A stretch of 64,000 bases of DNA. It comes from an uncultured bacterium (GTDB lineage Bacteria > Cyanobacteriota > Vampirovibrionia > Gastranaerophilales > Gastranaerophilaceae). Both the position numbers and the translations under genes were made by a program. This document shows, piece by piece, positions 1 through 64,000 of the stretch. Every line of letters begins with the position of its first letter. The stretch's first letter is position 1. The notes beneath the pieces are model-generated. The model was given only the letters and a program-made list of their open reading frames with translations, was not told the origin of the DNA and made no database searches. The stretch spans positions 62,001 through 126,000 of the forward strand of contig CADCKD010000001.1 in assembly GCA_902801985.1 (NCBI GenBank). Direction: 5' to 3'.

Positions 1-164
1 TTGACTTCTATGAGAGGACACCAGTCTGGTCTTGGCATTCCATAAGGTGCGCCGACTGTGCGGTGACCTTCAGCTGCTGTGCAGTACATCGGATATTCTA
101 CGTGAAATAGTTTGCATTGTCCGCACTTCTGTGGCATCTTCATGCCTTTGATAAGTATGCTCAT
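1..164 (-). CDS. Cys-rich TPHGRLIDAD-family protein (partial)
   Basis: Incomplete gene: it starts at the ATG at 164 and runs off the left edge. The first residues (MSILIKGMKMPQ, then C-x2-C and later W-C-P-L-I-E-V) match the N-termini of the genes at 161-481 and 657-917, so this is a third copy of the family. The Cys pairs suggest a small metal site, but the function is unknown. The ATG overlaps the TGA of the upstream gene (ATGA), implying translational coupling. Confidence 0.75.
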   Translation of the reverse strand, partial: MSILIKGMKMPQKCGQCKLFHVEYPMYCTAAEGHRTVGAPYGMPRPDWCPLIEV

Positions 165-481
165 TCCGTTCCCTCCGCTTCGATGATTGTGTCAGCTTGT
201 GTTATAAATCGTCTAATCGTAGAAATCCATGCGCTATCCGCATCATCGTCTCCATTGCCATGACGGAATTTCGATTTGAGTTCATCAGCATCAATCAGCC
301 GTCCGTGTGGTGTGGGGACTTCGGTGATTGGGCAAAAGTCAGCAACTTTGTTGTAACTTTCATCCATATCAAAATGCTGTTGCAATAATTCGCACCACGC
401 ATATGCAAAGTAGCTTGGGTTGCAACAAAAAGGACACTCGTTGCACACCTTTGGCATATCCATGTCAATCAATACGCTCAT
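161..481 (-). CDS. Cys-rich TPHGRLIDAD-family protein
   Basis: 106 aa, function unknown. The N-terminus is MSVLIDMDMPKVC with C-x2-C-x2-C, then a second Cys cluster, a P-T-P-H-G-R-L-I-D-A-D segment near the middle and an acidic tail. Small proteins with this H-G-R-L-I-D-A-D signature are frequent in clostridial phages and prophages. The start at 481 is preferred over 511 because it overlaps the upstream TGA as ATGA and lies behind a GGAGAGGGGAGCGAGGA ribosome binding region. Paralogous to 1-164 and 657-917. Confidence 0.82.
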   Translation of the reverse strand: MSVLIDMDMPKVCNECPFCCNPSYFAYAWCELLQQHFDMDESYNKVADFCPITEVPTPHGRLIDADELKSKFRHGNGDDDADSAWISTIRRFITQADTIIEAEGTE

Positions 482-660
482 TCCTCGCTCCCCTCTCCTT
501 TTGCTAGCCAATCAACAAGCACTTCCTCAATGCCACTAAGGTCAAAACAATCGGCTCTTGCTGGACAGTCTGCACACCATGACACTCTGCAAAAAACTCT
601 TGCAAGTTGTTCATTCGTCATTTCTGTCAATTTTTTCAAAAATTTTTCTCTGTTCGTCAT
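478..660 (-). CDS. small Cys-motif phage protein
   Basis: 60 aa. It begins MTNREKFLKKL and has W-C-A-D-C-P-A-R-A-D-C, a compact four-Cys patch that could bind zinc. Similar 'MTNREKF...CPA..C' proteins are widespread in Firmicute phages without assigned function. Its ATG overlaps the end of the 657-917 gene and its stop overlaps the next ATG, so it sits inside a coupled operon. Confidence 0.78.
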   Translation of the reverse strand: MTNREKFLKKLTEMTNEQLARVFCRVSWCADCPARADCFDLSGIEEVLVDWLAKGEGSEE

Positions 661-917
661 GTCTCTCCCTCCGCTTCGATTACTGTAAATGCATCATCTA
701 AATCATCAGCATCTATAATCAAACGATTTGTCCATATATTTTCATATTTCTGATTTGATAATTTATCTGCATCAATCAATCTGCCGTGTGGTGTCTTTAC
801 TTCGATGAGCGGACAGTTTGGATGCCTGAATTTCCGTCCGTTAAGATAAAGCCTGCACCTTGCGTGGCACTCGGTACAGTTCTTCGGCATCTCCATACCC
901 TTTATTAATACACTCAT
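657..917 (-). CDS. Cys-rich TPHGRLIDAD-family protein
   Basis: 86 aa paralog of 1-164 and 161-481: MSVLIKGMEMPKNC-x2-C-x3-C, a further C-P-L-I-E-V, then K-T-P-H-G-R-L-I-D-A-D. The start at 917 follows GAGGTGACAAA at ribosome-binding distance; a start at 932 would leave no site. The tail is acidic. A small metal-binding role is plausible, but no function can be assigned. Confidence 0.8.
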   Translation of the reverse strand: MSVLIKGMEMPKNCTECHARCRLYLNGRKFRHPNCPLIEVKTPHGRLIDADKLSNQKYENIWTNRLIIDADDLDDAFTVIEAEGET

Positions 918-928
918 TTTGTCACCTC

Positions 929-1129
929 TCATTCCCCGTGTATACCTCTCATATATGACAGCATTTGTTTAAAATTCCTTGCCTGTTGCTCATTGAACCA
1001 AATAGCCACATCATAATTTCTCTCAAGGATTCGGATGTATCTGATGAGTTCGTCCTTGTTCCAAGCCTTGAGGGTATTGTCGGAATACTTCTTCTGTGTC
1101 GGAAGTCCGACCGTTGACATATCAATCAT
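929..1129 (-). CDS. hypothetical protein
   Basis: 66 aa, charged and mostly helical in character (MIDMSTVGLPTQKKYSDNTL...). No recognisable domain. The ATG overlaps the preceding TGA (ATGA), and the upstream gene's last codons (E-V-T-E) encode the GAGGTGACGGA ribosome binding site used here. Confidence 0.75.
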   Translation of the reverse strand: MIDMSTVGLPTQKKYSDNTLKAWNKDELIRYIRILERNYDVAIWFNEQQARNFKQMLSYMRGIHGE

Positions 1130-1329
1130 TCCGTCACCTCTTTTGTCATCTTTGCGTTAGCGTTGTTTCTAGTACAGTACGCATTGCCATAGCTTTCTTC
1201 GTAGCAACAACATTTCTTACCCATGCATGGCATAAATGTCTCGTTGTAATAAAATTCGCCTTGCACCGTCAGTGATGACCTCATCTCTCCGTGGATTCTG
1301 TACGGACAAGGTTTTAATTCTTCGTTCAT
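1126..1329 (-). CDS. Cys-rich 'LKPCPYR' phage protein
   Basis: 67 aa with N-terminal E-L-K-P-C-P-Y-R-I-H-G-E and a second Cys cluster (C-M-G-K-K-C-C-C-Y-E, then Y-C-T-R-N). It belongs to a recurring clostridial phage family whose start resembles Lar-type zinc ribbons but which lacks the typical C-P-F-C-G knuckle. It ends K-E-V-T-E, the junction motif shared by several neighbours. Function unknown; a zinc-binding fold is inferred. Confidence 0.78.
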   Translation of the reverse strand: MNEELKPCPYRIHGEMRSSLTVQGEFYYNETFMPCMGKKCCCYEESYGNAYCTRNNANAKMTKEVTE

Positions 1330-1333
1330 TCTG

Positions 1334-1516
1334 TCACCTATTTATATGATTCATTTTTGTCGGTCGCAAAGTTACTAAATAACTGCATTGCCTACACTCT
1401 CCTGACAGCTCGCACTCTCCACCAAATTTACATCTCCATTTGGAATATTCGAGATGCTTCCATCCGAAAAGGCACTCTTTAGGTGTCCTTGGCAAGTCAT
1501 CAACTATCAATCTCAT
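1334..1516 (-). CDS. small Cys-rich protein
   Basis: 60 aa with seven cysteines in C-x10-C, C-x3-C and C-x2-C spacing (C-E-L-S-G-E-C-R-Q-C). The start at 1516 (MRLIVDDLPRTPKEC) is preferred because it overlaps the TGA of the 1513-1743 gene after GGCGGTGACGGA. The N-terminus (hydrophobic strand, short linker, P-K-x-C) echoes the MSVLI...MPKxC family, so it may be a diverged member. Function unknown. Confidence 0.75.
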   Translation of the reverse strand: MRLIVDDLPRTPKECLFGWKHLEYSKWRCKFGGECELSGECRQCSYLVTLRPTKMNHINR

Positions 1517-1743
1517 TCCGTCACCGCCCTTTGATTCCACGCTTGTATAACTTGTTCTTGTGCTTTTTCAACATCAAAAAAATTAACAAAGCCATTAATT
1601 TTTAATCTTACTATTTTAAAAGTTCCACAATTTGTACAATGTACTGAAAAATCAACATGGTCTTCTCCACCACCCATTTTTGTAACTTCTACTTCTGTTC
1701 TTGGAATTTCTCCACAAAAAGGACATCTTTTTAATTCATTCAT
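1513..1743 (-). CDS. Lar-like restriction alleviation protein
   Basis: 76 aa. It carries the signature of the Lar family: N-E-L-K-R-C-P-F-C-G at the start, a second knuckle C-T-N-C-G near residue 37, and a closing A-W-N-Q-R. Lar of the Rac prophage modulates type I restriction to protect unmodified DNA; most phage homologues are untested, so the role here is inferred. The two C-x2-C knuckles should bind one zinc. It sits in the early leftward operon, a sensible position for an anti-restriction factor. It ends R-A-V-T-E, overlapping the next start. Confidence 0.75.
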   Translation of the reverse strand: MNELKRCPFCGEIPRTEVEVTKMGGGEDHVDFSVHCTNCGTFKIVRLKINGFVNFFDVEKAQEQVIQAWNQRAVTE

Positions 1744-2048
1744 TCCGTTACCTCCTTGTAAGGTTCAAAACGTGCCCATGCAATAACATAAGGAAAGCCA
1801 TGTGTATCCCAATCAAAATGTGGTTTATCAACCCAATTATCTTTATCTACAAATTTGCAGACATGATACTTACCAAAATATCGTACTGTCGTTTTGCAAA
1901 GCACACATTCACCAATTTGTGGCAGTCCCTGTTCAACTGGAATCCAATGCAGTTCAGCATCTGCTTTACCTTGTTTATACCCACGTTCATACGCATCATC
2001 TTTATCCCTCTGATACGCCCTATTCGTTTCTAATGTCTCATTTAACAT
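1740..2048 (-). CDS. DUF551 domain protein
   Basis: 102 aa. A basic/acidic helical lead (residues 1-33) is followed by a DUF551-like domain: H-W-I-P-V-E-Q-G-L-P near residue 34, G-E-C-V-L-C, and a closing V-I-A-W-A-R-F-E-P-Y-K. This family is common in phages of Gram-negative and Gram-positive hosts and has no known biochemical role. It ends K-E-V-T-E, whose codons supply the downstream ribosome binding site. Confidence 0.78.
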   Translation of the reverse strand: MLNETLETNRAYQRDKDDAYERGYKQGKADAELHWIPVEQGLPQIGECVLCKTTVRYFGKYHVCKFVDKDNWVDKPHFDWDTHGFPYVIAWARFEPYKEVTE

Positions 2049-2050
2049 TA

Positions 2051-2191
2051 CTATTCCGTCACCTCGTCTTGATAGTCCACAATAATTTGGTCAATATGGT
2101 CAAGAAATATTTTGAATTCTCTTGGTGATAACTCATTAAGAGCCTTATCCATCAATTCCTCAAATTCTGATTCAAATTCATAAATACTCAT
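2051..2191 (-). CDS. small acidic protein
   Basis: 46 aa, MSIYEFESEFEELMDKALNE..., acidic and probably helical. The start at 2191 is chosen because the site AATAGGAGTAACGGA lies directly upstream and the ATG overlaps the TGA of the upstream gene. It ends D-E-V-T-E. Function unknown. Confidence 0.7.
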   Translation of the reverse strand: MSIYEFESEFEELMDKALNELSPREFKIFLDHIDQIIVDYQDEVTE

Positions 2192-2385
2192 TCCGTTACT
2201 CCTATTAAAATCATTACTGTTGCCGCAAATGCAATTGCTCCAAAAAACCAAGCAAGAAAAAAACTTACTGACCAATCATCTAAATCATGCGTAATTATCA
2301 ATGAAAAGAAAAACGTTCCAAATACATATGCGCCAAATGCTATGGTAAAAAGCCCAATCCTTGCAAACAATTCTTGTTCACTCAT
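2188..2385 (-). CDS. small integral membrane protein
   Basis: 65 aa with two hydrophobic segments (about residues 8-30 and 42-62) separated by a short polar D-L-D-D turn: a two-pass membrane hairpin. No catalytic motif. The only clear membrane protein in the 0-4 kb operon; a role in the envelope during early infection is possible but unsupported. It ends G-V-T-E. Confidence 0.72.
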   Translation of the reverse strand: MSEQELFARIGLFTIAFGAYVFGTFFFSLIITHDLDDWSVSFFLAWFFGAIAFAATVMILIGVTE

Positions 2386-2576
2386 TCCGTCCCCTCTCCT
2401 TCACGCTTCTGCATTATATACTCTCTGCACTCCGTTACTGGCTCATTCCCCTTGAAATGTGCCCAACTTACCATTGTCCAGTGTTTGCTTAATGCGTCCC
2501 TTACAAGTTGCGCCCTAAAACAATCTTTTGGGCAATCATCTGTACAATCGATACAATGTGCGTAATCATGGTTCAT
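2382..2576 (-). CDS. small Cys-rich protein
   Basis: 64 aa beginning MNHDYAHCIDC followed by D-D-C-P-K-D-C, a C-x2-C-x3-C-x3-C cluster in the first 20 residues that could bind a metal, then a helical half. It ends E-G-E-G-T-E over the shared GGAGAGGGGACGGA junction. Unassigned phage protein. Confidence 0.75.
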   Translation of the reverse strand: MNHDYAHCIDCTDDCPKDCFRAQLVRDALSKHWTMVSWAHFKGNEPVTECREYIMQKREGEGTE

Positions 2577-2603
2577 TTGTTTTTCTCCTTTGGTTATATA
2601 TAT

Positions 2604-2849
2604 TTATTCATTGTCTAACTCTTCATTACAAAATTCATCAAACCAATAATTGATGTCATCCATCAAGCAACTTCCATCACATTCGCAATCATCATAATAG
2701 ACTAATTCTTCTAGCATATTTAAAACATAGATTGTTTCGTTTTGCTTTTGTAATAAATTCCATGTTGCTTTTAAAAGTGTTTTTGCTCTATCTAATGCTT
2801 CAATATATGTATCAATATTCTTTTCTCTTGCTCTCATTTCCTCTATCAT
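2604..2849 (-). CDS. hypothetical helical protein
   Basis: 81 aa. The first 45 residues are helical and charged (MIEEMRAREKNIDTYIEALD), then a Y-D-D-C-E-C-D-G-S-C patch and an acidic tail. The start at 2849 is chosen over 2882 because GAGGTGACAAC precedes it and the ATG overlaps the upstream TGA. Function unknown. Confidence 0.72.
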   Translation of the reverse strand: MIEEMRAREKNIDTYIEALDRAKTLLKATWNLLQKQNETIYVLNMLEELVYYDDCECDGSCLMDDINYWFDEFCNEELDNE

Positions 2850-3115
2850 GTTGTCACCTCTCTCCTCTCTGCAAGACTGCAAAAGTCATGTTCCGCATCA
2901 TAAAATGTCTGTTCTAAATCGCATCTCTCAATCGGCATACTATCCATACACTTGTGTGTCCAATGATGCTTGCAGTCCTTACATCGTATTATCTGAGGCT
3001 CTTTTAATGCTTCAATCGCCATTACAATCGCTTGTCTAAAAGCATCAAAAGCTACTTTGCTTGTACGGGGTGGATTTAGATGACGTAAAACATTTATTGC
3101 GTTTTCATTGGTCAT
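2846..3115 (-). CDS. phage zinc-motif protein (RCKDCKHH type)
   Basis: 89 aa. The N-terminal half is helical and ends in A-I-V-M-A-I-E-A-L. The C-terminal half has I-I-R-C-K-D-C-K-H-H-W and a later D-F-C-S-L-A-E-R-R, a small Cys/His metal module typical of Firmicute prophage proteins of unknown role. It ends R-E-V-T-T with the same GAGGTGAC junction. Confidence 0.78.
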   Translation of the reverse strand: MTNENAINVLRHLNPPRTSKVAFDAFRQAIVMAIEALKEPQIIRCKDCKHHWTHKCMDSMPIERCDLEQTFYDAEHDFCSLAERREVTT

Positions 3116-3692
3116 TTATTTCACCTCCGTTATAACTGCCGCAGAATGGGCAGTAATCATATATCGGTTTGCCCATGCATGTCTGCATATACGGCACATT
3201 CCTACATACAGAGCATGTATATCCTGTCCATGTTGTTTCGTTCTTTATCCACTTCCCTCTCTTTGGTTGTGCTGGCAGTAACTGTTTGATTCTGTCTATC
3301 GCCTTTTCTAATTCCGCATTGCTCTCTTCAAACAATACTGTAACTTCGCCCGTCTCCTTGTTGATTTTCTTTGCATATGTGATGCCAAACTCTACCGCAT
3401 CAATCGCTTGTTGTCTTGAAATCAAATCATTATTATCACATCTTTTACATGCATCGCTTACAAAAAAGAAATCAACAAGTTCAACATTTTCTTCACCTTC
3501 CCACCAATCTATTTGCCATACAAAATTATTAGTAGAACCAATTTCTCCATCTACAAGAAGTAGTTCGTTACAAATCTTTCCATCAATTGAAATAACAGCA
3601 ATTATATCATCAATAACAGGTATATGTTTTTCTATATAATTACCAATAACATCATATGGATTTTCATTTTTATTTACTTTTATAAGTGACAT
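3105..3692 (-). CDS. phage protein with C-terminal zinc ribbon
   Basis: 195 aa. Residues 1-85 are a beta-rich acidic domain unlike anything I recognise. Residues 88-150 match the 'D-L-I-S-R-Q-x-A-I-D-A' segment frequent in clostridial phages. The C-terminus is a zinc ribbon with C-S-V-C-R and Y-C-P-F-C-G. The start at 3692 is preferred over 3719: GAGG lies 7 nt upstream and it clears the previous gene's stop. The mosaic of an anonymous head plus a family tail suggests domain shuffling. Function unknown. Confidence 0.78.
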   Translation of the reverse strand: MSLIKVNKNENPYDVIGNYIEKHIPVIDDIIAVISIDGKICNELLLVDGEIGSTNNFVWQIDWWEGEENVELVDFFFVSDACKRCDNNDLISRQQAIDAVEFGITYAKKINKETGEVTVLFEESNAELEKAIDRIKQLLPAQPKRGKWIKNETTWTGYTCSVCRNVPYMQTCMGKPIYDYCPFCGSYNGGEINDQ

Positions 3693-3693
3693 T

Positions 3694-3999
3694 TTAATAC
3701 CTCGTATAATTATTTCCATGATGTGGGATTTTATTATCTAAACGTCTGCTACTTTCCTTCACGTAACGTGCCATTCCAATATATGTGTGTCTGGAAACAT
3801 ATAAAGTATTATTTAATTTAACATATACAGCATATCCTTTACGACAAGCACCATCAGATTCTTCCCAAACGCCATATCGCTTTAACCATTTCTTTGCAAT
3901 ACGTTTCTTTTTATGTTTTCGTTTTGGGTCTCCAACTTCATGTTCCCACTTAACAATAACTTTAGTTCCATAAAATAGTTCTATTGGTATATTAATCAT
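3694..3999 (-). CDS. hypothetical basic protein
   Basis: 101 aa, strongly basic between residues 24 and 45 (P-K-R-K-H-K-K-K-R-I-A-K-K-W-L-K-R-Y-G), with Y-V-S-R-H-T-Y downstream. The basic patch suggests nucleic-acid contact, but no fold is recognisable. It starts AT-richer sequence than the 1-3.1 kb block. Confidence 0.72.
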   Translation of the reverse strand: MINIPIELFYGTKVIVKWEHEVGDPKRKHKKKRIAKKWLKRYGVWEESDGACRKGYAVYVKLNNTLYVSRHTYIGMARYVKESSRRLDNKIPHHGNNYTRY

Positions 4000-4013
4000 A
4001 TATTATATTCCTT

Positions 4014-4463
4014 TTAAATAGTATTATGATAATAAGTTAATACAGGATTAGAATTACACTCAAACATATATTTTCTAAGTCTTATAATTTCATCTTCATA
4101 ATTTTTATTTCTTTTTTTAAGTGCTTCAATCTCTTCTTTTAGATTATTATTTTCATCAATTAATTGGCTTATCTTTTCATTCTTTTTACCAGTTACAATC
4201 TTATCTTTTATTTCTTTTATATCTTTATTATTTTTTGTGCCAAGACAAGCAATTGCTGTTAACAAATTCTCTTCAATATCACTTAGTTTTAATTTAATCA
4301 TAGTATTATTAGTATTATTATTATTATTAATATTTACATTTAGTTCTCTTTCAATCTGTTCAACCGTTATTTTTATTGCTTCTTTTGTTTCATATTCAAT
4401 TTTTATCACAGCTAAGAACATCATAATGATATTAGCAATAATTATTACTATATTTAAATTCAT
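4014..4463 (-). CDS. membrane-anchored coiled-coil protein
   Basis: 149 aa. The N-terminal hydrophobic helix (residues 4-20) is a membrane anchor or uncleaved signal. An Asn-rich linker follows, then a long charged heptad-like stretch (about residues 90-135) predicted as coiled coil. The start at 4463 has GGGGTAG upstream. The topology resembles small phage membrane-bound spacer proteins, but no homologue is recognised. Confidence 0.7.
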   Translation of the reverse strand: MNLNIVIIIANIIMMFLAVIKIEYETKEAIKITVEQIERELNVNINNNNNTNNTMIKLKLSDIEENLLTAIACLGTKNNKDIKEIKDKIVTGKKNEKISQLIDENNNLKEEIEALKKRNKNYEDEIIRLRKYMFECNSNPVLTYYHNTI

Positions 4464-4541
4464 TTGTCTACCCCTATATATTATATTCATATTAATATTA
4501 ATAGTCAACATTTTATATCGGTTATTTTACAATCAATCCTT

Positions 4542-4739
4542 TTAACAAAAATCTTCTGGTTTAATAACTTCAGGATAATCATCTGGATTGTAATTCTGCA
4601 TCCAATCAACTAAAACTTCTTTAGCTTCCTCTTCATCAAACCAAAACTCTTCCATTAAATAAGGAACAGCACCATACATATTAGTCTGTCCAGTTCTTCT
4701 CAGCCATTCAAGATATAGCCATGTTTTTTTTGTAGTCAT
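4542..4739 (-). CDS. hypothetical protein
   Basis: 65 aa, Trp/Tyr-rich (W-L-Y-L-E-W-L-R-R near the start) with an acidic middle containing E-E-A-K-E-V-L-V-D-W. No recognised domain. Start supported by a GAAAGGA site. Confidence 0.72.
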   Translation of the reverse strand: MTTKKTWLYLEWLRRTGQTNMYGAVPYLMEEFWFDEEEAKEVLVDWMQNYNPDDYPEVIKPEDFC

Positions 4740-4776
4740 AATACTTTCCTTTCGATTGATTTATTAATTATATCAT

Positions 4777-5223
4777 TTACTTTAACATACTATCAACTAT
4801 TGTATTAACATCTTTACCATCTGCTTTACCTTTTACTTTAGGCATAAGATTTTTCATAATTTTACCCTTATCTTTTTTAGTCGGATTATCAATACCTAAT
4901 TCTTTAATAACCCCATTGATAATTCCTTGAATAGCCTCTTTACTCATTTGCTTTGGAGCAAACTGTTCATAAAGATTTTCTCTAGTCAGCATAAATCCCA
5001 TAATATCTGTTCTTTCAACAGGACAGGATTCAATTGTTTCCTGTACTTGTTTAATTTCTTTAAGAATAACTGAATTCTCTTCTGCTTCGGTCAGTTCTTT
5101 TCTTTTGTCTTTTGCTGCTTTCTGCAATGCCTGAAGTAACATAGAAAGAGATTCTTTTGTTTCTTTATCATGCGCTTTAAGTGCTTCAATCATTTTGGTT
5201 TTAACCAGTTCTGTTTTTGTCAT
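4777..5223 (-). CDS. YqeY-like (GatB/YqeY domain) protein
   Basis: 148 aa, the length of bacterial YqeY. Its segments match the family: helical start with L-L-Q-A-L-Q-K-A-A-K-D-K-R-K, L-T-E-A-E-E, K-E-I-K-Q-V-Q-E-T-I-E, then the C-terminal half with K-K-D-K-G-K-I-M-K-N-L-M-P-K-V-K-G-K-A-D-G-K-D-V. YqeY resembles the tRNA-binding tail of GatB, but its cellular role is unresolved. A phage copy may act on aminoacyl-tRNA or translation, which is inference. Strong RBS (AAAAGGAG). Confidence 0.85.
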   Translation of the reverse strand: MTKTELVKTKMIEALKAHDKETKESLSMLLQALQKAAKDKRKELTEAEENSVILKEIKQVQETIESCPVERTDIMGFMLTRENLYEQFAPKQMSKEAIQGIINGVIKELGIDNPTKKDKGKIMKNLMPKVKGKADGKDVNTIVDSMLK

Positions 5224-5243
5224 TTGTTTTATCTCCTTTTAAA

Positions 5244-5483
5244 TTAAAAATCAAATATTTTATTCCATCCATAATTAGGGTTAATATTATCAGTGTAATT
5301 AATATTAATAGTTCTATCATCAAGTCCTACAAATTCATATCCTTCATTCTTATTTGCAATAATTTTATTAATATTAATCTGAACTCCGTATCTATCACCA
5401 CAAATAACACTACGTATTTCTCTATTTCCATCATCGGTTGGAGCTACATACCTTACTCTATATTGTGTTGTAAAAACTGCCAT
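5244..5483 (-). CDS. hypothetical protein
   Basis: 79 aa, beta-rich (Y-R-V-R-Y-V-A-P-T-D-D), Asn/Ile-rich C-terminus. No recognised domain. RBS AAAAGGAA; next gene begins 20 nt after its stop. Confidence 0.7.
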   Translation of the reverse strand: MAVFTTQYRVRYVAPTDDGNREIRSVICGDRYGVQININKIIANKNEGYEFVGLDDRTININYTDNINPNYGWNKIFDF

Positions 5484-5504
5484 TTTATTTAATTCCTTTT
5501 AAAT

Positions 5505-5678
5505 TCAATCTTTTTCAATTTCAATATAAGCAAACAGACAAGGATATTTGCCTGTTGTATTGAGTATTTGTTCTATCGTTTCTGATTTATAAGACCCCTC
5601 AATAGATTTTCTAGCTTCATCTTTAGTAACCAATTCTCTTGTTGCGTCAGCTTCTTTCCATGTTCTAAAATATTTCAT
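5505..5678 (-). CDS. small hypothetical protein (57 aa)
   Basis: 57 aa. It starts at 5678 after AAGGAGACCAAATAA and reads MKYFRTWKEADATRELVTKD, ending A-Y-I-E-I-E-K-D. It fills the gap between two genes in the same direction and spacing, which supports expression. Function unknown. Confidence 0.72.
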   Translation of the reverse strand: MKYFRTWKEADATRELVTKDEARKSIEGSYKSETIEQILNTTGKYPCLFAYIEIEKD

Positions 5679-5702
5679 TTATTTGGTCTCCTTTTTGTTT
5701 AA

Positions 5703-6059
5703 TTAATAAATATCTTCAAGACTACTGATTGCATCATTTATGTAATCATTAATATCATTTTCTTTTGATTCTTTTTCGTCTTCATACTCTTCATCATCTT
5801 TATCCATATTATTTATTTCTTCTAAAACTTCAATAGCTTCTTCTAATTTATCAACAGCTTCCTGTAAATTATCAATTGCTTCACTTGATTCTTCTCCTCT
5901 CATTGAATACTGAAGATTCTCAGGCATATTGTCATAAGCATCTTCTTCTTCCCAAAGAATATCCTCTATCTCATCTCTGGCTGATTCAATAATATCATAA
6001 CCAGCATTCTCCAAAGTACTAATAACAGCTGCGATTCTTTTCCTTCTTGATTTGTTCAT
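5703..6059 (-). CDS. acidic helical phage protein
   Basis: 118 aa, highly acidic, heptad-like throughout. It contains D-N-M-P-E-N-L-Q followed by E-A-I-D-N-L-Q-E-A-V-D-K-L-E-E-A, a pattern typical of a small Firmicute phage family of unknown function, often near replication or recombination genes. Likely coiled coil. Confidence 0.78.
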   Translation of the reverse strand: MNKSRRKRIAAVISTLENAGYDIIESARDEIEDILWEEEDAYDNMPENLQYSMRGEESSEAIDNLQEAVDKLEEAIEVLEEINNMDKDDEEYEDEKESKENDINDYINDAISSLEDIY

Positions 6060-6117
6060 TTTTGTTTACCTTTCTTTTTTATATTATATATTATTTATAC
6101 TACACAAAATATTAATA

Positions 6118-7089
6118 TTAATTATCTAAAAACTTTGACATGATATCAGAAGCTTTCTTTCTATCTGCATCTTGATTACCACGAATATACAATTCTGTTG
6201 TTTTAGGGTTACTATGTCCCATCTGGTCTTGAACAAATTTGATATCTCTTGTTTCATTATACAAATGAGTACCAAAAGTTGCTCTAAGTTTATGAGGAGT
6301 AATATGTTTCCCTTCAATATCTGCTGTATATTTTTTTACCAAGTTAGAAATAGCACATTGAGATAATCTGGTTCTATTCTTGGAAATAAACAGAGCTTCT
6401 TCGTTTCTTCCTTTTAATAATTCATTTCTTTTATTAATCCATAATTGTAATGCATTAATAGTTTTATCAGGTAAAATATATTTATGAATTTTACTTCCTT
6501 TATCCATTACAATTAAAGTTGAATCATTCCAATTAATATTATTTAAATCTAATTTAAATAAAGCGGAACATCTAATTCCAGTTGATAAAAACAATAATAA
6601 TATCGCAACGTCTCTTTCTTTCCACTTTTCTTGTATTGTTTTAGCCTGTGAAGAACCTATACCATATCTGATATTAACAAAAGTTTCTTCAACTTCCTCT
6701 TTTGTTAAAAAAGCTTTTTCTCTTTTTTGTTTGGTTTTAATCGATTCAATGTTTTTAGGAGCACTAATTTTTTCCATAGGGTTGTTATTTGTTTTTCCAC
6801 TATATAAAAGATATTCACCATATCTTTTTAAAGCAAAATAAGCACAACGCTGATATCCATTTGTTTTGTTTTTTAAACTTGCAAGATAAGAGGTATAATC
6901 ATCAAAATCAATAAATTCTTTTTTAGTTGCATTTAAAAATTTAATAACATGAATTAGATAATTATAATTAGTAGTTAATGCCCCTTTATTAGATAAATAA
7001 TTAATATATCCTGTTAAATTAGGATATTCTTCAAGTTTATTATTAATCATGCGCTCTATATTATTTTCATAATTCTGAATTCCGTTCAT
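6118..7089 (-). CDS. tyrosine recombinase / integrase
   Basis: 323 aa. The N-terminal core-binding domain (about residues 20-100) is followed by a catalytic domain with the complete set: R173 in S-T-G-I-R-C, K197/K200 in the beta-hairpin K-G-S-K, H266-x2-R269 in T-P-H-K-L-R, H292 in M-G-H-S-N, and nucleophile Y301 in E-L-Y-I-R-G. Such enzymes cut and rejoin DNA via a 3'-phosphotyrosine, integrating phage DNA or resolving multimers. The start at 7089 has AAGGAGGTTAGC upstream; a start at 7137 would overlap the previous gene. It is served by the promoter at 8020-8048 with the membrane protein before it. No att site was recognised. Confidence 0.93.
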   Translation of the reverse strand: MNGIQNYENNIERMINNKLEEYPNLTGYINYLSNKGALTTNYNYLIHVIKFLNATKKEFIDFDDYTSYLASLKNKTNGYQRCAYFALKRYGEYLLYSGKTNNNPMEKISAPKNIESIKTKQKREKAFLTKEEVEETFVNIRYGIGSSQAKTIQEKWKERDVAILLLFLSTGIRCSALFKLDLNNINWNDSTLIVMDKGSKIHKYILPDKTINALQLWINKRNELLKGRNEEALFISKNRTRLSQCAISNLVKKYTADIEGKHITPHKLRATFGTHLYNETRDIKFVQDQMGHSNPKTTELYIRGNQDADRKKASDIMSKFLDN

Positions 7090-7105
7090 GCTAACCTCCT
7101 TATAA

Positions 7106-7969
7106 TCAATTACCAATAAAATTACCATTATTATCAAAAGCTTTTACAATTCCACAATTATCTAATTCCCAATCAATTTTATTAATTCCTTTACCATAAG
7201 CAATATCTTCCATATTAATTGGTTTTAAACTTTTTAAACAATTAGAAGTATTAAACTTATTATAATATTCTTTTTGAATTGGTTGCGTTAACTCTAAATA
7301 TTCTTCTTCTGTTATTGCATACCATTTACTCCAATAATAATTTGAATGTAATTGTTTATCAGATATACAATGCTGTGTTTTATAATTGAAAAATTGTAGA
7401 TTGCCAAATCTAATAAGATATTGCTTCTTTATAAGAGGGAAATAATCAAATTCTGTTCCAGAAGTACCAAGTAAATATAGCTGATAAGGACGCATATTTT
7501 TAAGATAAATTCTTTGATTTAAATTATTATCAATTCCATAATCGTCTAAATAAACATCAGATATTATTGTTTCACCTTTTATATCAATAATACTATCATC
7601 CCAAAAATTTTCAGCTATACACCATTTTCTTTTCTCTTTAAGAGCAATTGATTTATTACGGTTAAGACTTTCAATTATTCTTTTATCTTCTGCATATTGC
7701 ATTGGACGATTGGTATTTGTATAACACCATCTTTTTAATCCATATTTATCCATTCCTTCAAAAACTTCTCTGCCACTTTTAGTTTCAATATAAATTTGTT
7801 TGTCTTTATAATATCCATAAAACCATACTGGTCTATTATGCTCAATAGCATACTGTTTATTCTTATTACGATTATTAGCTTCCTGCTTCCATACTTTATT
7901 TCCCTCTCTGTAAGTCATTATTAGGAATACAAAATATCCTATTAATAGAGAAAAGAATCCACCAACCAT
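7106..7969 (-). CDS. membrane-anchored hypothetical protein
   Basis: 287 aa. One N-terminal membrane helix (about residues 3-19), then a large soluble, Tyr/Asn-rich domain with W-F-Y-G-Y-Y and several aromatic strands. It is the first gene after the promoter at 8020-8048 and sits directly upstream of the integrase. It could be a superinfection or lysogeny membrane protein by position only; no motif supports this. RBS GGAGGATAACTT. Confidence 0.75.
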   Translation of the reverse strand: MVGGFFSLLIGYFVFLIMTYREGNKVWKQEANNRNKNKQYAIEHNRPVWFYGYYKDKQIYIETKSGREVFEGMDKYGLKRWCYTNTNRPMQYAEDKRIIESLNRNKSIALKEKRKWCIAENFWDDSIIDIKGETIISDVYLDDYGIDNNLNQRIYLKNMRPYQLYLLGTSGTEFDYFPLIKKQYLIRFGNLQFFNYKTQHCISDKQLHSNYYWSKWYAITEEEYLELTQPIQKEYYNKFNTSNCLKSLKPINMEDIAYGKGINKIDWELDNCGIVKAFDNNGNFIGN

Positions 7970-8019
7970 AAGTTATCCTCCATAAATCTATAAATTATAT
8001 ATTATTTACCTTCTATTTT

Positions 8020-8048
8020 ATTATACTATTTATATCTGTTAAATACAA
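8020..8048 (-). promoter_or_regulatory. sigma-A-type promoter for integrase operon
   Basis: Read on the minus strand: TTGTAT (8043-8048), a 17-nt spacer and a perfect TATAAT (8020-8025). It lies about 50 nt before the start of the 7106-7969 gene, after the gap that follows the 8070-8516 gene. It would allow the membrane protein and integrase to be transcribed independently of the long leftward operon. Confidence 0.65.
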
Positions 8049-8069
8049 CCATTATAAATACAATTAATT

Positions 8070-8516
8070 TCATTCAATTTCCAACTGCAAATCATATCCA
8101 AGATAACTCCAATTCCACATCTTACCGAATCTTCTACATTCATTATATGTTCCTTCAAACATTATATGTTTATTATTATCATTATCTAAATAAAATACTT
8201 TATCATCAATTTCATCTGTATCAATTTGAGGAATAATTCCTTTAATAATACAGAAATCATAAAACCCAATAAAATCTTCACATATATATCCATCATGAAC
8301 CCAATCATTAAAAGTCACTTTTTCTTTGGAAATATGTATCCATTTTGCTGTTTCTTCTTTAAAATCTTTTTCATATATTTTATACCATTCTTCAAGCGTC
8401 CATCTAGGAACAACTAAATATGTTGCGTTGTCTTTGTCGCATTCTTTTTCTGTAAATAAACCAGTATCATCGGCATAAACGGTAATAACCATCATTTCAT
8501 TTCTCTTGTCTTCCAT
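8070..8516 (-). CDS. hypothetical acidic protein
   Basis: 148 aa, acidic, aromatic-rich (W-T-L-E-E-W-Y-K-I-Y). No recognised domain. RBS AAAAAGGAGA. Last gene of the run before the promoter at 8020-8048. Confidence 0.75.
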   Translation of the reverse strand: MEDKRNEMMVITVYADDTGLFTEKECDKDNATYLVVPRWTLEEWYKIYEKDFKEETAKWIHISKEKVTFNDWVHDGYICEDFIGFYDFCIIKGIIPQIDTDEIDDKVFYLDNDNNKHIMFEGTYNECRRFGKMWNWSYLGYDLQLEIE

Positions 8517-8549
8517 TTTTAAATCTCCTTTTTAAGTATTATTTTTTGT

Positions 8550-9047
8550 TTAGTTATTTTCTATTTCTCTCAGCTTTTTATAATATTTTTCATAATCATC
8601 TTGACACCAATATCCTTTAAAGAATCCTTGATTAGGGTCTCCATAACTTCTACCTTTGCATTCTTCGTAAGTTTCATTATAAGAAGCAGATACAAGTTTT
8701 AAAGGATATTTAAGTTTATCAATATCTTCATCATAACAGCCAATATCAATACCTTTACAACGATTATTTTGTAAATCTGTATTTCCGTACTTTAAAATTT
8801 CTTCCATTGTTGCTGGATAATGGTCACAATCATAAATCATACCATCACAATGATTCCAATATGCAAGAATACCATACAGGTCTGCTTCATGGTCTGTATC
8901 ATAAAAAACATATCCGTAATCAACATATTTATCTTTAATGAATCCACCACCAAACTCTTTAGGGATAAGAATTTTATAAGAATCACCATCTGTTAAATTA
9001 CTTCTCTTGGTTTTACGGTCTGCTCTTGTCCAACTAAAACTACCCAT
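8550..9047 (-). CDS. conserved phage protein (GSFSWTRAD type)
   Basis: 165 aa. It begins MGSFSWTRADRKTKRSNLT and continues with K-I-L-I-P-K-E-F-G-G-G and A-D-L-Y-G-I-L-A-Y-W-N, a signature I recognise from uncharacterised proteins of gut phages and prophages. The fold and role are not established. RBS GGAGGAAATAAT. Confidence 0.78.
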   Translation of the reverse strand: MGSFSWTRADRKTKRSNLTDGDSYKILIPKEFGGGFIKDKYVDYGYVFYDTDHEADLYGILAYWNHCDGMIYDCDHYPATMEEILKYGNTDLQNNRCKGIDIGCYDEDIDKLKYPLKLVSASYNETYEECKGRSYGDPNQGFFKGYWCQDDYEKYYKKLREIENN

Positions 9048-9062
9048 TATTATTTCCTCCTA

Positions 9063-9446
9063 TTAATAATATTCATAATACTCAATTTCTTTTGTTCTCC
9101 ACTTGTCAAAAGACAAATCAAGACCAAGTTCTTTACACACATTCTGTAATAATTCCTTATCTTTATAATCTAATTCAACTATTTCTATTCCACATTCATA
9201 ATTATCCCAGTATTTTTTATTACACCATAATTCAGAACTAATTTTGCTCCAGTTATCTATGCCAATATCATATCCAAATAAAGTGTTAAGCTGTGCCATT
9301 TCATCTATATCACGAATATCAAATCCTTCCATGAGATGCTTGATATAAAATCCAGTTGCCTTTTCATGGTTATCAATATCTTTTTCATCGAAAATTTCAT
9401 TACCTACCAGAATATCAATTGCTTCTTCTCTTGTAATAGTATTCAT
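9063..9446 (-). CDS. hypothetical acidic protein
   Basis: 127 aa, acidic, begins MNTITREEAIDILVG and has R-D-I-D-E-M-A-Q-L-N and D-N-W-S-K-I-S-S-E-L-W. No domain recognised. RBS AAAAGGAGATAAT. Confidence 0.75.
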   Translation of the reverse strand: MNTITREEAIDILVGNEIFDEKDIDNHEKATGFYIKHLMEGFDIRDIDEMAQLNTLFGYDIGIDNWSKISSELWCNKKYWDNYECGIEIVELDYKDKELLQNVCKELGLDLSFDKWRTKEIEYYEYY

Positions 9447-9467
9447 ATATTATCTCCTTTTTATATA

Positions 9468-9743
9468 TTAATACAAATATACTATAGTTTCATAGTTATC
9501 TATTCCAATACACTCTTTAAAATGACATATAAAAAATAATTCTTCTATACTTTTAATATTTTCTACAGTATAATTAGTATTATTTTTTATATCTTTTTTA
9601 TCTTTTCCAGAATCAAATTCATTTAATAAATGTGCATTGCAATTAGCATGAATAGCTTTCTGAATGGCTTCTTCATTTGTTTTTGCATCTACAAGAAATT
9701 GTATATCATTCAATTTATATGTAATCATTTTTAAATTCATCAT
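9468..9743 (-). CDS. hypothetical protein
   Basis: 91 aa; an N-terminal alpha/beta segment (F-L-V-D-A-K-T-N-E-E-A-I-Q-K-A) followed by an Asn/Lys-rich middle. The first part resembles short phage domains that follow a 'V-x-A-x-S-x-E-E-A' pattern. Function unknown. Confidence 0.72.
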   Translation of the reverse strand: MMNLKMITYKLNDIQFLVDAKTNEEAIQKAIHANCNAHLLNEFDSGKDKKDIKNNTNYTVENIKSIEELFFICHFKECIGIDNYETIVYLY

Positions 9744-9745
9744 AT

Positions 9746-9925
9746 TTATTCCTCCTCTTCATAATCTCCCATCTGTTCAGAAAGTGCTTCCATTAACATC
9801 CACAACCATTTTGTATTTACATTGTCGGGGTTATATGTTTTATTCACAATTGTTTCCATCAATACCTGTCCGAATGTGACAGCTTCTTCTCTTGTAAGTC
9901 TCAAATCAATATATTCTTTATGCAT
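9746..9925 (-). CDS. small hypothetical protein (59 aa)
   Basis: 59 aa, start at 9925 after AAAGGAGGAAAGA. It reads MHKEYIDLRLTREEAVTFGQ and ends D-Y-E-E-E-E; the GAGGAGGAA encoding that tail doubles as the ribosome binding site for the next gene. The L-T-R-E-E-A-V and W-L-W-M-L-M pattern suggests one helical hairpin. Function unknown. Confidence 0.75.
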   Translation of the reverse strand: MHKEYIDLRLTREEAVTFGQVLMETIVNKTYNPDNVNTKWLWMLMEALSEQMGDYEEEE

Positions 9926-9936
9926 TCTTTCCTCCT

Positions 9937-10230
9937 TTAAATAATAATCACACCCATATATTTGCCACTGGTTATATCTTTAGGCATTACATAATTATCT
10001 TCTCCAGTTCCAAACCAAATTGCTCTTGTTATCTTATTCTTTTTAATTTCTTTTTTAAGCTGTTCCCAATCAATTGCTTCAGCAAAAACAAAATCAGCAT
10101 TCATTCCATGACCATTTGGGTCTCCGTCTATTGAATGAGTAAGAACTAAATCAAATTTAGTTTTATCATCATAAATATAAAGTAATCTATAAACGCCTTT
10201 ACAATAATTTCTCTTTGCTTTTCTTGCCAT
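9937..10230 (-). CDS. hypothetical protein
   Basis: 97 aa, alpha/beta, basic start MARKAKRNYCKG, later H-S-I-D-G-D-P-N-G-H-G-M and I-W-F-G-T-G-E-D-N-Y. No recognised family. RBS AAAGAGGTAAATAA. Confidence 0.72.
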   Translation of the reverse strand: MARKAKRNYCKGVYRLLYIYDDKTKFDLVLTHSIDGDPNGHGMNADFVFAEAIDWEQLKKEIKKNKITRAIWFGTGEDNYVMPKDITSGKYMGVIII

Positions 10231-10250
10231 TATTTATTTACCTCTTTTTA

Positions 10251-10523
10251 TTAATCAAATTTATATTGTAAATAATTATTAATTTTTTCTTGAACAATAT
10301 TAGATTCAGGACTAACACCACATACGGTCAACCAACTTTCTGCCATTTCTGCTCTGCCATAATAGTATCTGTAATTAGGATTATTATCCAAATCATCAAA
10401 CTCATCATCTGTTTCACATTCTGTTTCTCTATCTAAACAGAAAGCTTTTGAACTAGCATACATATCAATCATATTCATCATTGCATTATATGAAATTTTA
10501 AACTCTAATCCTTTATTAAACAT
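10251..10523 (-). CDS. hypothetical protein
   Basis: 90 aa, helical, with an acidic centre (E-T-E-C-E-T-D-D-E-F-D-D) and Y-R-Y-Y-Y-G-R-A-E-M. No domain recognised. RBS AAGGAGGTAAAAC. Confidence 0.72.
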   Translation of the reverse strand: MFNKGLEFKISYNAMMNMIDMYASSKAFCLDRETECETDDEFDDLDNNPNYRYYYGRAEMAESWLTVCGVSPESNIVQEKINNYLQYKFD

Positions 10524-10540
10524 ATTGTTTTACCTCCTTA

Positions 10541-10909
10541 TTAACAAAAACTTTTCTTTTCAATGATTGCTTCTTTAGCTCTATTTGTAAGTTTAATCTC
10601 TGCCATTCGTGATGCTCTTGCTGTCCTATATTTACCAAAAGGTTTCACATCCCAACCAGAAGATTTTCTTTCAGCAGTATAATAAATACTATAAGGAGTA
10701 TATTTATATGCATTAGGAAAATCCTGCGCATTAGGGTCAACGATAACAACAATACCAAGCATATCTTTTTTAGAAATTCCAAGATGTTCTTCAATCTTTT
10801 TTAATGAATATTCCACATCTCTATAATTAAGAATTCTTTCTCTACATTTTCCGTTTGCCTTTTTGAACATCTCTTCAAGTTTAACTCTGTTGCTTTCTTT
10901 AAAAATCAT
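10541..10909 (-). CDS. hypothetical phage protein
   Basis: 122 aa. Helical start (residues 5-50, including Y-S-L-K-K-I-E-E-H-L-G-I-S), then a beta-rich half with V-D-P-N-A-Q-D-F-P and a basic end (Y-R-T-A-R-A-S-R-M). Resembles anonymous proteins of other Firmicute phages; no function. Confidence 0.74.
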   Translation of the reverse strand: MIFKESNRVKLEEMFKKANGKCRERILNYRDVEYSLKKIEEHLGISKKDMLGIVVIVDPNAQDFPNAYKYTPYSIYYTAERKSSGWDVKPFGKYRTARASRMAEIKLTNRAKEAIIEKKSFC

Positions 10910-10944
10910 ATCTTACCTCCATAAAACTATTATCTATTTTTGTA

Positions 10945-11175
10945 TTAATTTTTTATATCCCACCAATATTCAGATAATACATAATCATTTTCGTTATCCA
11001 TTACTCTTACCATAATAGCGTCATATGGAATATCAGTAAAATAATCTATATCAATATCACTTACATATTCTTTTGCATCAATAAATGTATTTAAACGTTC
11101 AACTGTTTGATAATAGCTTTCAAAACCACATCCATTAGTCCAATAATAAAAATCTACTCTGTATTTTGTTTCCAT
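10945..11175 (-). CDS. hypothetical protein
   Basis: 76 aa, acidic, beta-rich (Y-R-V-D-F-Y-Y-W-T-N-G-C-G). No recognised domain. RBS AAAGGAGAATG just upstream. Confidence 0.72.
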   Translation of the reverse strand: METKYRVDFYYWTNGCGFESYYQTVERLNTFIDAKEYVSDIDIDYFTDIPYDAIMVRVMDNENDYVLSEYWWDIKN

Positions 11176-11191
11176 ATTTCATTCTCCTTTT

Positions 11192-11491
11192 TTAATCTTC
11201 ATAATCATCTTCATACCCACGGTCAACTTCATCATATTCACAATAGTCTTCATCATATAAGCTGTAATAATCTGGTAAGTTCGCTTCTACAATTTCAATT
11301 GCTTCTTCAATAGTAGGTGTCTGATTTTTTGAAAGACCAAATATATTCATTTTTATACCATATTCTTCTCTGTAGATAAAAATATCCCAAATAGGGTCAT
11401 TGTTTTTCCCAAACTTTGTATCAACAATTTCAACCATAAAACCATAATCAGCTTCAAATGTTGTTGTTTTGATATCTCTTCTTCTTTTCAT
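11192..11491 (-). CDS. hypothetical acidic protein
   Basis: 99 aa. Short basic start MKRRRDIK, then an alpha/beta body with T-I-E-E-A-I-E-I-V-E-A-N and a very acidic tail (E-D-Y-C-E-Y-D-E-V-D). It overlaps the upstream stop by 4 nt. Function unknown. Confidence 0.72.
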   Translation of the reverse strand: MKRRRDIKTTTFEADYGFMVEIVDTKFGKNNDPIWDIFIYREEYGIKMNIFGLSKNQTPTIEEAIEIVEANLPDYYSLYDEDYCEYDEVDRGYEDDYED

Positions 11492-11796
11492 TTTTTACTT
11501 CCTTTCTTTCTTTCCCAAATATATTTATTTTTATAATAATGTTTATTATTATAAATATTCCAACATTCTTCATTGCTTATATTAATTGGATAAATCATAT
11601 TGTCTGCAAATCCAGAACAACTACTATCTGTTTTCCTTCTCCGATTTTCATCAGCGCAAAGGCTTTCTGCTTTTTTTCTTGTAATTTGTTCAGCATCTGC
11701 TGGTACAAATTCTAATTCTTCTTCTGTATCTACATAAAACAAATTATATGTATTACCAAAATCTCTATAATAATGTACAAAATATTGTCTTTTCAT
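11488..11796 (-). CDS. hypothetical protein
   Basis: 102 aa, starts MKRQYFVHYYRDFGNTY and holds R-K-K-A-E-S-L-C-A-D-E-N-R-R-R. It ends basic (W-E-R-K-K-G-S-K-K); the end codes for the AGGAAG site of the overlapping downstream gene. Function unknown. Confidence 0.72.
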   Translation of the reverse strand: MKRQYFVHYYRDFGNTYNLFYVDTEEELEFVPADAEQITRKKAESLCADENRRRKTDSSCSGFADNMIYPINISNEECWNIYNNKHYYKNKYIWERKKGSKK

Positions 11797-11842
11797 TTTT
11801 ATCTCCCTTTCTTTGTTTTATAATAAATTTAAATGATTTCGT

Positions 11843-12253
11843 TTATATTTCTTTTACAATTCTCCAAAAATTACTTAATGTTTCATTTCCATCATAAGCA
11901 CCAAGAATATAATTATTCTTTTTTGCATATTCTTTAATCATATTCCCATCATTATTTAAATTGCTTAAATAATGAGCAACTAAATAATCCTTGTCATTAT
12001 TATTATCATGATATAAATCATATCCTGTTGCTTCGTTTGTATAAATTAAACTATTTATTATTTCAATAGATTCTGCATAATCATTTTCATCAGCTAAATT
12101 TATTTCTTTGTCTTGCCAAAAATTAACAATCTGTTCTGCACAATATGAATGATTGTCATCTATATATATATTATTATCATATATAAGTATTGCTTCAGTT
12201 CTTGAAAAACTTAACCAATTATATTCTGGTGATTCAATGTCTAAAACAAACAT
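11843..12253 (-). CDS. hypothetical acidic protein
   Basis: 136 aa, acidic, Tyr/Asn-rich, starts MFVLDIESPEYNWLSFSRTE. It includes N-S-L-I-Y-T-N-E-A-T-G-Y-D-L-Y, a pattern seen in other anonymous phage genes of this size. No function assigned. Confidence 0.72.
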   Translation of the reverse strand: MFVLDIESPEYNWLSFSRTEAILIYDNNIYIDDNHSYCAEQIVNFWQDKEINLADENDYAESIEIINSLIYTNEATGYDLYHDNNNDKDYLVAHYLSNLNNDGNMIKEYAKKNNYILGAYDGNETLSNFWRIVKEI

Positions 12254-12254
12254 A

Positions 12255-12596
12255 TTATTCTCCTTTCACTTCTTTTGTAATGTCTTTCCAACCAAATGAA
12301 TCACAGAAATAATATTTCGCTTCATCTTCATCGACAGTATGATTGATTTTAACAATATCACTTACACTCATTGAATGTCCTTTAAATCCAATTGGATGAT
12401 TAACATTAAATTTTACAAAAAGACGTTCAAGTAAATTATAATCATCTTTTGTATCTTCAAATCCAGCCCATACTCTTTTATAAGGTTTAAAAGACCAATC
12501 AAGATTAAAATTTTCAATTCGTTCCCAATCCATAAAAGCGAATTTTTCTTTCGCTCTAACCTGATAAATTTCATAATAAGTATTTTTGATTTCCAT
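12255..12596 (-). CDS. hypothetical protein
   Basis: 113 aa starting MEIKNTYYEIYQVRAKEKFA. It contains G-F-K-G-H-S-M-S-V-S-D-I-V and closes with Y-Y-F-C-D-S-F-G-W-K-D-I. The 'G-H-S-x-S-x-S-D-I-V...Y-Y-x-D-x-x-G-x-x-x-I' shape is widespread in YodL/DUF4316-like plasmid and phage regions, where it is uncharacterised. Homology to those is inference from the pattern. Confidence 0.75.
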   Translation of the reverse strand: MEIKNTYYEIYQVRAKEKFAFMDWERIENFNLDWSFKPYKRVWAGFEDTKDDYNLLERLFVKFNVNHPIGFKGHSMSVSDIVKINHTVDEDEAKYYFCDSFGWKDITKEVKGE

Positions 12597-12599
12597 TTT

Positions 12600-13115
12600 T
12601 TAAGCTCCTTTCTTCATTCGTTTCAGCATTGCATTTTTATACGGTTCAAATTCTTTTGCTTCATCAAATCCTTCAGCATCAAGAATTTGTTTCCTTTCTT
12701 CTTCTGTTAATATTTTATTTACTTTTATATCAGATGTAATTACCCAGATTCTGTTCCCTGTTTCCTTGAAGAAATAAAAACCATCTTTTGGGCATTTATC
12801 TACAAAACATTTCTTAGGAAGAAGATTAACTTCTTCATCGTAATTATTGTTTGCATTGTATTCAACCTCGCACCATACTCTCTTCCAATATTTAGAACGC
12901 TGAGATTTATAAGTTCCATCAAAAGACATAAGCCAAGGTGCAGAAGGAATAGTACCAATATGCCATCCACCTCTGCAAGCAAATCCTTTGGTAGGAATAT
13001 ATTCAGCATGAAGCCATTTATTTAATTCAGTTTCTTTTGTCTTGCCAATAAATAAAGGGAACAGTTTTCCTTCGGGATTCATTTCAAATAATTTATAACC
13101 AATTTCTGTTTTCAT
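12600..13115 (-). CDS. conserved hypothetical protein
   Basis: 171 aa. It starts MKTEIGYKLFEMNPEGKLFP and contains W-L-H-A-E-Y-I-P, G-F-A-C-R-G-G-W-H-I-G and R-V-W-C-E-V-E-Y. The R-P/R-G-G-W-H signature with a following P-x-A-P-W-L occurs in uncharacterised phage and plasmid proteins. C-terminal half helical (I-L-T-E-E-E-R-K-Q-I). Function unknown. Confidence 0.77.
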   Translation of the reverse strand: MKTEIGYKLFEMNPEGKLFPLFIGKTKETELNKWLHAEYIPTKGFACRGGWHIGTIPSAPWLMSFDGTYKSQRSKYWKRVWCEVEYNANNNYDEEVNLLPKKCFVDKCPKDGFYFFKETGNRIWVITSDIKVNKILTEEERKQILDAEGFDEAKEFEPYKNAMLKRMKKGA

Positions 13116-13155
13116 TATATACTCCTTTCATTATTGAGTACAATATTTATTTTAT

Positions 13156-13644
13156 TTACTTTTTTAATTCTTTTACTTTCTTTCTGCACTCTTCAAGTTT
13201 AGAAACATTTTCATCATAACGGCTCTGAAGATATTCAAAATTCTTTATTGCTTCTTCAATCTTTTTTTGTGCTTTTTCCATATCTTTTTTATAATCTTTA
13301 ATATATTCTTTTGTTAATTTAATTTCATTGCGTAGTTCATTATATTTATTTGTCTTTTTATCACCATATGTACGAGTACATTTCAGATAACCAACAAAAT
13401 CAATTTTCTTATAATCTTTTTCCTTAATTGGTTTATATCCACCGTACAATCTTTTTTTCTTATCATAACCTTTACTAAATACTACGAGTCTGTCTGTTAC
13501 TGGGTTCTCTACACACCAGCATCCACATTCGCCCCAATCAGAAATACAAATAACATATCCCATATTTTCAAGAATAGATTTGTATTTAGGTTCTTTTGTG
13601 GTTTTTGTAGAAATTGTTTTTAAAATCATTTCATTTGTTGTCAT
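13156..13644 (-). CDS. hypothetical coiled-coil protein
   Basis: 162 aa. The N-terminal domain (residues 1-85) has G-E-C-G-C-W-C-V-E-N-P and may bind a metal; the rest (about 100-160) is a long charged coiled coil (I-K-D-Y-K-K-D-M-E-K-A-Q-K-K). No homologue recognised. RBS AAAAAGGAGAAAA. Confidence 0.74.
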   Translation of the reverse strand: MTTNEMILKTISTKTTKEPKYKSILENMGYVICISDWGECGCWCVENPVTDRLVVFSKGYDKKKRLYGGYKPIKEKDYKKIDFVGYLKCTRTYGDKKTNKYNELRNEIKLTKEYIKDYKKDMEKAQKKIEEAIKNFEYLQSRYDENVSKLEECRKKVKELKK

Positions 13645-13827
13645 TTGTTTTTTCTCCTTTTTTAATTGTTGACAATATTTTATTTTTGTGTTACCCTTAG
13701 AGGGCGGCGGGCGGGTATAGATATAATAATATATATTATATACATATATAACTTGTATATTATTATTATATACTTATATATAATATATATTATTTATATT
13801 TATATATTGAAATTATAAGGTACTCTT
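13645..13827 (-). other. AT-rich intergenic spacer with GC island
   Basis: No gene of convincing length. Positions 13720-13815 are almost pure A/T with TATA repeats. Immediately beside them is a short, very GC-rich patch (13698-13716, GAGGGCGGCGGGCGGG) with a CCCT-CTA-AGGG hairpin, unlike anything nearby. A TATAAT read on the minus strand (13812-13817) lacks a good -35. The spacer separates two leftward genes and may hold a promoter or a protein-binding site. Confidence 0.5.
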
Positions 13828-14133
13828 TTATTTCTCTTTATTAATTATATTAATTACAAAATTATACATCGTTTCTTTTAATTCTAATTTCCAATTTGGA
13901 TTATTAAAATCAATTTCATAATGTTCAAAGCAACTACAATCTGTATCCCAATAATCGGTTTCATCATCATATTTCATGAAATAAATTGCTGAATAATTAT
14001 CTCCGTCTTGTAAGCAAAGATTATATTCAGCACCATAATCCCCAGCCCATACCATAGCCATGCCCCATTCATCAATTGTTTCGCAGTTTTTATAACTGTC
14101 ATCCATATTTAATTCAAATTCAAAATTGTTCAT
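13828..14133 (-). CDS. hypothetical acidic protein
   Basis: 101 aa, acidic; starts MNNFEFELNMDDSYKNCE and has D-Y-G-A-E-Y-N-L-C and D-C-S-C-F-E-H-Y-E-I-D. No recognised domain. RBS AAAGGAGTAATG. Confidence 0.72.
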   Translation of the reverse strand: MNNFEFELNMDDSYKNCETIDEWGMAMVWAGDYGAEYNLCLQDGDNYSAIYFMKYDDETDYWDTDCSCFEHYEIDFNNPNWKLELKETMYNFVINIINKEK

Positions 14134-14148
14134 TTACATTACTCCTTT

Positions 14149-14901
14149 TTAGTGCTTATACATAACAACAACTCTTTTGTTTCCTTTAGGGCAAACCTTA
14201 CACATTGCACAAGTTATTCCTGTTTTATTTCCCTGTTTGTTAATTTTAGGGCAGTGGAAATAATCTTTAAAATCGGGATTAGGATTTTTCCCATTTTCAA
14301 TATAAGCAAGTCTATGATTTCTGGGATTTGATTCCCTTAATTTATCACAGCATGAAATCCATACAATGAAATTATCAGGAACAATTCCTTCATCTTCTGC
14401 TCTATCAAGATATTCTTCTGCTTCTGTATAGCAATAGAATTGAGTATCTTTATGTCTTGCGATAAATTCACACATTCTTTTAAAGTGGTCATAGTCAATA
14501 AATTCTCCACTTACATGAGGACGAAAACAAGATACAAAATTATATTTAAAAAAATCTTCCAACTCTTTAAAGAACTGGTCTCTGTTACCACGAAGCAATA
14601 GTGTATTATCAATATATGCAGGAATTACTCCACGATGATTTCTCTTGGAATAATTTCTTGCATAACAAATCTTTTCACAGTTTACACAGTGATGACCGCA
14701 AGTTCCTTCAACATCTGTGATTACTGTTCCATCTTTCTTGACCAGACTTGTGCTTCCTGCAAGAGTACTGTAATGATAAATTCCTTTACCCATTTCACTG
14801 TTACCATCAATGACATGAATATGAGTTGTTTCATCAAGGTAACCAGTGTACATGGGAAGTTTGTTCTCTGCGTTTGCATTTGCATTTTTGATGATTGCCA
14901 T
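14149..14901 (-). CDS. GP88-family protein
   Basis: 250 aa. Cys cluster C68-x3-C72-x2-C75-x3-C79 followed by Y-A-R-N-Y, and a second C-terminal cluster C-A-M-C-K-V-C-P-K-G, fit the phage 'gene product 88' family. The two clusters could hold zinc or an Fe-S centre. The middle has aromatic strands (F-Y-C-Y-T-E-A-E-E-Y, F-I-V-W-I-S-C-C). No biochemical function has been shown for this family. The start at 14901 has AAAAGGAGATAAG upstream; the longer reading to 14994 has no RBS and runs through a hairpin. Confidence 0.8.
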   Translation of the reverse strand: MAIIKNANANAENKLPMYTGYLDETTHIHVIDGNSEMGKGIYHYSTLAGSTSLVKKDGTVITDVEGTCGHHCVNCEKICYARNYSKRNHRGVIPAYIDNTLLLRGNRDQFFKELEDFFKYNFVSCFRPHVSGEFIDYDHFKRMCEFIARHKDTQFYCYTEAEEYLDRAEDEGIVPDNFIVWISCCDKLRESNPRNHRLAYIENGKNPNPDFKDYFHCPKINKQGNKTGITCAMCKVCPKGNKRVVVMYKH

Positions 14902-14965
14902 AGTCTTATCTCCTTTTCTTTCGTGAAATTTATATGGGTTTTTAATTACTTTTTGAATTAACAAA

Positions 14966-14992
14966 GAGGACTGGAATAAGTATCCAGCCCTC
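14966..14992 (-). terminator. hairpin between genes
   Basis: GAGG...CTGGA paired with TCCAG...CCTC around a 7-nt loop. On the minus strand it is followed by a short T-rich stretch (TTTGTT). It lies between the 15032-15361 gene and the GP88-family gene, so it may be a weak terminator or attenuator in the leftward operon. Confidence 0.45.
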
Positions 14993-15031
14993 AAAATAAC
15001 TTTTTTAATTTATGCGTTTTTTATTTTTCCT

Positions 15032-15361
15032 TTAATAATCAATACCATGTTCTTCGCAGTATTTTTTCATATGTTCTCCTACCCATTTATCATAAAACCA
15101 ACTTACAACATCAGGTGTAAACCCTTTATCGCACATTTCTGTATAAGCATCTGTCTCGTCTACTCCGTCTTCCAAGTAGTCATCTAACATCTGACCAATT
15201 TCGCTCTTTACGTCAAATTGACCAGCATGTTCAAGAACTACATTTCCGTTATCGGTGAATGCAAATGAACAAAGAATTTCATCGCATTGTTCACTATCAG
15301 CAAATACCCTTGCTTCGGGGTCAAATTCTTTAAGCTGTCTAATAAGTTCTTTTACTTTCAT
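15032..15361 (-). CDS. hypothetical phage protein (MKVKELIRQL type)
   Basis: 109 aa. MKVKELIRQLKEFDPEARVF is the common opening of small phage proteins with an alpha/beta N-terminal segment. The C-terminal half is helical and acidic with D-V-V-S-W-F-Y-D-K-W. Function unknown. The start directly abuts the upstream stop. Confidence 0.77.
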   Translation of the reverse strand: MKVKELIRQLKEFDPEARVFADSEQCDEILCSFAFTDNGNVVLEHAGQFDVKSEIGQMLDDYLEDGVDETDAYTEMCDKGFTPDVVSWFYDKWVGEHMKKYCEEHGIDY

Positions 15362-15652
15362 TTAAACTTTCTCCGTATCTTTATTCCAATAATATATAGA
15401 TATTGTTTCGTTTGTTGCCATTTCAACTACTTCAACTTTAATTACATCACAACCTCTAAATTCTTTTTTAATTTCTTCTTTAGTTACAGGAAAACAGGGA
15501 TTGTAAAAAATATCATGTATAAAATCTTTTGCCTCGTAATCAAATTCAAGTAAATCATATGTTTCTCTCCAAACAAATTTATTTTCTTTTTTATAAAGAA
15601 AATCGATTCTATAATTACTATCTTTCCATATATCCCAAAGCTGTTTATTCAT
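15362..15652 (-). CDS. hypothetical protein
   Basis: 96 aa, starts MNKQLWDIWKDSNYRIDFLY, ends Y-Y-W-N-K-D-T-E-K-V; the GAGAAAG encoding the last residues serves the next gene. Alpha/beta, no recognised domain. Confidence 0.72.
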   Translation of the reverse strand: MNKQLWDIWKDSNYRIDFLYKKENKFVWRETYDLLEFDYEAKDFIHDIFYNPCFPVTKEEIKKEFRGCDVIKVEVVEMATNETISIYYWNKDTEKV

Positions 15653-15853
15653 TTAACTTGCCCTCCTACATGTAATCATGATTCTATTTACTTCACCAAT
15701 TGATTCTGCCTTTCTTATATTCTCTTCGACATTATCAAATATCCGTAAATAACCAAGGTCATATGCGGCTTTAATTGCAGCTCTCTTAGTCTGATTTAAT
15801 TCTGCCCTTCTTTCATATCCTGTTTTGGCTCTCTTTTTATGTTCCATTCTCAT
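15653..15853 (-). CDS. small basic hypothetical protein
   Basis: 66 aa, very basic at the start (MRMEHKKRAKTGYERRAELN) and helical throughout. A nucleic-acid-binding role is possible but not shown. RBS AAAAGAGGTAAATAAT. Confidence 0.72.
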   Translation of the reverse strand: MRMEHKKRAKTGYERRAELNQTKRAAIKAAYDLGYLRIFDNVEENIRKAESIGEVNRIMITCRRAS

Positions 15854-15854
15854 A

Positions 15855-16154
15855 TTATTTACCTCTTTTCTTTTTTATTTCTTTTACATCATTCATTAAG
15901 TTATCTGGTATATTAATTACTGTAATCAATATATCTTCTTTAAAAACAAATACTGCGTTTCCATAGATACGCATATTTGTTCCTTTCTTTTGACTCAAAT
16001 AGATTGAGTCAAGAAATCGGTGAAGATTACCATGCGTTTCTGTATGGGTAATCCCTGTTCTGAATGCCCTTCTAGCTACTGTCGAGGCATTCTTTCTACT
16101 TACTCCGCATCTCTGTTCAAGACGAGATATGGAGTGTTTTGTAAGTTTTGGCAT
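15855..16154 (-). CDS. RelE-like-sized phage protein
   Basis: 99 aa. It opens with K-H-S-I-S-R-L-E-Q-R-C-G, has A-R-R-A-F-R-T-G, an L-D-S-I-Y-L-S-Q patch and the strand pair R-I-Y-G-N-A-V-F-V-F and L-I-T-V-I-N-I-P. This is a recurring clostridial phage family. The helix-then-beta layout and size resemble the BECR/RelE toxin fold (compare DUF4258), but there is no antitoxin partner and the catalytic set is not identifiable. Confidence 0.75.
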   Translation of the reverse strand: MPKLTKHSISRLEQRCGVSRKNASTVARRAFRTGITHTETHGNLHRFLDSIYLSQKKGTNMRIYGNAVFVFKEDILITVINIPDNLMNDVKEIKKKRGK

Positions 16155-16156
16155 AT

Positions 16157-16399
16157 TTACTCCTTTCTGTTGATTGTAATTACTTGATAAACTTCAATAT
16201 AATCTTTTAATACTTCATCAATGGTTGCCTTGTGTGTTCTTCTGAAGCATCCGTTTTTTGAACGAATTGATGCGCCAATAGGATTACAAATTCCATTGGG
16301 GAAATATATCATCTGTTTCCATAAATAGTGACCACACTTTGTATGCTTGACTCTGATTTCCTTATTGAAGTCGCGAATGTTTCTGTATACTCTAATCAT
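16157..16399 (-). CDS. hypothetical protein
   Basis: 80 aa, basic, starts MIRVYRNIRDFNKEIRVKHT with a single C-G-H-Y and later P-I-G-A-S-I-R-S-K-N. No recognised fold. Tightly spaced to the gene at 15855-16154. Confidence 0.72.
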   Translation of the reverse strand: MIRVYRNIRDFNKEIRVKHTKCGHYLWKQMIYFPNGICNPIGASIRSKNGCFRRTHKATIDEVLKDYIEVYQVITINRKE

Positions 16400-16402
16400 T
16401 GT

Positions 16403-16708
16403 TTAATCCTTCTTTCCATAATCTAATTCATATTTATCATTAACAAGGTCTTTCACAATTTCAAAAAGCTTTTCCATTGTATCAGCTTCAATAATTCTCT
16501 GCCAATCTCTAGGATAAAGAATCTGACATTCGTTATATCCTTTTCTTACGATTGTTGTCCATTTCCAATCTTGGTCATAGTCAAGATAAACAACTTCAAC
16601 CATATAAATTGCATTATGAGGTGAATAAGCGGTGAGGATTGAAGCAATAGCTTCGAATCTGTCATAAAGATTTGCGTCAGCTACAGGGTTTAATACTCTT
16701 TCTGTCAT
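16403..16708 (-). CDS. hypothetical protein
   Basis: 101 aa, starts MTERVLNPVADANLYDRFEA, includes Y-L-D-Y-D-Q-D-W-K-W-T-T and a helical E-K-L-F-E-I-V-K-D-L-V. It follows the DUF932 gene; no known partner. RBS AGAAAGGAAAC. Confidence 0.72.
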   Translation of the reverse strand: MTERVLNPVADANLYDRFEAIASILTAYSPHNAIYMVEVVYLDYDQDWKWTTIVRKGYNECQILYPRDWQRIIEADTMEKLFEIVKDLVNDKYELDYGKKD

Positions 16709-16781
16709 TTTTTGTTTCCTTTCTCCCCGTATATAGCCGTTAGGACAGCTAATATTATTATTTGTTTATCTTATTTGCTTG

Positions 16782-16807
16782 TTGCTTCCCTTATTACAGG
16801 GAAGCAA
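16782..16807 (-). terminator. hairpin over the DUF932 stop codon
   Basis: A perfect 9-bp stem TTGCTTCCC/GGGAAGCAA with an 8-nt loop that contains the end of the DUF932 reading frame. There is no T-run on the minus side, so it may stabilise the mRNA end or attenuate transcription rather than terminate it. Confidence 0.45.
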
Positions 16808-17855
16808 TCATATTATAGGCAGTGTCAAGAAGTTCGTTACTGCCCATGTTATTTGCAAATCTCTTTTCCTTCCATGTGGAAGTTCTTCTAAGAGGTTCTG
16901 TATGGTCTGCATAATCAGATACTGCATTGATGAAACGGAATGCACTATTCTCCATTCCCTCAAGGTCAGGAGCATATTCCCATCTATAAAGCAGTTCAGC
17001 TCTCTTGTTCTCAGCAGAGCTGATTGCTCTCGGTTTCATATCTTCACTGATAGGGAAGAGCATGTCCACAAAGGATTTTACTCTATCCTTATTGCAAGTC
17101 AGAAGCTTCATTCTATCCACTTCCTTCTCAAACGCTCCAATGTAGTTGCCAAGAAGGTTAAGACCTTCTTTAACTTCCTCCAAACGGATGTGAGCATTTG
17201 TTGTATGACGAAGTTTCCAAAATCTAATTGCCTTTTTAATGGCAAGATTCATAGTATTCTTACAGGAAATTCGAATAGGTGTAATGAATACGCCAAACGG
17301 TTTTGTTCCATCGAAGGAGTTAATGACTACTACATAGTAGTCCATTTTCTCACCTGCAATAGTATTTGTCTTCCATTTCATAGAGACATAAGTTACCTTA
17401 CCCCCATCAAAGCAACCAGCATTTTCATACTGGAAACCCATCTGAAACAGAATATCGCACAGTTCCCTTGTGCGCTCATTTCCAATGGGGACAAATCTCT
17501 TTGTGCCACTTCCAAGGAAATAATGATTGTCATCTCTAAGAACTCCAATCAGCGGAATCTTATTTCCGTAGGGGTCAAACAGGTCAACTACTTCAAATCC
17601 ATAGTTGAGACCTGATAAATCCCAAACCTGATTTGTATTCAGAGTATGAGACAGGTCAACTCCTACACCTTCCCAAGGAAGAGTTCTTTCATTCCATGCA
17701 CTCCAACTGGAAGTCGGGAACAAGGAACTAACCTGTTCAATTGACTCAGAGATAACAGGATTAACTCTGTTTCTGTTGGCAATGATGTCAGAAACAGGGG
17801 TGAATTCAGCGTCAATTACGTTTGTGGTTGTAATGTCGAAAATTGCGTTTGTCAT
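16794..17855 (-). CDS. DUF932 domain protein
   Basis: 353 aa, close to the usual length of phage/plasmid DUF932 proteins. Residues 120-220 carry the characteristic stretch (F-V-P-I-G-N-E-R-T, P-F-G-V-F-I-T-P-I-R-I-S-C-K-N-T-M, then R-H-T-T-N-A-H-I-R-L). The family sits beside replication and recombination genes in many mobile elements; its activity is unknown. It has its own promoter-like sequence (17905-17933) and higher GC than the surrounding leftward genes, suggesting high expression or separate origin. Confidence 0.82.
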   Translation of the reverse strand: MTNAIFDITTTNVIDAEFTPVSDIIANRNRVNPVISESIEQVSSLFPTSSWSAWNERTLPWEGVGVDLSHTLNTNQVWDLSGLNYGFEVVDLFDPYGNKIPLIGVLRDDNHYFLGSGTKRFVPIGNERTRELCDILFQMGFQYENAGCFDGGKVTYVSMKWKTNTIAGEKMDYYVVVINSFDGTKPFGVFITPIRISCKNTMNLAIKKAIRFWKLRHTTNAHIRLEEVKEGLNLLGNYIGAFEKEVDRMKLLTCNKDRVKSFVDMLFPISEDMKPRAISSAENKRAELLYRWEYAPDLEGMENSAFRFINAVSDYADHTEPLRRTSTWKEKRFANNMGSNELLDTAYNMIASL

Positions 17856-17904
17856 GATTCTTAATTCCTTTCTTTTGTTTAATTTAATTAATGTTCTTAT
17901 ATAT

Positions 17905-17933
17905 TATTTACATGTTCCATATTCAGTTGTCAA
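17905..17933 (-). promoter_or_regulatory. sigma-A-type promoter for DUF932 gene
   Basis: On the minus strand a perfect TTGACA (17928-17933) is followed 17 nt later by TAAATA (17905-17910) with a TG just before it. It lies about 50 nt upstream of the DUF932 start. The -35 is perfect but the -10 is weak. Confidence 0.5.
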
Positions 17934-17948
17934 TAGATTATTTAGTTT

Positions 17949-18149
17949 TTAATAAATGGAATAGTTAACATTTATTCCATTACTATCTAAATCCCAAGTC
18001 TCAAATCTACTTTCCATTATCTCTTCATACTCTTCATTGTCCATGTCGGAGATATTAATTGTAATGGTATCACCTGTATCTGTGTTGTACAGATTGATAT
18101 CAATCCAATCTTGATTGCAAGCTTCCAAAAAATCTCTTACTGTATCCAT
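17949..18149 (-). CDS. hypothetical acidic protein
   Basis: 66 aa, MDTVRDFLEACNQDWIDINL..., acidic, with a C-terminal strand pair (G-I-N-V-N-Y-S-I-Y). Possibly a small beta-rich regulatory protein; no homologue recognised. RBS AAGGGAGAACAAAA. Confidence 0.72.
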   Translation of the reverse strand: MDTVRDFLEACNQDWIDINLYNTDTGDTITINISDMDNEEYEEIMESRFETWDLDSNGINVNYSIY

Positions 18150-18164
18150 TTTTGTTCTCCCTTC

Positions 18165-18524
18165 TTAGAAACAAAATTCATAAATATATCTTTCATCTCT
18201 TGCAGGACTTGTAGAGATGATTTTATAAGGAATATATCCCATTATGGTATATCCTTTATAAACCGTTTCGCTTCCACCAAGATTGCGGAAGAACGGGACA
18301 GCTTCTAGTGTATTCATATAAAATACTGTTGTAATAGATTTTGTTTCTTCTTCTGTATTAATCCATCTACTTCCTTTTTTGACCTGTTTTGTTTTGGTCA
18401 TCGACCCGATGAATTTGTCACTATTAAAGGGTAGTGACATTGTGTCGGGGTACTCTTTTGTTGCAAATGGATATTTCTTTTTGAATTCTGTGTAGTTCAT
18501 GTACATCTTAGAGTTCACGTACAT
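18165..18524 (-). CDS. hypothetical protein
   Basis: 119 aa from MYVNSKMYMNYTEFKKKYPF. The start at 18524 is chosen over 18569 because AGAAAGGAGAACTAAT lies directly upstream and the frame then begins just after the previous stop. Basic middle (K-T-K-Q-V-K-K-G-S-R-W). Function unknown. Confidence 0.75.
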   Translation of the reverse strand: MYVNSKMYMNYTEFKKKYPFATKEYPDTMSLPFNSDKFIGSMTKTKQVKKGSRWINTEEETKSITTVFYMNTLEAVPFFRNLGGSETVYKGYTIMGYIPYKIISTSPARDERYIYEFCF

Positions 18525-18525
18525 A

Positions 18526-18747
18526 TTAGTTCTCCTTTCTAATTCCATTGTGGTTAGTTCCCTTTTCAAATCTTACACCAAAATTGATGTAAGTATTTTT
18601 CTTACTTACTTCAACCTCTTCAAAGCAGTCATCTTTAAGATAACGGAATTTTGTATTCCGTTCTCTTGGTGTAAGAAGTTCGTTCATGACTGTCATATTT
18701 TTATTGAAGTAGTCATACTTCTCTTTGATTACTCTGTAGTATAACAT
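18526..18747 (-). CDS. conserved small phage protein
   Basis: 73 aa, MLYYRVIKEKYDYFNKNMTV, then N-E-L-L-T-P-R-E-R and a C-terminal G-V-R-F-E-K-G. The 'Y-Y-R-V...E-L-L-T-x-x-E' layout recurs in gut phage early regions. Function unknown. Confidence 0.76.
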   Translation of the reverse strand: MLYYRVIKEKYDYFNKNMTVMNELLTPRERNTKFRYLKDDCFEEVEVSKKNTYINFGVRFEKGTNHNGIRKEN

Positions 18748-18765
18748 TTGTCTTGTTCCTTTCTT

Positions 18766-18948
18766 TTAGAGGGTGGCTAATCTTTCCATGCCCTCATTAA
18801 TAGTTATCATTCCTCTTTCCATATTCTTAATAATATTATCAATATCCATTAAGAATATAGGTCTGTATACATTACGAGAATCCATTTCTCTTATCTGTGC
18901 TCTTTTGTAGTTAGCATATTCATATGCAAATCTAGGAAGTTTAATCAT
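18766..18948 (-). CDS. small hypothetical protein
   Basis: 60 aa starting MIKLPRFAYEYANYKRAQIR, helical and basic in the first half, ending G-M-E-R-L-A-T-L. The start at 18948 follows AAAGGAGCATT. Function unknown. Confidence 0.74.
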   Translation of the reverse strand: MIKLPRFAYEYANYKRAQIREMDSRNVYRPIFLMDIDNIIKNMERGMITINEGMERLATL

Positions 18949-18967
18949 AATGCTCCTTTCAAATTTA

Positions 18968-19297
18968 TTATTTAAGTAAATCCGCTCGTTCAAATTTAGC
19001 GGACATTACTTTATCATCCTTAATAGATGCAGTTCCTTTGGTGTACATCACACAGGATACTACATCATCTTTCTCAAGGTCGGATATACCATAGAATGTA
19101 TAGGTATATCCGCACCAATTCTTTGCAATTACTTTGTTTTTTTTGCGGTCAATTTTTTTGACTACAAGATTAGTGGCGTAGTATTCTTTGCCACCAATCT
19201 TTGTTTTCCACATCACCGTTTTATTTGCATTGACGGTGATGGTGAACGGCATCAAAAGTGATGCCGTGATGATAGCGGTTGCAATTATTTTTTTCAT
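18968..19297 (-). CDS. exported small beta-rich protein
   Basis: 109 aa. A classical signal peptide (residues 1-24: MKK, hydrophobic core, V-N-A-N) is followed by a small beta domain: V-V-K-K-I-D-R-K-K-N-K-V, W-C-G-Y-T-Y-T-F-Y-G, D-D-V-V-S-C-V-M and G-T-A-S-I-K-D-D-K-V. The 'strand - G-N/C-G-x-x-x-x-F-x-G - G-D-x-V - G-T-x-x-x-x-D-D' order matches an uncharacterised Firmicute phage family thought to form a small beta barrel. Secretion by a phage early gene suggests action at the cell surface. Confidence 0.8.
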   Translation of the reverse strand: MKKIIATAIITASLLMPFTITVNANKTVMWKTKIGGKEYYATNLVVKKIDRKKNKVIAKNWCGYTYTFYGISDLEKDDVVSCVMYTKGTASIKDDKVMSAKFERADLLK

Positions 19298-19312
19298 GCT
19301 TACTCCTTTCTC

Positions 19313-19927
19313 TTATGCAAGCTTGAAGGTTGCGTGTGCAACCTCATCTTCCCTTAAACAGTTTGCAAATTTCTCTGCAAAGTCATTGGTAAAGGGAATC
19401 TTGGACAGTTTCTCTACGAGGTTATCGAGTTCATACTGAGTCTGTCCTTTCTTACAGTAGTTATTGTTCTTTGCAGCAAGATTATTTTCCTTGATGTAGT
19501 CAAGGAGTTCAAAGAGGACATCGTTTTTGAGTCCTCTTCCCTCTTCTTTGTATCCAGCTTCATCAAGAGCGTTAAACAAAAACTGAATTCTCTTGAGACT
19601 TGTTTCTTTTGTCTCAAGCTGAAGGACAAGCTTACTAAAGGCAGAAGCAGAAATATGACCTCTCTTAGCTCCACCCATACCAGTTTTTACTTTAATATCA
19701 TGCTGTCTCAAAACCTGTTTAACACGACCAATACAATAATTGTGGTAATTAAAAGTGCGTTCTTTCTTCACTTCCGTTGCCGTGGTATCAAACACATTGT
19801 TCATGTCAATCGGTGTTCCGTTGTTGTTGATGATGATGATTGTTGCCTTAGTGTCCTTGAGCATATTCATCAGTGCGGTCATGTTGAAGTCAGCGGATAC
19901 GGAGATAGCAGTTGTGTTGTTGGTCAT
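19313..19927 (-). CDS. hypothetical protein
   Basis: 204 aa. N-terminal 35 residues form a strand-rich unit (A-T-I-I-I-I-N-N-N-G), then a basic linker with G-M-G-G-A-K-R-G-H-I-S-A-S-A, then a mostly helical C-terminal half (E-L-L-D-Y-I-K-E-N-N-L). The K-R-G-H-I-S...F-S-K-L-V region could be a DNA-binding helix-turn-helix-like element, but this is a guess. No family recognised. Confidence 0.75.
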   Translation of the reverse strand: MTNNTTAISVSADFNMTALMNMLKDTKATIIIINNNGTPIDMNNVFDTTATEVKKERTFNYHNYCIGRVKQVLRQHDIKVKTGMGGAKRGHISASAFSKLVLQLETKETSLKRIQFLFNALDEAGYKEEGRGLKNDVLFELLDYIKENNLAAKNNNYCKKGQTQYELDNLVEKLSKIPFTNDFAEKFANCLREDEVAHATFKLA

Positions 19928-20029
19928 AGTAGTTACTTCCTTTCGTTTATATCTTTTAAAACTTTGCTTTATTTTATTTACCTATATTTAGTTTTTCAAT
20001 ATTTAGTTTTTTTATTTCCCTATTAGAGA

Positions 20030-20167
20030 TTATTTAATCTCTGCGAGGGTATCATTAATCAGAGTATCGTAATACTCTGCAAGGAAATAATCTTCAATTG
20101 CAAGTGGTCTTTTCTTGAGGATACGATATTCATTTACCTTTGCTTTGAGCATTTCCATAGTTGTCAT
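20030..20167 (-). CDS. small hypothetical protein (45 aa)
   Basis: 45 aa from the ATG at 20167, which overlaps the TGA of the previous gene and follows GGAGGAGGTGTAG. It reads MTTMEMLKAKVNEYRILKKR and ends L-A-E-I-K. The stop lies in an 8-bp hairpin (AGAGATTA/TAATCTCT). Function unknown. Confidence 0.72.
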   Translation of the reverse strand: MTTMEMLKAKVNEYRILKKRPLAIEDYFLAEYYDTLINDTLAEIK

Positions 20168-20487
20168 AATACTACACCTCCTCCCTGTAATTCGGTAATA
20201 TATTCATGATACTCTGTCTTGGGCAGAGTCATGACAATTAATACATCCATATTAAATTCGTCACTTGCTTCAGTTTCGAATTTAATATAGTCAAGAACAG
20301 TGGCTCTATTAAGAATTCCACTTCCCTTTCCATATTTGCTCTGCAAGGTTTTATACACTTTCCTTGCAGTTACTTCCAATTCTGTCCAATATGCTTCAAA
20401 AGCAAGTCGGGCAGTTTCCATGTTGGGATAAATTCCCTTGTGGTAGCGGTCAATAAATTCTTTCTGAAGGTTGATGTAAAGACTCAT
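20164..20487 (-). CDS. hypothetical protein
   Basis: 107 aa, helical first half (F-I-D-R-Y-H-K-G-I-Y-P, A-F-E-A-Y-W-T-E), then K-T-L-Q-S-K-Y-G-K-G-S-G. No recognised domain. RBS AAAGGAGCAAAG. Confidence 0.74.
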   Translation of the reverse strand: MSLYINLQKEFIDRYHKGIYPNMETARLAFEAYWTELEVTARKVYKTLQSKYGKGSGILNRATVLDYIKFETEASDEFNMDVLIVMTLPKTEYHEYITELQGGGVVL

Positions 20488-20507
20488 TTACTTTGCTCCT
20501 TTCTTAT

Positions 20508-20711
20508 TTAGATTTCAATAACCATTTCTCCATGATTATTGTAAGATATAGGATACATTTGTTTGATTTCCTTTTCGCCATATTTTTCAATGACGTATTC
20601 TATTGAAGCACCAGAGCAGAGGTCTATTTGTGTTGTAGTATCATATACAGTAGTAAATACTACGTTTCCTCTTATTGAAAACATAATAGATGCAAGGTCT
20701 TTAATTTTCAT
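20508..20711 (-). CDS. hypothetical phage protein
   Basis: 67 aa, MKIKDLASIMFSIRGNVVFT, alpha/beta with a C-terminal strand M-V-I-E-I. 'M-x-I-K-D-L-A...' proteins of this size are common in phages of Firmicutes; function unknown. Confidence 0.74.
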   Translation of the reverse strand: MKIKDLASIMFSIRGNVVFTTVYDTTTQIDLCSGASIEYVIEKYGEKEIKQMYPISYNNHGEMVIEI

Positions 20712-20728
20712 TTGCTTTGCTCCTTTCT

Positions 20729-20875
20729 TTATTTACATACATAAACTATGATGGCGTGACCGCCCTCATACTGTTTTCTGTAGTTCTGTTCCATCTCCAT
20801 AACAGTTTCGTAGTTATGAAAATAAGACTGACAAACTTTTTTGTTTGTCTTATTAAAGAATATAAATTTGTACAT
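20729..20875 (-). CDS. small hypothetical protein (48 aa)
   Basis: 48 aa from the ATG at 20875 after AAAGGAAGGTAAAACA. It reads MYKFIFFNKTNKKVCQSYFH and ends A-I-I-V-Y-V-C-K. Alpha/beta; the E-Q-N-Y-R-K-Q-Y-E-G-G-H-A centre is polar. Function unknown. Confidence 0.7.
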   Translation of the reverse strand: MYKFIFFNKTNKKVCQSYFHNYETVMEMEQNYRKQYEGGHAIIVYVCK

Positions 20876-20924
20876 TGTTTTACCTTCCTTTCTTTATTTA
20901 TTTTATTTATTAATACCTACAATC

Positions 20925-20965
20925 AATATGCATAGATATTTTATTTACCTTTATCTATGCATATT
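20925..20965 (-). terminator. perfect 14-bp inverted repeat
   Basis: AATATGCATAGATA (20925-20938) and its exact complement (20952-20965) flank a 13-nt loop. It lies between the stop of the 20980-21270 gene and the start of the next leftward gene. No long T-run follows on the minus strand, so it could be a weak terminator, an mRNA-stabilising hairpin or a dimeric protein-binding site. Confidence 0.5.
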
Positions 20966-20979
20966 TATCTAGGCATTAA

Positions 20980-21270
20980 TTACCATACGAAGCACAAGAA
21001 ATTGTGCTTGCCAAAATTAATTAGACCGTCATCGGAACGGTCAGATTCCGTTCCTTTGTGGTCAAATTTGAGGATAAATTTCTCTCCCTTGTGAACATTG
21101 GGAGAATCCTCTTTTGTGTAACAAGAAAAGAGATTACCTGTTGTATCTTCAAAGGTAATCTCATTTCCGTTTACTGAATATACCTGTCCTTTCATTGTGT
21201 AGGTTGCGTCAAGATGACAGCATATAAGAATAATGAATGTGCAAAAAATTAAAATTAACTTGTTTTTCAT
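20980..21270 (-). CDS. exported small beta-rich protein
   Basis: 96 aa. A signal peptide or lipoprotein-like leader (MKNKLILIFCTFIILICCH) precedes a beta domain with M-K-G-Q-V-Y-S-V-N-G-N-E-I, D-T-T-G-N-L-F-S-C-Y and a late D-R-S-D-D-G-L-I. The order of elements is the same as in the 18968-19297 protein, so the two may be distant paralogs. L-I-C-C is not a canonical lipobox. A leader element at 21321-21359 lies about 50 nt upstream. Confidence 0.78.
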   Translation of the reverse strand: MKNKLILIFCTFIILICCHLDATYTMKGQVYSVNGNEITFEDTTGNLFSCYTKEDSPNVHKGEKFILKFDHKGTESDRSDDGLINFGKHNFLCFVW

Positions 21271-21320
21271 TTACTTTACTCCTTTCTGTTTTTGTTTTTT
21301 TTATTTGCGTTCTTAATAAA

Positions 21321-21359
21321 CACAATCGGAGAGCCGAATTTTTTCGACTCTCCTATCTG
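21321..21359 (-). ncRNA. repeated leader hairpin, copy 1
   Basis: On the minus strand: CAGATA, an 11-bp stem (GGAGAGTCGAA paired with TTCGGCTCTCC through one G-U pair), then GATTGTG. The same flanks enclose different stems at 22073-22113 and 22609-22649. The odd pair is G-U only in minus-strand RNA, supporting that orientation. It lies in the 5' leader of the 20980-21270 gene. Confidence 0.6.
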
Positions 21360-21466
21360 TCCACTAAGAATGATGATGTGGGATGTGCAGAAGAGATGAT
21401 AAAGATGGGAAAATTAGGGCGTTTTACCATAGGCAGTCTTACTCCTTTCTTTTATTTTATTTCCTT

Positions 21467-21643
21467 TTATCTTACCCTTGTGATAAACACTACTCCTTCA
21501 TCTCTGAGTTCATAGAGTCTATCCTTTTTGAGAGTGTGGGCGTATTCTGAAAAGGAACAATAGGATTGTTTTCCTTTTACTTTAAGAAGTGCAAGGACAC
21601 AAAGCATCCTTACACGGTTTCCTACATAAACTGGTGTGTTCAT
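21467..21643 (-). CDS. small hypothetical protein
   Basis: 58 aa from MNTPVYVGNRVRMLCVLALL. The start at 21643 follows AAGAAAGGAGTAACT. Basic middle (L-K-K-D-R-L-Y-E-L-R-D-E-G) resembling a short wing; a DNA-binding role cannot be excluded. Function unknown. Confidence 0.73.
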   Translation of the reverse strand: MNTPVYVGNRVRMLCVLALLKVKGKQSYCSFSEYAHTLKKDRLYELRDEGVVFITRVR

Positions 21644-21656
21644 AGTTACTCCTTTC

Positions 21657-21980
21657 TTAGACAAAATTCTTGTCTACTTCGTAGTGAAAATTCTTGCGGA
21701 CAGAGTAGAAGTATTCATTATCAATCCGCAGAGTATACTTCCCCCTCTGCTTGAGAGTGGGGAAAGTATCACAATAAGCGAATCTCCACTCCATATCAAG
21801 GTCAGACTCCAGCACAGAGAGAATCTGTGTAATTTCTGAGCCTGATGCGGTTAAAGTTATTTCACGATGATTGTACATATCTTTATGAGTGCCGTCATTT
21901 TCAAGGCGGTAATACCTTGATGGTTTTACAGGCTTGAGACTATTAATAACCTCAAGTTGAGGTTCAAGAAAATTAGACAT
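21657..21980 (-). CDS. hypothetical protein
   Basis: 107 aa, starts MSNFLEPQLEVINSLKPVKP and has R-E-I-T-L-T-A-S-G-S-E-I-T and Y-T-L-R-I-D-N-E-Y-F-Y. Alpha/beta, no recognised domain. RBS GAAAGGGGAACAACT; leader element copy 2 lies about 90 nt upstream. Confidence 0.74.
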   Translation of the reverse strand: MSNFLEPQLEVINSLKPVKPSRYYRLENDGTHKDMYNHREITLTASGSEITQILSVLESDLDMEWRFAYCDTFPTLKQRGKYTLRIDNEYFYSVRKNFHYEVDKNFV

Positions 21981-22072
21981 AGTTGTTCCCCTTTCACAAT
22001 CATAGTTTGCAAGTGCCCAAACTGCGCTTCAGCGTCTGTCCAGACACAAGCCTTAGTTGCCGTGCTAATAAG

Positions 22073-22113
22073 CACAATCAGAGTGCGGAGTTGTGACTCT
22101 GCACCCCTATCTG
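22073..22113 (-). ncRNA. repeated leader hairpin, copy 2
   Basis: Minus strand: CAGATA, a stem that pairs about 11 of 12 positions with two G-U pairs and one C-A mismatch, loop CACA(A), then GATTGTG. The loop is complementary to the downstream TTGTG, so an H-type pseudoknot can form. Same flanks as copies 1 and 3 but a different stem. Confidence 0.6.
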
Positions 22114-22117
22114 CTCA

Positions 22118-22258
22118 TTAACGAGTAACGTGAATAGAGAAATAGTCTGTGTCCACATTCTCATATTCTTCATAGTTGACGGTTGCATAGTTGTAGTATG
22201 CGTCAACATTATTGGAATCAACCTCATTCATGAGGTCATCGAAAGTATAATTGAACAT
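22118..22258 (-). CDS. small acidic protein (46 aa)
   Basis: 46 aa from the ATG at 22258 after a run of G (GGGGGGCACA). It reads MFNYTFDDLMNEVDSNNVDA and is rich in Tyr, Asn and acidic residues. Its stop lies just upstream of leader hairpin copy 2. Highly acidic small early proteins can be DNA mimics, but there is no direct support. Confidence 0.7.
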   Translation of the reverse strand: MFNYTFDDLMNEVDSNNVDAYYNYATVNYEEYENVDTDYFSIHVTR

Positions 22259-22272
22259 TGTGCCCCCCTTTT

Positions 22273-22554
22273 TTATCTAAACCTTTTGTGACGAATTGCC
22301 AGTTCCGCACGAAGTGAGCGAGGATTTGAGAAAGTAGACCTGATGCATCTTTCCTCAAACTCTGCATAGCTGTCCCCATTCAATTCTGCGAAATAAATGG
22401 ACGGTTTACGGACTACAGAAGAAACAGGAGCAGTTTTGTCACCAAAACGATACTCCATAGCCACGGCATCATTAGCCACACGCTTCCCATTCCGAGCGGA
22501 GTAGGATTTTGCGAGTTTAGTCTTTACCGCTACAGGACTGCGAGATTTACCCAT
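22273..22554 (-). CDS. small basic protein
   Basis: 93 aa from the ATG at 22554 (MGKSRSPVAVKTKLAKSYSA), behind GGTGAGGTGTGACT; a GTG six bases upstream is the alternative. It is rich in Lys/Arg with a basic end (A-I-R-H-K-R-F-R). Possibly nucleic-acid binding. GC content is clearly above neighbouring genes. Confidence 0.73.
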   Translation of the reverse strand: MGKSRSPVAVKTKLAKSYSARNGKRVANDAVAMEYRFGDKTAPVSSVVRKPSIYFAELNGDSYAEFEERCIRSTFSNPRSLRAELAIRHKRFR

Positions 22555-22608
22555 AGTCACACCTCACCTTCTGCCCACTTTGGGCGTAATATTTTTATGG
22601 TTTAGAAC

Positions 22609-22649
22609 CACAATCGGACAGGCAAGTTGTGGCTTGCCTGTCCTATCTG
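22609..22649 (-). ncRNA. repeated leader hairpin, copy 3
   Basis: Minus strand: CAGATA, a perfect 11-bp stem (GGACAGGCAAG/CTTGCCTGTCC), loop with CACAA, then GATTGTG that can pair with the loop. Most regular copy of the three. It lies about 55 nt upstream of the 22273-22554 gene. Confidence 0.62.
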
Positions 22650-22682
22650 ACCCTAAACTATGTGCGTGTTACGAACTAGGAA

Positions 22683-23315
22683 TTATGCGAACTTGTTCAC
22701 GATAGTGCCGTTTTCACGGACTTCCCACGTACCGCACTCTTCAATACCACGATGCAGAATGAAAGCGGCGAGGTCAGCGTTGAAGCGTACCGCTTTCTGT
22801 GCATCAATGACATAGCCACGGCGTTTCACGTTCATGAACAGAAGTACGTCAGAGATGCCGTTCTCCCAGTTCTTTTTTCTGCCCTTTTTAGCAGTGATGC
22901 CGAGGGATTCGAGCCACTCACCGATTGCAGAGCGGAGTTCCTCAATCTTACCGTCATTGACGGCATCAGCGTAAGCCTTGTGCAGAGTTTCGGGAACGAG
23001 TGCGGAAGCGAACTCTTTGGAAGCCTTACGAGCGGGCTTAAGCTCCTCAGTCTTTTTGCCCTTTGTTGCCTTAAGACGTCCCTCAGCCTGTGTAAGGTTG
23101 TCACGAGCGGCGCACCACTCGTGAGAGTTGCGGTCAACAGTCAGAGAGTCGAGAACGCCGTGAGCGGATACGACCGCATCCTCAGCCTCAGCGAGAGGAG
23201 TTGCGAACTTATCGCAAATATCCTCAATCTGCATCTCAGCGGACAACCAGCTAGTAAAGTTAGTGATTGCATCAGTGTTCATGGTTGCAAAATTGAGTCC
23301 AGTAATAGTTGCCAT
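22683..23315 (-). CDS. first leftward protein gene, hypothetical
   Basis: 210 aa. First protein gene after the structured RNA segment and probably the most strongly expressed of the leftward set. Helical N-terminal half (A-E-D-A-V-V-S-A-H-G-V-L), a basic linker K-A-T-K-G-K-K-T-E-E-L-K, helical middle, then a compact end (D-L-A-A-F-I-L-H-R-G-I, W-E-V-R-E-N-G). GC near 50%, far above the rest of the window, suggests recent acquisition or strong codon selection. No family recognised. RBS AAAGGTGGTACACT. Confidence 0.75.
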   Translation of the reverse strand: MATITGLNFATMNTDAITNFTSWLSAEMQIEDICDKFATPLAEAEDAVVSAHGVLDSLTVDRNSHEWCAARDNLTQAEGRLKATKGKKTEELKPARKASKEFASALVPETLHKAYADAVNDGKIEELRSAIGEWLESLGITAKKGRKKNWENGISDVLLFMNVKRRGYVIDAQKAVRFNADLAAFILHRGIEECGTWEVRENGTIVNKFA

Positions 23316-23379
23316 AGTGTACCACCTTTCTGCCCATCCCTAGGGCGATAAAATAAATTGATATTGAATTGATAATGCA

Positions 23380-24047
23380 CGTTATCGTGCGATAACGGAC
23401 ACTGGGAGTCGAACCCAAATATCTATAATAGTCGCATTAATAGATTGTCGCCGGACGTCCGCTAAAAATACGTTCTACAGGTAACTTGCTATTCACAAGT
23501 CAGAGTTCACGGTGTGCTATGCACACAACGATAGTCTTCATCTCGCCGTTTTCTCAGCGCCCCTTTATTTTCGAGTGGTTTTCTACAATCATGACGGTAG
23601 ACTCTCTCCCCTACTTCTAAAGATATTCCGATTAGCCCCCGAGACTTTTCACGTTCTACGTGGTAGCCCTGTATACTAGTTGTCTATATTACACCCTTTT
23701 CCAGTATCCACAACGTTATTACTTGTGCCGACTTCGTGAGACTGTTTCCAGCGACAGCAACAGCTAATGAAACCTAACAGTTTGCCCCACGGCGCACTTT
23801 CAATGGCAGAGTATCCCCCAGAAAAGTGTAGGTATATTATGTTTTCGAGCTGTAGACAGCGGACGGGAAGCCAGCCCACTGCATGCCCTACGCAATTAAG
23901 CGTGTATGGGTACAAGGGAAACGAAGTTAATCAAATCCCAACAACACAACCTACCTACTTTTATCCGTGCCGATAGGTAATAGCACAAACGGAACAACAT
24001 AAAGAATTCAATCGCACAAACAATTTATTTATGTTCCTTTTCTTTAC
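23380..24047 (-). ncRNA. candidate large structured RNA
   Basis: About 670 nt without a credible gene, far GC-richer than the flanks and full of inverted repeats. On the minus strand I can pair: CAGTGG/CCGCTG; CGC-TTAATT-GCG inside CCC...GGG; GTTTC/GAAAC; GTGG-ATACT...AGTAT...CCAC nested; CACGT-AGA-ACGTG; GTGTGC-ATA-GCACAC; ACTTG/CAAGT; GGACGTCC. The 3' end is a tRNA-like T-arm with acceptor (23395-23462) followed by a CGTTATC/GATAACG hairpin (23380-23397). An extended -10 promoter lies at 24054-24062. Size, phage context and the tRNA-like end recall the GOLLD and ROOL classes of ornate phage RNAs; assignment to either is unproven. The alternative is a cis-acting packaging or replication structure. 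Confidence 0.6.
23395..23462 (-). ncRNA. tRNA-like 3' domain
   Basis: 68 nt. A canonical T-arm (5-bp stem TTGGG/CCCAG, 7-nt loop TTCGACT, at 23402-23418) is joined to a 7-bp acceptor-like helix (GCGGACG at 23456-23462 with TGTCCGT at 23395-23401, two G-U pairs). The interior is too short for a D-arm plus anticodon arm; instead one 9-bp bulged helix (ATCTA...TAAT/ATTATAGAT, loop GCGACT) replaces them. No CCA is encoded. This is a tRNA mimic or a degenerate tRNA, not a decoding tRNA. Confidence 0.5.
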
Positions 24048-24053
24048 ACTCTC

Positions 24054-24062
24054 ATTATAACA
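24054..24062 (-). promoter_or_regulatory. extended -10 promoter, leftward
   Basis: On the minus strand TGTTATAAT, a perfect TGn-TATAAT extended -10 hexamer, with only an A/T-rich stretch at -35. Predicted start is near 24047, immediately before the structured RNA segment. It is the natural entry point for leftward early transcription. Confidence 0.6.
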
Positions 24063-24186
24063 ACTAATAAATACAATAGTATTTAATATATGCATTTATT
24101 TACAAAAAAAAATATAGGGGGGTAAACCTAACTTTTGCCCTTAAATAAAGCCTCCAATCGCCTTTATGGGGTATATCTACACACAC

Positions 24187-24294
24187 CTATTTAAATTCTA
24201 TTTATCTATTTAAATTCTATTTAAATTCTATTTATCTATTTAAATTCTATTTATCTATTTAATTCTATTTAAATTCTATTTAATCTTGATATTT
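24187..24294. repeat. CTATTTA tandem repeat array
   Basis: Ten head-to-tail units of two kinds, about 11 nt (CTATTTAAATT) and 8 nt (CTATTTAT), interleaved irregularly. Almost pure A/T. Sited between the divergent promoters and about 120 nt from the DnaA boxes, it fits a DNA-unwinding element or iterons of a replication origin. Confidence 0.75.
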
Positions 24295-24416
24295 ATTATT
24301 TATTTAAGTCTTCTCTCAAGTCTTCTCTTTTCATTAAAATCTTTTCATCAACCACCCCAACATTCCCATCATCCCACTTTCGCCTGTCTTTTCGGTATTT
24401 TCTTCAATTTATAAAC

Positions 24417-24446
24417 TTATCCACAAAGTTATCCACATAATCCACA
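24417..24446. other. three DnaA boxes (putative origin)
   Basis: TTATCCACA occurs perfectly at 24417-24425 and 24429-24437, and a one-mismatch copy TAATCCACA follows at 24438-24446. These are the consensus sites for bacterial DnaA. With the A/T repeats at 24187-24294 they make a plausible theta-type origin that recruits host initiator. No phage DnaA-like or Rep gene is visible in the window. Confidence 0.72.
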
Positions 24447-24497
24447 TTCTAATTTAATATATTCATCTAAATCATCTAAATAAATCCTCAACATCAC

Positions 24498-24525
24498 TTG
24501 ACAATTCACCACAATCCGTTATACT
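24498..24525 (+). promoter_or_regulatory. sigma-A promoter, rightward
   Basis: Perfect TTGACA (24498-24503), 16-nt spacer, TATACT (24520-24525). It lies 67 nt before the first rightward gene and should drive the 24.6-38.8 kb operon with host RNA polymerase. Confidence 0.78.
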
Positions 24526-24591
24526 ATTACTATATCTTTATATATTATTTACATATTAACCACTACATTACTTACTATAGAGGGGGTATAC

Positions 24592-24843
24592 ATGAACTTA
24601 AAAATCTTATCTTTTTCAATTACATTATTAATTCTAATAATCGCAGAGATATTATCCCATATTAATCTTTATATCTGGGATTTACTCTCAGACTCTTCAC
24701 ATTCGCTATCATATTCAGAACACTATTATAATAAGAAGAGACTCACGCCAATATTTATTACTATAGAAAAAATAAAAACAGTTTTATATATCCTGTTTCT
24801 TATTTTTATAGTTATCTCAATAATTGTTTATTTTATTTTTTAA
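24592..24843 (+). CDS. two-pass membrane protein
   Basis: 83 aa with hydrophobic helices at about residues 4-27 and 59-82, joined by a polar, Ser/Tyr-rich loop. First gene of the rightward operon; RBS AGAGGGGGTATAC. Small membrane proteins at this position may affect superinfection or host membrane state, but nothing specific can be said. Confidence 0.75.
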   Translation: MNLKILSFSITLLILIIAEILSHINLYIWDLLSDSSHSLSYSEHYYNKKRLTPIFITIEKIKTVLYILFLIFIVISIIVYFIF

Positions 24844-24855
24844 AAAGGAATATAA

Positions 24856-25212
24856 ATGATAGATAATAACACCCTGTCCAAAGCAACTAAAATTAAAATT
24901 ATTCCAACTTATAAATCAAAAAATAATGTTCAGCATTATACGATTATATTTCAGAACATACCTTTTATGGATAAAAACCATAGAACTTATAATTCAGAAA
25001 TAATCTTTCATAATTGCACACTTTCGCATCGTAATGAATTTCTGTCATTCACTTATGATGAAATAAGTAAATATAATATTATAACTAATAAAAAAGAAAT
25101 TATAATTAATAATGCTCAATCATTTTTATTTGATTCTCAATTTACATTTGAATATCATGAAGAGCCATCAACAACAAAACTAATAACAATTCAATATCCA
25201 GAGGAGGATTAA
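24856..25212 (+). CDS. hypothetical protein
   Basis: 118 aa, beta-rich, Lys/Asn/Thr-rich, starting MIDNNTLSKATKIKIIPTYK. No recognised domain. RBS AAAAAGGAATATAA. Confidence 0.72.
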   Translation: MIDNNTLSKATKIKIIPTYKSKNNVQHYTIIFQNIPFMDKNHRTYNSEIIFHNCTLSHRNEFLSFTYDEISKYNIITNKKEIIINNAQSFLFDSQFTFEYHEEPSTTKLITIQYPEED

Positions 25213-25383
25213 ATGGGATATAGATATACAGTACTTTATAAAAATTATTCAGACTTTGCACTTCAGACAAAAATTTCAAAATACTTTATCACTGCTCTCT
25301 TCTATTTAATTTATTATTCTTTTAAATATGATTGCGTTGATTTTTGTAAAAGAAAAGGAGTAAACAAATGCAGAAAGAAATAG
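25213..25383 (+). CDS. small hypothetical protein (56 aa)
   Basis: 56 aa, starting directly after the previous stop with GAGGAGGATTAA in front. It reads MGYRYTVLYKNYSDFALQTK, has one hydrophobic segment (I-T-A-L-F-Y-L-I-Y-Y) and ends C-R-K-K, overlapping the next gene by 16 nt. Function unknown. Confidence 0.68.
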   Translation: MGYRYTVLYKNYSDFALQTKISKYFITALFYLIYYSFKYDCVDFCKRKGVNKCRKK

Positions 25384-25730
25384 TTTATTTTGAATTAAAT
25401 AATTGGATGCCCAATGACTGCTATCCAAATGCGGAACCATTTAAAACATGGACAAGTTATGACCACTTTAATTTTGATAATGAAGATTGGATTAAAGAAA
25501 ATAAATTAGTAGTAGTAAGAACAATTGTAGATATGTCAGCTAACTGGTGTATTACCGCAACTAAAGAATGGGTAATAAAAAATTGTCCAGAGTTACTTAC
25601 TAAATATACAAAATTTCTTAGATATCCAGATGAAGATGGAGAACCTCCTTATGGAAGATTTGACAGTCCATTCTATGAATATACAGATGAAAACATAGGT
25701 TTTTATTTTATAGATGATGAGGATTATTAA
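25368..25730 (+). CDS. conserved phage protein (FELNNW type)
   Basis: 120 aa. Y-F-E-L-N-N-W-M-P-N-D-C-Y-P-N-A-E-P-F near the start, W-C-I-T-A-T-K-E-W-V and G-R-F-D-S-P-F-Y-E-Y are motifs I recognise from uncharacterised Firmicute phage and plasmid proteins. No known activity. RBS AAAAGGAGTAAACAA. Confidence 0.78.
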   Translation: MQKEIVYFELNNWMPNDCYPNAEPFKTWTSYDHFNFDNEDWIKENKLVVVRTIVDMSANWCITATKEWVIKNCPELLTKYTKFLRYPDEDGEPPYGRFDSPFYEYTDENIGFYFIDDEDY

Positions 25731-25733
25731 AGT

Positions 25734-26186
25734 ATGTCAGATAAACTAAAAATATTTTTAAGCGGTGGTATGACAGGATTAACTGAAGAAGAAGCCAGTG
25801 GTTGGAGAACATCATTTAAATTAAAAAATATAATTCAAGATGACACTTCATTCATCTTTATTGACCCAACATATTATTATTTTCCAACAGATAAAACCAC
25901 ACAGGAATATGAAAAAGAAGCTATGAACCATGACCTTTACTGGGTAAAACATTCAGATATTATAATAGTTAATTTTAATTCACTCTCTTCAATTGGCACT
26001 GCTCAGGAATTAATGCTTGCTTATACATTAGATAAACCAATAATAGGAATGATACCCAAAGATAAATATGACCAATTACATCCTTGGTATAAAGAAGAAT
26101 GTATGAAAATATTTAAATATAATTCAGATGAATTAGAAGAAACAATAGATAAAATAATGAGATATATTTGGAGATTTAAAATATGA
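25734..26186 (+). CDS. nucleoside 2-deoxyribosyltransferase-like protein
   Basis: 150 aa, the usual length. The Rossmann-like start F-L-S-G-G-M-T-G (8-15) binds the nucleoside, H-S-D-I-I-I-V-N-F (73-81) is the central strand, and G-T-A-Q-E (88-92) carries the catalytic Glu92. These enzymes cleave or exchange the base of deoxynucleosides or nucleotides; in phages they may salvage host nucleotides or remove signalling/modified bases. It overlaps the nucleotidyltransferase gene by 4 nt, so the two are coupled. Confidence 0.8.
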   Translation: MSDKLKIFLSGGMTGLTEEEASGWRTSFKLKNIIQDDTSFIFIDPTYYYFPTDKTTQEYEKEAMNHDLYWVKHSDIIIVNFNSLSSIGTAQELMLAYTLDKPIIGMIPKDKYDQLHPWYKEECMKIFKYNSDELEETIDKIMRYIWRFKI

Positions 26187-27232
26187 CACTTGAAGAACTT
26201 AAAAAAAGAGAAAAATTTCAAAATATAATTAATTCTTCTGAATATGATTTCCTCAGAAAGAAACCATTAGGTAACAATATAATCTTATTAGGACTTGGTG
26301 GTAGTTATGCTTATGGCACTAATAACGAAAACAGTGATTTAGACATCAGAGGAATCGCTACTCATAATTCAGAAGATATTCTTACAAGAAAAGGATTCGA
26401 ACAAGTAGTTAATGAAGCTACAGATACAACTATTTATTCATTAGAAAAAATGGTTAATCTTCTTTCTAATTGTAATCCTAATACAATTGAAATTTTAGGA
26501 CTGCAACCTTGGCAATACTTATATACAGGTTATATTGGTGAAGAGTTATTAAGAAATAAAGATATGTTTTTATCTAAAAGAGCTGTTCATTCTTTTGGTG
26601 GTTATGCATCTGCACAACTACGAAGATTGTCTAATAAAGCTGTCAGAACAGTTGAACAGGAAGAAAGAGAAAAACATATTTTAGCAAGTATTGAAAATGC
26701 GAGATATTCTTATCCAGATAAATATTTTTATTATCCAGAAGATTCAATCAAGCTTTATATTGATAAAGCCATTCAAGAAGATTATGATACAGAAATCTTT
26801 ATGGATATAAATTTAAAACACTATCCGCTCAGAGACTATAAATCTATGTGGTCAGAAATGCAGAACATTGTTAAAGATTATTCTAAAATCGGGAAACGCA
26901 ATTCAAAAGCTATTGAACATGGTAAACTCGGTAAGCATATGATGCATCTGATTAGATTATATCTTATGTGTTTTGATATTCTTGAAGATGGAAAAATTAT
27001 TACATATAGAGAAAAAGACCGTGATTTTTTAATGGATATTAGAAATGGTAAATATCTCACTGAAGATAATCAGCCCACAAAAGAATTTTATGATATAGTT
27101 GATGAAATGGAAAATAAATTAGATTATTTGAAAGACCACTCTCCTCTTCCAGATAATCCAGATTATGAACGTATCAATAATTTTCTTTATAAATCTAATT
27201 TATATGTATTATATAGTGAAGGAGAAATATAA
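26183..27232 (+). CDS. RlaP-like nucleotidyltransferase
   Basis: 349 aa. DNA polymerase beta-type fold: G39-G40-S41 in L-G-G-S-Y-A-Y-G-T followed by D52-L-D54 in N-S-D-L-D-I-R-G, the metal-binding pair. The long helical C-terminus matches the 'RNA repair pathway DNA polymerase beta' (RlaP) family, which clusters with RNA ligases and repair enzymes. No RNA ligase is next to it here. Substrate unknown: RNA end repair, nucleotide addition to tRNA, or a toxin-neutralising role are possible. Confidence 0.85.
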   Translation: MTLEELKKREKFQNIINSSEYDFLRKKPLGNNIILLGLGGSYAYGTNNENSDLDIRGIATHNSEDILTRKGFEQVVNEATDTTIYSLEKMVNLLSNCNPNTIEILGLQPWQYLYTGYIGEELLRNKDMFLSKRAVHSFGGYASAQLRRLSNKAVRTVEQEEREKHILASIENARYSYPDKYFYYPEDSIKLYIDKAIQEDYDTEIFMDINLKHYPLRDYKSMWSEMQNIVKDYSKIGKRNSKAIEHGKLGKHMMHLIRLYLMCFDILEDGKIITYREKDRDFLMDIRNGKYLTEDNQPTKEFYDIVDEMENKLDYLKDHSPLPDNPDYERINNFLYKSNLYVLYSEGEI

Positions 27233-27756
27233 TGGCAGAAACAAAACTTTTAAAAAAACAAAACATACAGAGTTTTTATGTAATCGGTTTTATTGAAGAG
27301 TGGCTTGATGAGCTTCCTCAAGAAGGTGGAAAATATAAATATATAATTCTTGATTACGATGAAAAATGGAGAAATGATGGTTTTTATGATGGTAACAATA
27401 CAACAAGTAAAATAGATTATTTCGGAAATAAAATATCTTTTGCTCCTAATGAAACTGAAACACTCAAAAAAGCAAAAAAATATCCTACCTTTAAAATTGC
27501 ATATGATGAATTAATAAAACTATTCAAACGAAATGATTTTTTTAGCAGAAATGATTTTGAATATATTATAAAATTTGAAAAAATAAATACTATAAATGAT
27601 ATACCACTAGAAAATAAATATATGATAACAAATGTATATTGTATTATTAATGAAAATGACCAATTTGATTCTTTTGGTTTAGTTATGGATTTAGAGTTTG
27701 AAGATGAAGGATATATTGAAGTTACTGAAATAAGAGCATATACAGAAGAGGAATAA
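27232..27756 (+). CDS. hypothetical protein
   Basis: 174 aa, alpha/beta, acidic end. It begins MAETKLLKKQNIQSFYVIGF and contains Y-I-I-L-D-Y-D-E-K-W. No recognised domain. The start codon shares bases with the previous stop (TAATG). Confidence 0.73.
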   Translation: MAETKLLKKQNIQSFYVIGFIEEWLDELPQEGGKYKYIILDYDEKWRNDGFYDGNNTTSKIDYFGNKISFAPNETETLKKAKKYPTFKIAYDELIKLFKRNDFFSRNDFEYIIKFEKINTINDIPLENKYMITNVYCIINENDQFDSFGLVMDLEFEDEGYIEVTEIRAYTEEE

Positions 27757-27759
27757 TAA

Positions 27760-28065
27760 ATGGCAGAAAACAAACCTTTTAAAAAACTCACTTATAGACT
27801 TGCAGTAAAAGCTCACTGCTTGCAATGCTGCTGTGGTTCACCTTCAGAAGTAAAAAAATGTAAAGTAACATCTTGTGCATTATATCCTTTTCGTCTGGGG
27901 AAACCTCCTAAAGAACCAGTAAATGCATTAGACCTTTTAATCTTTCAAGATGACCCCGAATCAACAATCTTTTCTGTACGCAAAAAAGATACTGAAGAAG
28001 ATGAACCTCATATGAGAACAACTGATTATCCAGCTTTTATTGAGGATGAAGATGAAGATGAATAA
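27760..28065 (+). CDS. phage zinc-finger protein (LQCCCGS type)
   Basis: 101 aa. A-V-K-A-H-C-L-Q-C-C-C-G-S followed by K-K-C-K-V-T-S-C-A-L-Y-P-F-R-L-G is a four-Cys module frequent in Firmicute phages ('I-K-x-x-C-L-x-C...C-x-L-Y-P-F-R'). An acidic tail follows. Probably zinc-binding; role unknown. Confidence 0.8.
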   Translation: MAENKPFKKLTYRLAVKAHCLQCCCGSPSEVKKCKVTSCALYPFRLGKPPKEPVNALDLLIFQDDPESTIFSVRKKDTEEDEPHMRTTDYPAFIEDEDEDE

Positions 28066-28237
28066 AACTAATTATTATAGAATAGTTTATTATAAAAATA
28101 ATAAATTTTTAAAAACAGTTATTACCAGTGATATACAAGAAGTCAAACAGATAATTGGACTTCAGATACCTGATGTAGAAATATATAAATGTAATTCCAA
28201 AGGTAATAATTATACTGGTAGAAAAATATATCCATAA
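28058..28237 (+). CDS. small hypothetical protein
   Basis: 59 aa from MNKTNYYRIVYYKNNKFLKT. The start at 28058 overlaps the end of the previous gene, with GAGGATGAAG upstream. Basic beta-rich protein; no homologue recognised. Confidence 0.68.
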   Translation: MNKTNYYRIVYYKNNKFLKTVITSDIQEVKQIIGLQIPDVEIYKCNSKGNNYTGRKIYP

Positions 28238-28260
28238 ATATTTAAATAAGGAGATATTAT

Positions 28261-28590
28261 ATGAACAATACTACTTCTTCTGTTACTATCAAAAAGAATA
28301 TTCATTGTCCTGCTTCATATTATTTTTGTTCAGGATATGTTCCTGAACTGGCAAAAGAAATTCTTCAGATTATAAATAATTATGAAAAGAACGGTATTTA
28401 TATTAAATCAATTAATATGAATAACAATACTTATGATTGGTTATTTAAATTATTTAATACACCAATTGAATTCTCTATTAATCCATTAACTTCAACATCA
28501 GATAATAAATATATTTATGATTATCCAATTGATATAAATTCTAACGGAATATCCGCAGACGGAGAAATAATATTTGATATAGGAGAATAA
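28261..28590 (+). CDS. hypothetical protein
   Basis: 109 aa, starts MNNTTSSVTIKKNIHCPASY; Asn/Ser/Ile-rich, alpha/beta (L-A-K-E-I-L-Q-I-I-N-N-Y). No domain recognised. RBS AAGGAGATATTAT. Confidence 0.73.
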   Translation: MNNTTSSVTIKKNIHCPASYYFCSGYVPELAKEILQIINNYEKNGIYIKSINMNNNTYDWLFKLFNTPIEFSINPLTSTSDNKYIYDYPIDINSNGISADGEIIFDIGE

Positions 28591-28592
28591 AA

Positions 28593-28823
28593 ATGGAATG
28601 GTACGAACCTAAAGAAAAAACAGCAAGAATAGACTGGAGATGCGATACTGATTATTGGAATTTTAAAATTATTAATTTAGACGATAATACCTTTGGTCTA
28701 TATAGAGTATATAGAGTAAATAAAAATAAACCCGACAGATTAATTAGAGTATCTGATAATGTAAAAGAATTACATTATTGCGCATATGATTTGCAATTAG
28801 CGTATGAAAGAAATTCACAATGA
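28593..28823 (+). CDS. hypothetical protein
   Basis: 76 aa, Trp/Tyr/Arg-rich (K-T-A-R-I-D-W-R-C-D-T-D-Y-W-N). Likely a small beta sheet. No recognised family. It overlaps the next gene by 4 nt. Confidence 0.72.
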   Translation: MEWYEPKEKTARIDWRCDTDYWNFKIINLDDNTFGLYRVYRVNKNKPDRLIRVSDNVKELHYCAYDLQLAYERNSQ

Positions 28824-29197
28824 GTTTAGATAAAGCAATTAAACATCATAAAGAATATAGAAAACAATATTATGGAAGTGAAGCAATCGACCCCTCATGC
28901 AGGTGTCATGGGGGATGTGATTGGTGCTTAGGAAACAGGTTACATAAATATAGAAAGAAACAACTTCAGCTAGACCAAAAAGAACTGGAGTATATTAAAG
29001 GAGAATATAATATGACAAATAAAGAATATTTATTTAATTTAGATGATTATGAGTTAGCAGAATATCTGGTAACATTTGTAAGACATGATTCAGATGGTAA
29101 TGATATATATGCAGACCCTTCGGGGACTGAATGGTTTATATTTGAAGATGCGGTTGAAGCAACTATTGAATGGTTAAGTAAAGAGGTAAATGAATGA
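28820..29197 (+). CDS. two-part phage protein, apparent gene fusion
   Basis: 125 aa. Residues 1-64 match small phage proteins with H-H-K-E-Y-R and R-C-H-G-G-C-D-W-C-L-G-N-R. Residues 65-125 form a second unit starting M-T-N-K-E-Y-L-F-N-L-D-D that resembles the next gene's family. Between them the DNA reads AAAGGAGAATATAATATG at 28998-29014, a perfect ribosome binding site plus start codon, but in frame and without a stop before it. Translation can therefore give the 125-aa fusion, the 61-aa C-terminal part alone, or both. Confidence 0.78.
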   Translation: MSLDKAIKHHKEYRKQYYGSEAIDPSCRCHGGCDWCLGNRLHKYRKKQLQLDQKELEYIKGEYNMTNKEYLFNLDDYELAEYLVTFVRHDSDGNDIYADPSGTEWFIFEDAVEATIEWLSKEVNE

Positions 29198-29433
29198 AAA
29201 AATTTAAAAAAGATAAACATATTCTTATTCCAGAACAGGAAACTAATTTTGATATGGTAAGAAATATGAATGATGCAGAACTTGCTTTCTTTATTGTTCA
29301 TCATACAGGATGTGACAAATGCGAAAATTTTGAAAGAATGAAAGATAAGAATTGCACTCTTACACAATGTTCAGAATATTGGATGAAATGGGGAAAATCT
29401 CCTGCTACTCCAATAGACCTTGACAATCTTTAA
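29194..29433 (+). CDS. Cys-motif phage protein
   Basis: 79 aa. N-F-D-M-V-R-N-M-N-D-A-E-L-A is followed by C-D-K-C-E-N-F and a C-terminal C-T-L-T-Q-C-S-E-Y-W-M-K-W, the pattern of short phage proteins with a Cys pair and a Trp-rich end. Overlaps the fusion gene by 4 nt. Function unknown. Confidence 0.77.
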   Translation: MKKFKKDKHILIPEQETNFDMVRNMNDAELAFFIVHHTGCDKCENFERMKDKNCTLTQCSEYWMKWGKSPATPIDLDNL

Positions 29434-29477
29434 TTTTGATGTTAACATGTATATAATATATTTAAGGAGGTAAATAT

Positions 29478-30035
29478 TTGAAGCTTTTATTTGTAATTGA
29501 TATGCAGAATGATTTTATTGATGGAGTATTAGGCACTCCTGAAGCTCAAGCTATTGTATCTAAAGTGGTAGAAAAAATTAATTCTATGGATAATGGTATA
29601 ATTATTTTAACTAAAGATACTCATTATAATGATTATTTAAAAACAGAAGAAGGTAAACATCTTCCTATTCCACATTGTATTATTGATACAGATGGATGGA
29701 AATTAAATTTTAAGGTTCTTGTTGCTGTATATCGTAGTCGCAAAAGAAAAAATTTAATAGGTCTTATTAATAAACCAACTTTTGGATATACATGGAATAA
29801 TGAATATTTTGTTGAAAGTTTTTATAATTTTAATCTAAATGACATTACGGAAATTGAAATAGTAGGACTTGATACTGACTTCTGTGTATTAGCAAATGCT
29901 TTTGGTTTGAAAGTGGCATTCCCTAATATTCTTATTACTATTGACGCAGCTTGCTGTGCTGGGTCTACTCCAGAATGGCATGAAAAAGCGCTGGATATAT
30001 TGGAACATTGTCATTTTAATGTTATTAATAAATAA
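29478..30035 (+). CDS. nicotinamidase/isochorismatase-like cysteine hydrolase
   Basis: 185 aa, full length for the family. Catalytic triad D8 (V-I-D-M-Q-N-D-F), K99 (N-K-P-T-F-G-Y) and nucleophile C136 (T-D-F-C-V-L-A-N-A-F); D47, H49 and H66 resemble the metal-site region (K-D-T-H, H-L-P-I-P-H-C). Closest in pattern to PncA-like amidases, which turn nicotinamide into nicotinate in NAD+ salvage. The start is TTG at 29478 behind AAGGAGGTAAATAT. In a phage it may refill NAD+ after depletion by host defences; inference only. Confidence 0.85.
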   Translation: MKLLFVIDMQNDFIDGVLGTPEAQAIVSKVVEKINSMDNGIIILTKDTHYNDYLKTEEGKHLPIPHCIIDTDGWKLNFKVLVAVYRSRKRKNLIGLINKPTFGYTWNNEYFVESFYNFNLNDITEIEIVGLDTDFCVLANAFGLKVAFPNILITIDAACCAGSTPEWHEKALDILEHCHFNVINK

Positions 30036-30078
30036 ATTGTATATAATATATAAAAGAAGGATTAAAGAGGAATAAAAT

Positions 30079-30825
30079 ATGAGCCATTATGCAGTTTTAG
30101 TATTACATGAAGAAAACCAAAATATTGATACCCTTCTCGCACCTTATAATGAAAATTTGGAAGTAGAACCATATTTGAAATATAGGTATGATGAAGCTAT
30201 TAAAAAGGCAAAGGAAGAATATGGATATAGACATCGTAGCAATAAAGAACTTTTTAAAATTTTTGCTGATGAATACGGACTTATCGATATTAATGGCGAT
30301 TTGTATTCAACATATAATCCCAACTCTAAATGGGACTGGTATCAGATAGGTGGAAGATTTAGTAGTAGTTTACCACTTACCAATGAAGCATTGGAAAAAG
30401 AATATGTTAAATATGCCAATTATCCATTTACAGATATTGCTCCTATTAATTATGTAAATTGGAAATATAAACATTTAACAGAAGAAGAAAAGAACAAAAT
30501 CCGAAGATGGTGGGAAATTAATATTTATGATGCACCTCTCAAAGAAGGTGAAGAAAAAGATAAATACTTTTTCTATAATCCAAAGTATTATAAACGTAGG
30601 TATAGAGATGCTGAGACCGATATCAAAATTCAAGAAACAATTAAATTTTTTGCAGTAATAACACCAGATGGTAAATGGCATGCTCCATCTAACATGGGAT
30701 GGTGGGCTTGCACAGATGGAGAACCTGAAGATGAACTTAAATGGGATTTAGAGTTTTATGATAAATTTATTGAACCTAATCTTAATAGCGATTTAATTTG
30801 CACCGTGGTTGATTGTCATATTTAA
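30079..30825 (+). CDS. conserved phage protein (SHYAVLVLH type)
   Basis: 248 aa. M-S-H-Y-A-V-L-V, L-L-A-P-Y-N-E-N, Y-N-P-N-S-K-W-D-W-Y-Q-I-G-G-R and the closing M-G-W-W-A-C...T-V-V-D-C-H-I are signatures of a widespread but uncharacterised phage/plasmid family. Conserved Asp, His, Trp and Cys at the two ends suggest an enzyme, but no activity is known. RBS AAGGATTAAAGAGGAATAAAAT. Confidence 0.8.
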   Translation: MSHYAVLVLHEENQNIDTLLAPYNENLEVEPYLKYRYDEAIKKAKEEYGYRHRSNKELFKIFADEYGLIDINGDLYSTYNPNSKWDWYQIGGRFSSSLPLTNEALEKEYVKYANYPFTDIAPINYVNWKYKHLTEEEKNKIRRWWEINIYDAPLKEGEEKDKYFFYNPKYYKRRYRDAETDIKIQETIKFFAVITPDGKWHAPSNMGWWACTDGEPEDELKWDLEFYDKFIEPNLNSDLICTVVDCHI

Positions 30826-30839
30826 AAAGGATATAATAT

Positions 30840-31058
30840 ATGAATAAAGAATTAAAGGTATTATTATTAAAACAAGCCTGTGAAGATATTAAAGCAAATG
30901 CAGAAGATATTGTTGGAGGCACTAAATATGAAAAAAAATTCAGTATAGAAATAAATTTTAATGAAGATGAAGTACCAACTATTACAATAAATAAAGAATT
31001 TCCAATATCATATTCAAAAGAAATTGATAATTATATTATAGAAAAAGGATGGGATTAA
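30840..31058 (+). CDS. hypothetical protein
   Basis: 72 aa, helical start (L-L-L-K-Q-A-C-E-D-I-K-A-N), acidic strand-rich end. No recognised domain. RBS AAAAAGGATATAAT. An 18-codon frame (31059-31115) follows directly. Confidence 0.7.
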   Translation: MNKELKVLLLKQACEDIKANAEDIVGGTKYEKKFSIEINFNEDEVPTITINKEFPISYSKEIDNYIIEKGWD

Positions 31059-31128
31059 ATGAATAAGATATTTGATGAATTATTATCGATTACGGATGCA
31101 ATTTGTATTTCTTAAAAGGAGAATATTT

Positions 31129-31464
31129 ATGGATGAAATAATTAATAAGTTGTGTGAAAAATTTGGCGTAACAACAGAATATCTTGTCAACGAATTAGCA
31201 AGGCATAGTATAACAATGGACTGGATTGGAATAATCTTTTGGTGTGGATTATCAATTATTATTACTGTTCTCTTTATTACTTTTAAAAAAGATAAACTAG
31301 AAAATTTGTTTGGTCATAATACATTATGGACATTAGCTATCGTTATTTTAACTATAATTTATACTGTTACTTTAATAGTTGTATCATATTGTGTAATAGA
31401 TTTAATTAGTTGGTATATTTCGCCAATTGCAGCTGCTATAAAATATATCGGCAATTGTTTTTAA
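31129..31464 (+). CDS. membrane protein
   Basis: 111 aa. Start at 31129 after AAAAGGAGAATATTT (preferred to 31072, which has no site). A soluble helical head (F-G-V-T-T-E-Y-L-V-N-E-L, residues 10-25) precedes two membrane helices (about 30-52 and 63-88). The head resembles an HTH-like segment of small phage membrane proteins. Could be a holin-like or regulatory membrane protein; unproven. Confidence 0.73.
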   Translation: MDEIINKLCEKFGVTTEYLVNELARHSITMDWIGIIFWCGLSIIITVLFITFKKDKLENLFGHNTLWTLAIVILTIIYTVTLIVVSYCVIDLISWYISPIAAAIKYIGNCF

Positions 31465-31476
31465 AGGAGAAACTAT

Positions 31477-32310
31477 ATGAAATATCAAATTAGATGGGGT
31501 TGTCATGAAACCAACAGTTCATCAATGCACTCTCTTATTTTAACAAAGAAAAATAATAATATTCGTATGACGCAAGAAGAGATACGTAGCGAGTTTTATC
31601 TTGACGAGGAATGGTATAAAGAACGTCATAAAGATGATGAAAAAGAAGTTGTTGAGATTGACCCGTGGGAAAACGAATTTGGTCGTTCGCCGTTTAGCGT
31701 ACTCTCTTCTTTTAGAGATAAACTGTCTTATGCTATTGCTGAATATTGTGGAAATAATTATAGTCGTATCGAATCTTACATAAAATCTGAAAAAGTGTTT
31801 AACGAGATATTTAATCCACTTTTAATTAATCTTATTGGTTGTGATGAGATTGAATATGGAAAGAAAGACTATAGACATTTTGAGATTTATTCAGATGTTG
31901 GCGGTGAGTATTTGGATGAAGTTGAACAAGTACCATATGGAAATCTTGTTTATATTGAAAAAGAAAATAGAGATGATATATCTGATGACGAGTTAGTTGC
32001 TGGTATGTATAAAAATATGTCAAAGGATGGCAGACCGATTGAAGAAGCATGGTTTTATATTCCTGATTTTGGTTCTATCGACCATCAGTCATGGGGATTG
32101 CTTGAGGGATTTTTGAAATCAAACAACCTTACTTTAGAAGATTATCTTGTTAGGAAAGATGTTGTAGTAATTATTGATGGCGATGAATATTGTGAACTTG
32201 ACAATCTTATTAATTGCGGATTAATTGAAAAAGATTCAATTGTTTTAAGATATCCAAAGCATGGTTCTTATGATTGTTGTGAGGGAATTGAAGATGAAGA
32301 AACAAATTAG
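31477..32310 (+). CDS. ETNSSS-motif protein 1
   Basis: 277 aa, longest of four proteins sharing an N-terminal motif: Q-I-R-W-G-C-H-E-T-N-S-S-S-M-H-S-L-I-L. Three shorter copies lie at 32294, 33424 and 33736. The remainder is acidic and alpha/beta with Y-S-D-V-G-G-E-Y and V-V-I-I-D-G-D-E-Y-C-E. The motif sits at residues 4-22, right after the start. I recall similar openings in uncharacterised phage and bacterial proteins; no function is known. Confidence 0.8.
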   Translation: MKYQIRWGCHETNSSSMHSLILTKKNNNIRMTQEEIRSEFYLDEEWYKERHKDDEKEVVEIDPWENEFGRSPFSVLSSFRDKLSYAIAEYCGNNYSRIESYIKSEKVFNEIFNPLLINLIGCDEIEYGKKDYRHFEIYSDVGGEYLDEVEQVPYGNLVYIEKENRDDISDDELVAGMYKNMSKDGRPIEEAWFYIPDFGSIDHQSWGLLEGFLKSNNLTLEDYLVRKDVVVIIDGDEYCELDNLINCGLIEKDSIVLRYPKHGSYDCCEGIEDEETN

Positions 32311-32794
32311 ATTTATTTTATTTGAAACTAATTCATCAAGTGTGCATACATTACAAATATCAAATAATAATATGGCAGTTAGCGAATTAAATATTGAAGA
32401 TGATGGATATGTTCATGTAGTACTTGACCAGTATTATGGAAAAGACCCTATAGATTATGATACACAATTAGATAAATTAAAATATATTTGTACGTGGCTT
32501 TATATTTTTTATGGTTGTGATTTAGAAGAAATGTATGATAGTAGTGGATGGAATGATTTTATATATGAATTTACAAGATATATAAATGGAACAAATTATC
32601 AGAATCAGAAAAAATGTCTTGGAATTAAAGTTATTTTGACAGATAAAAGAGAAGCTTGGGAATTTTTAGACCATCAATCACAACCATATGGAGTTTGGGA
32701 TGATAGTAATTGTGTTGTTGATTTATGGAATTCAGAACAACTTGTTAATTTTATTTTTAATCCATATATATGGTTGCATACAGATTGTGATTAA
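32294..32794 (+). CDS. ETNSSS-motif protein 2
   Basis: 166 aa from MKKQIRFILFETNSSSVHTL. Start at 32294 chosen because the motif then begins the protein as in the paralogs; GAGGGAATTG lies upstream. The body is acidic and aromatic with no detectable similarity to protein 1 beyond the motif. Overlaps protein 1 by 17 nt. Confidence 0.78.
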   Translation: MKKQIRFILFETNSSSVHTLQISNNNMAVSELNIEDDGYVHVVLDQYYGKDPIDYDTQLDKLKYICTWLYIFYGCDLEEMYDSSGWNDFIYEFTRYINGTNYQNQKKCLGIKVILTDKREAWEFLDHQSQPYGVWDDSNCVVDLWNSEQLVNFIFNPYIWLHTDCD

Positions 32795-32808
32795 AAGTGA
32801 GGAATTAA

Positions 32809-33138
32809 ATGGATATTAATTTAACATCAGAACAGATTAATAATTTTTTAGAAGATGCATATGTAAATATTAATCTTGGAGATTACAGAATATTTTTAGA
32901 GTTAACTGGGAAAGAAAAAGATATTTGGTATTTTGAACTTATTAAATCAAAAAATGGGAAAACGATACAAGGGTATGCACATGATATAGATGAATTAAAA
33001 TTGTTAGAAGCAAAAAGACCAGAAGACCCATCATGGTATCATGATGACCCATTATGTCCTAATTGCAGAACTTATATGATTTATAAATTCGAACATTGTC
33101 CTAAATGCGGGCAAAAACTCGATTGGAGCGAAAAATGA
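32809..33138 (+). CDS. protein with C-terminal zinc ribbon
   Basis: 109 aa. An alpha/beta N-terminal part (residues 1-75) is followed by a zinc ribbon C-P-N-C-R...C-P-K-C-G-Q-K-L-D-W. The TGA overlaps the start of the GNAT gene. Zinc ribbons of this type often tether to nucleic acid or to enzymes; target unknown. Confidence 0.77.
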   Translation: MDINLTSEQINNFLEDAYVNINLGDYRIFLELTGKEKDIWYFELIKSKNGKTIQGYAHDIDELKLLEAKRPEDPSWYHDDPLCPNCRTYMIYKFEHCPKCGQKLDWSEK

Positions 33139-33440
33139 TAAAAATAAAAGAGAATGAATTATATCAAGAGCTTCATTTATATGATGGTGATATCAAGATT
33201 GGTGAAGCAGAAGTTGATATAAAAGGAAAAATGCTTTCACGATTATCTATATTTGAACCATATCAGAACAAAGGATACGGAACAAAAATAGTAAAGCAGC
33301 TAACAGAACAATATGGATTAGATTGTCTTTGGGTCAATGCTGATAACGAACGAGCAATTCATGTTTATGAAAAATGTGGATATAAAATACAAAAACCTAC
33401 TATGTACTTAATGGAGGTAATAAATGAAAGAACAGATTAG
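33135..33440 (+). CDS. GNAT-family N-acetyltransferase
   Basis: 101 aa, short but complete in the core. The acetyl-CoA-binding motif is Q-N-K-G-Y-G-T-K-I-V-K-Q-L, followed by W-V-N-A-D-N-E-R-A-I-H-V-Y-E-K-C-G-Y, the usual GNAT C-terminal segment. The ATG at 33135 overlaps the previous TGA, so the longer reading from 33105 is rejected. Substrate unknown; position between ETNSSS-motif genes makes those proteins possible substrates (inference). Confidence 0.82.
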   Translation: MIKIKENELYQELHLYDGDIKIGEAEVDIKGKMLSRLSIFEPYQNKGYGTKIVKQLTEQYGLDCLWVNADNERAIHVYEKCGYKIQKPTMYLMEVINERTD

Positions 33441-33729
33441 ATTAGGAGTTTGGGAAACAAATTCAAGTAGTGTGAATACTCTTATGATTATGTCGGCTGA
33501 AGAGTATAAAGATTTTATGGATAAATGGAATAGTAATGATTGGGTATGGGATAGATATGGTGGTGCTTGGGTTCATGTAGATGATAAAGAAGAGGATAGT
33601 GACGAATATAGGTATAGTCCAAATCCATGTGAAAACGAATGGAGCTATTTTGAAAAAGAAACGCAAACATATACGACAAAACATGGAGATGAAATTGTTG
33701 CTGTTTCTATTTATGGATATGATGGGTGA
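33424..33729 (+). CDS. ETNSSS-motif protein 3
   Basis: 101 aa, MKEQIRLGVWETNSSSVNTL, followed by I-M-S-A-E-E-Y-K-D-F-M-D-K-W. It is clearly paralogous over its whole length to the 33736-34023 protein (M-M-S-K-K-D-Y-E-E-F-M; then W-V-x-V-D, acidic patch, T-x-H-G-D-x-V-A-V-S). Overlaps the GNAT gene by 17 nt. Confidence 0.8.
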   Translation: MKEQIRLGVWETNSSSVNTLMIMSAEEYKDFMDKWNSNDWVWDRYGGAWVHVDDKEEDSDEYRYSPNPCENEWSYFEKETQTYTTKHGDEIVAVSIYGYDG

Positions 33730-33735
33730 TAAACA

Positions 33736-34023
33736 ATGAAGAAACAAATTAGAGCAAGTGTTTTTGAAACGAATAGCAGTATGTCTCATACTCTTCAGAT
33801 GATGAGTAAAAAAGATTATGAAGAGTTCATGCGTCATGAAGAGGATGACGATTGGGCTTGGAGTTTTTGGTATGAAAAATGGGTTCGTGTAGACTCCGAT
33901 GAATATGATGATGATTGTGATAGTTCGTATTTTGACGATGAAACTGATTACAATATTAAAGAGTTTACGACTGAACATGGTGATATTGTCGTGGCAATTA
34001 GTGGCGCAAGAGAAGATTATTGA
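33736..34023 (+). CDS. ETNSSS-motif protein 4
   Basis: 95 aa, MKKQIRASVFETNSSMSHTL. Full-length paralog of the preceding protein: the same order of motif, helix (Y-E-E-F-M-R), W-V-R-V-D-S-D-E and T-E-H-G-D-I-V-V-A-I-S. Here the third Ser of the motif is Met. The radical SAM gene follows 16 nt later. Confidence 0.8.
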   Translation: MKKQIRASVFETNSSMSHTLQMMSKKDYEEFMRHEEDDDWAWSFWYEKWVRVDSDEYDDDCDSSYFDDETDYNIKEFTTEHGDIVVAISGAREDY

Positions 34024-34039
34024 TTTATAAGGGGAAAAT

Positions 34040-34951
34040 ATGAAAAGACTTTATACGTATCAAAACGGAAATACCACAACTACAATCTATGATGATGGAA
34101 CAAAGACACATTTTACAATGGACGATGAATTTGAGTTTGAGTTCCCAGAATCGCACGATATCAGTATAAGTCAGTGTTGTGATAATGGATGTGAGTGGTG
34201 TTACTATGGATGCTCTCCTACTGGTAAACATGCACAGTTGTTAGGTTGGAGATTTTTTGGGTCTATGAGACCATATACGGAAATTGCAATTAATCTTCAA
34301 AGACCACTTCATCCAGACCTTGGGCGTTTTCTATTTTTGATGAATAGTCATCATATTATTTGTAATGTAACAATTAATCAGAATCATTTTATGGATGATG
34401 AAATAAGAAGACAACTTGATGTGTGGGTAAGACAGGGATTTGTTAAAGGTATTGGAATTTCTTTAACAGACCCTACGCAAGATGGATTTATTGATGAAGT
34501 TAAAAAATATTCCAATACCGTTATCCATGTTATTGCAGGAGTTACACCTTGGGAAGATATTCAGTATCTTATGGGACACGGTTTAAAACTCCTTATCCTT
34601 GGATACAAGAAAACTGGTAGGGGTAAAAAATACTACGATGGTCTGTTTATACCTATTATCACTCAGATGAAATATCTTGAAGGTGGTCTTGATGAGGTTA
34701 TTAATGGTTTTAAAGTTGTAAGTTTTGATAATCTTGCAATCGAACAGTTACATATCAGAGACAGACTTAGCGATAAGGAATGGGATATGTTTTATGGCGG
34801 CGATGATGGAACCGTAACATTTTTTATTGACCTTGTTAAAGGCGTGTTTGCTAGAAACAGTTTGTCCCAAATTACATATCCTATTGGGGACAAGACCATT
34901 GATGAGATGTTTGAGATTATTAAGGAAGAAATTAAGAAAGGAAGTGATTAA
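34040..34951 (+). CDS. radical SAM protein
   Basis: 303 aa. The cluster-binding motif C47-x3-C51-x2-C54 (C-D-N-G-C-E-W-C) is intact, with extra Cys at 46 and 58. Downstream elements fit a TIM-barrel radical SAM enzyme of the phage type: E-I-A-I-N-L-Q-R-P-L-H-P-D-L, N-V-T-I-N-Q-N-H-F, V-I-H-V-I-A-G-V and L-K-L-L-I-L-G-Y-K. Substrate unknown. It follows the ETNSSS-motif genes and directly precedes the cysteine desulfurase (stop and TTG start adjoin), suggesting a shared task or cluster supply. Confidence 0.82.
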   Translation: MKRLYTYQNGNTTTTIYDDGTKTHFTMDDEFEFEFPESHDISISQCCDNGCEWCYYGCSPTGKHAQLLGWRFFGSMRPYTEIAINLQRPLHPDLGRFLFLMNSHHIICNVTINQNHFMDDEIRRQLDVWVRQGFVKGIGISLTDPTQDGFIDEVKKYSNTVIHVIAGVTPWEDIQYLMGHGLKLLILGYKKTGRGKKYYDGLFIPIITQMKYLEGGLDEVINGFKVVSFDNLAIEQLHIRDRLSDKEWDMFYGGDDGTVTFFIDLVKGVFARNSLSQITYPIGDKTIDEMFEIIKEEIKKGSD

Positions 34952-36118
34952 TTGATTTCTTATTTTGACTGTGCGGCTACTACTAAGCCAACAGAACAAG
35001 TTATAAAAGATATAGAAACAGGAATGAGGGATTATTGGTATAATCCCTCTTCCACCTCTGAAGAATCTAGAAAAGTAAAACTACAAATTGAACATGCAAG
35101 AAGACAAGTTGCCGATTTTATCAATTGTAAACCAGAAGAAATAATTTTTACATCAGGGGCAACCGAAAGTAATAATCTTGTTATGAGAAGTAATTGGGAT
35201 ATTGTAATGTGTTCTGCTATTGACCATCCTTCTATTTATAGAACCATGGCTTGGTCATCTTTTAATCTTGGAAATTATTATGTACCTGTATCTTCTGGAG
35301 GACAGATTAATTTAGATAAGCTTGAAGCAGTATTAAAGTATATTGAGATTAATTATGTTCATGATGACCCAAGACTTATGTGTGTTTCATATGTTAATAA
35401 TGAAATTGGTTCTACTGAAAACATTTATGAGATTTCAAAATTGATTCATCACTATGAAGGACGCTTATTTGTAGATGCTACACAGGCAATTGAATATAGG
35501 GATATAGATGTTCAAAGTATGGGTATTGATATGTTATCTGCAAGTTTTCATAAATTTGGTGGAGTTAGAGGTTGTGGTTTTTTATATGTAAAAGAAGGAA
35601 TTAAATTAGAGCCACTACTTACGGGTGGACATCAAGAAAATAATCTTCGTGCAGGAACTGAACCAAGTTATTTAATTACTGCAATGGGAAATCGTCTTGA
35701 AGAAATGCAGAAGACAAAAGCTCTTAGACTTAAAGTAATTGGTGATATTAGTTGGTCAATTAAAAAGAAACTAGGTCTTATTGATGGTAATAAGATAATT
35801 GAGGGGATTAAACAAAATGGTGAATATTGTTCTCCCCATATTATTAGTCTTACTATTCCTAATATTCCTGCTCAAGAATTAATTACTCTTATGGATTTGG
35901 ATGGAGTTATTGTATCTGCTGGTAGTGCTTGTTCCTCTGGAGAAAATGTTCCAAGTAGAGTCTTAAAAGCAATTGGACTTACTGATGATGAAGCTCGTTC
36001 TACTATTAGAATAAGTTTTGATGAGTTTACTACAGAAAAAGATGTTGAAAATTTAATTAATTCATTAACTAAGAATGTTCAAATTTTAAAGGAGCTTCAT
36101 ATGGATGATGAAAAATAA
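34952..36118 (+). CDS. cysteine desulfurase (IscS/NifS family)
   Basis: 388 aa, full length. PLP-binding K201 in S-F-H-K-F-G-G, H92 that stacks on the cofactor, D175 in F-V-D-A-T-Q-A, and the sulfur-carrying C327 in S-A-G-S-A-C-S-S-G are all present, as are T-S-G-A-T-E-S-N-N and H-Q-E-N-N-L-R-A-G-T-E. It moves sulfur from cysteine to a scaffold, tRNA-modifying enzyme or DNA phosphorothioation complex. No IscU, ThiI or DndCDE gene is in the window. TTG start, AAGAAAGGAAGTG RBS. Feeding the neighbouring radical SAM cluster is the simplest idea. Confidence 0.92.
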   Translation: MISYFDCAATTKPTEQVIKDIETGMRDYWYNPSSTSEESRKVKLQIEHARRQVADFINCKPEEIIFTSGATESNNLVMRSNWDIVMCSAIDHPSIYRTMAWSSFNLGNYYVPVSSGGQINLDKLEAVLKYIEINYVHDDPRLMCVSYVNNEIGSTENIYEISKLIHHYEGRLFVDATQAIEYRDIDVQSMGIDMLSASFHKFGGVRGCGFLYVKEGIKLEPLLTGGHQENNLRAGTEPSYLITAMGNRLEEMQKTKALRLKVIGDISWSIKKKLGLIDGNKIIEGIKQNGEYCSPHIISLTIPNIPAQELITLMDLDGVIVSAGSACSSGENVPSRVLKAIGLTDDEARSTIRISFDEFTTEKDVENLINSLTKNVQILKELHMDDEK

Positions 36119-36131
36119 AGGATGGTGATTT

Positions 36132-38792
36132 ATGTCAGAGTTTGGATTACGCATTAATAATTTTGCAGCTGGGTCAATCATGGAAAAAAATATAGGAGTG
36201 CGTGATAGATATGATATTACAGAAGCTATGTTGATTAATAGTCTTTTTAAAGACTATATGGTATCACATGGTTTAGATATTTATAAAGGAGAATCCACCA
36301 GAGATATTATCTGTATCACTTTTAAATATGGCAGTCGAACATATGAAGAAGAAGTAGCTCATTTAAATAAAAGAATAAAAGTTTATGAAAAAGATAAAAA
36401 ATTATCTGAAGAACAAAAACAACAAAAAATAGATTTTTTAAATGCGTTAAAAGAAAAAGCTACTGAAAATAAAGACAAATATATTAGATATAATAAAGAC
36501 CAGCTTAGAATTCTTTATTATACACAAGGAGTTGACATTTTTTATAATGTTTATAGTAAAAGAGGTAAAGTAATTGACACTCAAAAAATACATTACAAAA
36601 TGCTCTATCGTTCAACTGGTAAAGCAAAAGTTGGCTCTTGTATGTTCATTCGTGAAGAATTGTATGATGTTGCAAGAGATTATTTATATATGGGAATTAA
36701 ACTTCCTGAGAGGAATGCGCCTATTGTGGAGATTGGTGCTTATTCTTCACTTGTCGCTTCATCGATTATTGGTAAAGTTAAAATCAACCCGAAAGATATT
36801 TTAATATTAAAAGATGTAGATTCTTTTTTTGAAACTAACGTTATCAGTATTGAAACTGATAAAAAGAAACGTTGTCATGCAATTAAAAAAGAAAAATATA
36901 AACTTAAAAATACTCTATTTGATGGACAGGCTTTGATTGACCATAGTCTGTTTCCTGCGTGGGGAAATGGTTATATTCTTTTAAGACAACATATGTTTAA
37001 AGCAGCAGCTTTTGACTGTTATCTCCAACAGTGGTTTAAAGATTATTATGGAGATAAATATGAAAATGCAGTAATTAAAGATATGTGGGGGAACGAACAT
37101 AAAGTTACAGATATTAAAATGGTAACCACAGATAATGCTATTAAATGGATTAAATTTGATGGTATTACATATGATTATTGGTGCGAACGAGTAAAGCGAG
37201 ATAATAATAATTATTTTGGAATTGTTAAAACTGCTCATCCAAGTAAACTTGGAGATGTTCAATTTCAATCTTATCAAATGGTAAATGCATTAAATATAGA
37301 TACGATTGAAGGAGTAGTACAATGTACTAAAGATTATATCTATCAATTAAAAAATGATATAAATGTATTTCTTGATTACTTAAAAAGAAATTCTAATTTT
37401 TCAAATGATTTTGAGGTACTAATTGCTTTAGTGGAACAAGACTTAGATTTTGAACAATGTTCATATTTTAAAGAAAGACGAAATAGAATTATTCAAAGTT
37501 ATATAGCTAATGCTAAGACAGGAAGAATAATTAACAATGGAGACAATCTTACAATTGTAGGTTCTCCTTATGCAATGTTATTATATATGGTTGGAGAAGA
37601 CCCTGAAACAGACCCAACATTTAATTTTGAAAATGGATGTATACAATGTTATACAAAAAGATTTGAAGATGGAGAATATTTAGCAGAATTTAGAAGCCCA
37701 TTTAATTCTTGTAATAATCTTGGATATTTACATAATCATTATGATTATAGATTAGATAAATATTTTAATATTGGAAGAAATTGTATTGCTGTCAATATGG
37801 TGCACACAGATTTTCAAGATAAAAATAATGGTAGTGATATGGATAGTGACTCAATTTATACAACAAATCAAAAAGACATTGTTGCTCATGCTAAATACTG
37901 TGTTGAACATTATCCTACTATTGTAAATAATATTCCAAAAGAAAAGAATAATTATTCGAGTTCATTAAAAGATTTTGCGAAAATTGATAATAAACTTGCT
38001 GCTTCTCAAATGTCTATTGGCAGTTCCAGTAATTTGGCTCAAATTGCTCTCTCATATTCATATACTTTTTCAAATCAAAAATATAAAGATTATGTTTGTA
38101 TATTATCTGTTCTGGCTCAGTGTGCGATAGATAATGCTAAGAGAACTTTTAACATAAATATTAATGAGGAAATAGATAGAATTCAACGAGATATGGATAT
38201 AGGAATAAATGGATATCCAATGTTTTGGAAAGCGATTAAGAAAAAAAATGATAAACGTAATGGTGTAAAAATATCTGAGTTAACAGATAAACAGATTCAA
38301 CGTAGAAACGCAATGTATAATTCTGAAATTGCTTGTCCAATGAATTCATTATTTAATATGAATCTTAATCCTAGAAGTAATTTACGTACAGAAACATATC
38401 CTATGGATAAATTTTTTAAAAAATTTGAATTAGATGTTGGTATACGAAGAAGCAAAAAAGTAGAAAAATTAATTGAAAAATATTCGTTACGAGTATTAAA
38501 TTATAATTTTGCAAATGAAATTGATGATGATGAAAATGAAGAAGATTTTTTATTGCTTCGTTCTGATTTTGATAATCTTATAAAAGATATACGAGAAATT
38601 GCATTTACTAAAAACTATTTAGGATTAATGAGTTATTTAATTGATAGAAGTTTTGTTATTACACCAAATATGAAATCTAATACATCAAATAAAAAAAATA
38701 ATTTAGATAAGAATAAATCTTTGTTATTAAAAACATTATATCAGTTAAATTCAAAACAATTATTAAAATGCTTTTCAAATAATATAAAATAA
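36132..38792 (+). CDS. single-chain DPBB RNA polymerase (YonO/QDE-1-like)
   Basis: 886 aa. Two double-psi beta-barrel signatures are seen. The first is F-D-G-Q-A-L-I (263-269) followed by L-L-R-Q-H-M-F-K-A-A-A-F, with K290 in the conserved lysine position. The second is F-R-S-P-F-N-S-C-N-N-L-G-Y (520-532) and then N-G-S-D-M-D-S-D-S-I-Y-T, where D569, D571 and D573 match the catalytic D-x-D-G-D of cellular beta' subunits, YonO of phage SPbeta, crAss-like phage polymerases and eukaryotic RdRPs (G-S-D-L-D-G-D). Gly is replaced by Ser here. Length fits a one-subunit enzyme. A terminator follows. Probable role: transcription of late phage genes; substrate specificity is unproven. Confidence 0.8.
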   Translation: MSEFGLRINNFAAGSIMEKNIGVRDRYDITEAMLINSLFKDYMVSHGLDIYKGESTRDIICITFKYGSRTYEEEVAHLNKRIKVYEKDKKLSEEQKQQKIDFLNALKEKATENKDKYIRYNKDQLRILYYTQGVDIFYNVYSKRGKVIDTQKIHYKMLYRSTGKAKVGSCMFIREELYDVARDYLYMGIKLPERNAPIVEIGAYSSLVASSIIGKVKINPKDILILKDVDSFFETNVISIETDKKKRCHAIKKEKYKLKNTLFDGQALIDHSLFPAWGNGYILLRQHMFKAAAFDCYLQQWFKDYYGDKYENAVIKDMWGNEHKVTDIKMVTTDNAIKWIKFDGITYDYWCERVKRDNNNYFGIVKTAHPSKLGDVQFQSYQMVNALNIDTIEGVVQCTKDYIYQLKNDINVFLDYLKRNSNFSNDFEVLIALVEQDLDFEQCSYFKERRNRIIQSYIANAKTGRIINNGDNLTIVGSPYAMLLYMVGEDPETDPTFNFENGCIQCYTKRFEDGEYLAEFRSPFNSCNNLGYLHNHYDYRLDKYFNIGRNCIAVNMVHTDFQDKNNGSDMDSDSIYTTNQKDIVAHAKYCVEHYPTIVNNIPKEKNNYSSSLKDFAKIDNKLAASQMSIGSSSNLAQIALSYSYTFSNQKYKDYVCILSVLAQCAIDNAKRTFNININEEIDRIQRDMDIGINGYPMFWKAIKKKNDKRNGVKISELTDKQIQRRNAMYNSEIACPMNSLFNMNLNPRSNLRTETYPMDKFFKKFELDVGIRRSKKVEKLIEKYSLRVLNYNFANEIDDDENEEDFLLLRSDFDNLIKDIREIAFTKNYLGLMSYLIDRSFVITPNMKSNTSNKKNNLDKNKSLLLKTLYQLNSKQLLKCFSNNIK

Positions 38793-38832
38793 TAAATTCA
38801 TGTAACACCGAATTTTTTTTGATATAAAAAAA

Positions 38833-38863
38833 CCTATATAAAATAAAGATATTTTAATATAGG
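38833..38863 (+). terminator. terminator after the RNA polymerase gene
   Basis: CCTATATAAAATA pairs with TATTTTA-ATATAGG (13 bp with one bulge) around an AAGA loop, preceded by A-rich and followed by T-rich sequence (GTATTTTG). Could act in both directions. Confidence 0.6.
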
Positions 38864-38877
38864 GTATTTTGTAAGTA

Positions 38878-38907
38878 TTGAGAGGTAAATATTATATATA
38901 TTATAAT
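38878..38907 (+). promoter_or_regulatory. promoter for the HU gene
   Basis: TTGAGA (38878-38883), about 18 nt, TATAAT (38902-38907), inside a very A/T-rich 100-nt leader. It would start a separate transcript for the HU-like gene. Confidence 0.55.
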
Positions 38908-39002
38908 ATATACTAATATAAATTACAATATAATAATAATTAATTATTTTATATATAAATAATTAATTATAGGATTAAAAAGATTAAAGGAGAAAAAAGA
39001 TT

Positions 39003-39287
39003 ATGATTACAAAGAAAGAACTGACAAAAGAAATTGCTAATAGGGCTGGTATTACTCATAAGGAAGCTATGAGAATCTTTGATATTGTTCAAGAAACTTT
39101 TTATGAAGCTCTTGAAACACAGGATGATGTTAAGCTTTTTGATGGTGTTGTTTTTTCTGTAAAGGACACCGCACCTAGAACAGGTAGAAATCCTATGACT
39201 GGAGAAGCTATTGATATTCCTGCTAAGAAGAAAGCTTCTGTTCGTTTTGGTAAGGCAGTTAAAGATATTCTTGCCAACATGAAGTAA
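39003..39287 (+). CDS. HU-like DNA-binding protein
   Basis: 94 aa, standard HU/IHF size. Helical dimerisation part (T-K-K-E-L-T-K-E-I-A, E-A-M-R-I-F-D-I-V) then the beta arm with G-R-N-P-M-T-G-E-A-I-D-I-P-A-K-K and the closing V-R-F-G-K-A-V-K-D-I. Bends and compacts DNA, likely in replication or packaging of phage DNA. Isolated transcription unit: own promoter and terminator. Confidence 0.93.
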   Translation: MITKKELTKEIANRAGITHKEAMRIFDIVQETFYEALETQDDVKLFDGVVFSVKDTAPRTGRNPMTGEAIDIPAKKKASVRFGKAVKDILANMK

Positions 39288-39320
39288 TATTAAAAATTGA
39301 ATATAGATAATTAGCGAGTT

Positions 39321-39352
39321 ATCCCTGTCATGTTTAATTGCATGATGGGGAT
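39321..39352 (+). terminator. terminator after the HU gene
   Basis: ATCCC-TG-TCATG pairs with CATGA-TG-GGGAT (10 bp plus a symmetric internal mismatch) around TTTAATTG, followed by TTTCTTATATTTA. Confidence 0.68.
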
Positions 39353-39396
39353 TTCTTATATTTATATTTAAGCTCTATTTTTTATTTATAAAAAGA

Positions 39397-39792
39397 ATGG
39401 AGAATAATATGTATATAGAATTCAATTCTAATCCTGAAAATAAATTAGTTGGTGATTGTATTGTTAGAGCAATATCAAAAGTTACCAATCAAGACTGGGA
39501 AAAGACATATATGGAAGTATGTGTTCAAGGTTTTATGATGCATGATATGCCCTCTTCAAATAGTGTTTGGGGAGGTTATTTATTTACTAAAGGTTTTAGA
39601 AGATATATTATTCCCGATACTTATCCTCAAAGATATACTGTAAAACAATTTTGTAAAGATTATCCTAAAGGATTATATTTGTTGGCTACAGACCAACATG
39701 TAATTGCGGTTGAAGATGGTAATTATTATGATACATGGGATTCAGGAAATGATTTCCCACTTTATTATTGGAGAAAGGAAATTAGCAAATAA
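39397..39792 (+). CDS. papain-fold-like phage protein
   Basis: 131 aa. G-D-C-I-V-R-A-I-S-K-V-T near residue 19 and D-Q-H-V-I-A-V-E-D-G-N-Y-Y-D-T-W-D near residue 103 give the Cys...His...Asp order and spacing of a small papain-like fold. Proteins with this 'D-C-x-x-R-A...H-x-x-A-V-x-D-G-x-x-x-D-T-W' signature are common next to phage structural genes. Peptidase activity is inferred, not shown. RBS AATGGAGAATAAT overlaps the ATG choice; an internal ATG four codons in is possible. Confidence 0.75.
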   Translation: MENNMYIEFNSNPENKLVGDCIVRAISKVTNQDWEKTYMEVCVQGFMMHDMPSSNSVWGGYLFTKGFRRYIIPDTYPQRYTVKQFCKDYPKGLYLLATDQHVIAVEDGNYYDTWDSGNDFPLYYWRKEISK

Positions 39793-40244
39793 TGGATACA
39801 GCTTCAAATAATATAAATCAAACTCAATTCAATCAAAATAATTCATATAACACTGGAATTAATAATATAAGTTCTAATTATCAAGGAACTGGTATTAATA
39901 ACAATTATATGAATGGAGGAAAGAATATAACACCACAACCAAATAATAATTTGATTCAACCAAATCCTCCTCAATTCATACCGCAAAATACAAATCAAAC
40001 TTTTTGGAATGGCAATTATAATATGCCGATACAAAATACTCAACAAATTTCTACTCAGCCAAATATTCAAAATCAAAATGAAAATGAATTTATTTTATTA
40101 GATGGTTCTGCCCCTAATAAAAAAAGAAAATATGTATTCGTAGAAGAGATAGATATTACTCAACCTGTCTTTTCTTTAGAAGATATAAGAAAAATAGTTT
40201 CTGATGAATTTGATAGACGATTTGGAGAGGAGGAAAAGAGTTGA
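39792..40244 (+). CDS. Asn/Gln-rich low-complexity protein
   Basis: 150 aa. Residues 1-98 are nearly all Asn, Gln, Ile, Pro and Thr without folded-domain character; the C-terminal 45 residues are structured (K-K-R-K-Y-V-F-V-E-E and a charged helix R-K-I-V-S-D-E-F-D-R-R-F). It resembles a disordered spacer or virion-associated protein. Start shares bases with the previous stop. Confidence 0.74.
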   Translation: MDTASNNINQTQFNQNNSYNTGINNISSNYQGTGINNNYMNGGKNITPQPNNNLIQPNPPQFIPQNTNQTFWNGNYNMPIQNTQQISTQPNIQNQNENEFILLDGSAPNKKRKYVFVEEIDITQPVFSLEDIRKIVSDEFDRRFGEEEKS

Positions 40245-40474
40245 TAAATAATCTAAACAATCCATTAATGAATATGCAGTATATTATGTCTGAATATAAT
40301 AATTTTTTACAAAACCCTGTTCAGTGGTTAACGCAACATAATGTTCCGAATCCACAACAAGCTATACAAAATCCCCAAGTAACAATGCAAGGGGTAATGA
40401 ACAATAATGTGAATAATCAACAATTTAATCAGATTATGTCATTAGCTCAAATGATACGGGGAATATCAAAATAA
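40241..40474 (+). CDS. Asn/Gln-rich small protein
   Basis: 77 aa, TTG start at 40241 behind GGAGAGGAGGAAAAGAG, overlapping the previous stop. Asn/Gln/Met/Pro-rich with a C-terminal helix (I-M-S-L-A-Q-M-I-R-G-I). Same composition as its neighbour; perhaps a pair of virion accessory proteins. Confidence 0.7.
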   Translation: MINNLNNPLMNMQYIMSEYNNFLQNPVQWLTQHNVPNPQQAIQNPQVTMQGVMNNNVNNQQFNQIMSLAQMIRGISK

Positions 40475-40519
40475 TAACGGTACTAACACTTTGCAAAGTT
40501 TATGTATAGTAACTCGTTA
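40475..40519 (+). other. long imperfect hairpin
   Basis: TAACGGTACTA and TAGTAACTCGTTA flank a perfect 12-bp palindrome (ACTTTGCAAAGT), so the whole 45 nt can fold as one arm. It begins right after a stop codon and precedes the 40555 gene leader. There is no T-run; RNA processing, mRNA stabilisation or an operator are possible. Confidence 0.5.
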
Positions 40520-40554
40520 ATATTATATTTAGTTTTAAAGGAAGGTAATAATTT

Positions 40555-41334
40555 ATGGGATTAACAGATGGTAACAATGGTGGGCTTAGTGCAGCAGATG
40601 TTGCTGCTGTAACTGGTAACAATAATGGTTTTGGTGGATGGGGTGATGGCTCTTTTTGGATTATCGTTCTTTTCCTGTTTGCTTTGATGGGGAATGGTTG
40701 GGGCAATGGATTTGGCAACGGTAATGGCAGTGCTATGCCTTATGTAGTTAATAATGATGTTCAAAGAGGATTTGACCAATCTGCAATCATGAATGGCATT
40801 ACAGGACTTAGTGGAACTATGACTAATGGCTTTGCTAATGCTGAAATCTCTCGTTGTAATGGTCAAACCAATATTCTGCAAACTTTAGCTGGAAATCAAA
40901 TGGCAAACATGCAGAGTTTTTATGACATGACATCATCTTTCCAAAATTGTTGTTGTGAAAATAGGCTTGCAGTAGCTGAAACTAAACAACTTATTTCTGC
41001 TGAGGCTGCTGCTACTAGAGCCAATACAGATGCAAAAGTACAAGCTGTAATGGATAAGCTTTGTCAGCTTGAGATGGATGGTATTAAACAGAACTATGAA
41101 AATAGAATCGGCAATATGCAGAATGAGATTGATTCTCTTCGTGCTGCCATCAATAGTGCTAATGGTGTAGCTTCTCAAAATGCGCAGACTGCCGCTATTA
41201 TTGCTAATAATGAAGCTCAGACAGTAGCTCTTGAAAGATATCTCGCTCCTACTCCTATGCCAGCTTACATTGTAAGTAATCCAAATTGTTGTAATCAAAA
41301 TGGTTACTCATTTGGTTGCGGATGTAATGCATAA
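40555..41334 (+). CDS. conserved virion-region protein (CCCENR type)
   Basis: 259 aa. A Gly/Asn/Trp-rich hydrophobic head (F-W-I-I-V-L-F-L-F-A-L-M-G-N-G-W-G) precedes a region of helices with N-C-C-C-E-N-R-L-A-V and a coiled coil (residues 130-215), ending in Cys-rich P-N-C-C-N-Q and G-C-G-C-N-A. This family recurs just before the head genes of clostridial gut phages, always with the next two proteins. Likely structural or membrane-active; not characterised. RBS AAAGGAAGGTAATAATTT. Confidence 0.83.
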   Translation: MGLTDGNNGGLSAADVAAVTGNNNGFGGWGDGSFWIIVLFLFALMGNGWGNGFGNGNGSAMPYVVNNDVQRGFDQSAIMNGITGLSGTMTNGFANAEISRCNGQTNILQTLAGNQMANMQSFYDMTSSFQNCCCENRLAVAETKQLISAEAAATRANTDAKVQAVMDKLCQLEMDGIKQNYENRIGNMQNEIDSLRAAINSANGVASQNAQTAAIIANNEAQTVALERYLAPTPMPAYIVSNPNCCNQNGYSFGCGCNA

Positions 41335-41348
41335 TTGGGGGTGATATT

Positions 41349-41780
41349 ATGGCTGAGTATGTATACAATCAAGTTCAGGAAGTTGAAGCTGGACAAAATG
41401 TATTACTTCAAGATTCTATTCCTTGCAATCGTGGTTATGTGATTCATAGGAATGGTTCTGGCATCCTTACTCTCAGAGGTATCGTTAATAACCCTTGTGC
41501 CAAATTTGCAAGATATAAAGTTGAATTTAATGGCAATATTGCCGTACCAACAGATGGAACAGCTGGTGAGATAAGTCTTGCTCTTGCCATTGATGGTGAG
41601 CCAATTCAAACGAGTCGTGCTCGTGTAACTCCAACAGTTACGAATGCTTATTTTAATATAACTAGTGTAGCGAATATCACAGTTCCTGCTGGTTGTTGTC
41701 TTACTATCTCTATTGAAAATACAAGTGGTGTTTCTATAAATGTTCAGAATTCTAATCTGACTGTTGATAGAACAGCTTAA
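41349..41780 (+). CDS. virion decoration-like beta-sandwich protein
   Basis: 143 aa. Alternating strands (V-L-L-Q-D-S-I-P-C-N-R-G-Y-V-I-H-R, I-L-T-L-R-G-I-V, L-A-L-A-I-D-G-E-P) ending S-I-N-V-Q-N-S-N-L-T-V. A jelly-roll type beta-sandwich is predicted. The family is very common in Firmicute gut phages and may decorate capsids or form trimeric knobs; function is inferred from composition and position. Confidence 0.82.
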   Translation: MAEYVYNQVQEVEAGQNVLLQDSIPCNRGYVIHRNGSGILTLRGIVNNPCAKFARYKVEFNGNIAVPTDGTAGEISLALAIDGEPIQTSRARVTPTVTNAYFNITSVANITVPAGCCLTISIENTSGVSINVQNSNLTVDRTA

Positions 41781-41798
41781 AGAAAGGAGGTAGCAGAC

Positions 41799-42212
41799 AT
41801 GAAAGAATTAGATTGTTTAAAAGAGATGCTTTGTGATGAAGTAAGAAAAATAAACTCTCAAGGAGAACTTAATCCTACTACTCTTGGAATCGCAGATACT
41901 GTTGTTGATATTATTAAAGACATTATGGATATTCGTGAGAAAGAGGAACGTATGGGATATAATGATGAAAGTTCTTATAAGAATGGATATGATAATTCTT
42001 ATAATCGTATGAATCCTTCTTATAATCATTATGATAATAATTTCGGTTCTTATAATAATCGTAATCATGGAATGAATTATGGTTATGATAATGGATATAG
42101 CAGACATACAGCTACTGACCAGATGATTAATAAACTTGAGATGATGATGCAAGATGCTTCTCCGAAAGACAAAGCAACAATTCAACATTGTATTGAAGAA
42201 CTTAAAAATTGA
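41799..42212 (+). CDS. conserved phage protein (MKELDCLKEML type)
   Basis: 137 aa. Helical head MKELDCLKEMLCDEVRKINS, a low-complexity Tyr/Asn/Gly-rich middle (residues 52-98) and a C-terminal helix pair that begins H-T-A-T-D-Q-M-I-N-K-L and ends I-E-E-L-K-N. It pairs with the two upstream proteins as a conserved three-gene cluster in gut phages. Possibly a scaffold or tether; unknown. RBS AAAGGAGGTAGCAGAC. Confidence 0.8.
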   Translation: MKELDCLKEMLCDEVRKINSQGELNPTTLGIADTVVDIIKDIMDIREKEERMGYNDESSYKNGYDNSYNRMNPSYNHYDNNFGSYNNRNHGMNYGYDNGYSRHTATDQMINKLEMMMQDASPKDKATIQHCIEELKN

Positions 42213-42221
42213 TAAAATATT

Positions 42222-42256
42222 ATGGGAGATAAGAATCGTCTTATCTCCCATTTTTT
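42222..42256 (+). terminator. rho-independent terminator
   Basis: Perfect 13-bp stem ATGGGAGATAAGA/TCTTATCTCCCAT, ATCG loop, then six T. Ends the 40.5-42.2 kb virion-region transcript, just before the first tRNA. Confidence 0.88.
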
Positions 42257-42268
42257 AATATAAGGATT

Positions 42269-42343
42269 GGTTTGTTAGCTCAGTTCGGCAGAGCGTCCAA
42301 TTATTTAAATTGGATGTCGGAAGTTCAAATCTTTCACAAACCG
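42269..42343 (+). tRNA. tRNA, atypical anticodon loop (probably Lys-TTT)
   Basis: 75 nt. Acceptor GGTTTGT/ACAAACC, D-arm GCTC-AGTTCGGCA-GAGC, T-arm GGAAG-TTCAAAT-CTTTC all pair well. The anticodon arm TCCAA/TTGGA encloses a 9-nt loop TTATTTAAA, or a 7-nt loop TATTTAA if shifted by one pair; in the latter the central triplet is TTT but the usual U33 is A. No CCA is encoded. Lys is the best reading, with Asn (ATT) possible. Confidence 0.72.
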
Positions 42344-42345
42344 TC

Positions 42346-42430
42346 TACGCCTATCGGCGTATCATTCCTCATTGAGGGATTAAAATTGATTATTGTAAAG
42401 GGGTTAAAAAGGTAAAATCTTTTTAATCCC
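42346..42430 (+). other. three hairpins downstream of the tRNA
   Basis: TACGCC-TATC-GGCGTA (42346-42361), CCTCATTGAGG (42367-42377) and GGGGTTAAAAAG/CTTTTTAATCCC (42400-42430). Together they could process the tRNA 3' end and stop or attenuate read-through before the ClpP-like gene; the last resembles a terminator but lacks a long T-run. Confidence 0.5.
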
Positions 42431-42465
42431 ATTATTTAAATAAAGGATTAAAAGGAGAATAAAAT

Positions 42466-43077
42466 ATGGATTTAAAATCAATTCTTGATACAACAAATGA
42501 TAATACTCTTTTTGATGAAGTAATTAGAGAATATTATAATAATAGAATTCTTATTTTAAATGATGAAATTAATGAGAATTTAATTGAAGATTGTATTATT
42601 TATATTCTTAAATGGAATCAGGCTGATAAAGGATTATCTTCTAAAGATAGAAAACCTATTACAATTTATATTAATAGCGGTGGTGGAGATAGTATTATTG
42701 CTATGCAATTGGTTGATGTTATAAAAGCATCTATAACTCCAATTAAAGTATTAGGTATGTCTTTAGTGGCAAGTGCTGCTTTTCATATTTTTATAGCAGG
42801 ACACGAAAGAGTTTGTTTTGATAATACAATATTCTTAATGCATGATGGAGATGTGACTATTAGTAATAGTACAAGTAAAGCAAAAGATACTATGAAGTTT
42901 ATAGAAGAACTTGATGCTCGTTATAAGAATCATGTTCTTTCTTCTACTAATATGACTGAAGAATTTTATGATGACCATTATGATATTGAGTTTTTCTTTT
43001 TTGGAAATAAAGCAAAAGAATATGGTGTTGTAGATAAAATAATTGGAGAAGATTGTACTATGGACTATATATATTAA
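42466..43077 (+). CDS. ClpP-like serine protease
   Basis: 203 aa, the usual ClpP length. I-Y-I-N-S-G-G-G-D (67-75), nucleophile S103 in L-V-A-S-A-A-F, H126 in F-L-M-H-D-G-D, and an Asp near D173 before A-K-E-Y-G-V-V-D complete the triad. It may mature the procapsid or degrade host protein. Because a separate protease-type domain lies at 49091, this is more likely an accessory protease. No ClpX-type partner is present. RBS AAAAGGAGAATAAAAT. Confidence 0.87.
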   Translation: MDLKSILDTTNDNTLFDEVIREYYNNRILILNDEINENLIEDCIIYILKWNQADKGLSSKDRKPITIYINSGGGDSIIAMQLVDVIKASITPIKVLGMSLVASAAFHIFIAGHERVCFDNTIFLMHDGDVTISNSTSKAKDTMKFIEELDARYKNHVLSSTNMTEEFYDDHYDIEFFFFGNKAKEYGVVDKIIGEDCTMDYIY

Positions 43078-43089
43078 TGGGGGATAAAT

Positions 43090-44301
43090 ATGGAATACAA
43101 TCGATTAAATAATGAATCTGATAAAGATTTAATTAATCGCATTTGTTCTGAAAAAGATAATATAGGTAGTTGGCAAGATGTAGCGAATATAATTAATAAT
43201 ATATTAGGAACAGCTTTTACTGAATCTAAGTATAGGAAAAATTTTAAGTTGTATTCTGAAGGTTACAATGATAGCCAAGCTAAAGCTATTGAAGAACATA
43301 ATGCAGAATTGGAAAACAAACTCAAAGAAATAAAAAAAGAACGTATTAAATTACAAACATTAAATGTTGAAAGAAATAGATTGGATAGAATCGAAGCAAG
43401 AAAAGAATTGTATTATGAGCAGATAGGTAATATGATTACCGCTCTTTCATCTCCAATATTTGATGTTGAATATGATTCTGAAATTGCTGATATAGAAAAT
43501 AGTGCTGAGGAATCTTATCTTTTAACTATTGCAGATATTCATTCTGGAGCTACATTTAAAACAGAATATAATGAATATTCACCTGAAATTATGATTGAAC
43601 GATTTGAATATTTAACTGAAAGAATTATTAATTTTATTAAAAAACATAATTGCAAAGTTCTTTATATAGTTGGATTAGGAGATTTTATTCAAGGTTGTAT
43701 TCATATGAATGATTTAAAAATTAATGATTCTACAGTTGTAAAAGCTACCGTACAAGTTAGTCAAGTAATGGCTCAATTTTTAAATAATATTTCCAAATAT
43801 GCACATATTAATTATTATCATATTATATCTTCAAATCATTCTCAAATGAGATATCTTGGTACAAAAGCAAGTGAACTTATGGGCGAAGATATGGAATATA
43901 TTATTGGGCATTATATTAAAGATAGTCTAAGTAATAATAAAAATGTGAATGTATATGTTGATGAAGAAGCCGCTGATTATAAAGAAATAGAAATTTTAAA
44001 TTATAGAATAATCGCTATGCATGGTCATCAAGTAAAAGATATTAATACTATATTAAATAATCTTTCTTCTAAAAAAAATAGGATGGTTGATTATATAATA
44101 TTAGGGCATCAACATAACCATAAAGTTATTACTGGCAATGATGGATGCACATATGATACAGAAGTATTGGTGAGTCCTTCGTTTATAGGGAGCGACCCTT
44201 TTGCCGATTCAATTATGAAAGGAAGCAAAGCTGCTGTAATGATTTATGGTTTTCATGAATATGAAGGACATAATGAAACTTATAAATTTATTTTAAATTA
44301 A
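43090..44301 (+). CDS. calcineurin-like metallophosphoesterase
   Basis: 403 aa. A helical and coiled-coil head (residues 60-115) precedes the phosphoesterase core: D149-x-H151 (I-A-D-I-H-S-G), G-D198 (G-L-G-D-F-I-Q-G), N249-H250 (S-N-H-S-Q), M-H-G-H-Q and G-H-Q-H-N-H. All dimetal ligands are present. Phages often carry such enzymes before the terminase; roles include DNA end processing or phosphodiester repair. The substrate is not defined by sequence. Confidence 0.87.
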   Translation: MEYNRLNNESDKDLINRICSEKDNIGSWQDVANIINNILGTAFTESKYRKNFKLYSEGYNDSQAKAIEEHNAELENKLKEIKKERIKLQTLNVERNRLDRIEARKELYYEQIGNMITALSSPIFDVEYDSEIADIENSAEESYLLTIADIHSGATFKTEYNEYSPEIMIERFEYLTERIINFIKKHNCKVLYIVGLGDFIQGCIHMNDLKINDSTVVKATVQVSQVMAQFLNNISKYAHINYYHIISSNHSQMRYLGTKASELMGEDMEYIIGHYIKDSLSNNKNVNVYVDEEAADYKEIEILNYRIIAMHGHQVKDINTILNNLSSKKNRMVDYIILGHQHNHKVITGNDGCTYDTEVLVSPSFIGSDPFADSIMKGSKAAVMIYGFHEYEGHNETYKFILN

Positions 44302-44335
44302 ATTCGGGTTGCTTCGAATTAAATTATATGGAATC

Positions 44336-44374
44336 AGAAAGTGCAAATGGCGTATTCTGCCGTTTGCACTTTCT
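44336..44374 (+). terminator. 16-bp hairpin before tRNA-Thr
   Basis: AGAAAGTGCAAATGGC and GCCGTTTGCACTTTCT pair at 15 positions plus one wobble around GTATTCT. It is very stable but lacks a clean T-run. It lies between the phosphoesterase stop and tRNA-Thr, so it may terminate or serve as an RNase III processing site. Confidence 0.65.
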
Positions 44375-44385
44375 AATACACATAC

Positions 44386-44458
44386 GCTCTTATAGCACAA
44401 TAGGTAGTGCAATTGATTTGTAATCAATAGGTTGGCAGTTCAAGTCTGTCTGGGAGCT
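44386..44458 (+). tRNA. tRNA-Thr (TGT)
   Basis: 73 nt. Acceptor GCTCTTA/TGGGAGC with two G-U pairs, D-arm GCAC/GTGC, anticodon stem ATTGA/TCAAT with loop TTTGTAA (U33 present, anticodon TGT), T-arm GGCAG-TTCAAGT-CTGTC. No encoded CCA. It reads ACA and fits the A/T-rich codon use of the phage. Confidence 0.9.
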
Positions 44459-44494
44459 TTAAAATAAAATGATTAAAAGGAGGAAGTGAATTAT

Positions 44495-45562
44495 ATGGCT
44501 TTTATGAAACAAGCTAAGACTGAAGACGAAATAAAAAAAATGACCGTAAAGCAAGTTAAAGAAGCATATAATACACTTGCTGCTGATTATAATCATTTAA
44601 TTGAATTTGATTATTATTATTGTCATTGTTGCAATACATTTCAGTCTAAAAGTAATTTTTATCAAAGTAAAACGAATGCTAGTGGTTATTTTCATATGTG
44701 TAAAAAATGCACATTAAAAGCTGCTACTGATTATAATAAAAAAGATAATACTTATAAAGATAATAGAGAAAAGACAATAAATGTTTTAAGAATGATGGAT
44801 AAACCTTTTGATGATTCTTTATATAATAATCTTTTACGAGCTGTGAAAGCAGATGTAGGAGAAAGAAGTATAGAAACAGCTTGGCAAAAAATGATTGTTG
44901 CATTATCTTCTCTTCCACAATATAAAGATATGACATTTGCTAATTCTGATTTTGGTACTCATACAGAATCTATAGATGATGATAATGATGAAGAGATTAA
45001 AGAACTTATTAAAACTGGTAGAAAAAGATTTGGTAAATATCCATCTGAAGAATTATATTTTCTTGAAAAAGAATATGAAGATTGGGTAACTAGATATCCA
45101 TGTGATAATAAAGCTCAAGAAGAATTATTCAAACGTGTCTGTTTTAAACAGTTGGAAATAGATAGAGCTACAAAAGCTAATAGAGATACAAAAGATTTAG
45201 ATAAATCTTTACAAGATTTATTAGGTTCTTTGGGTATTAAACCTAATCAAAATAGCGGAGATAGTTTAGTTAATCAATTGTCATTTGACCAAATGATTGA
45301 AAAATGGGAAGAAGAAAAACCTATTCCCGAACCTGAAGGTGTTTTTAAAGATATTGATAAAATAGGAATGCTTATTGATGTCTTCTTTAGAGGACATATG
45401 GCTAAAATGATGGATATTAAAACTTGTTTTTCAACCATTTATGAAAAATTTATGTCTAAATATACAGTTACGAAACCTCAATATGATGAAGGAGAAGATA
45501 GTGAAACTCTGTTTAATAAAATATTTGGAGCAGAGGCAGACCGTGAATTAAATGATAGTTGA
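44495..45562 (+). CDS. terminase small-subunit-like protein with zinc finger
   Basis: 355 aa, larger than classic small terminases. A zinc knuckle near the N-terminus (C-H-C-C-N...C-K-K-C) is followed by a helical domain (residues 80-130), an acidic linker and a C-terminal helical part. The position directly before the large terminase and the 11-nt overlap support assignment to DNA recognition for packaging. ATG at 44495 preferred: AAAAGGAGGAAGTG precedes it. Confidence 0.7.
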   Translation: MAFMKQAKTEDEIKKMTVKQVKEAYNTLAADYNHLIEFDYYYCHCCNTFQSKSNFYQSKTNASGYFHMCKKCTLKAATDYNKKDNTYKDNREKTINVLRMMDKPFDDSLYNNLLRAVKADVGERSIETAWQKMIVALSSLPQYKDMTFANSDFGTHTESIDDDNDEEIKELIKTGRKRFGKYPSEELYFLEKEYEDWVTRYPCDNKAQEELFKRVCFKQLEIDRATKANRDTKDLDKSLQDLLGSLGIKPNQNSGDSLVNQLSFDQMIEKWEEEKPIPEPEGVFKDIDKIGMLIDVFFRGHMAKMMDIKTCFSTIYEKFMSKYTVTKPQYDEGEDSETLFNKIFGAEADRELNDS

Positions 45563-47312
45563 GAATAAAAGAAATATAAAAGAAATTGAACAAGAAAAGT
45601 CTCAAAAAATATTGGAGACTGTTGCTTGGAGGACTGGATATTATCGTGCCAATCCTCAACGGTTTTGTAAAGATATATTAAACATTACTCTTAAATGGTT
45701 TCAAGTAATATTATTATGGGCAATGATGCATAATAATTTTTTTATGTATTTAGCCGCAAGAGGTCAAGGAAAAACATTTTTAACTGCAATATTTCTTGTT
45801 TGTAGATGTATGTTATATCCTAATAGTAAAATTATAGTTACATCAGCTACATTAAAACAAGCAAATGAAGTTCTTCTTAAAATTCAAGATGAAATATATC
45901 CTTACTCTCCTATTTTACAATCGTGTATAAAAGAAATGAAAATAGGTCAAAATGATGCAACTATATTATTTAAAGGAGGGTCTTGGATAAAAACAAGAAC
46001 AAGTACTGAGAATTCTCGTTCAGCAAGAGCAAATATAATTGTAGTTGACGAATTTAGAATGGTAGATAAAAAAATTCTAGATAGTGTTATTAGAGAATTT
46101 TTAAAAGCTCCTAGACACCCTAAATACTTAGATAAGCCAGAATATGCTCATTTGACAGAACGAAATAAAGAATTATATTTGTCTTCTGCTTATTTTAAAA
46201 GTTCATGGGCATATACAAAGGCAATATCATATACTCAAGATTTTTTTAATGATAAAAAGAAATACTTTATTTGTGGTTTACCATATCAGTTATCTATTAG
46301 AGAAAATCTTTTAGATAGAGGACAAGTTGAAGACCAAATGGGAGAAGCAGATTTCAATGAAATTGCTTTTTCTATGGAAGATGAGTGTTTATGGTACGGA
46401 GACACGGAAGGGGGTTTATTTAAATTTGATTCTTTAAATAAAATTAGAAGAATTAAACATTGTCTTTATCCTTTAGAATATTATAATGAAAAATTTCCTG
46501 TACCAAAACCTCCTGCAAATGGTAGGAGAATTATGTCTGTAGATATAGCTCTTATGGCTTCTACTAATAAAAAAAAGAACGATGCTTCTTCTATTTATAT
46601 AAATGATGCAATTCAAAGTACAAATACAACTTATCAATCTAATATTATATTTGGTCAAAATTTTGAAGGATTAACAACTGATGAGCTAGGTATTATTGTA
46701 ATGAGATATTTTTATAAATATAAATGTACGGATTTGGTAATTGACACAAACGGAGTTGGATTAGGTATAGCAGATTTTATTGCAAAAGACCAATATGACC
46801 CAGAAACTGGAGAAGTATATGGTGCATTATGTTGTTGTAATAATGATGAAATGGCTGCTAGATGTAAAGTTCCTAATGCTTTAAAAGTAGTTTGGTCTGT
46901 TAAAGCAACTGCTGATTTTAATAATACAATTTGTATATTATTAAGAAATGCTATTAATAATGGAAGAATTAATTTTTTAGTCTCTGAACAAAATGCGGAT
47001 GAAGCAATTGCTGAAGAATATAAACCATTTAAAAAAATGACTCCTATGGAGCAGGCTAAAATGAAAATGTCATATGCTCAATGTACAATGGGAGTATATG
47101 AATTAGTTAAACTGAAATATTATATTAAAAATAATAAAATAACTGTGTATGAACCATCGGGATGTAGGAAGGATAGATACTCTTCTATCGCTTACAACTA
47201 CTGGTGTGCTTCACAGTTAGAACTAAGATTACGTCCTCATAATCAAGATACTGAATCTTTGGTAAAAAGATTGACAATTAAAAAAGGGCGTTTGCATACA
47301 AATACGTTATAG
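45552..47312 (+). CDS. terL: terminase large subunit
   Basis: 586 aa. Walker A A-R-G-Q-G-K-T (69-75), Walker B V-V-D-E-F (164-168) and the coupling S-A-T segment (98-100) form the ATPase; the C-terminal RNase H-type nuclease has M-S-V-D-I-A-L and V-I-D-T-N-G-V-G-L-G-I-A. It cuts the DNA concatemer and pumps it into the prohead. Overlaps the upstream gene; the portal gene follows at once. Confidence 0.93.
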   Translation: MIVENKRNIKEIEQEKSQKILETVAWRTGYYRANPQRFCKDILNITLKWFQVILLWAMMHNNFFMYLAARGQGKTFLTAIFLVCRCMLYPNSKIIVTSATLKQANEVLLKIQDEIYPYSPILQSCIKEMKIGQNDATILFKGGSWIKTRTSTENSRSARANIIVVDEFRMVDKKILDSVIREFLKAPRHPKYLDKPEYAHLTERNKELYLSSAYFKSSWAYTKAISYTQDFFNDKKKYFICGLPYQLSIRENLLDRGQVEDQMGEADFNEIAFSMEDECLWYGDTEGGLFKFDSLNKIRRIKHCLYPLEYYNEKFPVPKPPANGRRIMSVDIALMASTNKKKNDASSIYINDAIQSTNTTYQSNIIFGQNFEGLTTDELGIIVMRYFYKYKCTDLVIDTNGVGLGIADFIAKDQYDPETGEVYGALCCCNNDEMAARCKVPNALKVVWSVKATADFNNTICILLRNAINNGRINFLVSEQNADEAIAEEYKPFKKMTPMEQAKMKMSYAQCTMGVYELVKLKYYIKNNKITVYEPSGCRKDRYSSIAYNYWCASQLELRLRPHNQDTESLVKRLTIKKGRLHTNTL

Positions 47313-47322
47313 GAGGTGCGCT

Positions 47323-48873
47323 TTGGCTCGATTAAAAAAAACTGAACACGATGCAGCGATTAGCGCATCAGGTAAACAAGTAGATTCACAGGAATTGAAA
47401 CAAATAAAAGAACAATTTTCTGATGAACAAAAATATAATTTTACTACTGCTATTAATGCACTACATCAATTTAGAGATATAACAAAAAATTATAGAAAAT
47501 CAATTGCTACTTTTGATAAAGAACAATTGATTGGATATTTAAAAAATATTGGAAGTAATGAAAATAATTTAAGAAATCTTTCTTGGTATATGTTTTACCG
47601 TAGTCAGATTTATAGAAGGATTATTTTGTATAATGCTTGTATGTTTGAACTTAATGCAAGAAGTATTATTCCTAAATATTCTTTGACTCAAAATAATAAT
47701 GATAAACAAATTCTTCGAAGTTATTATGATACAGCCGCTATGTTAGATAATATGAGTTTACCAGTAAATTTTTTAAAAATATTTATTACATGTTTTACTC
47801 AAGATGTCTTTTATGGAGTTGCTTATTATAATGATGATGGTTTATATATTATGCCATTACCTCCAGAATATTGTAAATTGGTAGGACAATTTACCAATGG
47901 GGATTTTGCATATGCTTTTAATATGATGTATTTTTCGGGAGCAAATCAAGATTTATTAGATTATTGGGGTGAACCTTTTACAACTATGTATAAAGAATAT
48001 CTTAAAGATACAATCAATAATCGTTGGATGTTAATGCCTGAAAAATATACAGCTTGTTTTAAACATAATGTAGAAGATTGGATGGTTATAGTTCCACCTT
48101 TTAGTGGATTGTTAAATGATATTATTGCATTAGAAGATACTAAAAACGTGCAAGCTATAGCAGATGAACAAGATATCTATAAAATGATTTATTTATCAAT
48201 GGAAACTCTTGGTAAAACTATTGATGATTGGAAAGTTGACCCAGATATTCTTATTGAATATTTTGATAGAATGTGTGAAGACGCTATTCCAGATTATACT
48301 TCTGCTGCTATAGTACCAGGAAAATTAGATACTATTTCATTTGATGATAATAAAAATGCTGATATTAATAAAGTTTCTAATGCAACAAAGAATGTGTTAA
48401 ATAATAGTGGTGGTGCTCAATTATTGAATTCTCAAGCTATTCAGGGAACTACTGGTTTGTTGGCAGCGATTAAATTAGATACGAAAATGGCTATCTCCTC
48501 TCTCCTTCCTCAAGTGCAAGGATGGTTAAATAGATTTCTTGGTTATTATCTTAATGACCCTTCTAGAGTTAAATTCTTTGAAGTTTCACATTTTACTAAA
48601 TCAGATTTGAGAAAAGAGTTATTGGAAAATGCAACTTATTCTTTACCAACTAAATTAGCTGTTAATGTTTTATCTGGATTTTCAGAACTAGAAACATTAG
48701 CATTAAATCATTTTGAGGAAGATATATTGGGACTTGGAGATATACTTACTTCTCCTCTTCAATCTTCACATACTACAAGTAATGTAGGTGATGAAGATTT
48801 AAAGAAAGACCCAGAGGAGCTTACAGATGACGGTGAGAAATCAAGACAGAAACGAGACCGTTCAAATGGATAA
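47323..48873 (+). CDS. portal protein
   Basis: 516 aa with TTG start at 47323 after AGGAGGTGCGC. Typical portal length and position after terminase. Helix-rich, with W-Y-M-F-Y-R-S-Q-I-Y-R-R early and a basic/acidic C-terminal tail (G-E-K-S-R-Q-K-R-D-R). Forms the dodecameric DNA channel at one capsid vertex. Assignment rests mainly on context and overall pattern. Confidence 0.82.
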   Translation: MARLKKTEHDAAISASGKQVDSQELKQIKEQFSDEQKYNFTTAINALHQFRDITKNYRKSIATFDKEQLIGYLKNIGSNENNLRNLSWYMFYRSQIYRRIILYNACMFELNARSIIPKYSLTQNNNDKQILRSYYDTAAMLDNMSLPVNFLKIFITCFTQDVFYGVAYYNDDGLYIMPLPPEYCKLVGQFTNGDFAYAFNMMYFSGANQDLLDYWGEPFTTMYKEYLKDTINNRWMLMPEKYTACFKHNVEDWMVIVPPFSGLLNDIIALEDTKNVQAIADEQDIYKMIYLSMETLGKTIDDWKVDPDILIEYFDRMCEDAIPDYTSAAIVPGKLDTISFDDNKNADINKVSNATKNVLNNSGGAQLLNSQAIQGTTGLLAAIKLDTKMAISSLLPQVQGWLNRFLGYYLNDPSRVKFFEVSHFTKSDLRKELLENATYSLPTKLAVNVLSGFSELETLALNHFEEDILGLGDILTSPLQSSHTTSNVGDEDLKKDPEELTDDGEKSRQKRDRSNG

Positions 48874-48886
48874 AAAGGAGAATTAA

Positions 48887-49066
48887 ATGAGTAAGAAAAA
48901 TTTTATTAAAACATCTGATAAAGAAATTTGGTTATTATTAAAAAAAGAGGGATATACTGAACTTCCTAAAGAAGGAGATAAATGGGTATTTCTTAATGAT
49001 AAAGATTTTAAATTTTCTAAACATGACCAGAATAATATGGAATTTACAAATCAGATGTATATTTAA
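48887..49066 (+). CDS. small phage protein (59 aa) between portal and protease
   Basis: 59 aa from MSKKNFIKTSDKEIWLLLKK to the end at Q-M-Y-I. K-T-S-D-K-E...L-L-L-K-K-E-G-Y and V-F-L-N-D are typical of a small family found at this spot in clostridial phages. Function unknown. RBS AAAAGGAGAATTAA. Confidence 0.8.
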   Translation: MSKKNFIKTSDKEIWLLLKKEGYTELPKEGDKWVFLNDKDFKFSKHDQNNMEFTNQMYI

Positions 49067-49090
49067 TATATAGAAAGGATGCGATATCTT

Positions 49091-50857
49091 ATGCCGAACA
49101 AGAAGTTGTTTACATTTGATGATTTATATTCTTTCTTCCTTAAACAAAATAAAAATATTAATTTCAATTCAAAAGAATCCGATACTGAAATTGTTGTTCA
49201 GGTATTGGGTTCTTTATCTTTTGAAAATGAAAATGTATATGAAGGATTAGCTCCTGTACATTTACAAGCTTGTCATACAGACCGTAATAGAAATGGTTCT
49301 TCTATTTCGACGCAAACAATGAAAAAAGCGTTACCTACTTTTAAAAATAAACCTATTCTAGCTTATATTCATGAAATTGAAAATGAAAATGGTGAGATGG
49401 AAGAAGTGTTTGGATGGCACGCAGTGCATGAAGATGAGAACGGAGATACCGTATACGATGAACGAATGGTTGGTATTATTCCTGAATCTAGTTCTCCTAC
49501 TCTTGAATATGATGACGATAAGAATAAATATTATGTAAATATTGATGGATTCATATATGAAGAATATTCACATGCTAAAGATATCTTAGAAAGAATGGGG
49601 GAGGCTTCTGTAAGTATTGAAATTAATGTTACTCAGCTTTCATATGATGCTAAAGAAAAGCTTCTTTTAATTGAAGATTTTTATTTAAACGGTGTCACTA
49701 TTTTAGGAAAAGACCCCGATGGCAATGATGTAGAAGCAGGAATGGAAGGAAGCAATATAAAATTAACAGACTTTAGTAAAGAACATAATAGTATGTTTAG
49801 TTTAAATAGTGATTTGTTAGATGCAATTAATAAATTAAATAGTATACTTGCATCTTTCAATATAGAATCTTTGGAGAAAGGAGGAGAAAGTCAAATGAAC
49901 AAATTTGAAGAGCTGCTTGCCAAGTATGGTAAAACTGCTGATGACATTGATTTTGATTATGAGTCTTTGTCTGATGAAGAATTAGAAATAAAATTTGAAG
50001 AGCTGTTTGGAGAAAAGAATGACGAGGATGATGTTACTCCTCCGACTGAAGATAATTCTGAAAATTTTGAAGATGGTCAGGAAAATGAATCTGAAGATGA
50101 TAATCAAGATGACGATTCTCAAAATGATGAAGATAATAATCAAGATTATTCTAATGAAGATGAAAATCAAGAAGATGATACAAATGAAAATAACACAGAT
50201 GATAAAGCAGAGGAATATAGTATTGAATATTCAGTAAATAAAATGAATTTTAAAACAAGTTTAAATGATGTTCAATATGCATTAACAACTCTTGTTAATG
50301 ATACTTATGCTGAATCTGATGGAACTTATTATTCTTGTATTGTTTATGATGATTGTGTTGTCATGGTTGACTATTGGACAGGAACAGCTTATAGACAAAG
50401 TTATAAAGTCCGTAAAGGTGTTTATTCTCTTACGGGGGATAGAGTATCTGTTAGGGCTGTATATTTGACTGCTGATGAAGAAGCTGAAGTTGATAGAATG
50501 AAATCTAATTATTCTTTATATGAAAAAGAATTAGACAATTATCATAATGCAGAAGCAAAAGTAGAAAAACAAACAATTATTAGCAAACCTGAATTTGCTT
50601 TATTAAGCGGTCAATCAGAAGATTATGATAATTTTGTAAATGAAATTAATGATGATAAACTCCATCTTAATTATACGATTGAAGATGTTCAAAAGAAATG
50701 TGATGAATATCTTCTTGCATACGTGAAAGCTGGAAATCAGATTAATTTTGAAAAAGATAATACTACAGAAACTACACAAACGCATATGTTTAGACTTCCT
50801 AAACAAAATACCAAGAAGTCTAAAGGGCGTTATGGAAATCTGTTTAGTAAGAAGTAA
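49091..50857 (+). CDS. prohead protease-like/scaffold fusion
   Basis: 588 aa. The N-terminal part (about residues 30-250) has features of a capsid maturation protease (H-T-D-R-N-R-N-G, F-G-W-H-A-V-H-E, E-A-S-V-S-I-E-I-N-V); which residues are catalytic is unclear. Residues 269-380 are an acidic, helical scaffold-like part. Residues 390-480 form a beta-rich domain with V-Y-D-D-C-V-V-M-V-D and Y-R-Q-S-Y-K-V. The start at 49091 fits the RBS AGAAAGGA better than 49079, whose RBS spacing is zero. An internal start at 49895 gives a separate scaffold. Confidence 0.75.
   Translation: MPNKKLFTFDDLYSFFLKQNKNINFNSKESDTEIVVQVLGSLSFENENVYEGLAPVHLQACHTDRNRNGSSISTQTMKKALPTFKNKPILAYIHEIENENGEMEEVFGWHAVHEDENGDTVYDERMVGIIPESSSPTLEYDDDKNKYYVNIDGFIYEEYSHAKDILERMGEASVSIEINVTQLSYDAKEKLLLIEDFYLNGVTILGKDPDGNDVEAGMEGSNIKLTDFSKEHNSMFSLNSDLLDAINKLNSILASFNIESLEKGGESQMNKFEELLAKYGKTADDIDFDYESLSDEELEIKFEELFGEKNDEDDVTPPTEDNSENFEDGQENESEDDNQDDDSQNDEDNNQDYSNEDENQEDDTNENNTDDKAEEYSIEYSVNKMNFKTSLNDVQYALTTLVNDTYAESDGTYYSCIVYDDCVVMVDYWTGTAYRQSYKVRKGVYSLTGDRVSVRAVYLTADEEAEVDRMKSNYSLYEKELDNYHNAEAKVEKQTIISKPEFALLSGQSEDYDNFVNEINDDKLHLNYTIEDVQKKCDEYLLAYVKAGNQINFEKDNTTETTQTHMFRLPKQNTKKSKGRYGNLFSKK
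49895..50857 (+). CDS. nested scaffold protein
   Basis: 320 aa, in frame with and inside the 3' half of the protease gene. The ATG at 49895 is preceded by GGAGAAAGGAGGAGAAAGTCAA, a very strong ribosome binding site in the middle of a gene. The product begins MNKFEELLAKYGKTADDIDF and is acidic and helical. This matches the lambda C/Nu3 arrangement, in which the protease's C-terminus is also made alone as the scaffold. Confidence 0.72.
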   Translation: MNKFEELLAKYGKTADDIDFDYESLSDEELEIKFEELFGEKNDEDDVTPPTEDNSENFEDGQENESEDDNQDDDSQNDEDNNQDYSNEDENQEDDTNENNTDDKAEEYSIEYSVNKMNFKTSLNDVQYALTTLVNDTYAESDGTYYSCIVYDDCVVMVDYWTGTAYRQSYKVRKGVYSLTGDRVSVRAVYLTADEEAEVDRMKSNYSLYEKELDNYHNAEAKVEKQTIISKPEFALLSGQSEDYDNFVNEINDDKLHLNYTIEDVQKKCDEYLLAYVKAGNQINFEKDNTTETTQTHMFRLPKQNTKKSKGRYGNLFSKK

Positions 50858-50886
50858 ATATTAATTTATTTGAAAGGAGAAAAATT

Positions 50887-51363
50887 ATGGCTATTAAATA
50901 TACCATTCAAAAGTATGGTGTATCATTTCCTACCAAAGTGGCTGCCTCTGCTGGCTCTCCTCATATTTATAATATCACTTTGACAAATGATACACCTAAT
51001 GGAAAAATTGTTGGTCGTGGCGCATGGCAAGAACTTGACCGTTATGCTGAGGCTGCTGCTCCTACATTTGAACTGGAAGTTAAAGGTCAGGCAACTAATG
51101 GAAACTGGTATGTAGAAGTTAACAGTGTTGATGCAAATGCTGATGTTCTGTTCATTCATATGCCTGTTATTATTGCTGAAAACTTTACACGTAAGTTTGC
51201 TGATGAGAAGAATTTCTATCTTCCTGCTGGCACTGTTGCGAAAGCTTATACTCTGATTCGTGGTGATATCCTTGAATATTCTGAGGAATGCTTTAGTGCT
51301 ACCCCTACTGTTGGTGCAAAGATTACTGCTTGTGATGCTACAACAGGTAAGTTAACTATCTAA
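50887..51363 (+). CDS. head decoration-like protein
   Basis: 158 aa. All-beta character (I-Y-N-I-T-L-T-N-D, Y-V-E-V-N-S-V-D-A) between the scaffold and major capsid genes, with codon use typical of very highly expressed genes. Position and size fit a capsid stabiliser of the lambda gpD type. RBS GAAAGGAGAAAAATT. Confidence 0.75.
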   Translation: MAIKYTIQKYGVSFPTKVAASAGSPHIYNITLTNDTPNGKIVGRGAWQELDRYAEAAAPTFELEVKGQATNGNWYVEVNSVDANADVLFIHMPVIIAENFTRKFADEKNFYLPAGTVAKAYTLIRGDILEYSEECFSATPTVGAKITACDATTGKLTI

Positions 51364-51388
51364 TTTTAAAGGAAAGGAGGAATGTAAG

Positions 51389-52525
51389 ATGGCTATTATG
51401 AAATTTAGTACAACTCATTTGAATAACCTCTTTTCTGGTGGAGAGAATGGTTATGAATGGGATTCTGTTAAGAATCTGATGTTTGACCTTAGTGATGGTC
51501 TGGACATTTGTGATGAAGAAGGAAATAAAATAAACAAGAAAGAAGCAGAAGCAAAGATGCGCAATATCATCTTCTCTGTTCTTGGTCTTGATGCTTCTAA
51601 AAATCCTACAAAGAGAGATATTAAGAGAGCTTTCAATCGTCATGGTGAAGAATTCTTTGAAGTTATTGAAGAGCTTGTAGATATTAAAGTTAATACTGGT
51701 CTTCAGGCGAATGATTTCTTCTATGATTTTGTTGATTATCGTAATATTGCTCTTGGCGATTCTAATGAGTTTTATACAGAAGATAAAACTATTCTGGCTG
51801 TAAGCAAGGTAGCAGGTCATCATCATGACTTTTCGCTTCAGAGACTTGGTGCTGGTGAGTCCACAACTATCCCTATGAGCACATATGGCGCAGCTGTTGG
51901 TGCAGATATTGCTCGTTATCTTGTAGGTCAGGAAGATTGGGCTAAACTGGTTTCTAAACTTGGCGAAGCTTTTACAAAGAAACTTACAGACATGGTTTAT
52001 GCAGAGGTTATGAATGCTTATCAGCAAATTCCTGTTTCTTCTGCCCAGATTGGTAACTTCGTTGGTAATGGTACTCTGGTCAAAGCTACTCTTGATACTA
52101 TTATTGAGAATGTTGGTGGTCTGAATAACTCTGATGTTTATATTCTTGGTACAAAGACAGCTCTTAAACAGCTTAATACAATTAGTGATGTTAACTGGAG
52201 AGCAGAAATTGACAAGGAAGCTGTTTCTCGTACAGGCAGACTTGGTTGGTATGAGTCTACAGACCTTATTGAAATCCCTCAGAGATTTGACAATAATGAT
52301 GTAACCAGAAGACTGATAAGTGATAAGATTCTGCTTATTATGCCTAAGACTTCTGACAATAAGTTCGTTTGGGTTGTTGACCAAGGTGAGACACTTATTG
52401 ACGAAATCACAGAGCGTGGTGAAGAGCATGGTCGTATTGATGACATTATGAAGTATGAAATGCAGAGAAGTTTTGGTGTTACAACTAAGATTGGCAGATA
52501 CTTCGGAGCATGGATTCTTCCGTAA
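51389..52525 (+). CDS. major capsid protein (HK97 fold)
   Basis: 378 aa. Helical N-terminal arm (residues 1-110, likely the delta/E-loop region), a P-domain helix (V-G-A-D-I-A-R-Y-L-V-G near 165) and a C-terminal R-S-F-G-V-T-T-K-I-G-R-Y-F-G-A-W typical of HK97-like coat proteins. Elevated GC and preferred codons mark high expression. A 357-aa open frame on the other strand is only its shadow. Confidence 0.85.
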   Translation: MAIMKFSTTHLNNLFSGGENGYEWDSVKNLMFDLSDGLDICDEEGNKINKKEAEAKMRNIIFSVLGLDASKNPTKRDIKRAFNRHGEEFFEVIEELVDIKVNTGLQANDFFYDFVDYRNIALGDSNEFYTEDKTILAVSKVAGHHHDFSLQRLGAGESTTIPMSTYGAAVGADIARYLVGQEDWAKLVSKLGEAFTKKLTDMVYAEVMNAYQQIPVSSAQIGNFVGNGTLVKATLDTIIENVGGLNNSDVYILGTKTALKQLNTISDVNWRAEIDKEAVSRTGRLGWYESTDLIEIPQRFDNNDVTRRLISDKILLIMPKTSDNKFVWVVDQGETLIDEITERGEEHGRIDDIMKYEMQRSFGVTTKIGRYFGAWILP

Positions 52526-52555
52526 TTAAAATATTGATTAAAAGGAGAAAATAAA

Positions 52556-53170
52556 ATGGCAGTAAAGAAAACAAATACAACTACTCACAAGAATGCTTTT
52601 GTTAAAGAAGCTGAGTCTGTTGTAGAAAATACAAAACCTGAAACAGTTGAAACTGTAAAAGCAGAAGAAGTTGTTCCTATTGAGACTTCAAAAAAATCGG
52701 TTAAGAAATTTAATCCAGATGACATGATTTTATGTCAATCTATTTGTGTAGGTCAGACATTTGTAAAAGGTTTTAAAAGTGGAACAATTTATACTTTTGA
52801 AGCATTGGGGGCTGAAGAATATATTGAATATAGAGATTTAGTTGCGGCTGTTCGTTCTAAAGATAATATCATTTTTAAACCATTTATTATTGTTTTAGAT
52901 GAAGATTTTATCAATGAACAAAAAACACTTAAATCTTTTTATGAGAATATGTATACTCCAGAAGATTTTGAAGAGTTCTTCAAATTAAGACCCAACCAAA
53001 TGGTAGAAGCTCTTAACAATATGCCAATTGGTTTTAGAGAAACTATTAAGAGTATGGCTGTTGGCAAGATTCAAGATGGAGTATTTGATAGTGTAGCAAG
53101 AATTAAAGCTCTTGATGATTATTTTGGAACTAAAATGATGCTTTTAACAGAACTGTATGGTGAGAATTAA
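52556..53170 (+). CDS. virion-region hypothetical protein
   Basis: 204 aa. A low-complexity, Glu/Thr/Val-rich N-terminus (residues 1-45) precedes a folded part with G-T-I-Y-T-F-E-A-L-G-A-E-E-Y and a helical end. The composition of a flexible arm plus folded domain and its position after the capsid gene suggest a head accessory protein. Not recognised. Confidence 0.78.
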   Translation: MAVKKTNTTTHKNAFVKEAESVVENTKPETVETVKAEEVVPIETSKKSVKKFNPDDMILCQSICVGQTFVKGFKSGTIYTFEALGAEEYIEYRDLVAAVRSKDNIIFKPFIIVLDEDFINEQKTLKSFYENMYTPEDFEEFFKLRPNQMVEALNNMPIGFRETIKSMAVGKIQDGVFDSVARIKALDDYFGTKMMLLTELYGEN

Positions 53171-53181
53171 GGAGGTAAAAG

Positions 53182-53724
53182 ATGCCTTCTCAAATTTATT
53201 TTAAAGAAGTATATTCTTCTTTTTTTTTAAAGATTGAAGGATATGACATCTTTGATAAGAATATAAGTGATGAATATAGGGAGGCGCTTTTGTGTAGTTG
53301 GTTGCATTCTTCTATTGGGAAACCTTATGTTAATAGATTGTTTTCGGCTGTCACTTTATCAGACCCTTATCAAGATGAAGACCCCGAAACAGGGGAAATT
53401 ATAGATATGGATGGTATTATTGAATATGAATTAAAAAATAAAATAAATGAGGACTTTGGTGATAAGCAATTTATTATTGAAGTCCTTGCTTACGGTATGG
53501 CTCTTTGTTGGTTAGAACCAAAAGTTTATAGTTTGACTAATATTGCTCAGTTTTTTGGAACTAGTGATGAAAAGTTTTACGCACAACAAACTCATCTTTC
53601 TGAATTAAGAAATCTTCGAGATGATTTGATTAGTCATCAAAGAAGCTTGATTAGAGATAGAGGATATAGCAATAATTCATATATCAATGGTAAATCTGCA
53701 AGTTCAAGATTGCGAGGTGACTGA
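53182..53724 (+). CDS. head-tail connector-like protein
   Basis: 180 aa, largely helical, basic C-terminus (H-Q-R-S-L-I-R-D-R-G-Y and S-S-R-L-R-G-D). First of four small genes between capsid and tail tube, where head-tail adaptors usually lie; homology not seen directly. RBS AAGGAGGTAAAAG. Confidence 0.72.
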   Translation: MPSQIYFKEVYSSFFLKIEGYDIFDKNISDEYREALLCSWLHSSIGKPYVNRLFSAVTLSDPYQDEDPETGEIIDMDGIIEYELKNKINEDFGDKQFIIEVLAYGMALCWLEPKVYSLTNIAQFFGTSDEKFYAQQTHLSELRNLRDDLISHQRSLIRDRGYSNNSYINGKSASSRLRGD

Positions 53725-53725
53725 T

Positions 53726-54061
53726 ATGAAATATTTATATGGTCACTTTAGCGATGAACAATTCGAGCAATTTAAAAAACAACTACACAGCAAAATTCAT
53801 TGGTTAATTCTATATAAAGACCCTAAGAAAGAAAAAGAATATCCTAATGTAGATTTTAATAAATATTTTATAACTCTTATGCAAGAGATAGACAGTTTAA
53901 ATGAACTACTCTTCTATCCTCCACAGATTGTAGAAATAACTTGTTTATTGCAGACGGCATATAGAGAAACAAAACAAAATCCTTTTAATTATCATAATTA
54001 TAGAAAGTGTATCCTTGATGCCCATTCGTTAGTAGATAAGATACAAGAGGTAATGGAATGA
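53726..54061 (+). CDS. connector-region protein
   Basis: 111 aa, helical, starting MKYLYGHFSDEQFEQFKKQL. GCGAGGTGACTGAT precedes the ATG at 53726, so the longer reading from 53687 is rejected. The stop overlaps the next start. Context suggests head completion; function not confirmed. Confidence 0.73.
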   Translation: MKYLYGHFSDEQFEQFKKQLHSKIHWLILYKDPKKEKEYPNVDFNKYFITLMQEIDSLNELLFYPPQIVEITCLLQTAYRETKQNPFNYHNYRKCILDAHSLVDKIQEVME

Positions 54062-55275
54062 TTACATTAGATATGTATCAGTCTATGTTAAATGTAAAAG
54101 GTAAAAATTTATCACAAGTAAGACAATATAATTCTGCTATGGTGATGAATACTACCTTTATTGGAGATATAGGATATAAGCGAGTATATATATTAGATAA
54201 AAATGAAGGATGGAGATATGAAGATGCAAAATATTCAAAACATGCTACTCCTTCAATTTTAAAAGATGCTGTTGATTATTATCTTCAGTTTAGACCACGT
54301 ATTCATTATCCTGTTGGGACATATGTATTTATTCCTAATGATGAAGATTATGAAATTGGATTTGAAGATTATGAACCAACTGACCCTTTTAAAGATGAGA
54401 ATTTTGATGTTAATAAATTATGGATGATTGTTGGCAAAAATGATGCTAATGAATTTGTTAGATATAATATTATTAAATGTAATTGGAATTTTAGATGGAT
54501 AGCAAGAATAAACGGTGAAAATAAAATTTTTAATATTTGGGGTAGTGTTCGAAATGCTAACTCATATACAAGTGGTGTCTGGGATGCTGATTACTCTACA
54601 GCTTTAGATAATGTTACAAATGCATGGATACCAGATACTTATCTTTTATATGAAGATGATTTATATAATTATAATCTTTGTGATAGCAGATATCTTAGAC
54701 ATGAACATAGATTTATGCTTACTCATAACAAGCTTGACCCTAAAGTTTATACTGTTACTAAAGTTCAAGATTTAGTTCCACAAGGAATTATAAAATTAAC
54801 TTTAAAACAAGATGAATTAGATGAAGTTAGGGATAATGTAGATTTAATGCTTTGTAATTATTATAACGGTTCTGGAGAAATTGTAACTAAACAAGAATCT
54901 CATATAGATGATACTGCAAGAAGTTATTTATGGTCTGCTATTGTGGATGAAGACGGTATATTACAAAGAAATCGTACACAAGATAAGGTGTTACATATAG
55001 CCAAGATTTCTTATTTTAATGTTGAATTTTTCTTAAAGAATAAATTACAAGATTTAAATGCAGAATGGCGTATAGATTATAATGGTGAATCTGATTTATC
55101 AGACGAAGAGATTGAGCATTTGTGTAATTTATTGGTTATGCGTCAAATAGATAAAACTACAATATCTATTAAACCAGCTAAAACAAATAAGCTAATTGGT
55201 GAAAAGTTTATTTTATCCGTTCAAGATTCTAATGGAGACTATGCATCTTCTGTTGAATTGGAGGTTCAGAAATGA
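54058..55275 (+). CDS. structural protein with Ig-like C-terminus
   Basis: 405 aa. Strand-rich from about residue 110; the last 60 residues (I-S-I-K-P-A-K-T-N-K-L-I-G-E-K-F-I-L-S-V) look like a small Ig-like domain. Between the connector genes and tail tube, so an adaptor, neck or tail-terminator part is likely. No close family recognised. Confidence 0.75.
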   Translation: MITLDMYQSMLNVKGKNLSQVRQYNSAMVMNTTFIGDIGYKRVYILDKNEGWRYEDAKYSKHATPSILKDAVDYYLQFRPRIHYPVGTYVFIPNDEDYEIGFEDYEPTDPFKDENFDVNKLWMIVGKNDANEFVRYNIIKCNWNFRWIARINGENKIFNIWGSVRNANSYTSGVWDADYSTALDNVTNAWIPDTYLLYEDDLYNYNLCDSRYLRHEHRFMLTHNKLDPKVYTVTKVQDLVPQGIIKLTLKQDELDEVRDNVDLMLCNYYNGSGEIVTKQESHIDDTARSYLWSAIVDEDGILQRNRTQDKVLHIAKISYFNVEFFLKNKLQDLNAEWRIDYNGESDLSDEEIEHLCNLLVMRQIDKTTISIKPAKTNKLIGEKFILSVQDSNGDYASSVELEVQK

Positions 55276-55886
55276 AAAGGGATATAAAAGGAATTTCTAG
55301 GGATTTAGATGATAGAAGAAACAATGATATAGTATATAAAAAAGATAAACTATTTAAAATGTTTAATGAAGACCCAGATTTAAAAGATGTGCTTGGGGTT
55401 TTAGAACCTAAACCATTAAATGAATATTTAGATGTAGATAATCCAACTGAAGAAGAATTAAAAATACGACAAGAAATAATTGAATATAATGAAAAAATTA
55501 AACATGACCAAATTGTGCCTTTTCTTAAATTAAACGGATTGCAAAAAGAAGTATTGAATTTTGTTATGTTTGATGTGAGAGATGATGGTGTTGATTATTA
55601 TAATGACACTATGAAGAAACAATATATTGAAGTTATGTGTGTTGTTCATGAGGATGATATGGAGACAGAATATGGAATTGTAAGAACAGATTTATTAGAT
55701 TATATAGTCAGAGATTTATTGTGTTGGACAAATGCTTTAGGCTTTCAAGTAGTCCTAGAAGAAGATAGACCTTACATATTAGATGCTGATTATTATAGTA
55801 GACGAATGAGATTTGCGATTAAAACTCCTAACTTAGTTAATAAACATATGGGTAGGAATAATAAATATGACAGCTTCAAATTCTAA
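55272..55886 (+). CDS. tail-region protein
   Basis: 204 aa, acidic/basic alternating helices at the start (R-D-I-K-G-I-S-R-D-L-D-D-R-R) and a compact C-terminal part with V-C-V-V-H-E-D-D. Overlaps its neighbours on both sides. A tail-terminator or assembly role is inferred from position. Confidence 0.73.
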   Translation: MKRDIKGISRDLDDRRNNDIVYKKDKLFKMFNEDPDLKDVLGVLEPKPLNEYLDVDNPTEEELKIRQEIIEYNEKIKHDQIVPFLKLNGLQKEVLNFVMFDVRDDGVDYYNDTMKKQYIEVMCVVHEDDMETEYGIVRTDLLDYIVRDLLCWTNALGFQVVLEEDRPYILDADYYSRRMRFAIKTPNLVNKHMGRNNKYDSFKF

Positions 55887-56679
55887 AATAAGTTTATTAC
55901 AATTATATTTTGGTGACCCATATCAAGTTTCGGATAAAATTACAATATTCCAACCTACTATTGGTGGAATACTTGAATATGATAAACAATTTGGAGAATC
56001 TGAATTTTGGTCAATGCTTAATGTATTTATTGGGAATACAACTTCTTATCGATTATTATTATGGGATATGGGTATTGATTGGAATGAAATTTCAGATTTT
56101 CAATTATTCTCTTTGTTAATTAAAACTTTAAAAGTTGAAAATACGGAAATATTATTTGGGGATTTAGATTTGTCTTTGTTTGATGCTTATATGAAACAAA
56201 TTCCGAATGAAGAAGAATCTGAAGATAAAGAAGAATTAGAACCTAAACAAGAAATGATTCTTTGGAATCCTGAGTTAGACATTGAAATAAATGAAGATAT
56301 ATATAATAACATTGCTCTTTATATAAGAACAATGTTTAATATTTTTCCAAAAATTGAAAAAGCCAAGGGTAAAACAACTAAAAAATGGATTATAGAAGAA
56401 GATAGAATGAATCTTGCAAATGCAAAAAAAGAAGATACAACTTCTACTTTTTTACCATTAATTGAATCTTGTTGTTGTCATGCTGGCTTTAAATATAAAA
56501 AAAACGAATTAAGAGAAGTAGGTATTTATGAATTTATGAGAAGTGTACAACGTCTTCAAGTTTATGAATCTACTACTGCTCTGCTTAAAGGAATGTATAG
56601 TGGTTTTATTGATACTAAAGGAATTGATAAAGAAGAATTCGATTTTATGAGAGATATAAAACCAGCAAATAAAAAATAA
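55867..56679 (+). CDS. tail-region protein
   Basis: 270 aa. A folded N-terminus (I-S-L-L-Q-L-Y-F-G-D-P-Y-Q-V), an acidic linker (residues 116-138) and a helical C-terminal half with C-C-C-H-A-G-F-K-Y-K-K and S-V-Q-R-L-Q-V-Y-E-S-T-T-A-L. Placed just before the tail tube; this L-L-x-L-Y...R-L-Q pattern also occurs in siphophage proteins upstream of the tail tube. Role uncertain. Confidence 0.75.
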   Translation: MTASNSKISLLQLYFGDPYQVSDKITIFQPTIGGILEYDKQFGESEFWSMLNVFIGNTTSYRLLLWDMGIDWNEISDFQLFSLLIKTLKVENTEILFGDLDLSLFDAYMKQIPNEEESEDKEELEPKQEMILWNPELDIEINEDIYNNIALYIRTMFNIFPKIEKAKGKTTKKWIIEEDRMNLANAKKEDTTSTFLPLIESCCCHAGFKYKKNELREVGIYEFMRSVQRLQVYESTTALLKGMYSGFIDTKGIDKEEFDFMRDIKPANKK

Positions 56680-56702
56680 TTATTGAAAGGAGAAATACTA
56701 TC

Positions 56703-57494
56703 ATGGCTTTTAAATTAGGTGATTTGATTATTGATAGAATCCAAATGGCTATGGCTGAAAAGTTTGATGGAACACCCCTGTATGTTCTGACTCAGCTTTC
56801 TGATGCTTCCATCGAAATTTCTGCTGAGTCTAAAGATACAACCGACAAAGACGGTACTCTGATTAAGAGATTCTGGAGAGCTAAGACTGGTACGTTTACC
56901 GCAACCAATGCGATGCTGAACCTTAACGTTCTGGCTGCTCAGTCTGGTAATGACGCTAAACTTGCTACTACAGAGCTTCCAATTCTTATGCCTAAAATTA
57001 TTACTGTTAAAAGAGGTGAGACAGTTAACCTTGGTACTGGTTATACGGCTGGTGCTAGACTGACTGTTAATGCTCTTGCTACTAATGGTGCTATGGGTAA
57101 AGCTTATACTCAGGATGCTACAGCTTCTGCTACATCTTTTGGTCTTTCTGGAACAACTCTGACTGCTCCTACAGATACAAATGAGGAACAGTATGTTGTT
57201 AAGTTTGATAGAAATGTGACAGAAGGTGTTTATATTCTGAACTCCGCTGATAAATTCCCTAAGACCGTTAAACTTACAATGAAGGGTCTGTGCGTTGACC
57301 CATGTGAGGCAGACACATTACGTGCCGTTTATATCGTGCTTCCTTCCTTCCAGCCTAGCCCTGAGACAACTATCGCTCTTGGTGGTGACGATACTTCTAT
57401 CGATTTCACTGGAGACCTTCAGGTAGATTACTGTTCTGTAGATAAAACTCTGTATCAGGTTTACTATGCTACAGAAGATGCTGAGGAAGATTAA
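56703..57494 (+). CDS. major tail (tube) protein
   Basis: 263 aa. Starts M-A-F-K-L-G-D-L-I-I-D-R-I-Q, then S-I-E-I-S-A-E-S-K-D-T-T-D-K-D-G and R-F-W-R-A-K-T-G-T-F-T-A-T. The centre (residues 100-180) is an inserted Ig-like domain (K-I-I-T-V-K-R-G-E-T-V-N). High-expression codons and a strong terminator behind it fit an abundant tail tube subunit. Confidence 0.85.
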   Translation: MAFKLGDLIIDRIQMAMAEKFDGTPLYVLTQLSDASIEISAESKDTTDKDGTLIKRFWRAKTGTFTATNAMLNLNVLAAQSGNDAKLATTELPILMPKIITVKRGETVNLGTGYTAGARLTVNALATNGAMGKAYTQDATASATSFGLSGTTLTAPTDTNEEQYVVKFDRNVTEGVYILNSADKFPKTVKLTMKGLCVDPCEADTLRAVYIVLPSFQPSPETTIALGGDDTSIDFTGDLQVDYCSVDKTLYQVYYATEDAEED

Positions 57495-57532
57495 TTTAGT
57501 TTTAGTTAAATATGATTGACTAATAATATTAG

Positions 57533-57565
57533 GTATGGTACGCCTCAAAACGTACCATACTTTTT
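57533..57565 (+). terminator. rho-independent terminator
   Basis: Perfect 10-bp stem GTATGGTACG/CGTACCATAC, loop CCTCAAAA, then TTTTTC. Follows the tail tube gene and limits expression of later tail genes. Confidence 0.88.
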
Positions 57566-57604
57566 CTTAAAAATAATATTAATATAAAAAGGAGACAAAC
57601 AGAT

Positions 57605-58030
57605 ATGGCGAGATATGATAGGAGCTGCATTTTATGTGGCAAAGTATACGAGTACTGTAATTCATGCAGCGCTTTTCAAGATAAGCCTGTATGGATGTTT
57701 AGTTATTGTAGTGAAGATTGTAAAGATATTACATCTTTACTGACAGATTATATTTTTAATAAAATCTCTAAAGAAGAGGTTAAGCAAGGTATTGAAGATA
57801 AAGATACTTCCAGACATATGCAATATAAAGGAAGTTATGGAAAAGCTTATAAAGAAATTATGGGAATAGTTGATTTTGAAGAAAAAGAAATAAAAGAAGA
57901 AAAAGAAATTATTAAAGAAGATGTGATTAAAGATATGGCGAATGATACTGTATCTCAATTTAAATCTAATCTTCAAGCAGAATCAAAAAAGGTTTATCCT
58001 AAAGCTGTTGCTCATAAACATGGTAAGTAA
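57605..58030 (+). CDS. zinc-motif tail-region protein
   Basis: 141 aa. Residues 7-45 hold C-I-L-C, Y-C-N-S-C and Y-C-S-E-D-C, a treble-clef-like zinc module; a helix and acidic coil follow (E-E-K-E-I-K-E-E-K-E). Located where tail assembly chaperones lie. This Cys-rich family is known from gut phages without function. RBS AAAAGGAGACAAACAGAT. Confidence 0.77.
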   Translation: MARYDRSCILCGKVYEYCNSCSAFQDKPVWMFSYCSEDCKDITSLLTDYIFNKISKEEVKQGIEDKDTSRHMQYKGSYGKAYKEIMGIVDFEEKEIKEEKEIIKEDVIKDMANDTVSQFKSNLQAESKKVYPKAVAHKHGK

Positions 58031-58072
58031 TTAGTATTAATTGAACAGTGATTTATTTAAAACAAAAACAAT

Positions 58073-58111
58073 AGGGTGTAGCTCACTGTTCGTGGGTTAT
58101 GCCCTTTTTTT
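58073..58111 (+). terminator. rho-independent terminator
   Basis: AGGGTGTAGCTCAC pairs with GTGGGTTATGCCCT (14 bp, four G-U) around TGTTC, then seven T. Separates the zinc-motif gene from the next unit. Confidence 0.82.
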
Positions 58112-58131
58112 GTATTTTTAGGAGGAAAAGG

Positions 58132-58377
58132 ATGAAAGATATAGATTATGTTCAATCAAATTTAAAACCTCGATCTTATGTATCAAGTGAAGTGGTTAGA
58201 TTGATAAATATGAAACAAGCTAAATTATATATAAGTAATAAAATATATCCTATTGATATATATACTAGTATAGATAAAAAAGGGGAATCTGTTCTTGTTA
58301 TGGTGTTTTTAAAAGAAGAAACACAAGAAGCATATAAGTTATGGCTTAATTATGCTTTAGAGGAGAATACAGTATGA
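58132..58377 (+). CDS. hypothetical protein
   Basis: 81 aa from MKDIDYVQSNLKPRSYVSSE; start fixed by TTAGGAGGAAAAGG. Alpha/beta, mildly basic. Overlaps the RuvC-like gene by 4 nt, so the two are co-translated. Confidence 0.73.
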   Translation: MKDIDYVQSNLKPRSYVSSEVVRLINMKQAKLYISNKIYPIDIYTSIDKKGESVLVMVFLKEETQEAYKLWLNYALEENTV

Positions 58378-58904
58378 ATGAAAATAAAGAAGTTACTCTC
58401 TTATCTTTAGATACAAGTTCCACCAAAACAGGATGGGCTGTATTTAAAAATGGTATATATAAAGAATCGGGCGTATTAGATTGGTCTCATATTAAAGATA
58501 ATACAGAAGATAGATTACAAATAATGTATATAGATATTATTCAACATATACAGAAATACGAACCAGATATTCTTGTTATAGAAAAAGATATTGTTGGTTC
58601 AGGTAAAAGACAAAATATGTCCACGATTAATACTTTAGTAAAACTAATTGGTGGTGTTTGGGCATATTGTATACAACTTAATATGGATACTCCAATGAAT
58701 TTTCCAGCTGGAGAATTTAATATTTTTTATGTAGAATATACTCCTTCTGAGTGGAGAAGTTTAGTTGGAATTACAGTTCGTAAAAGGGAAGATTGTAAAG
58801 CGGCTTCAATTAAAAGAATTAAAGATATATATAATATAGATGTTGATGATAATGAAGCCGATGCTATTAATATTGGAGAAGCTTATATAAATGAATGGGG
58901 ATAA
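58374..58904 (+). CDS. RuvC-like Holliday junction resolvase
   Basis: 176 aa, the usual RuvC length. Catalytic acids of the RNase H fold are D13 (L-S-L-D-T-S-S-T-K-T-G-W-A), E70 (I-L-V-I-E-K) and E161/D163 (D-N-E-A-D-A-I-N-I-G-E). It would cut four-way junctions in replicating DNA to let packaging proceed. Its place in the tail operon, not with replication genes, suggests late expression linked to packaging. Confidence 0.87.
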   Translation: MNENKEVTLLSLDTSSTKTGWAVFKNGIYKESGVLDWSHIKDNTEDRLQIMYIDIIQHIQKYEPDILVIEKDIVGSGKRQNMSTINTLVKLIGGVWAYCIQLNMDTPMNFPAGEFNIFYVEYTPSEWRSLVGITVRKREDCKAASIKRIKDIYNIDVDDNEADAINIGEAYINEWG

Positions 58905-58957
58905 AAGAGTTCACTACTCTTCTATTCTATTTTTTTTGATTGAAAAGGAGAATTATT

Positions 58958-59524
58958 ATGGAAATTAAGAATACTATTGAAATCGATGTTAAGAATTTTG
59001 TAAATAGATACAGTAAATTTAATACAACTACAGCTAAGGAATCTTATTTGAAAACTACTGTTAAATTTGTTGATTATATTAATTTTGAAGTAGTTGAAGT
59101 GTTATGTGACCAGATTCTCGCTAATAGTTGTTATGATAAAAATGGCAATATTAAAATTAATACATGTAAAAAATATGTCATGTATATCTATACAATTTTT
59201 AATCAGTATACAAATATTACTGTTCATTCCAATAAATGGATGGAAGAATTTAATCTTCTTTCTAAAGCAGGATTAATTGAAGCAGTTTGTCAGTTAATGC
59301 CTGAGAATTTAATTACTACTTTAGATAGTGTTTTAAAAATGAAGACTGATGATATGATGACCAATTATTATGAGCCTCATGCTTTTATTTCTAATCAGGT
59401 TATTAAATATGCTCCTATGATTCATGGTGTGATTGATAAATTTCTTGGAGGAATTGAAATGATTAGTAAAGAGGTTGATTGGAATGGATTGGTGAATGTT
59501 TTAAAGAAAGATGAAGGTGATTAA
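58958..59524 (+). CDS. tail assembly-like protein
   Basis: 188 aa from MEIKNTIEIDVKNFVNRYSK after GAAAAGGAGAATTATT. Helical with E-A-V-C-Q-L-M-P-E-N-L-I and V-I-D-K-F-L-G-G. A tail chaperone role is suggested by its position; there is no sign of a slippery frameshift site. Confidence 0.72.
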   Translation: MEIKNTIEIDVKNFVNRYSKFNTTTAKESYLKTTVKFVDYINFEVVEVLCDQILANSCYDKNGNIKINTCKKYVMYIYTIFNQYTNITVHSNKWMEEFNLLSKAGLIEAVCQLMPENLITTLDSVLKMKTDDMMTNYYEPHAFISNQVIKYAPMIHGVIDKFLGGIEMISKEVDWNGLVNVLKKDEGD

Positions 59525-59526
59525 GG

Positions 59527-60048
59527 ATGAAAATAAAAATTAATCCTGATGTTGTTTTAGATGAAAAAACAATTATAAATGATATAGAAAAATTTACTAA
59601 AACATGTGCTATGACAATAATTGAAGAGGCTCAAAATCAACTTGACAAATTTGCTTTTGGAGAAATGGCTGAATATTATTTAGAATATGAACCTATTTTT
59701 TATGATAGAACTGGTCAAATGGGTGATTTATCTTATCAAAAATATATGACTATTAAAGGTAATATCTATGAAGGTGGAATATTTATTAATTCGGCTTTTA
59801 CTAATCATGAAAAAGGAGAAGAGTATACTGAAGAATATATTTATAATGATGTTTGGATTAAAGGTATTCATGGTCGAAAAAGAGTAGGTCGTGGTGGAAA
59901 AGCTCATTGGCGAGAAATAAAAGGATTGCCAGAAAGAATGAATAGAATAAAAAAGAAAGCATATTCTGAAAATTTTAAAAATAAACTATTAGCAAAGGGT
60001 ATAGCAAAAGCCAAATCCCAATCATATTCTATTTTAAAGTTTTCATAA
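59527..60048 (+). CDS. tail completion-like protein
   Basis: 173 aa. Helical head, then Y-D-R-T-G-Q-M-G-D-L-S and I-H-G-R-K-R-V-G-R-G-G-K-A-H-W, ending basic. The R-T-G-x-M...S pattern and length fit the HK97 gp10-like minor tail family, although it lies after the tail tube. RBS GATTAAGG. Confidence 0.68.
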   Translation: MKIKINPDVVLDEKTIINDIEKFTKTCAMTIIEEAQNQLDKFAFGEMAEYYLEYEPIFYDRTGQMGDLSYQKYMTIKGNIYEGGIFINSAFTNHEKGEEYTEEYIYNDVWIKGIHGRKRVGRGGKAHWREIKGLPERMNRIKKKAYSENFKNKLLAKGIAKAKSQSYSILKFS

Positions 60049-60066
60049 ATAAGGAGGTGAATTGAG

Positions 60067-63000
60067 ATGGGGGTAAATGCTGATGGCAAAATAAGTTTAA
60101 GTGTTGGAATAGATGAAGGACAAATTAAACAATCAGCTAGTCAAATAAAATCAATTCTTAAAAAAGAAATAAGTACTATTAATTTAGACCAATTTTTTGA
60201 TGATAAAAAAATACAACAAGAAGTGCAACAAAGTATTGATAGCATTAATAAAGTATTGTCTAAGTCTAAATTTAAAAAAATAGATACTTCTACTTTTGTC
60301 CCAAGAATAGATGCAATTATGTCGAATAAAACTGCTTCTGAAGAAGAACGCTCCAAAATAATATCTGGTTATAGTCATCAATTCGCAGCTTTAGATAAAT
60401 ATGGAAGCAAAGATATAATACCGCTTTTGTCGAATAGTAAAGTGCTAGAACAATATATGAAAGATTTAACTAATGTTGTTGATTTTGTACAAAGTATTAA
60501 AGGATTAACTACAAAAGAACAAAATAAAATGATAAAAGATTTAAGTAAAGGAGATGCAGATGATATTGCTGCTGCTTTTACTTTAAAAGATTTACAAAAG
60601 ACTTATGGTACTAATATAAAATATAAAGTTAAGCCTAAAGATATAGTTCCATTATTACAAGAATCAATTGAAAATATGGATGCAACTAATGAAGAACAAT
60701 TAAAAGATTTTTTAGGCTTATTTAATAGAGGTAAGTATTTAGCACAAGTAGACTCAAGTAAAAGTGGAGTTTTTAGAAATTTTTTTGAACAATTTGAAAA
60801 TCAATATAAAAAAGAAATTGAATATTTTCAAGCTCAATATCCAGATTTATTTACTAAAATGGAACGTGAAGTAATTGGTATGTCAAAAGATTTTGACAAT
60901 CTTTATAATACTAGATATAAAAATAAATCTTTAGATAGTGCGAATTTGGTTAAAGGATTAAAAACAAATAAAACAATAAATCAGAAACCTGATATTCAAA
61001 CAGAAAAAGCCCCAACTTCAGCTCAGGAAGTTGCTGATACGGTTTTAGATGTACAGTCTGATGTTGTGGAATTGAATAAAAAAGTTGAAAAAGCTGAAGA
61101 ATTGGCGAATAAGGCTAAAGAAGCAGCTGATGAAGTAAAAAAAGAAATTAATAATACCAATAAAAATGTTAATAAAAATAAGCCAAGTACTGCAAAAGTA
61201 GAAAAAAAAGATGGACAAAATGAACAAAAAAATGAGCAACAATCTTTTCCTGCTCTAGAGCAAGCAAAACAAGATATCGATGAAACTATTGAAACAGAAG
61301 AAAAATCTTTAGAAAAATTAAGAGAAGAAAGAAAACAATTACAATTTGAAAGGCATATAACAGAAAAAACAAAAACAAAACTTGAACAAGAAAATAAAGT
61401 TATAAATAGTGTTTTAAATAATACTTTTAAAGACGAATCTAAAAAAGAAAATTATAATCGATTGAAAAAATTATACGAAGATTATAAAACAAAAAAAGAA
61501 GCACTTGATAAAGTTGACGATGAACAAGATGCTTTTCAGCCTTTAACACCTGAATGGAATAGTTTTATCCCATCTAGAAATAAAGCTAAGAAAGAAGAAA
61601 GATTAGCATGGTTAAAATATTATAAAGCATTTGATGTAGCTAAAAATGGTAAAAATCAAGTAGCTAATTCAAGATTGGAAAGATATAACCCAGAAAAAGA
61701 TAATTTGACTGAATTTGACAGTGATACATTACGCATATATATAGAAGATTTAAAAAATGATATAGAAAATAATAAAAAAGCTATAGATAATTTTGAAACA
61801 GAAATAGATGACTATCAAAAAAAAATAGATGAATTTAATGAAAAGATAAGCAAATTACACGAAAAAGAAAATGAAGTTGGTAATAATATGTCAAATGAAT
61901 CAGCTTCATCTTTTAATAAATCTAATGGGGGAAAAACAACAAAACCTGAAATTCCGATTGACCTTCAACAAGAACTAGGAGCTGTTTTTGGATTTGATTT
62001 TAATGATACTGATGAAAGTTCTGATATAACTTCTGCTGCCCAAGCTGAAGAAAATCTTCGAGAAGAAACAGATGGAGCGAATAAAGCATTAGAAGAACAG
62101 AATAATATTGTTAATGATATTGCAAAGACTACTGATAATTTAGTATACCACATGGGACAAATCAATGGTGATAAAACTGTTTTGTCTAATATATTTGGTG
62201 AAGAATTACAAAAATCGAATGAACATAATATAGGTACTGGTTTATATGGTTCAAAATCATCAAAAGATTATTCTAATCAAGTTTTATCAAATGAAGATTT
62301 AGATAATTATTATGCTATTGATACTTCAGAATTAAAAATGTATGAAGCACATGCAGAAGAAACAGCTAAAGAATTTTATGATTTTATACATCGTTTAGAA
62401 CAATTTTGTATAATGATGGGTAGTGGTTTTGAAGGGTTTGATGATAATTTAGAAAATATAGATGAAGAAGCTTTATATTCAACTGCTCAAAAATTATTTC
62501 CAAATTTAGAAGCATTCTTTAATGATTTTGATGAATTTGATGAATATATTAATGAAATGATTACTCTTGTTGGGAAGAGTGGAATTAATGCAGATGGAAC
62601 AGTTAATCCCATTAAGATGCGTTTGTTTCAAAAGGAATTTGGAACCGATGATATTAAAACTAGATTTTTAAAAGAGATGGGGTATCAGGGTGTAAATCTA
62701 TCTGGAACAAAATATGGAAATAATGTTATTTTTAATCCTTTAGATAATACCAAGATTGTTGCGTCTGGGAAAAATATAGAAGAAGTTATAGAGCAAGCTA
62801 TTAATAAAGTAAGTTCAAAACAAGAGAAAAATGTTGAAGAAACTAAACCGCAAACGCCTCAATCAAAACCGCAAACAGGTAGTACAGCTAATATCAAAGA
62901 AGCTATTGAAGAACAAGAAGAACTAGAAGAAAAAACAAAAAAAGCAACTGATGCTTTGAAAGACCAACAGCAGACTTTGGCACAATCAAACGTAAAACCT

Positions 63001-64000
63001 CCTTCTCAAAATCTTCCTGAAGAAGGTGCAAAGGAAGATGATGTTGAGAAAAATAAAACTAAACCTAAAGTTAAAACATCTGCAAGAGTAAAAAAACCAG
63101 TAAAGTCACCAGAAGAAAATAAAGTAAAATCAGATTCGAATGAATTAAATCAAGGTGAAGCAAGTTCTGCAAATGAAGCAAATAATGAAGCTGAAGGTTT
63201 TAAATTAATTACTGGTTCAGCTGAAGAAGCTGCTGAAGCAAAAAGAAAATTTGTTGAAGCTAATAAAGAAGTTCTTCAGTCTATTGTTGCTTCTATGCCT
63301 AAAATTGAACAAGAGGCAAAAGCTTTAGAAAAAGTAGAAGAAGCATCCAATGAGCCTAAAGCAACAAAAAAAACTAAATCTAAAGATGATAATTTTAAAA
63401 CTAAAGATAGAAAAGGATATTACGATTTTGAATCAATGCCTAATGATTTAATTGAGCAAAGATTTAATGAAATATCTCCTCTTCCTGTAATAGCTAAAGG
63501 GACTTCTTTAGCTACTGATAAATTAGATGATGAGGTTCAATCTAGTCTTGAATTATTAGAAGAATTACATACTGTTTGGGATAAAGGACAACAAGAAATA
63601 AAAGATATTATTTATGATTCTACAATTGAAAATATGCAACAAGAATATGCAGAATCACAACGTCCTCAGTATGATTTTGAACTTGATTATGAAAGTATAG
63701 TTCAACAAGCTCAAAAAGCACGACAATACTATGAAGACCAAATATCTAATGATTTTGAAGTAAAAGCTGAATCTAAATTAGATTTAATTGAAGACGAAAC
63801 AGGACAATTATCTCTATTTGATAATATACTTCCAGAAGAAAATTGGGGACAGGAATTAAAACAAAATATAGATACTGTGTCTCAAACTGCTATTGAAGGA
63901 CAAATATCTTTTCAAGATTTAGAAAATGCTATTAAAAATTCTGAACAAGCTTATAATAAATTAATTTCTACCAAGAATAAAGATGGCAAATCTTTTATTC
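60067..64000 (+). CDS. tape measure-like giant protein with embedded ART-like domain (partial)
   Basis: At least 1,311 aa, open at the right edge. Start at 60067 after TAAGGAGGTGAATTGAG. M-G-V-N-A-D-G-K-I-S-L-S-V-G-I-D-E fits a tape-measure N-terminus; long coiled-coil stretches follow (about residues 330-380, 400-500, 550-605, 930-1110). About residues 690-900 form a globular insert: V-Y-H-M-G-Q, G-T-G-L-Y-G-S, Y-Y-A-I-D-T-S-E-L-K-M-Y, L-K-E-M-G-Y-Q-G-V and N-N-V-I-F-N-P. This order matches ADP-ribosyltransferase-like domains of phage polyvalent proteins. No membrane segments are seen so far. The tape measure sets tail length; an injected effector domain is an inference. Confidence 0.75.
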   Translation, partial: MGVNADGKISLSVGIDEGQIKQSASQIKSILKKEISTINLDQFFDDKKIQQEVQQSIDSINKVLSKSKFKKIDTSTFVPRIDAIMSNKTASEEERSKIISGYSHQFAALDKYGSKDIIPLLSNSKVLEQYMKDLTNVVDFVQSIKGLTTKEQNKMIKDLSKGDADDIAAAFTLKDLQKTYGTNIKYKVKPKDIVPLLQESIENMDATNEEQLKDFLGLFNRGKYLAQVDSSKSGVFRNFFEQFENQYKKEIEYFQAQYPDLFTKMEREVIGMSKDFDNLYNTRYKNKSLDSANLVKGLKTNKTINQKPDIQTEKAPTSAQEVADTVLDVQSDVVELNKKVEKAEELANKAKEAADEVKKEINNTNKNVNKNKPSTAKVEKKDGQNEQKNEQQSFPALEQAKQDIDETIETEEKSLEKLREERKQLQFERHITEKTKTKLEQENKVINSVLNNTFKDESKKENYNRLKKLYEDYKTKKEALDKVDDEQDAFQPLTPEWNSFIPSRNKAKKEERLAWLKYYKAFDVAKNGKNQVANSRLERYNPEKDNLTEFDSDTLRIYIEDLKNDIENNKKAIDNFETEIDDYQKKIDEFNEKISKLHEKENEVGNNMSNESASSFNKSNGGKTTKPEIPIDLQQELGAVFGFDFNDTDESSDITSAAQAEENLREETDGANKALEEQNNIVNDIAKTTDNLVYHMGQINGDKTVLSNIFGEELQKSNEHNIGTGLYGSKSSKDYSNQVLSNEDLDNYYAIDTSELKMYEAHAEETAKEFYDFIHRLEQFCIMMGSGFEGFDDNLENIDEEALYSTAQKLFPNLEAFFNDFDEFDEYINEMITLVGKSGINADGTVNPIKMRLFQKEFGTDDIKTRFLKEMGYQGVNLSGTKYGNNVIFNPLDNTKIVASGKNIEEVIEQAINKVSSKQEKNVEETKPQTPQSKPQTGSTANIKEAIEEQEELEEKTKKATDALKDQQQTLAQSNVKPPSQNLPEEGAKEDDVEKNKTKPKVKTSARVKKPVKSPEENKVKSDSNELNQGEASSANEANNEAEGFKLITGSAEEAAEAKRKFVEANKEVLQSIVASMPKIEQEAKALEKVEEASNEPKATKKTKSKDDNFKTKDRKGYYDFESMPNDLIEQRFNEISPLPVIAKGTSLATDKLDDEVQSSLELLEELHTVWDKGQQEIKDIIYDSTIENMQQEYAESQRPQYDFELDYESIVQQAQKARQYYEDQISNDFEVKAESKLDLIEDETGQLSLFDNILPEENWGQELKQNIDTVSQTAIEGQISFQDLENAIKNSEQAYNKLISTKNKDGKSFI

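Follow-up and report, generated by a model that had tools for sequence, protein, structure and literature searches.

A noncoding, probably transcribed segment with a tRNA-like end at the early divide of an SPbeta-like phage

Introduction

ROOL and GOLLD are large phage RNAs that build RNA cages, and we know of no function for RNAs of this type. tmRNA is an RNA of about 0.4 to 0.7 kb with a tRNA-like acceptor/T-arm at its 3' end. Some eukaryotic long RNAs end at tRNA-like elements; in the case of MALAT1/mascRNA, RNase P cuts at such an element and thereby generates the 3' end of the noncoding RNA. ROOL and GOLLD are found in phages and prophages and range from about 570 to 800 nt and more; the linkers of GOLLD sometimes hold tRNAs (PMC12286853). 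The abundant long RNAs of staphylococcal phage K (Kayvirus) have been likened to GOLLD and ROOL by their position and expression (PMC9241854).

The window analysed in this study is a stretch of 64,000 nucleotides (positions 62,001 to 126,000 of contig CADCKD010000001.1, assembly GCA_902801985.1) from an uncultured bacterium of the Gastranaerophilaceae. A large structured RNA had been predicted at its positions 23380-24047, and this segment was compared with known RNA families and with the same locus in related phages.

Results

Phage genome and early divide

The source of the window, contig C1 (149,458 bp, in a 2.1-Mb genome bin), has termini with an exact 99-bp overlap, which indicates that the molecule is circular and complete. 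C1 encodes an integrase, a portal and a terminase. Due to the likeness of the terminase to YonF of phage SPbeta (41.7% identity, 94% of the length), C1 was regarded as an SPbeta-like phage, which supports the expectation that the segment is phage-encoded. Two ordinary tRNAs of the phage were detected with ARAGORN.

The divide separates a leftward operon of small genes from rightward genes and has the segment 23380-24047 on its left. The motif scan resulted in a pair of DnaA boxes, TTATCCACAAAGTTATCCACA, at 24417-24437 (plus strand), which is the sole closely spaced pair in the 2.1-Mb assembly. The boxes are adjoined by AT-rich short direct repeats at 24187-24294, a candidate unwinding element. 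The distance from the segment to the boxes and repeats is 350-400 bp. Since the TTATCCACAAAGTTATCCACA boxes are kept at the matching divide in L006 and L007, the two nearest relatives, the divide is probably the phage replication origin. The first ORF of the leftward operon (22683-23315, minus strand, GC 0.51) encodes a predicted helical protein of 210 aa with a poor structure model. It had no recognisable homologue in the collections searched and no meaningful match in the PDB, and no kinship to it was detectable in the first ORFs of L006, L007 and G414.

Coding potential, promoter and GC content of the segment

As expected, the approximately 670 nt were found to hold no credible gene: the only ORFs of at least 60 aa were a 79-aa frame with a TTG start (minus strand) and a 69-aa frame with an ATG start (plus strand), both implausible. 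The extended -10 promoter element, TGTTATAAT, was located at 24062-24054 (minus strand), 7 nt before position 24047, exactly as the original prediction had it. The element is not listed by the consensus promoter scan due to its poor -35. On these features, the segment is probably transcribed from the minus strand, with the predicted 5' end at about 24047.

The GC content had been described as much higher than in the flanks. This is correct for the right flank (0.44 in the segment versus 0.25) but not for the left gene, the GC of which is higher still (0.51), and the segment is therefore part of a GC-richer block of about 2 kb. No intrinsic terminator was found between the segment and the 210-aa ORF in the terminator scan. 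A perfect 7-bp inverted repeat at 23380-23397 (CGTTATC-GCAC-GATAACG in the minus-strand reading) overlaps the end of the acceptor stem described below and has no T run; it could be a hairpin or an operator, but not a canonical intrinsic terminator.

Folding of the segment

The minimum free energy (MFE) of the whole segment corresponded to a z of -0.35 with 60 shuffles and -0.81 with 20 shuffles. The number of perfect stems of at least 6 bp was 9, compared with 4.7 ± 2.2 in shuffled sequences (9 was reached by 6 of 100 shuffles), and no excess over shuffles was detected when G-U pairs were allowed. The 'at least eight clear helices' proposed for the minus strand are thus close to the background of the composition, although the nested pairing GTGG-ATACT...AGTAT...CCAC is present at 23711-23660. 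With the minus-strand folding and the single-sequence statistics at background (z -0.35), a large ornate RNA was not demonstrated. The parts that are solid by themselves are the tRNA-like module and, to a lesser degree, the 5' hairpin GGAACATAAA...TTTATGTTGTTCC at 24038-23991 (minus strand; stem scan, z -2.0).

The tRNA-like module at the 3' end

The predicted tRNA-like T-arm/acceptor ending is the solid part of the observation. The module at 23462-23395 (minus strand) was detected as a sub-threshold Rfam match, in a rule scan and as a local MFE cloverleaf. It consists of a 7-bp acceptor, GCGGACG (23462-23456) paired with UGUCCGU (23401-23395), coaxial with a 5-bp T-arm, UUGGG-UUCGACU-CCCAG (23418-23402), the loop of which fits the consensus UUCRANY. 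The rest is a small D-like hairpin and a long anticodon-like arm, and CCA is not encoded. The module is not a full tRNA: the Rfam tRNA model gave 15.1 bits at 23462-23394 (minus strand; E up to 10, permissive filters), under the 29-bit cut-off, a canonical D arm and a 7-nt anticodon loop are lacking, and no tRNA was called at this position by ARAGORN.

The rule scan required five T-stem pairs, the T-loop pattern and seven acceptor pairs, at least four of them G-C. So that the L007 loop UGCAACU would be included, the T-loop pattern was made wider; the loop of the window satisfies the strict consensus. The 12-bp module was matched once in the segment and in none of 20,000 dinucleotide shuffles. 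The MFE structure of the module folded alone was the cloverleaf, with an unexceptional energy (z -1.4). In the thermodynamic ensemble of the full-length segment, other pairings prevailed and the pair probability of the module was near 0.

The exact search of viral contigs with the 21-mer of the T-arm/acceptor resulted in two matches, an ordinary tRNA-Trp and an unrelated tRNA-like end. Two further tRNA-like sequences were observed elsewhere. At 7169-7095 of L086 (minus strand), a tRNA-like acceptor/T-arm, called by neither Rfam nor ARAGORN, ends a noncoding stretch of about 330 nt just upstream of an apparent terminase small-subunit gene. A tRNA at 13295 of L075 (plus strand) apparently has a second tRNA-like sequence with the T-loop UGCAACU inserted at the anticodon region.

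Known RNA families and homologues

The whole Rfam 15 library of 4227 families was searched at gathering thresholds and at E up to 10 with permissive filters. No family matched the segment at gathering, and on the minus strand only the sub-threshold tRNA match was found at E up to 10. GOLLD, ROOL, HEARO and tmRNA, which had been named for a covariance-model search, were all excluded as the identity of the segment, and OLE was excluded at the model level as well. The ROOL model (RF03087) remained below its 99.1-bit threshold even with permissive filters; that this test works is seen from the true ROOL of 261.6 bits found in a related phage by the same search. GOLLD gave no match at gathering or at E up to 10. 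In the case of tmRNA, there was no call by Rfam or ARAGORN, the tRNA-like domain does not join the two ends of the RNA and no tag frame was called.

Blastn searches of the phage and plasmid collections, of 31 related phage records and of 288 genomes sampled from the family detected no homologue of the segment. Three weak matches were rejected, of which one was a promoter match, one lay by chance within the gene of a methionyl-tRNA synthetase and one came from the region upstream of a flagellin gene. The score of the direct alignment of the window RNA with the L007 RNA was not above that of shuffles. The motif AUAAAGGGGCG...CGAGA is common to both, but apart from L007 itself the viral scan with it resulted only in chance matches, nearly all in coding sequence, and the motif was therefore not counted as evidence.

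The same locus in related phages

Both flanks of the locus align to L006 and L007, whereas in each of the two a different sequence replaces the block at about 21.3-24.4 kb of the window. L006 has a leader of only about 270 nt in which no tRNA-like module was found. A near-identical motif, CCCAAACTGCGCTT(C/G)AGCGTCTGT, occurs at 22015-22050 of the window and at about 4500-4530 of L006, within otherwise different variable blocks.

In the 149-kb contig of L007, an ORF-free structured segment of about 1.1 kb (5690-6790, minus strand), with no credible genes, comes after a 190-aa ORF and a strong terminator. Its MFE on the transcribed strand corresponded to a z of -4.5, and 23 perfect stems were counted, compared with 9.9 ± 3.1 in shuffles. 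TATAAT lies at the start of this segment, and its 3' end is a cloverleaf with an 8-bp acceptor, a 10-bp anticodon-like arm, a variable arm and a T-arm with the T-loop UGCAACU, directly upstream of an RBS and an ORF. The cloverleaf had a z of -3.3, and the module was found in none of 8,000 shuffles. No Rfam match was obtained for the L007 segment, which probably represents an independent large phage RNA. The modules of the window and L007 are alike in that CCA and a canonical D arm are missing and that ARAGORN and Rfam give no tRNA call for them. A segment with a tRNA-like end thus occupies the variable early locus in two of the three close members (the window and L007, not L006).

The second assembly of the L007 phage (L275/G415) overlaps by 490 nt only, which are identical and end before most of the RNA. 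In the distant phage G414/L260, a leader of about 390 nt (GC 0.45) at the matching place by the DnaA box is followed by the first early gene. The early region of G395 was not found at the contig ends. The true ROOL of 261.6 bits is located in a more distant relative of 165 kb, at 126759-127354 of the L062 (G413) contig and 6760-7355 of L131, with different neighbour genes in the L062 contig. This ROOL and the structured RNA of L007 show that the phage group does carry large RNAs. The two lend indirect support to a large folded RNA in the window.

A stop-codon RNA element in the same operon

A new RNA motif, better supported than the segment 23380-24047, was detected as a repeated intergenic element of the operon. 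On the operon strand, it consists of an outer helix, CAGAUAGG, an inner hairpin, CCGAUUGUG and the closing side of the outer helix; CAGAUAGG and CCGAUUGUG are invariant in ten copies from five related phages. Four copies are in the window (minus strand). The copy at 22599-22659 starts 26 nt past the stop codon of the 210-aa ORF, the one at 22063-22123 has a stop codon within the outer helix, and a third is at 21311-21369. The fourth, at 20908-20981, overlaps a stop codon and scored 47.3 bits with a model built without it. One copy was found in L006 (3869-3790) and two in L007 (4170-4108 and 3840-3758), with descending coordinates. The distant phage L167/G414 has two, at 3781-3863 and 5543-5603 (42.7 and 32.7 bits), and L277/G395 has one at 532-597 (40.1 bits), all ascending.

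The model was built from a six-copy set, in which 12 of 19 pairs had compensatory changes and 96.5% of the cells were paired, compared with 35-49% when slid; the further copies were found by this model. In the nine-copy set, aligned with MAFFT and not fitted to the structure, 15 of 19 pairs covaried, 95.9% of the cells were paired and the covariation score was 0.84 (0.26 shuffled). The stop codon of the upstream open frame lies within 3 nt of the element start in seven of nine copies; no upstream frame of at least 35 codons was found for the copy at 21369. The element had no Rfam match and did not occur in the remaining genomes sampled from the family. As a terminating ribosome would cover and melt the outer helix, the element may couple the termination of one small early gene to the stability or translation of the next.

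Discussion

The reading preferred here, tentatively and at somewhat less than an even chance, is that the segment heads the leftward early transcript as an untranslated RNA and is cut off from the mRNA, probably by RNase P, at the tRNA-like module. Its parts are present in the DNA in the corresponding order: a noncoding stretch, a promoter element, the module and the DnaA-box neighbourhood, with an analogue in L007. RNA polymerase would start at the extended -10 element (24054-24062) beside the DnaA-box origin, and the transcript would run through about 590 nt of untranslated RNA and the module (23462-23395) into the genes of the leftward early operon. With its 12 coaxial base pairs of acceptor and T-arm, the module would mimic the feature recognised by RNase P, and a cut at its 5' side would separate the upstream RNA, about 590 nt long, from an mRNA in which the 210-aa protein has a short leader. 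The separated RNA may then act early in infection or in the extrachromosomal state. Processing is the most economical reading because the module, recognisable in principle by RNase P, lies between the untranslated RNA and the coding region with no intrinsic terminator. From this arrangement we infer the transcription, the RNase P cleavage and the function of the upstream part as an RNA. The folding energy of the whole segment, no better than that of shuffles, and the loss of the module to other pairings in the full-length ensembles argue against release. The lack of significant similarity between the segments of the window and L007, and the short leader of L006, without the module, also point away from it.

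The position of the segment directly upstream of the 210-aa ORF, with no intrinsic terminator between, would suit a 5' leader acting only in cis. Such a 730-nt head would stay on the mRNA and regulate the early protein through attenuation, access to the RBS or mRNA stability. L006 and G414/L260 have GC-richer leaders at the corresponding place beside the DnaA boxes, in line with this reading. However, it is not obvious what a nearly complete tRNA-like module would do in a pure leader, and the structured RNA of L007 sits past the first gene and a strong terminator and is not a first-gene leader. A purely cis-acting head is possible but rather unlikely. It is also doubtful that the segment is a non-functional or decaying spacer, i.e. 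a recently acquired GC-richer block with a degenerate phage tRNA gene, where the other helices reflect composition. The MFE at background and the marginal excess of stems fit such a spacer, as do the lack of a homologue in the genomes, phage records and phage and plasmid collections searched, the low tRNA score in a phage with two ordinary tRNAs and a locus that is different in every relative. On the other hand, compact phage genomes seldom retain junk as long as 670 nt next to an early promoter, the promoter element is intact and an independent cloverleaf-ended segment lies at the L007 locus.

The proximity to the DnaA boxes and AT-rich repeats, with boxes at the divide in L006 and L007 too, may point to an RNA that controls replication, either a primer precursor or a copy-number regulator of the adjoining origin. 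This is very improbable: the sequence of the segment is unconserved though the origin is conserved, and direct priming at the boxes or the AT-rich tract is impossible since the segment is transcribed away from both.

The segment might belong to a new class of large origin-proximal phage RNAs with their own 3' tRNA-like cleavage tag. It would be a fast-diverging class of two members (about 0.6 kb in the window and about 1.1 kb in L007) in a group with a ROOL-bearing distant member; we regard this as a speculative proposal, unlikely as it stands. A large phage RNA of neither the ROOL nor the GOLLD family that has a definable early promoter and carries its own processing site would lend itself to direct testing, and the use of tRNA-like tags for release would, if true, explain how phages free such RNAs from polycistronic transcripts.

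In comparison with ROOL and GOLLD, the segment is likewise a candidate large phage RNA, and a true ROOL occurs in the more distant relative (L062 contig). In contrast to them, it has no adjoining ordinary tRNA, lies at the early/origin divide and not in a tRNA island, and matches neither model; strong structure was not demonstrated for it. The long RNAs of phage K are near tRNA genes, unlike the window segment, and the likeness to them is one of description and not of sequence comparison. With tmRNA, the segment shares a similar size and an acceptor/T-arm at the 3' end. However, the two acceptor strands of the segment are found together at the 3' end, within 70 nt, which leaves the upstream RNA outside the tRNA-like domain, and neither a tag ORF call nor CCA is present. 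Although the segment belongs to a bacterial phage and is unrelated in sequence to MALAT1/mascRNA, the predicted arrangement is alike: a tRNA-like module would end a long untranslated RNA, with further transcript downstream.
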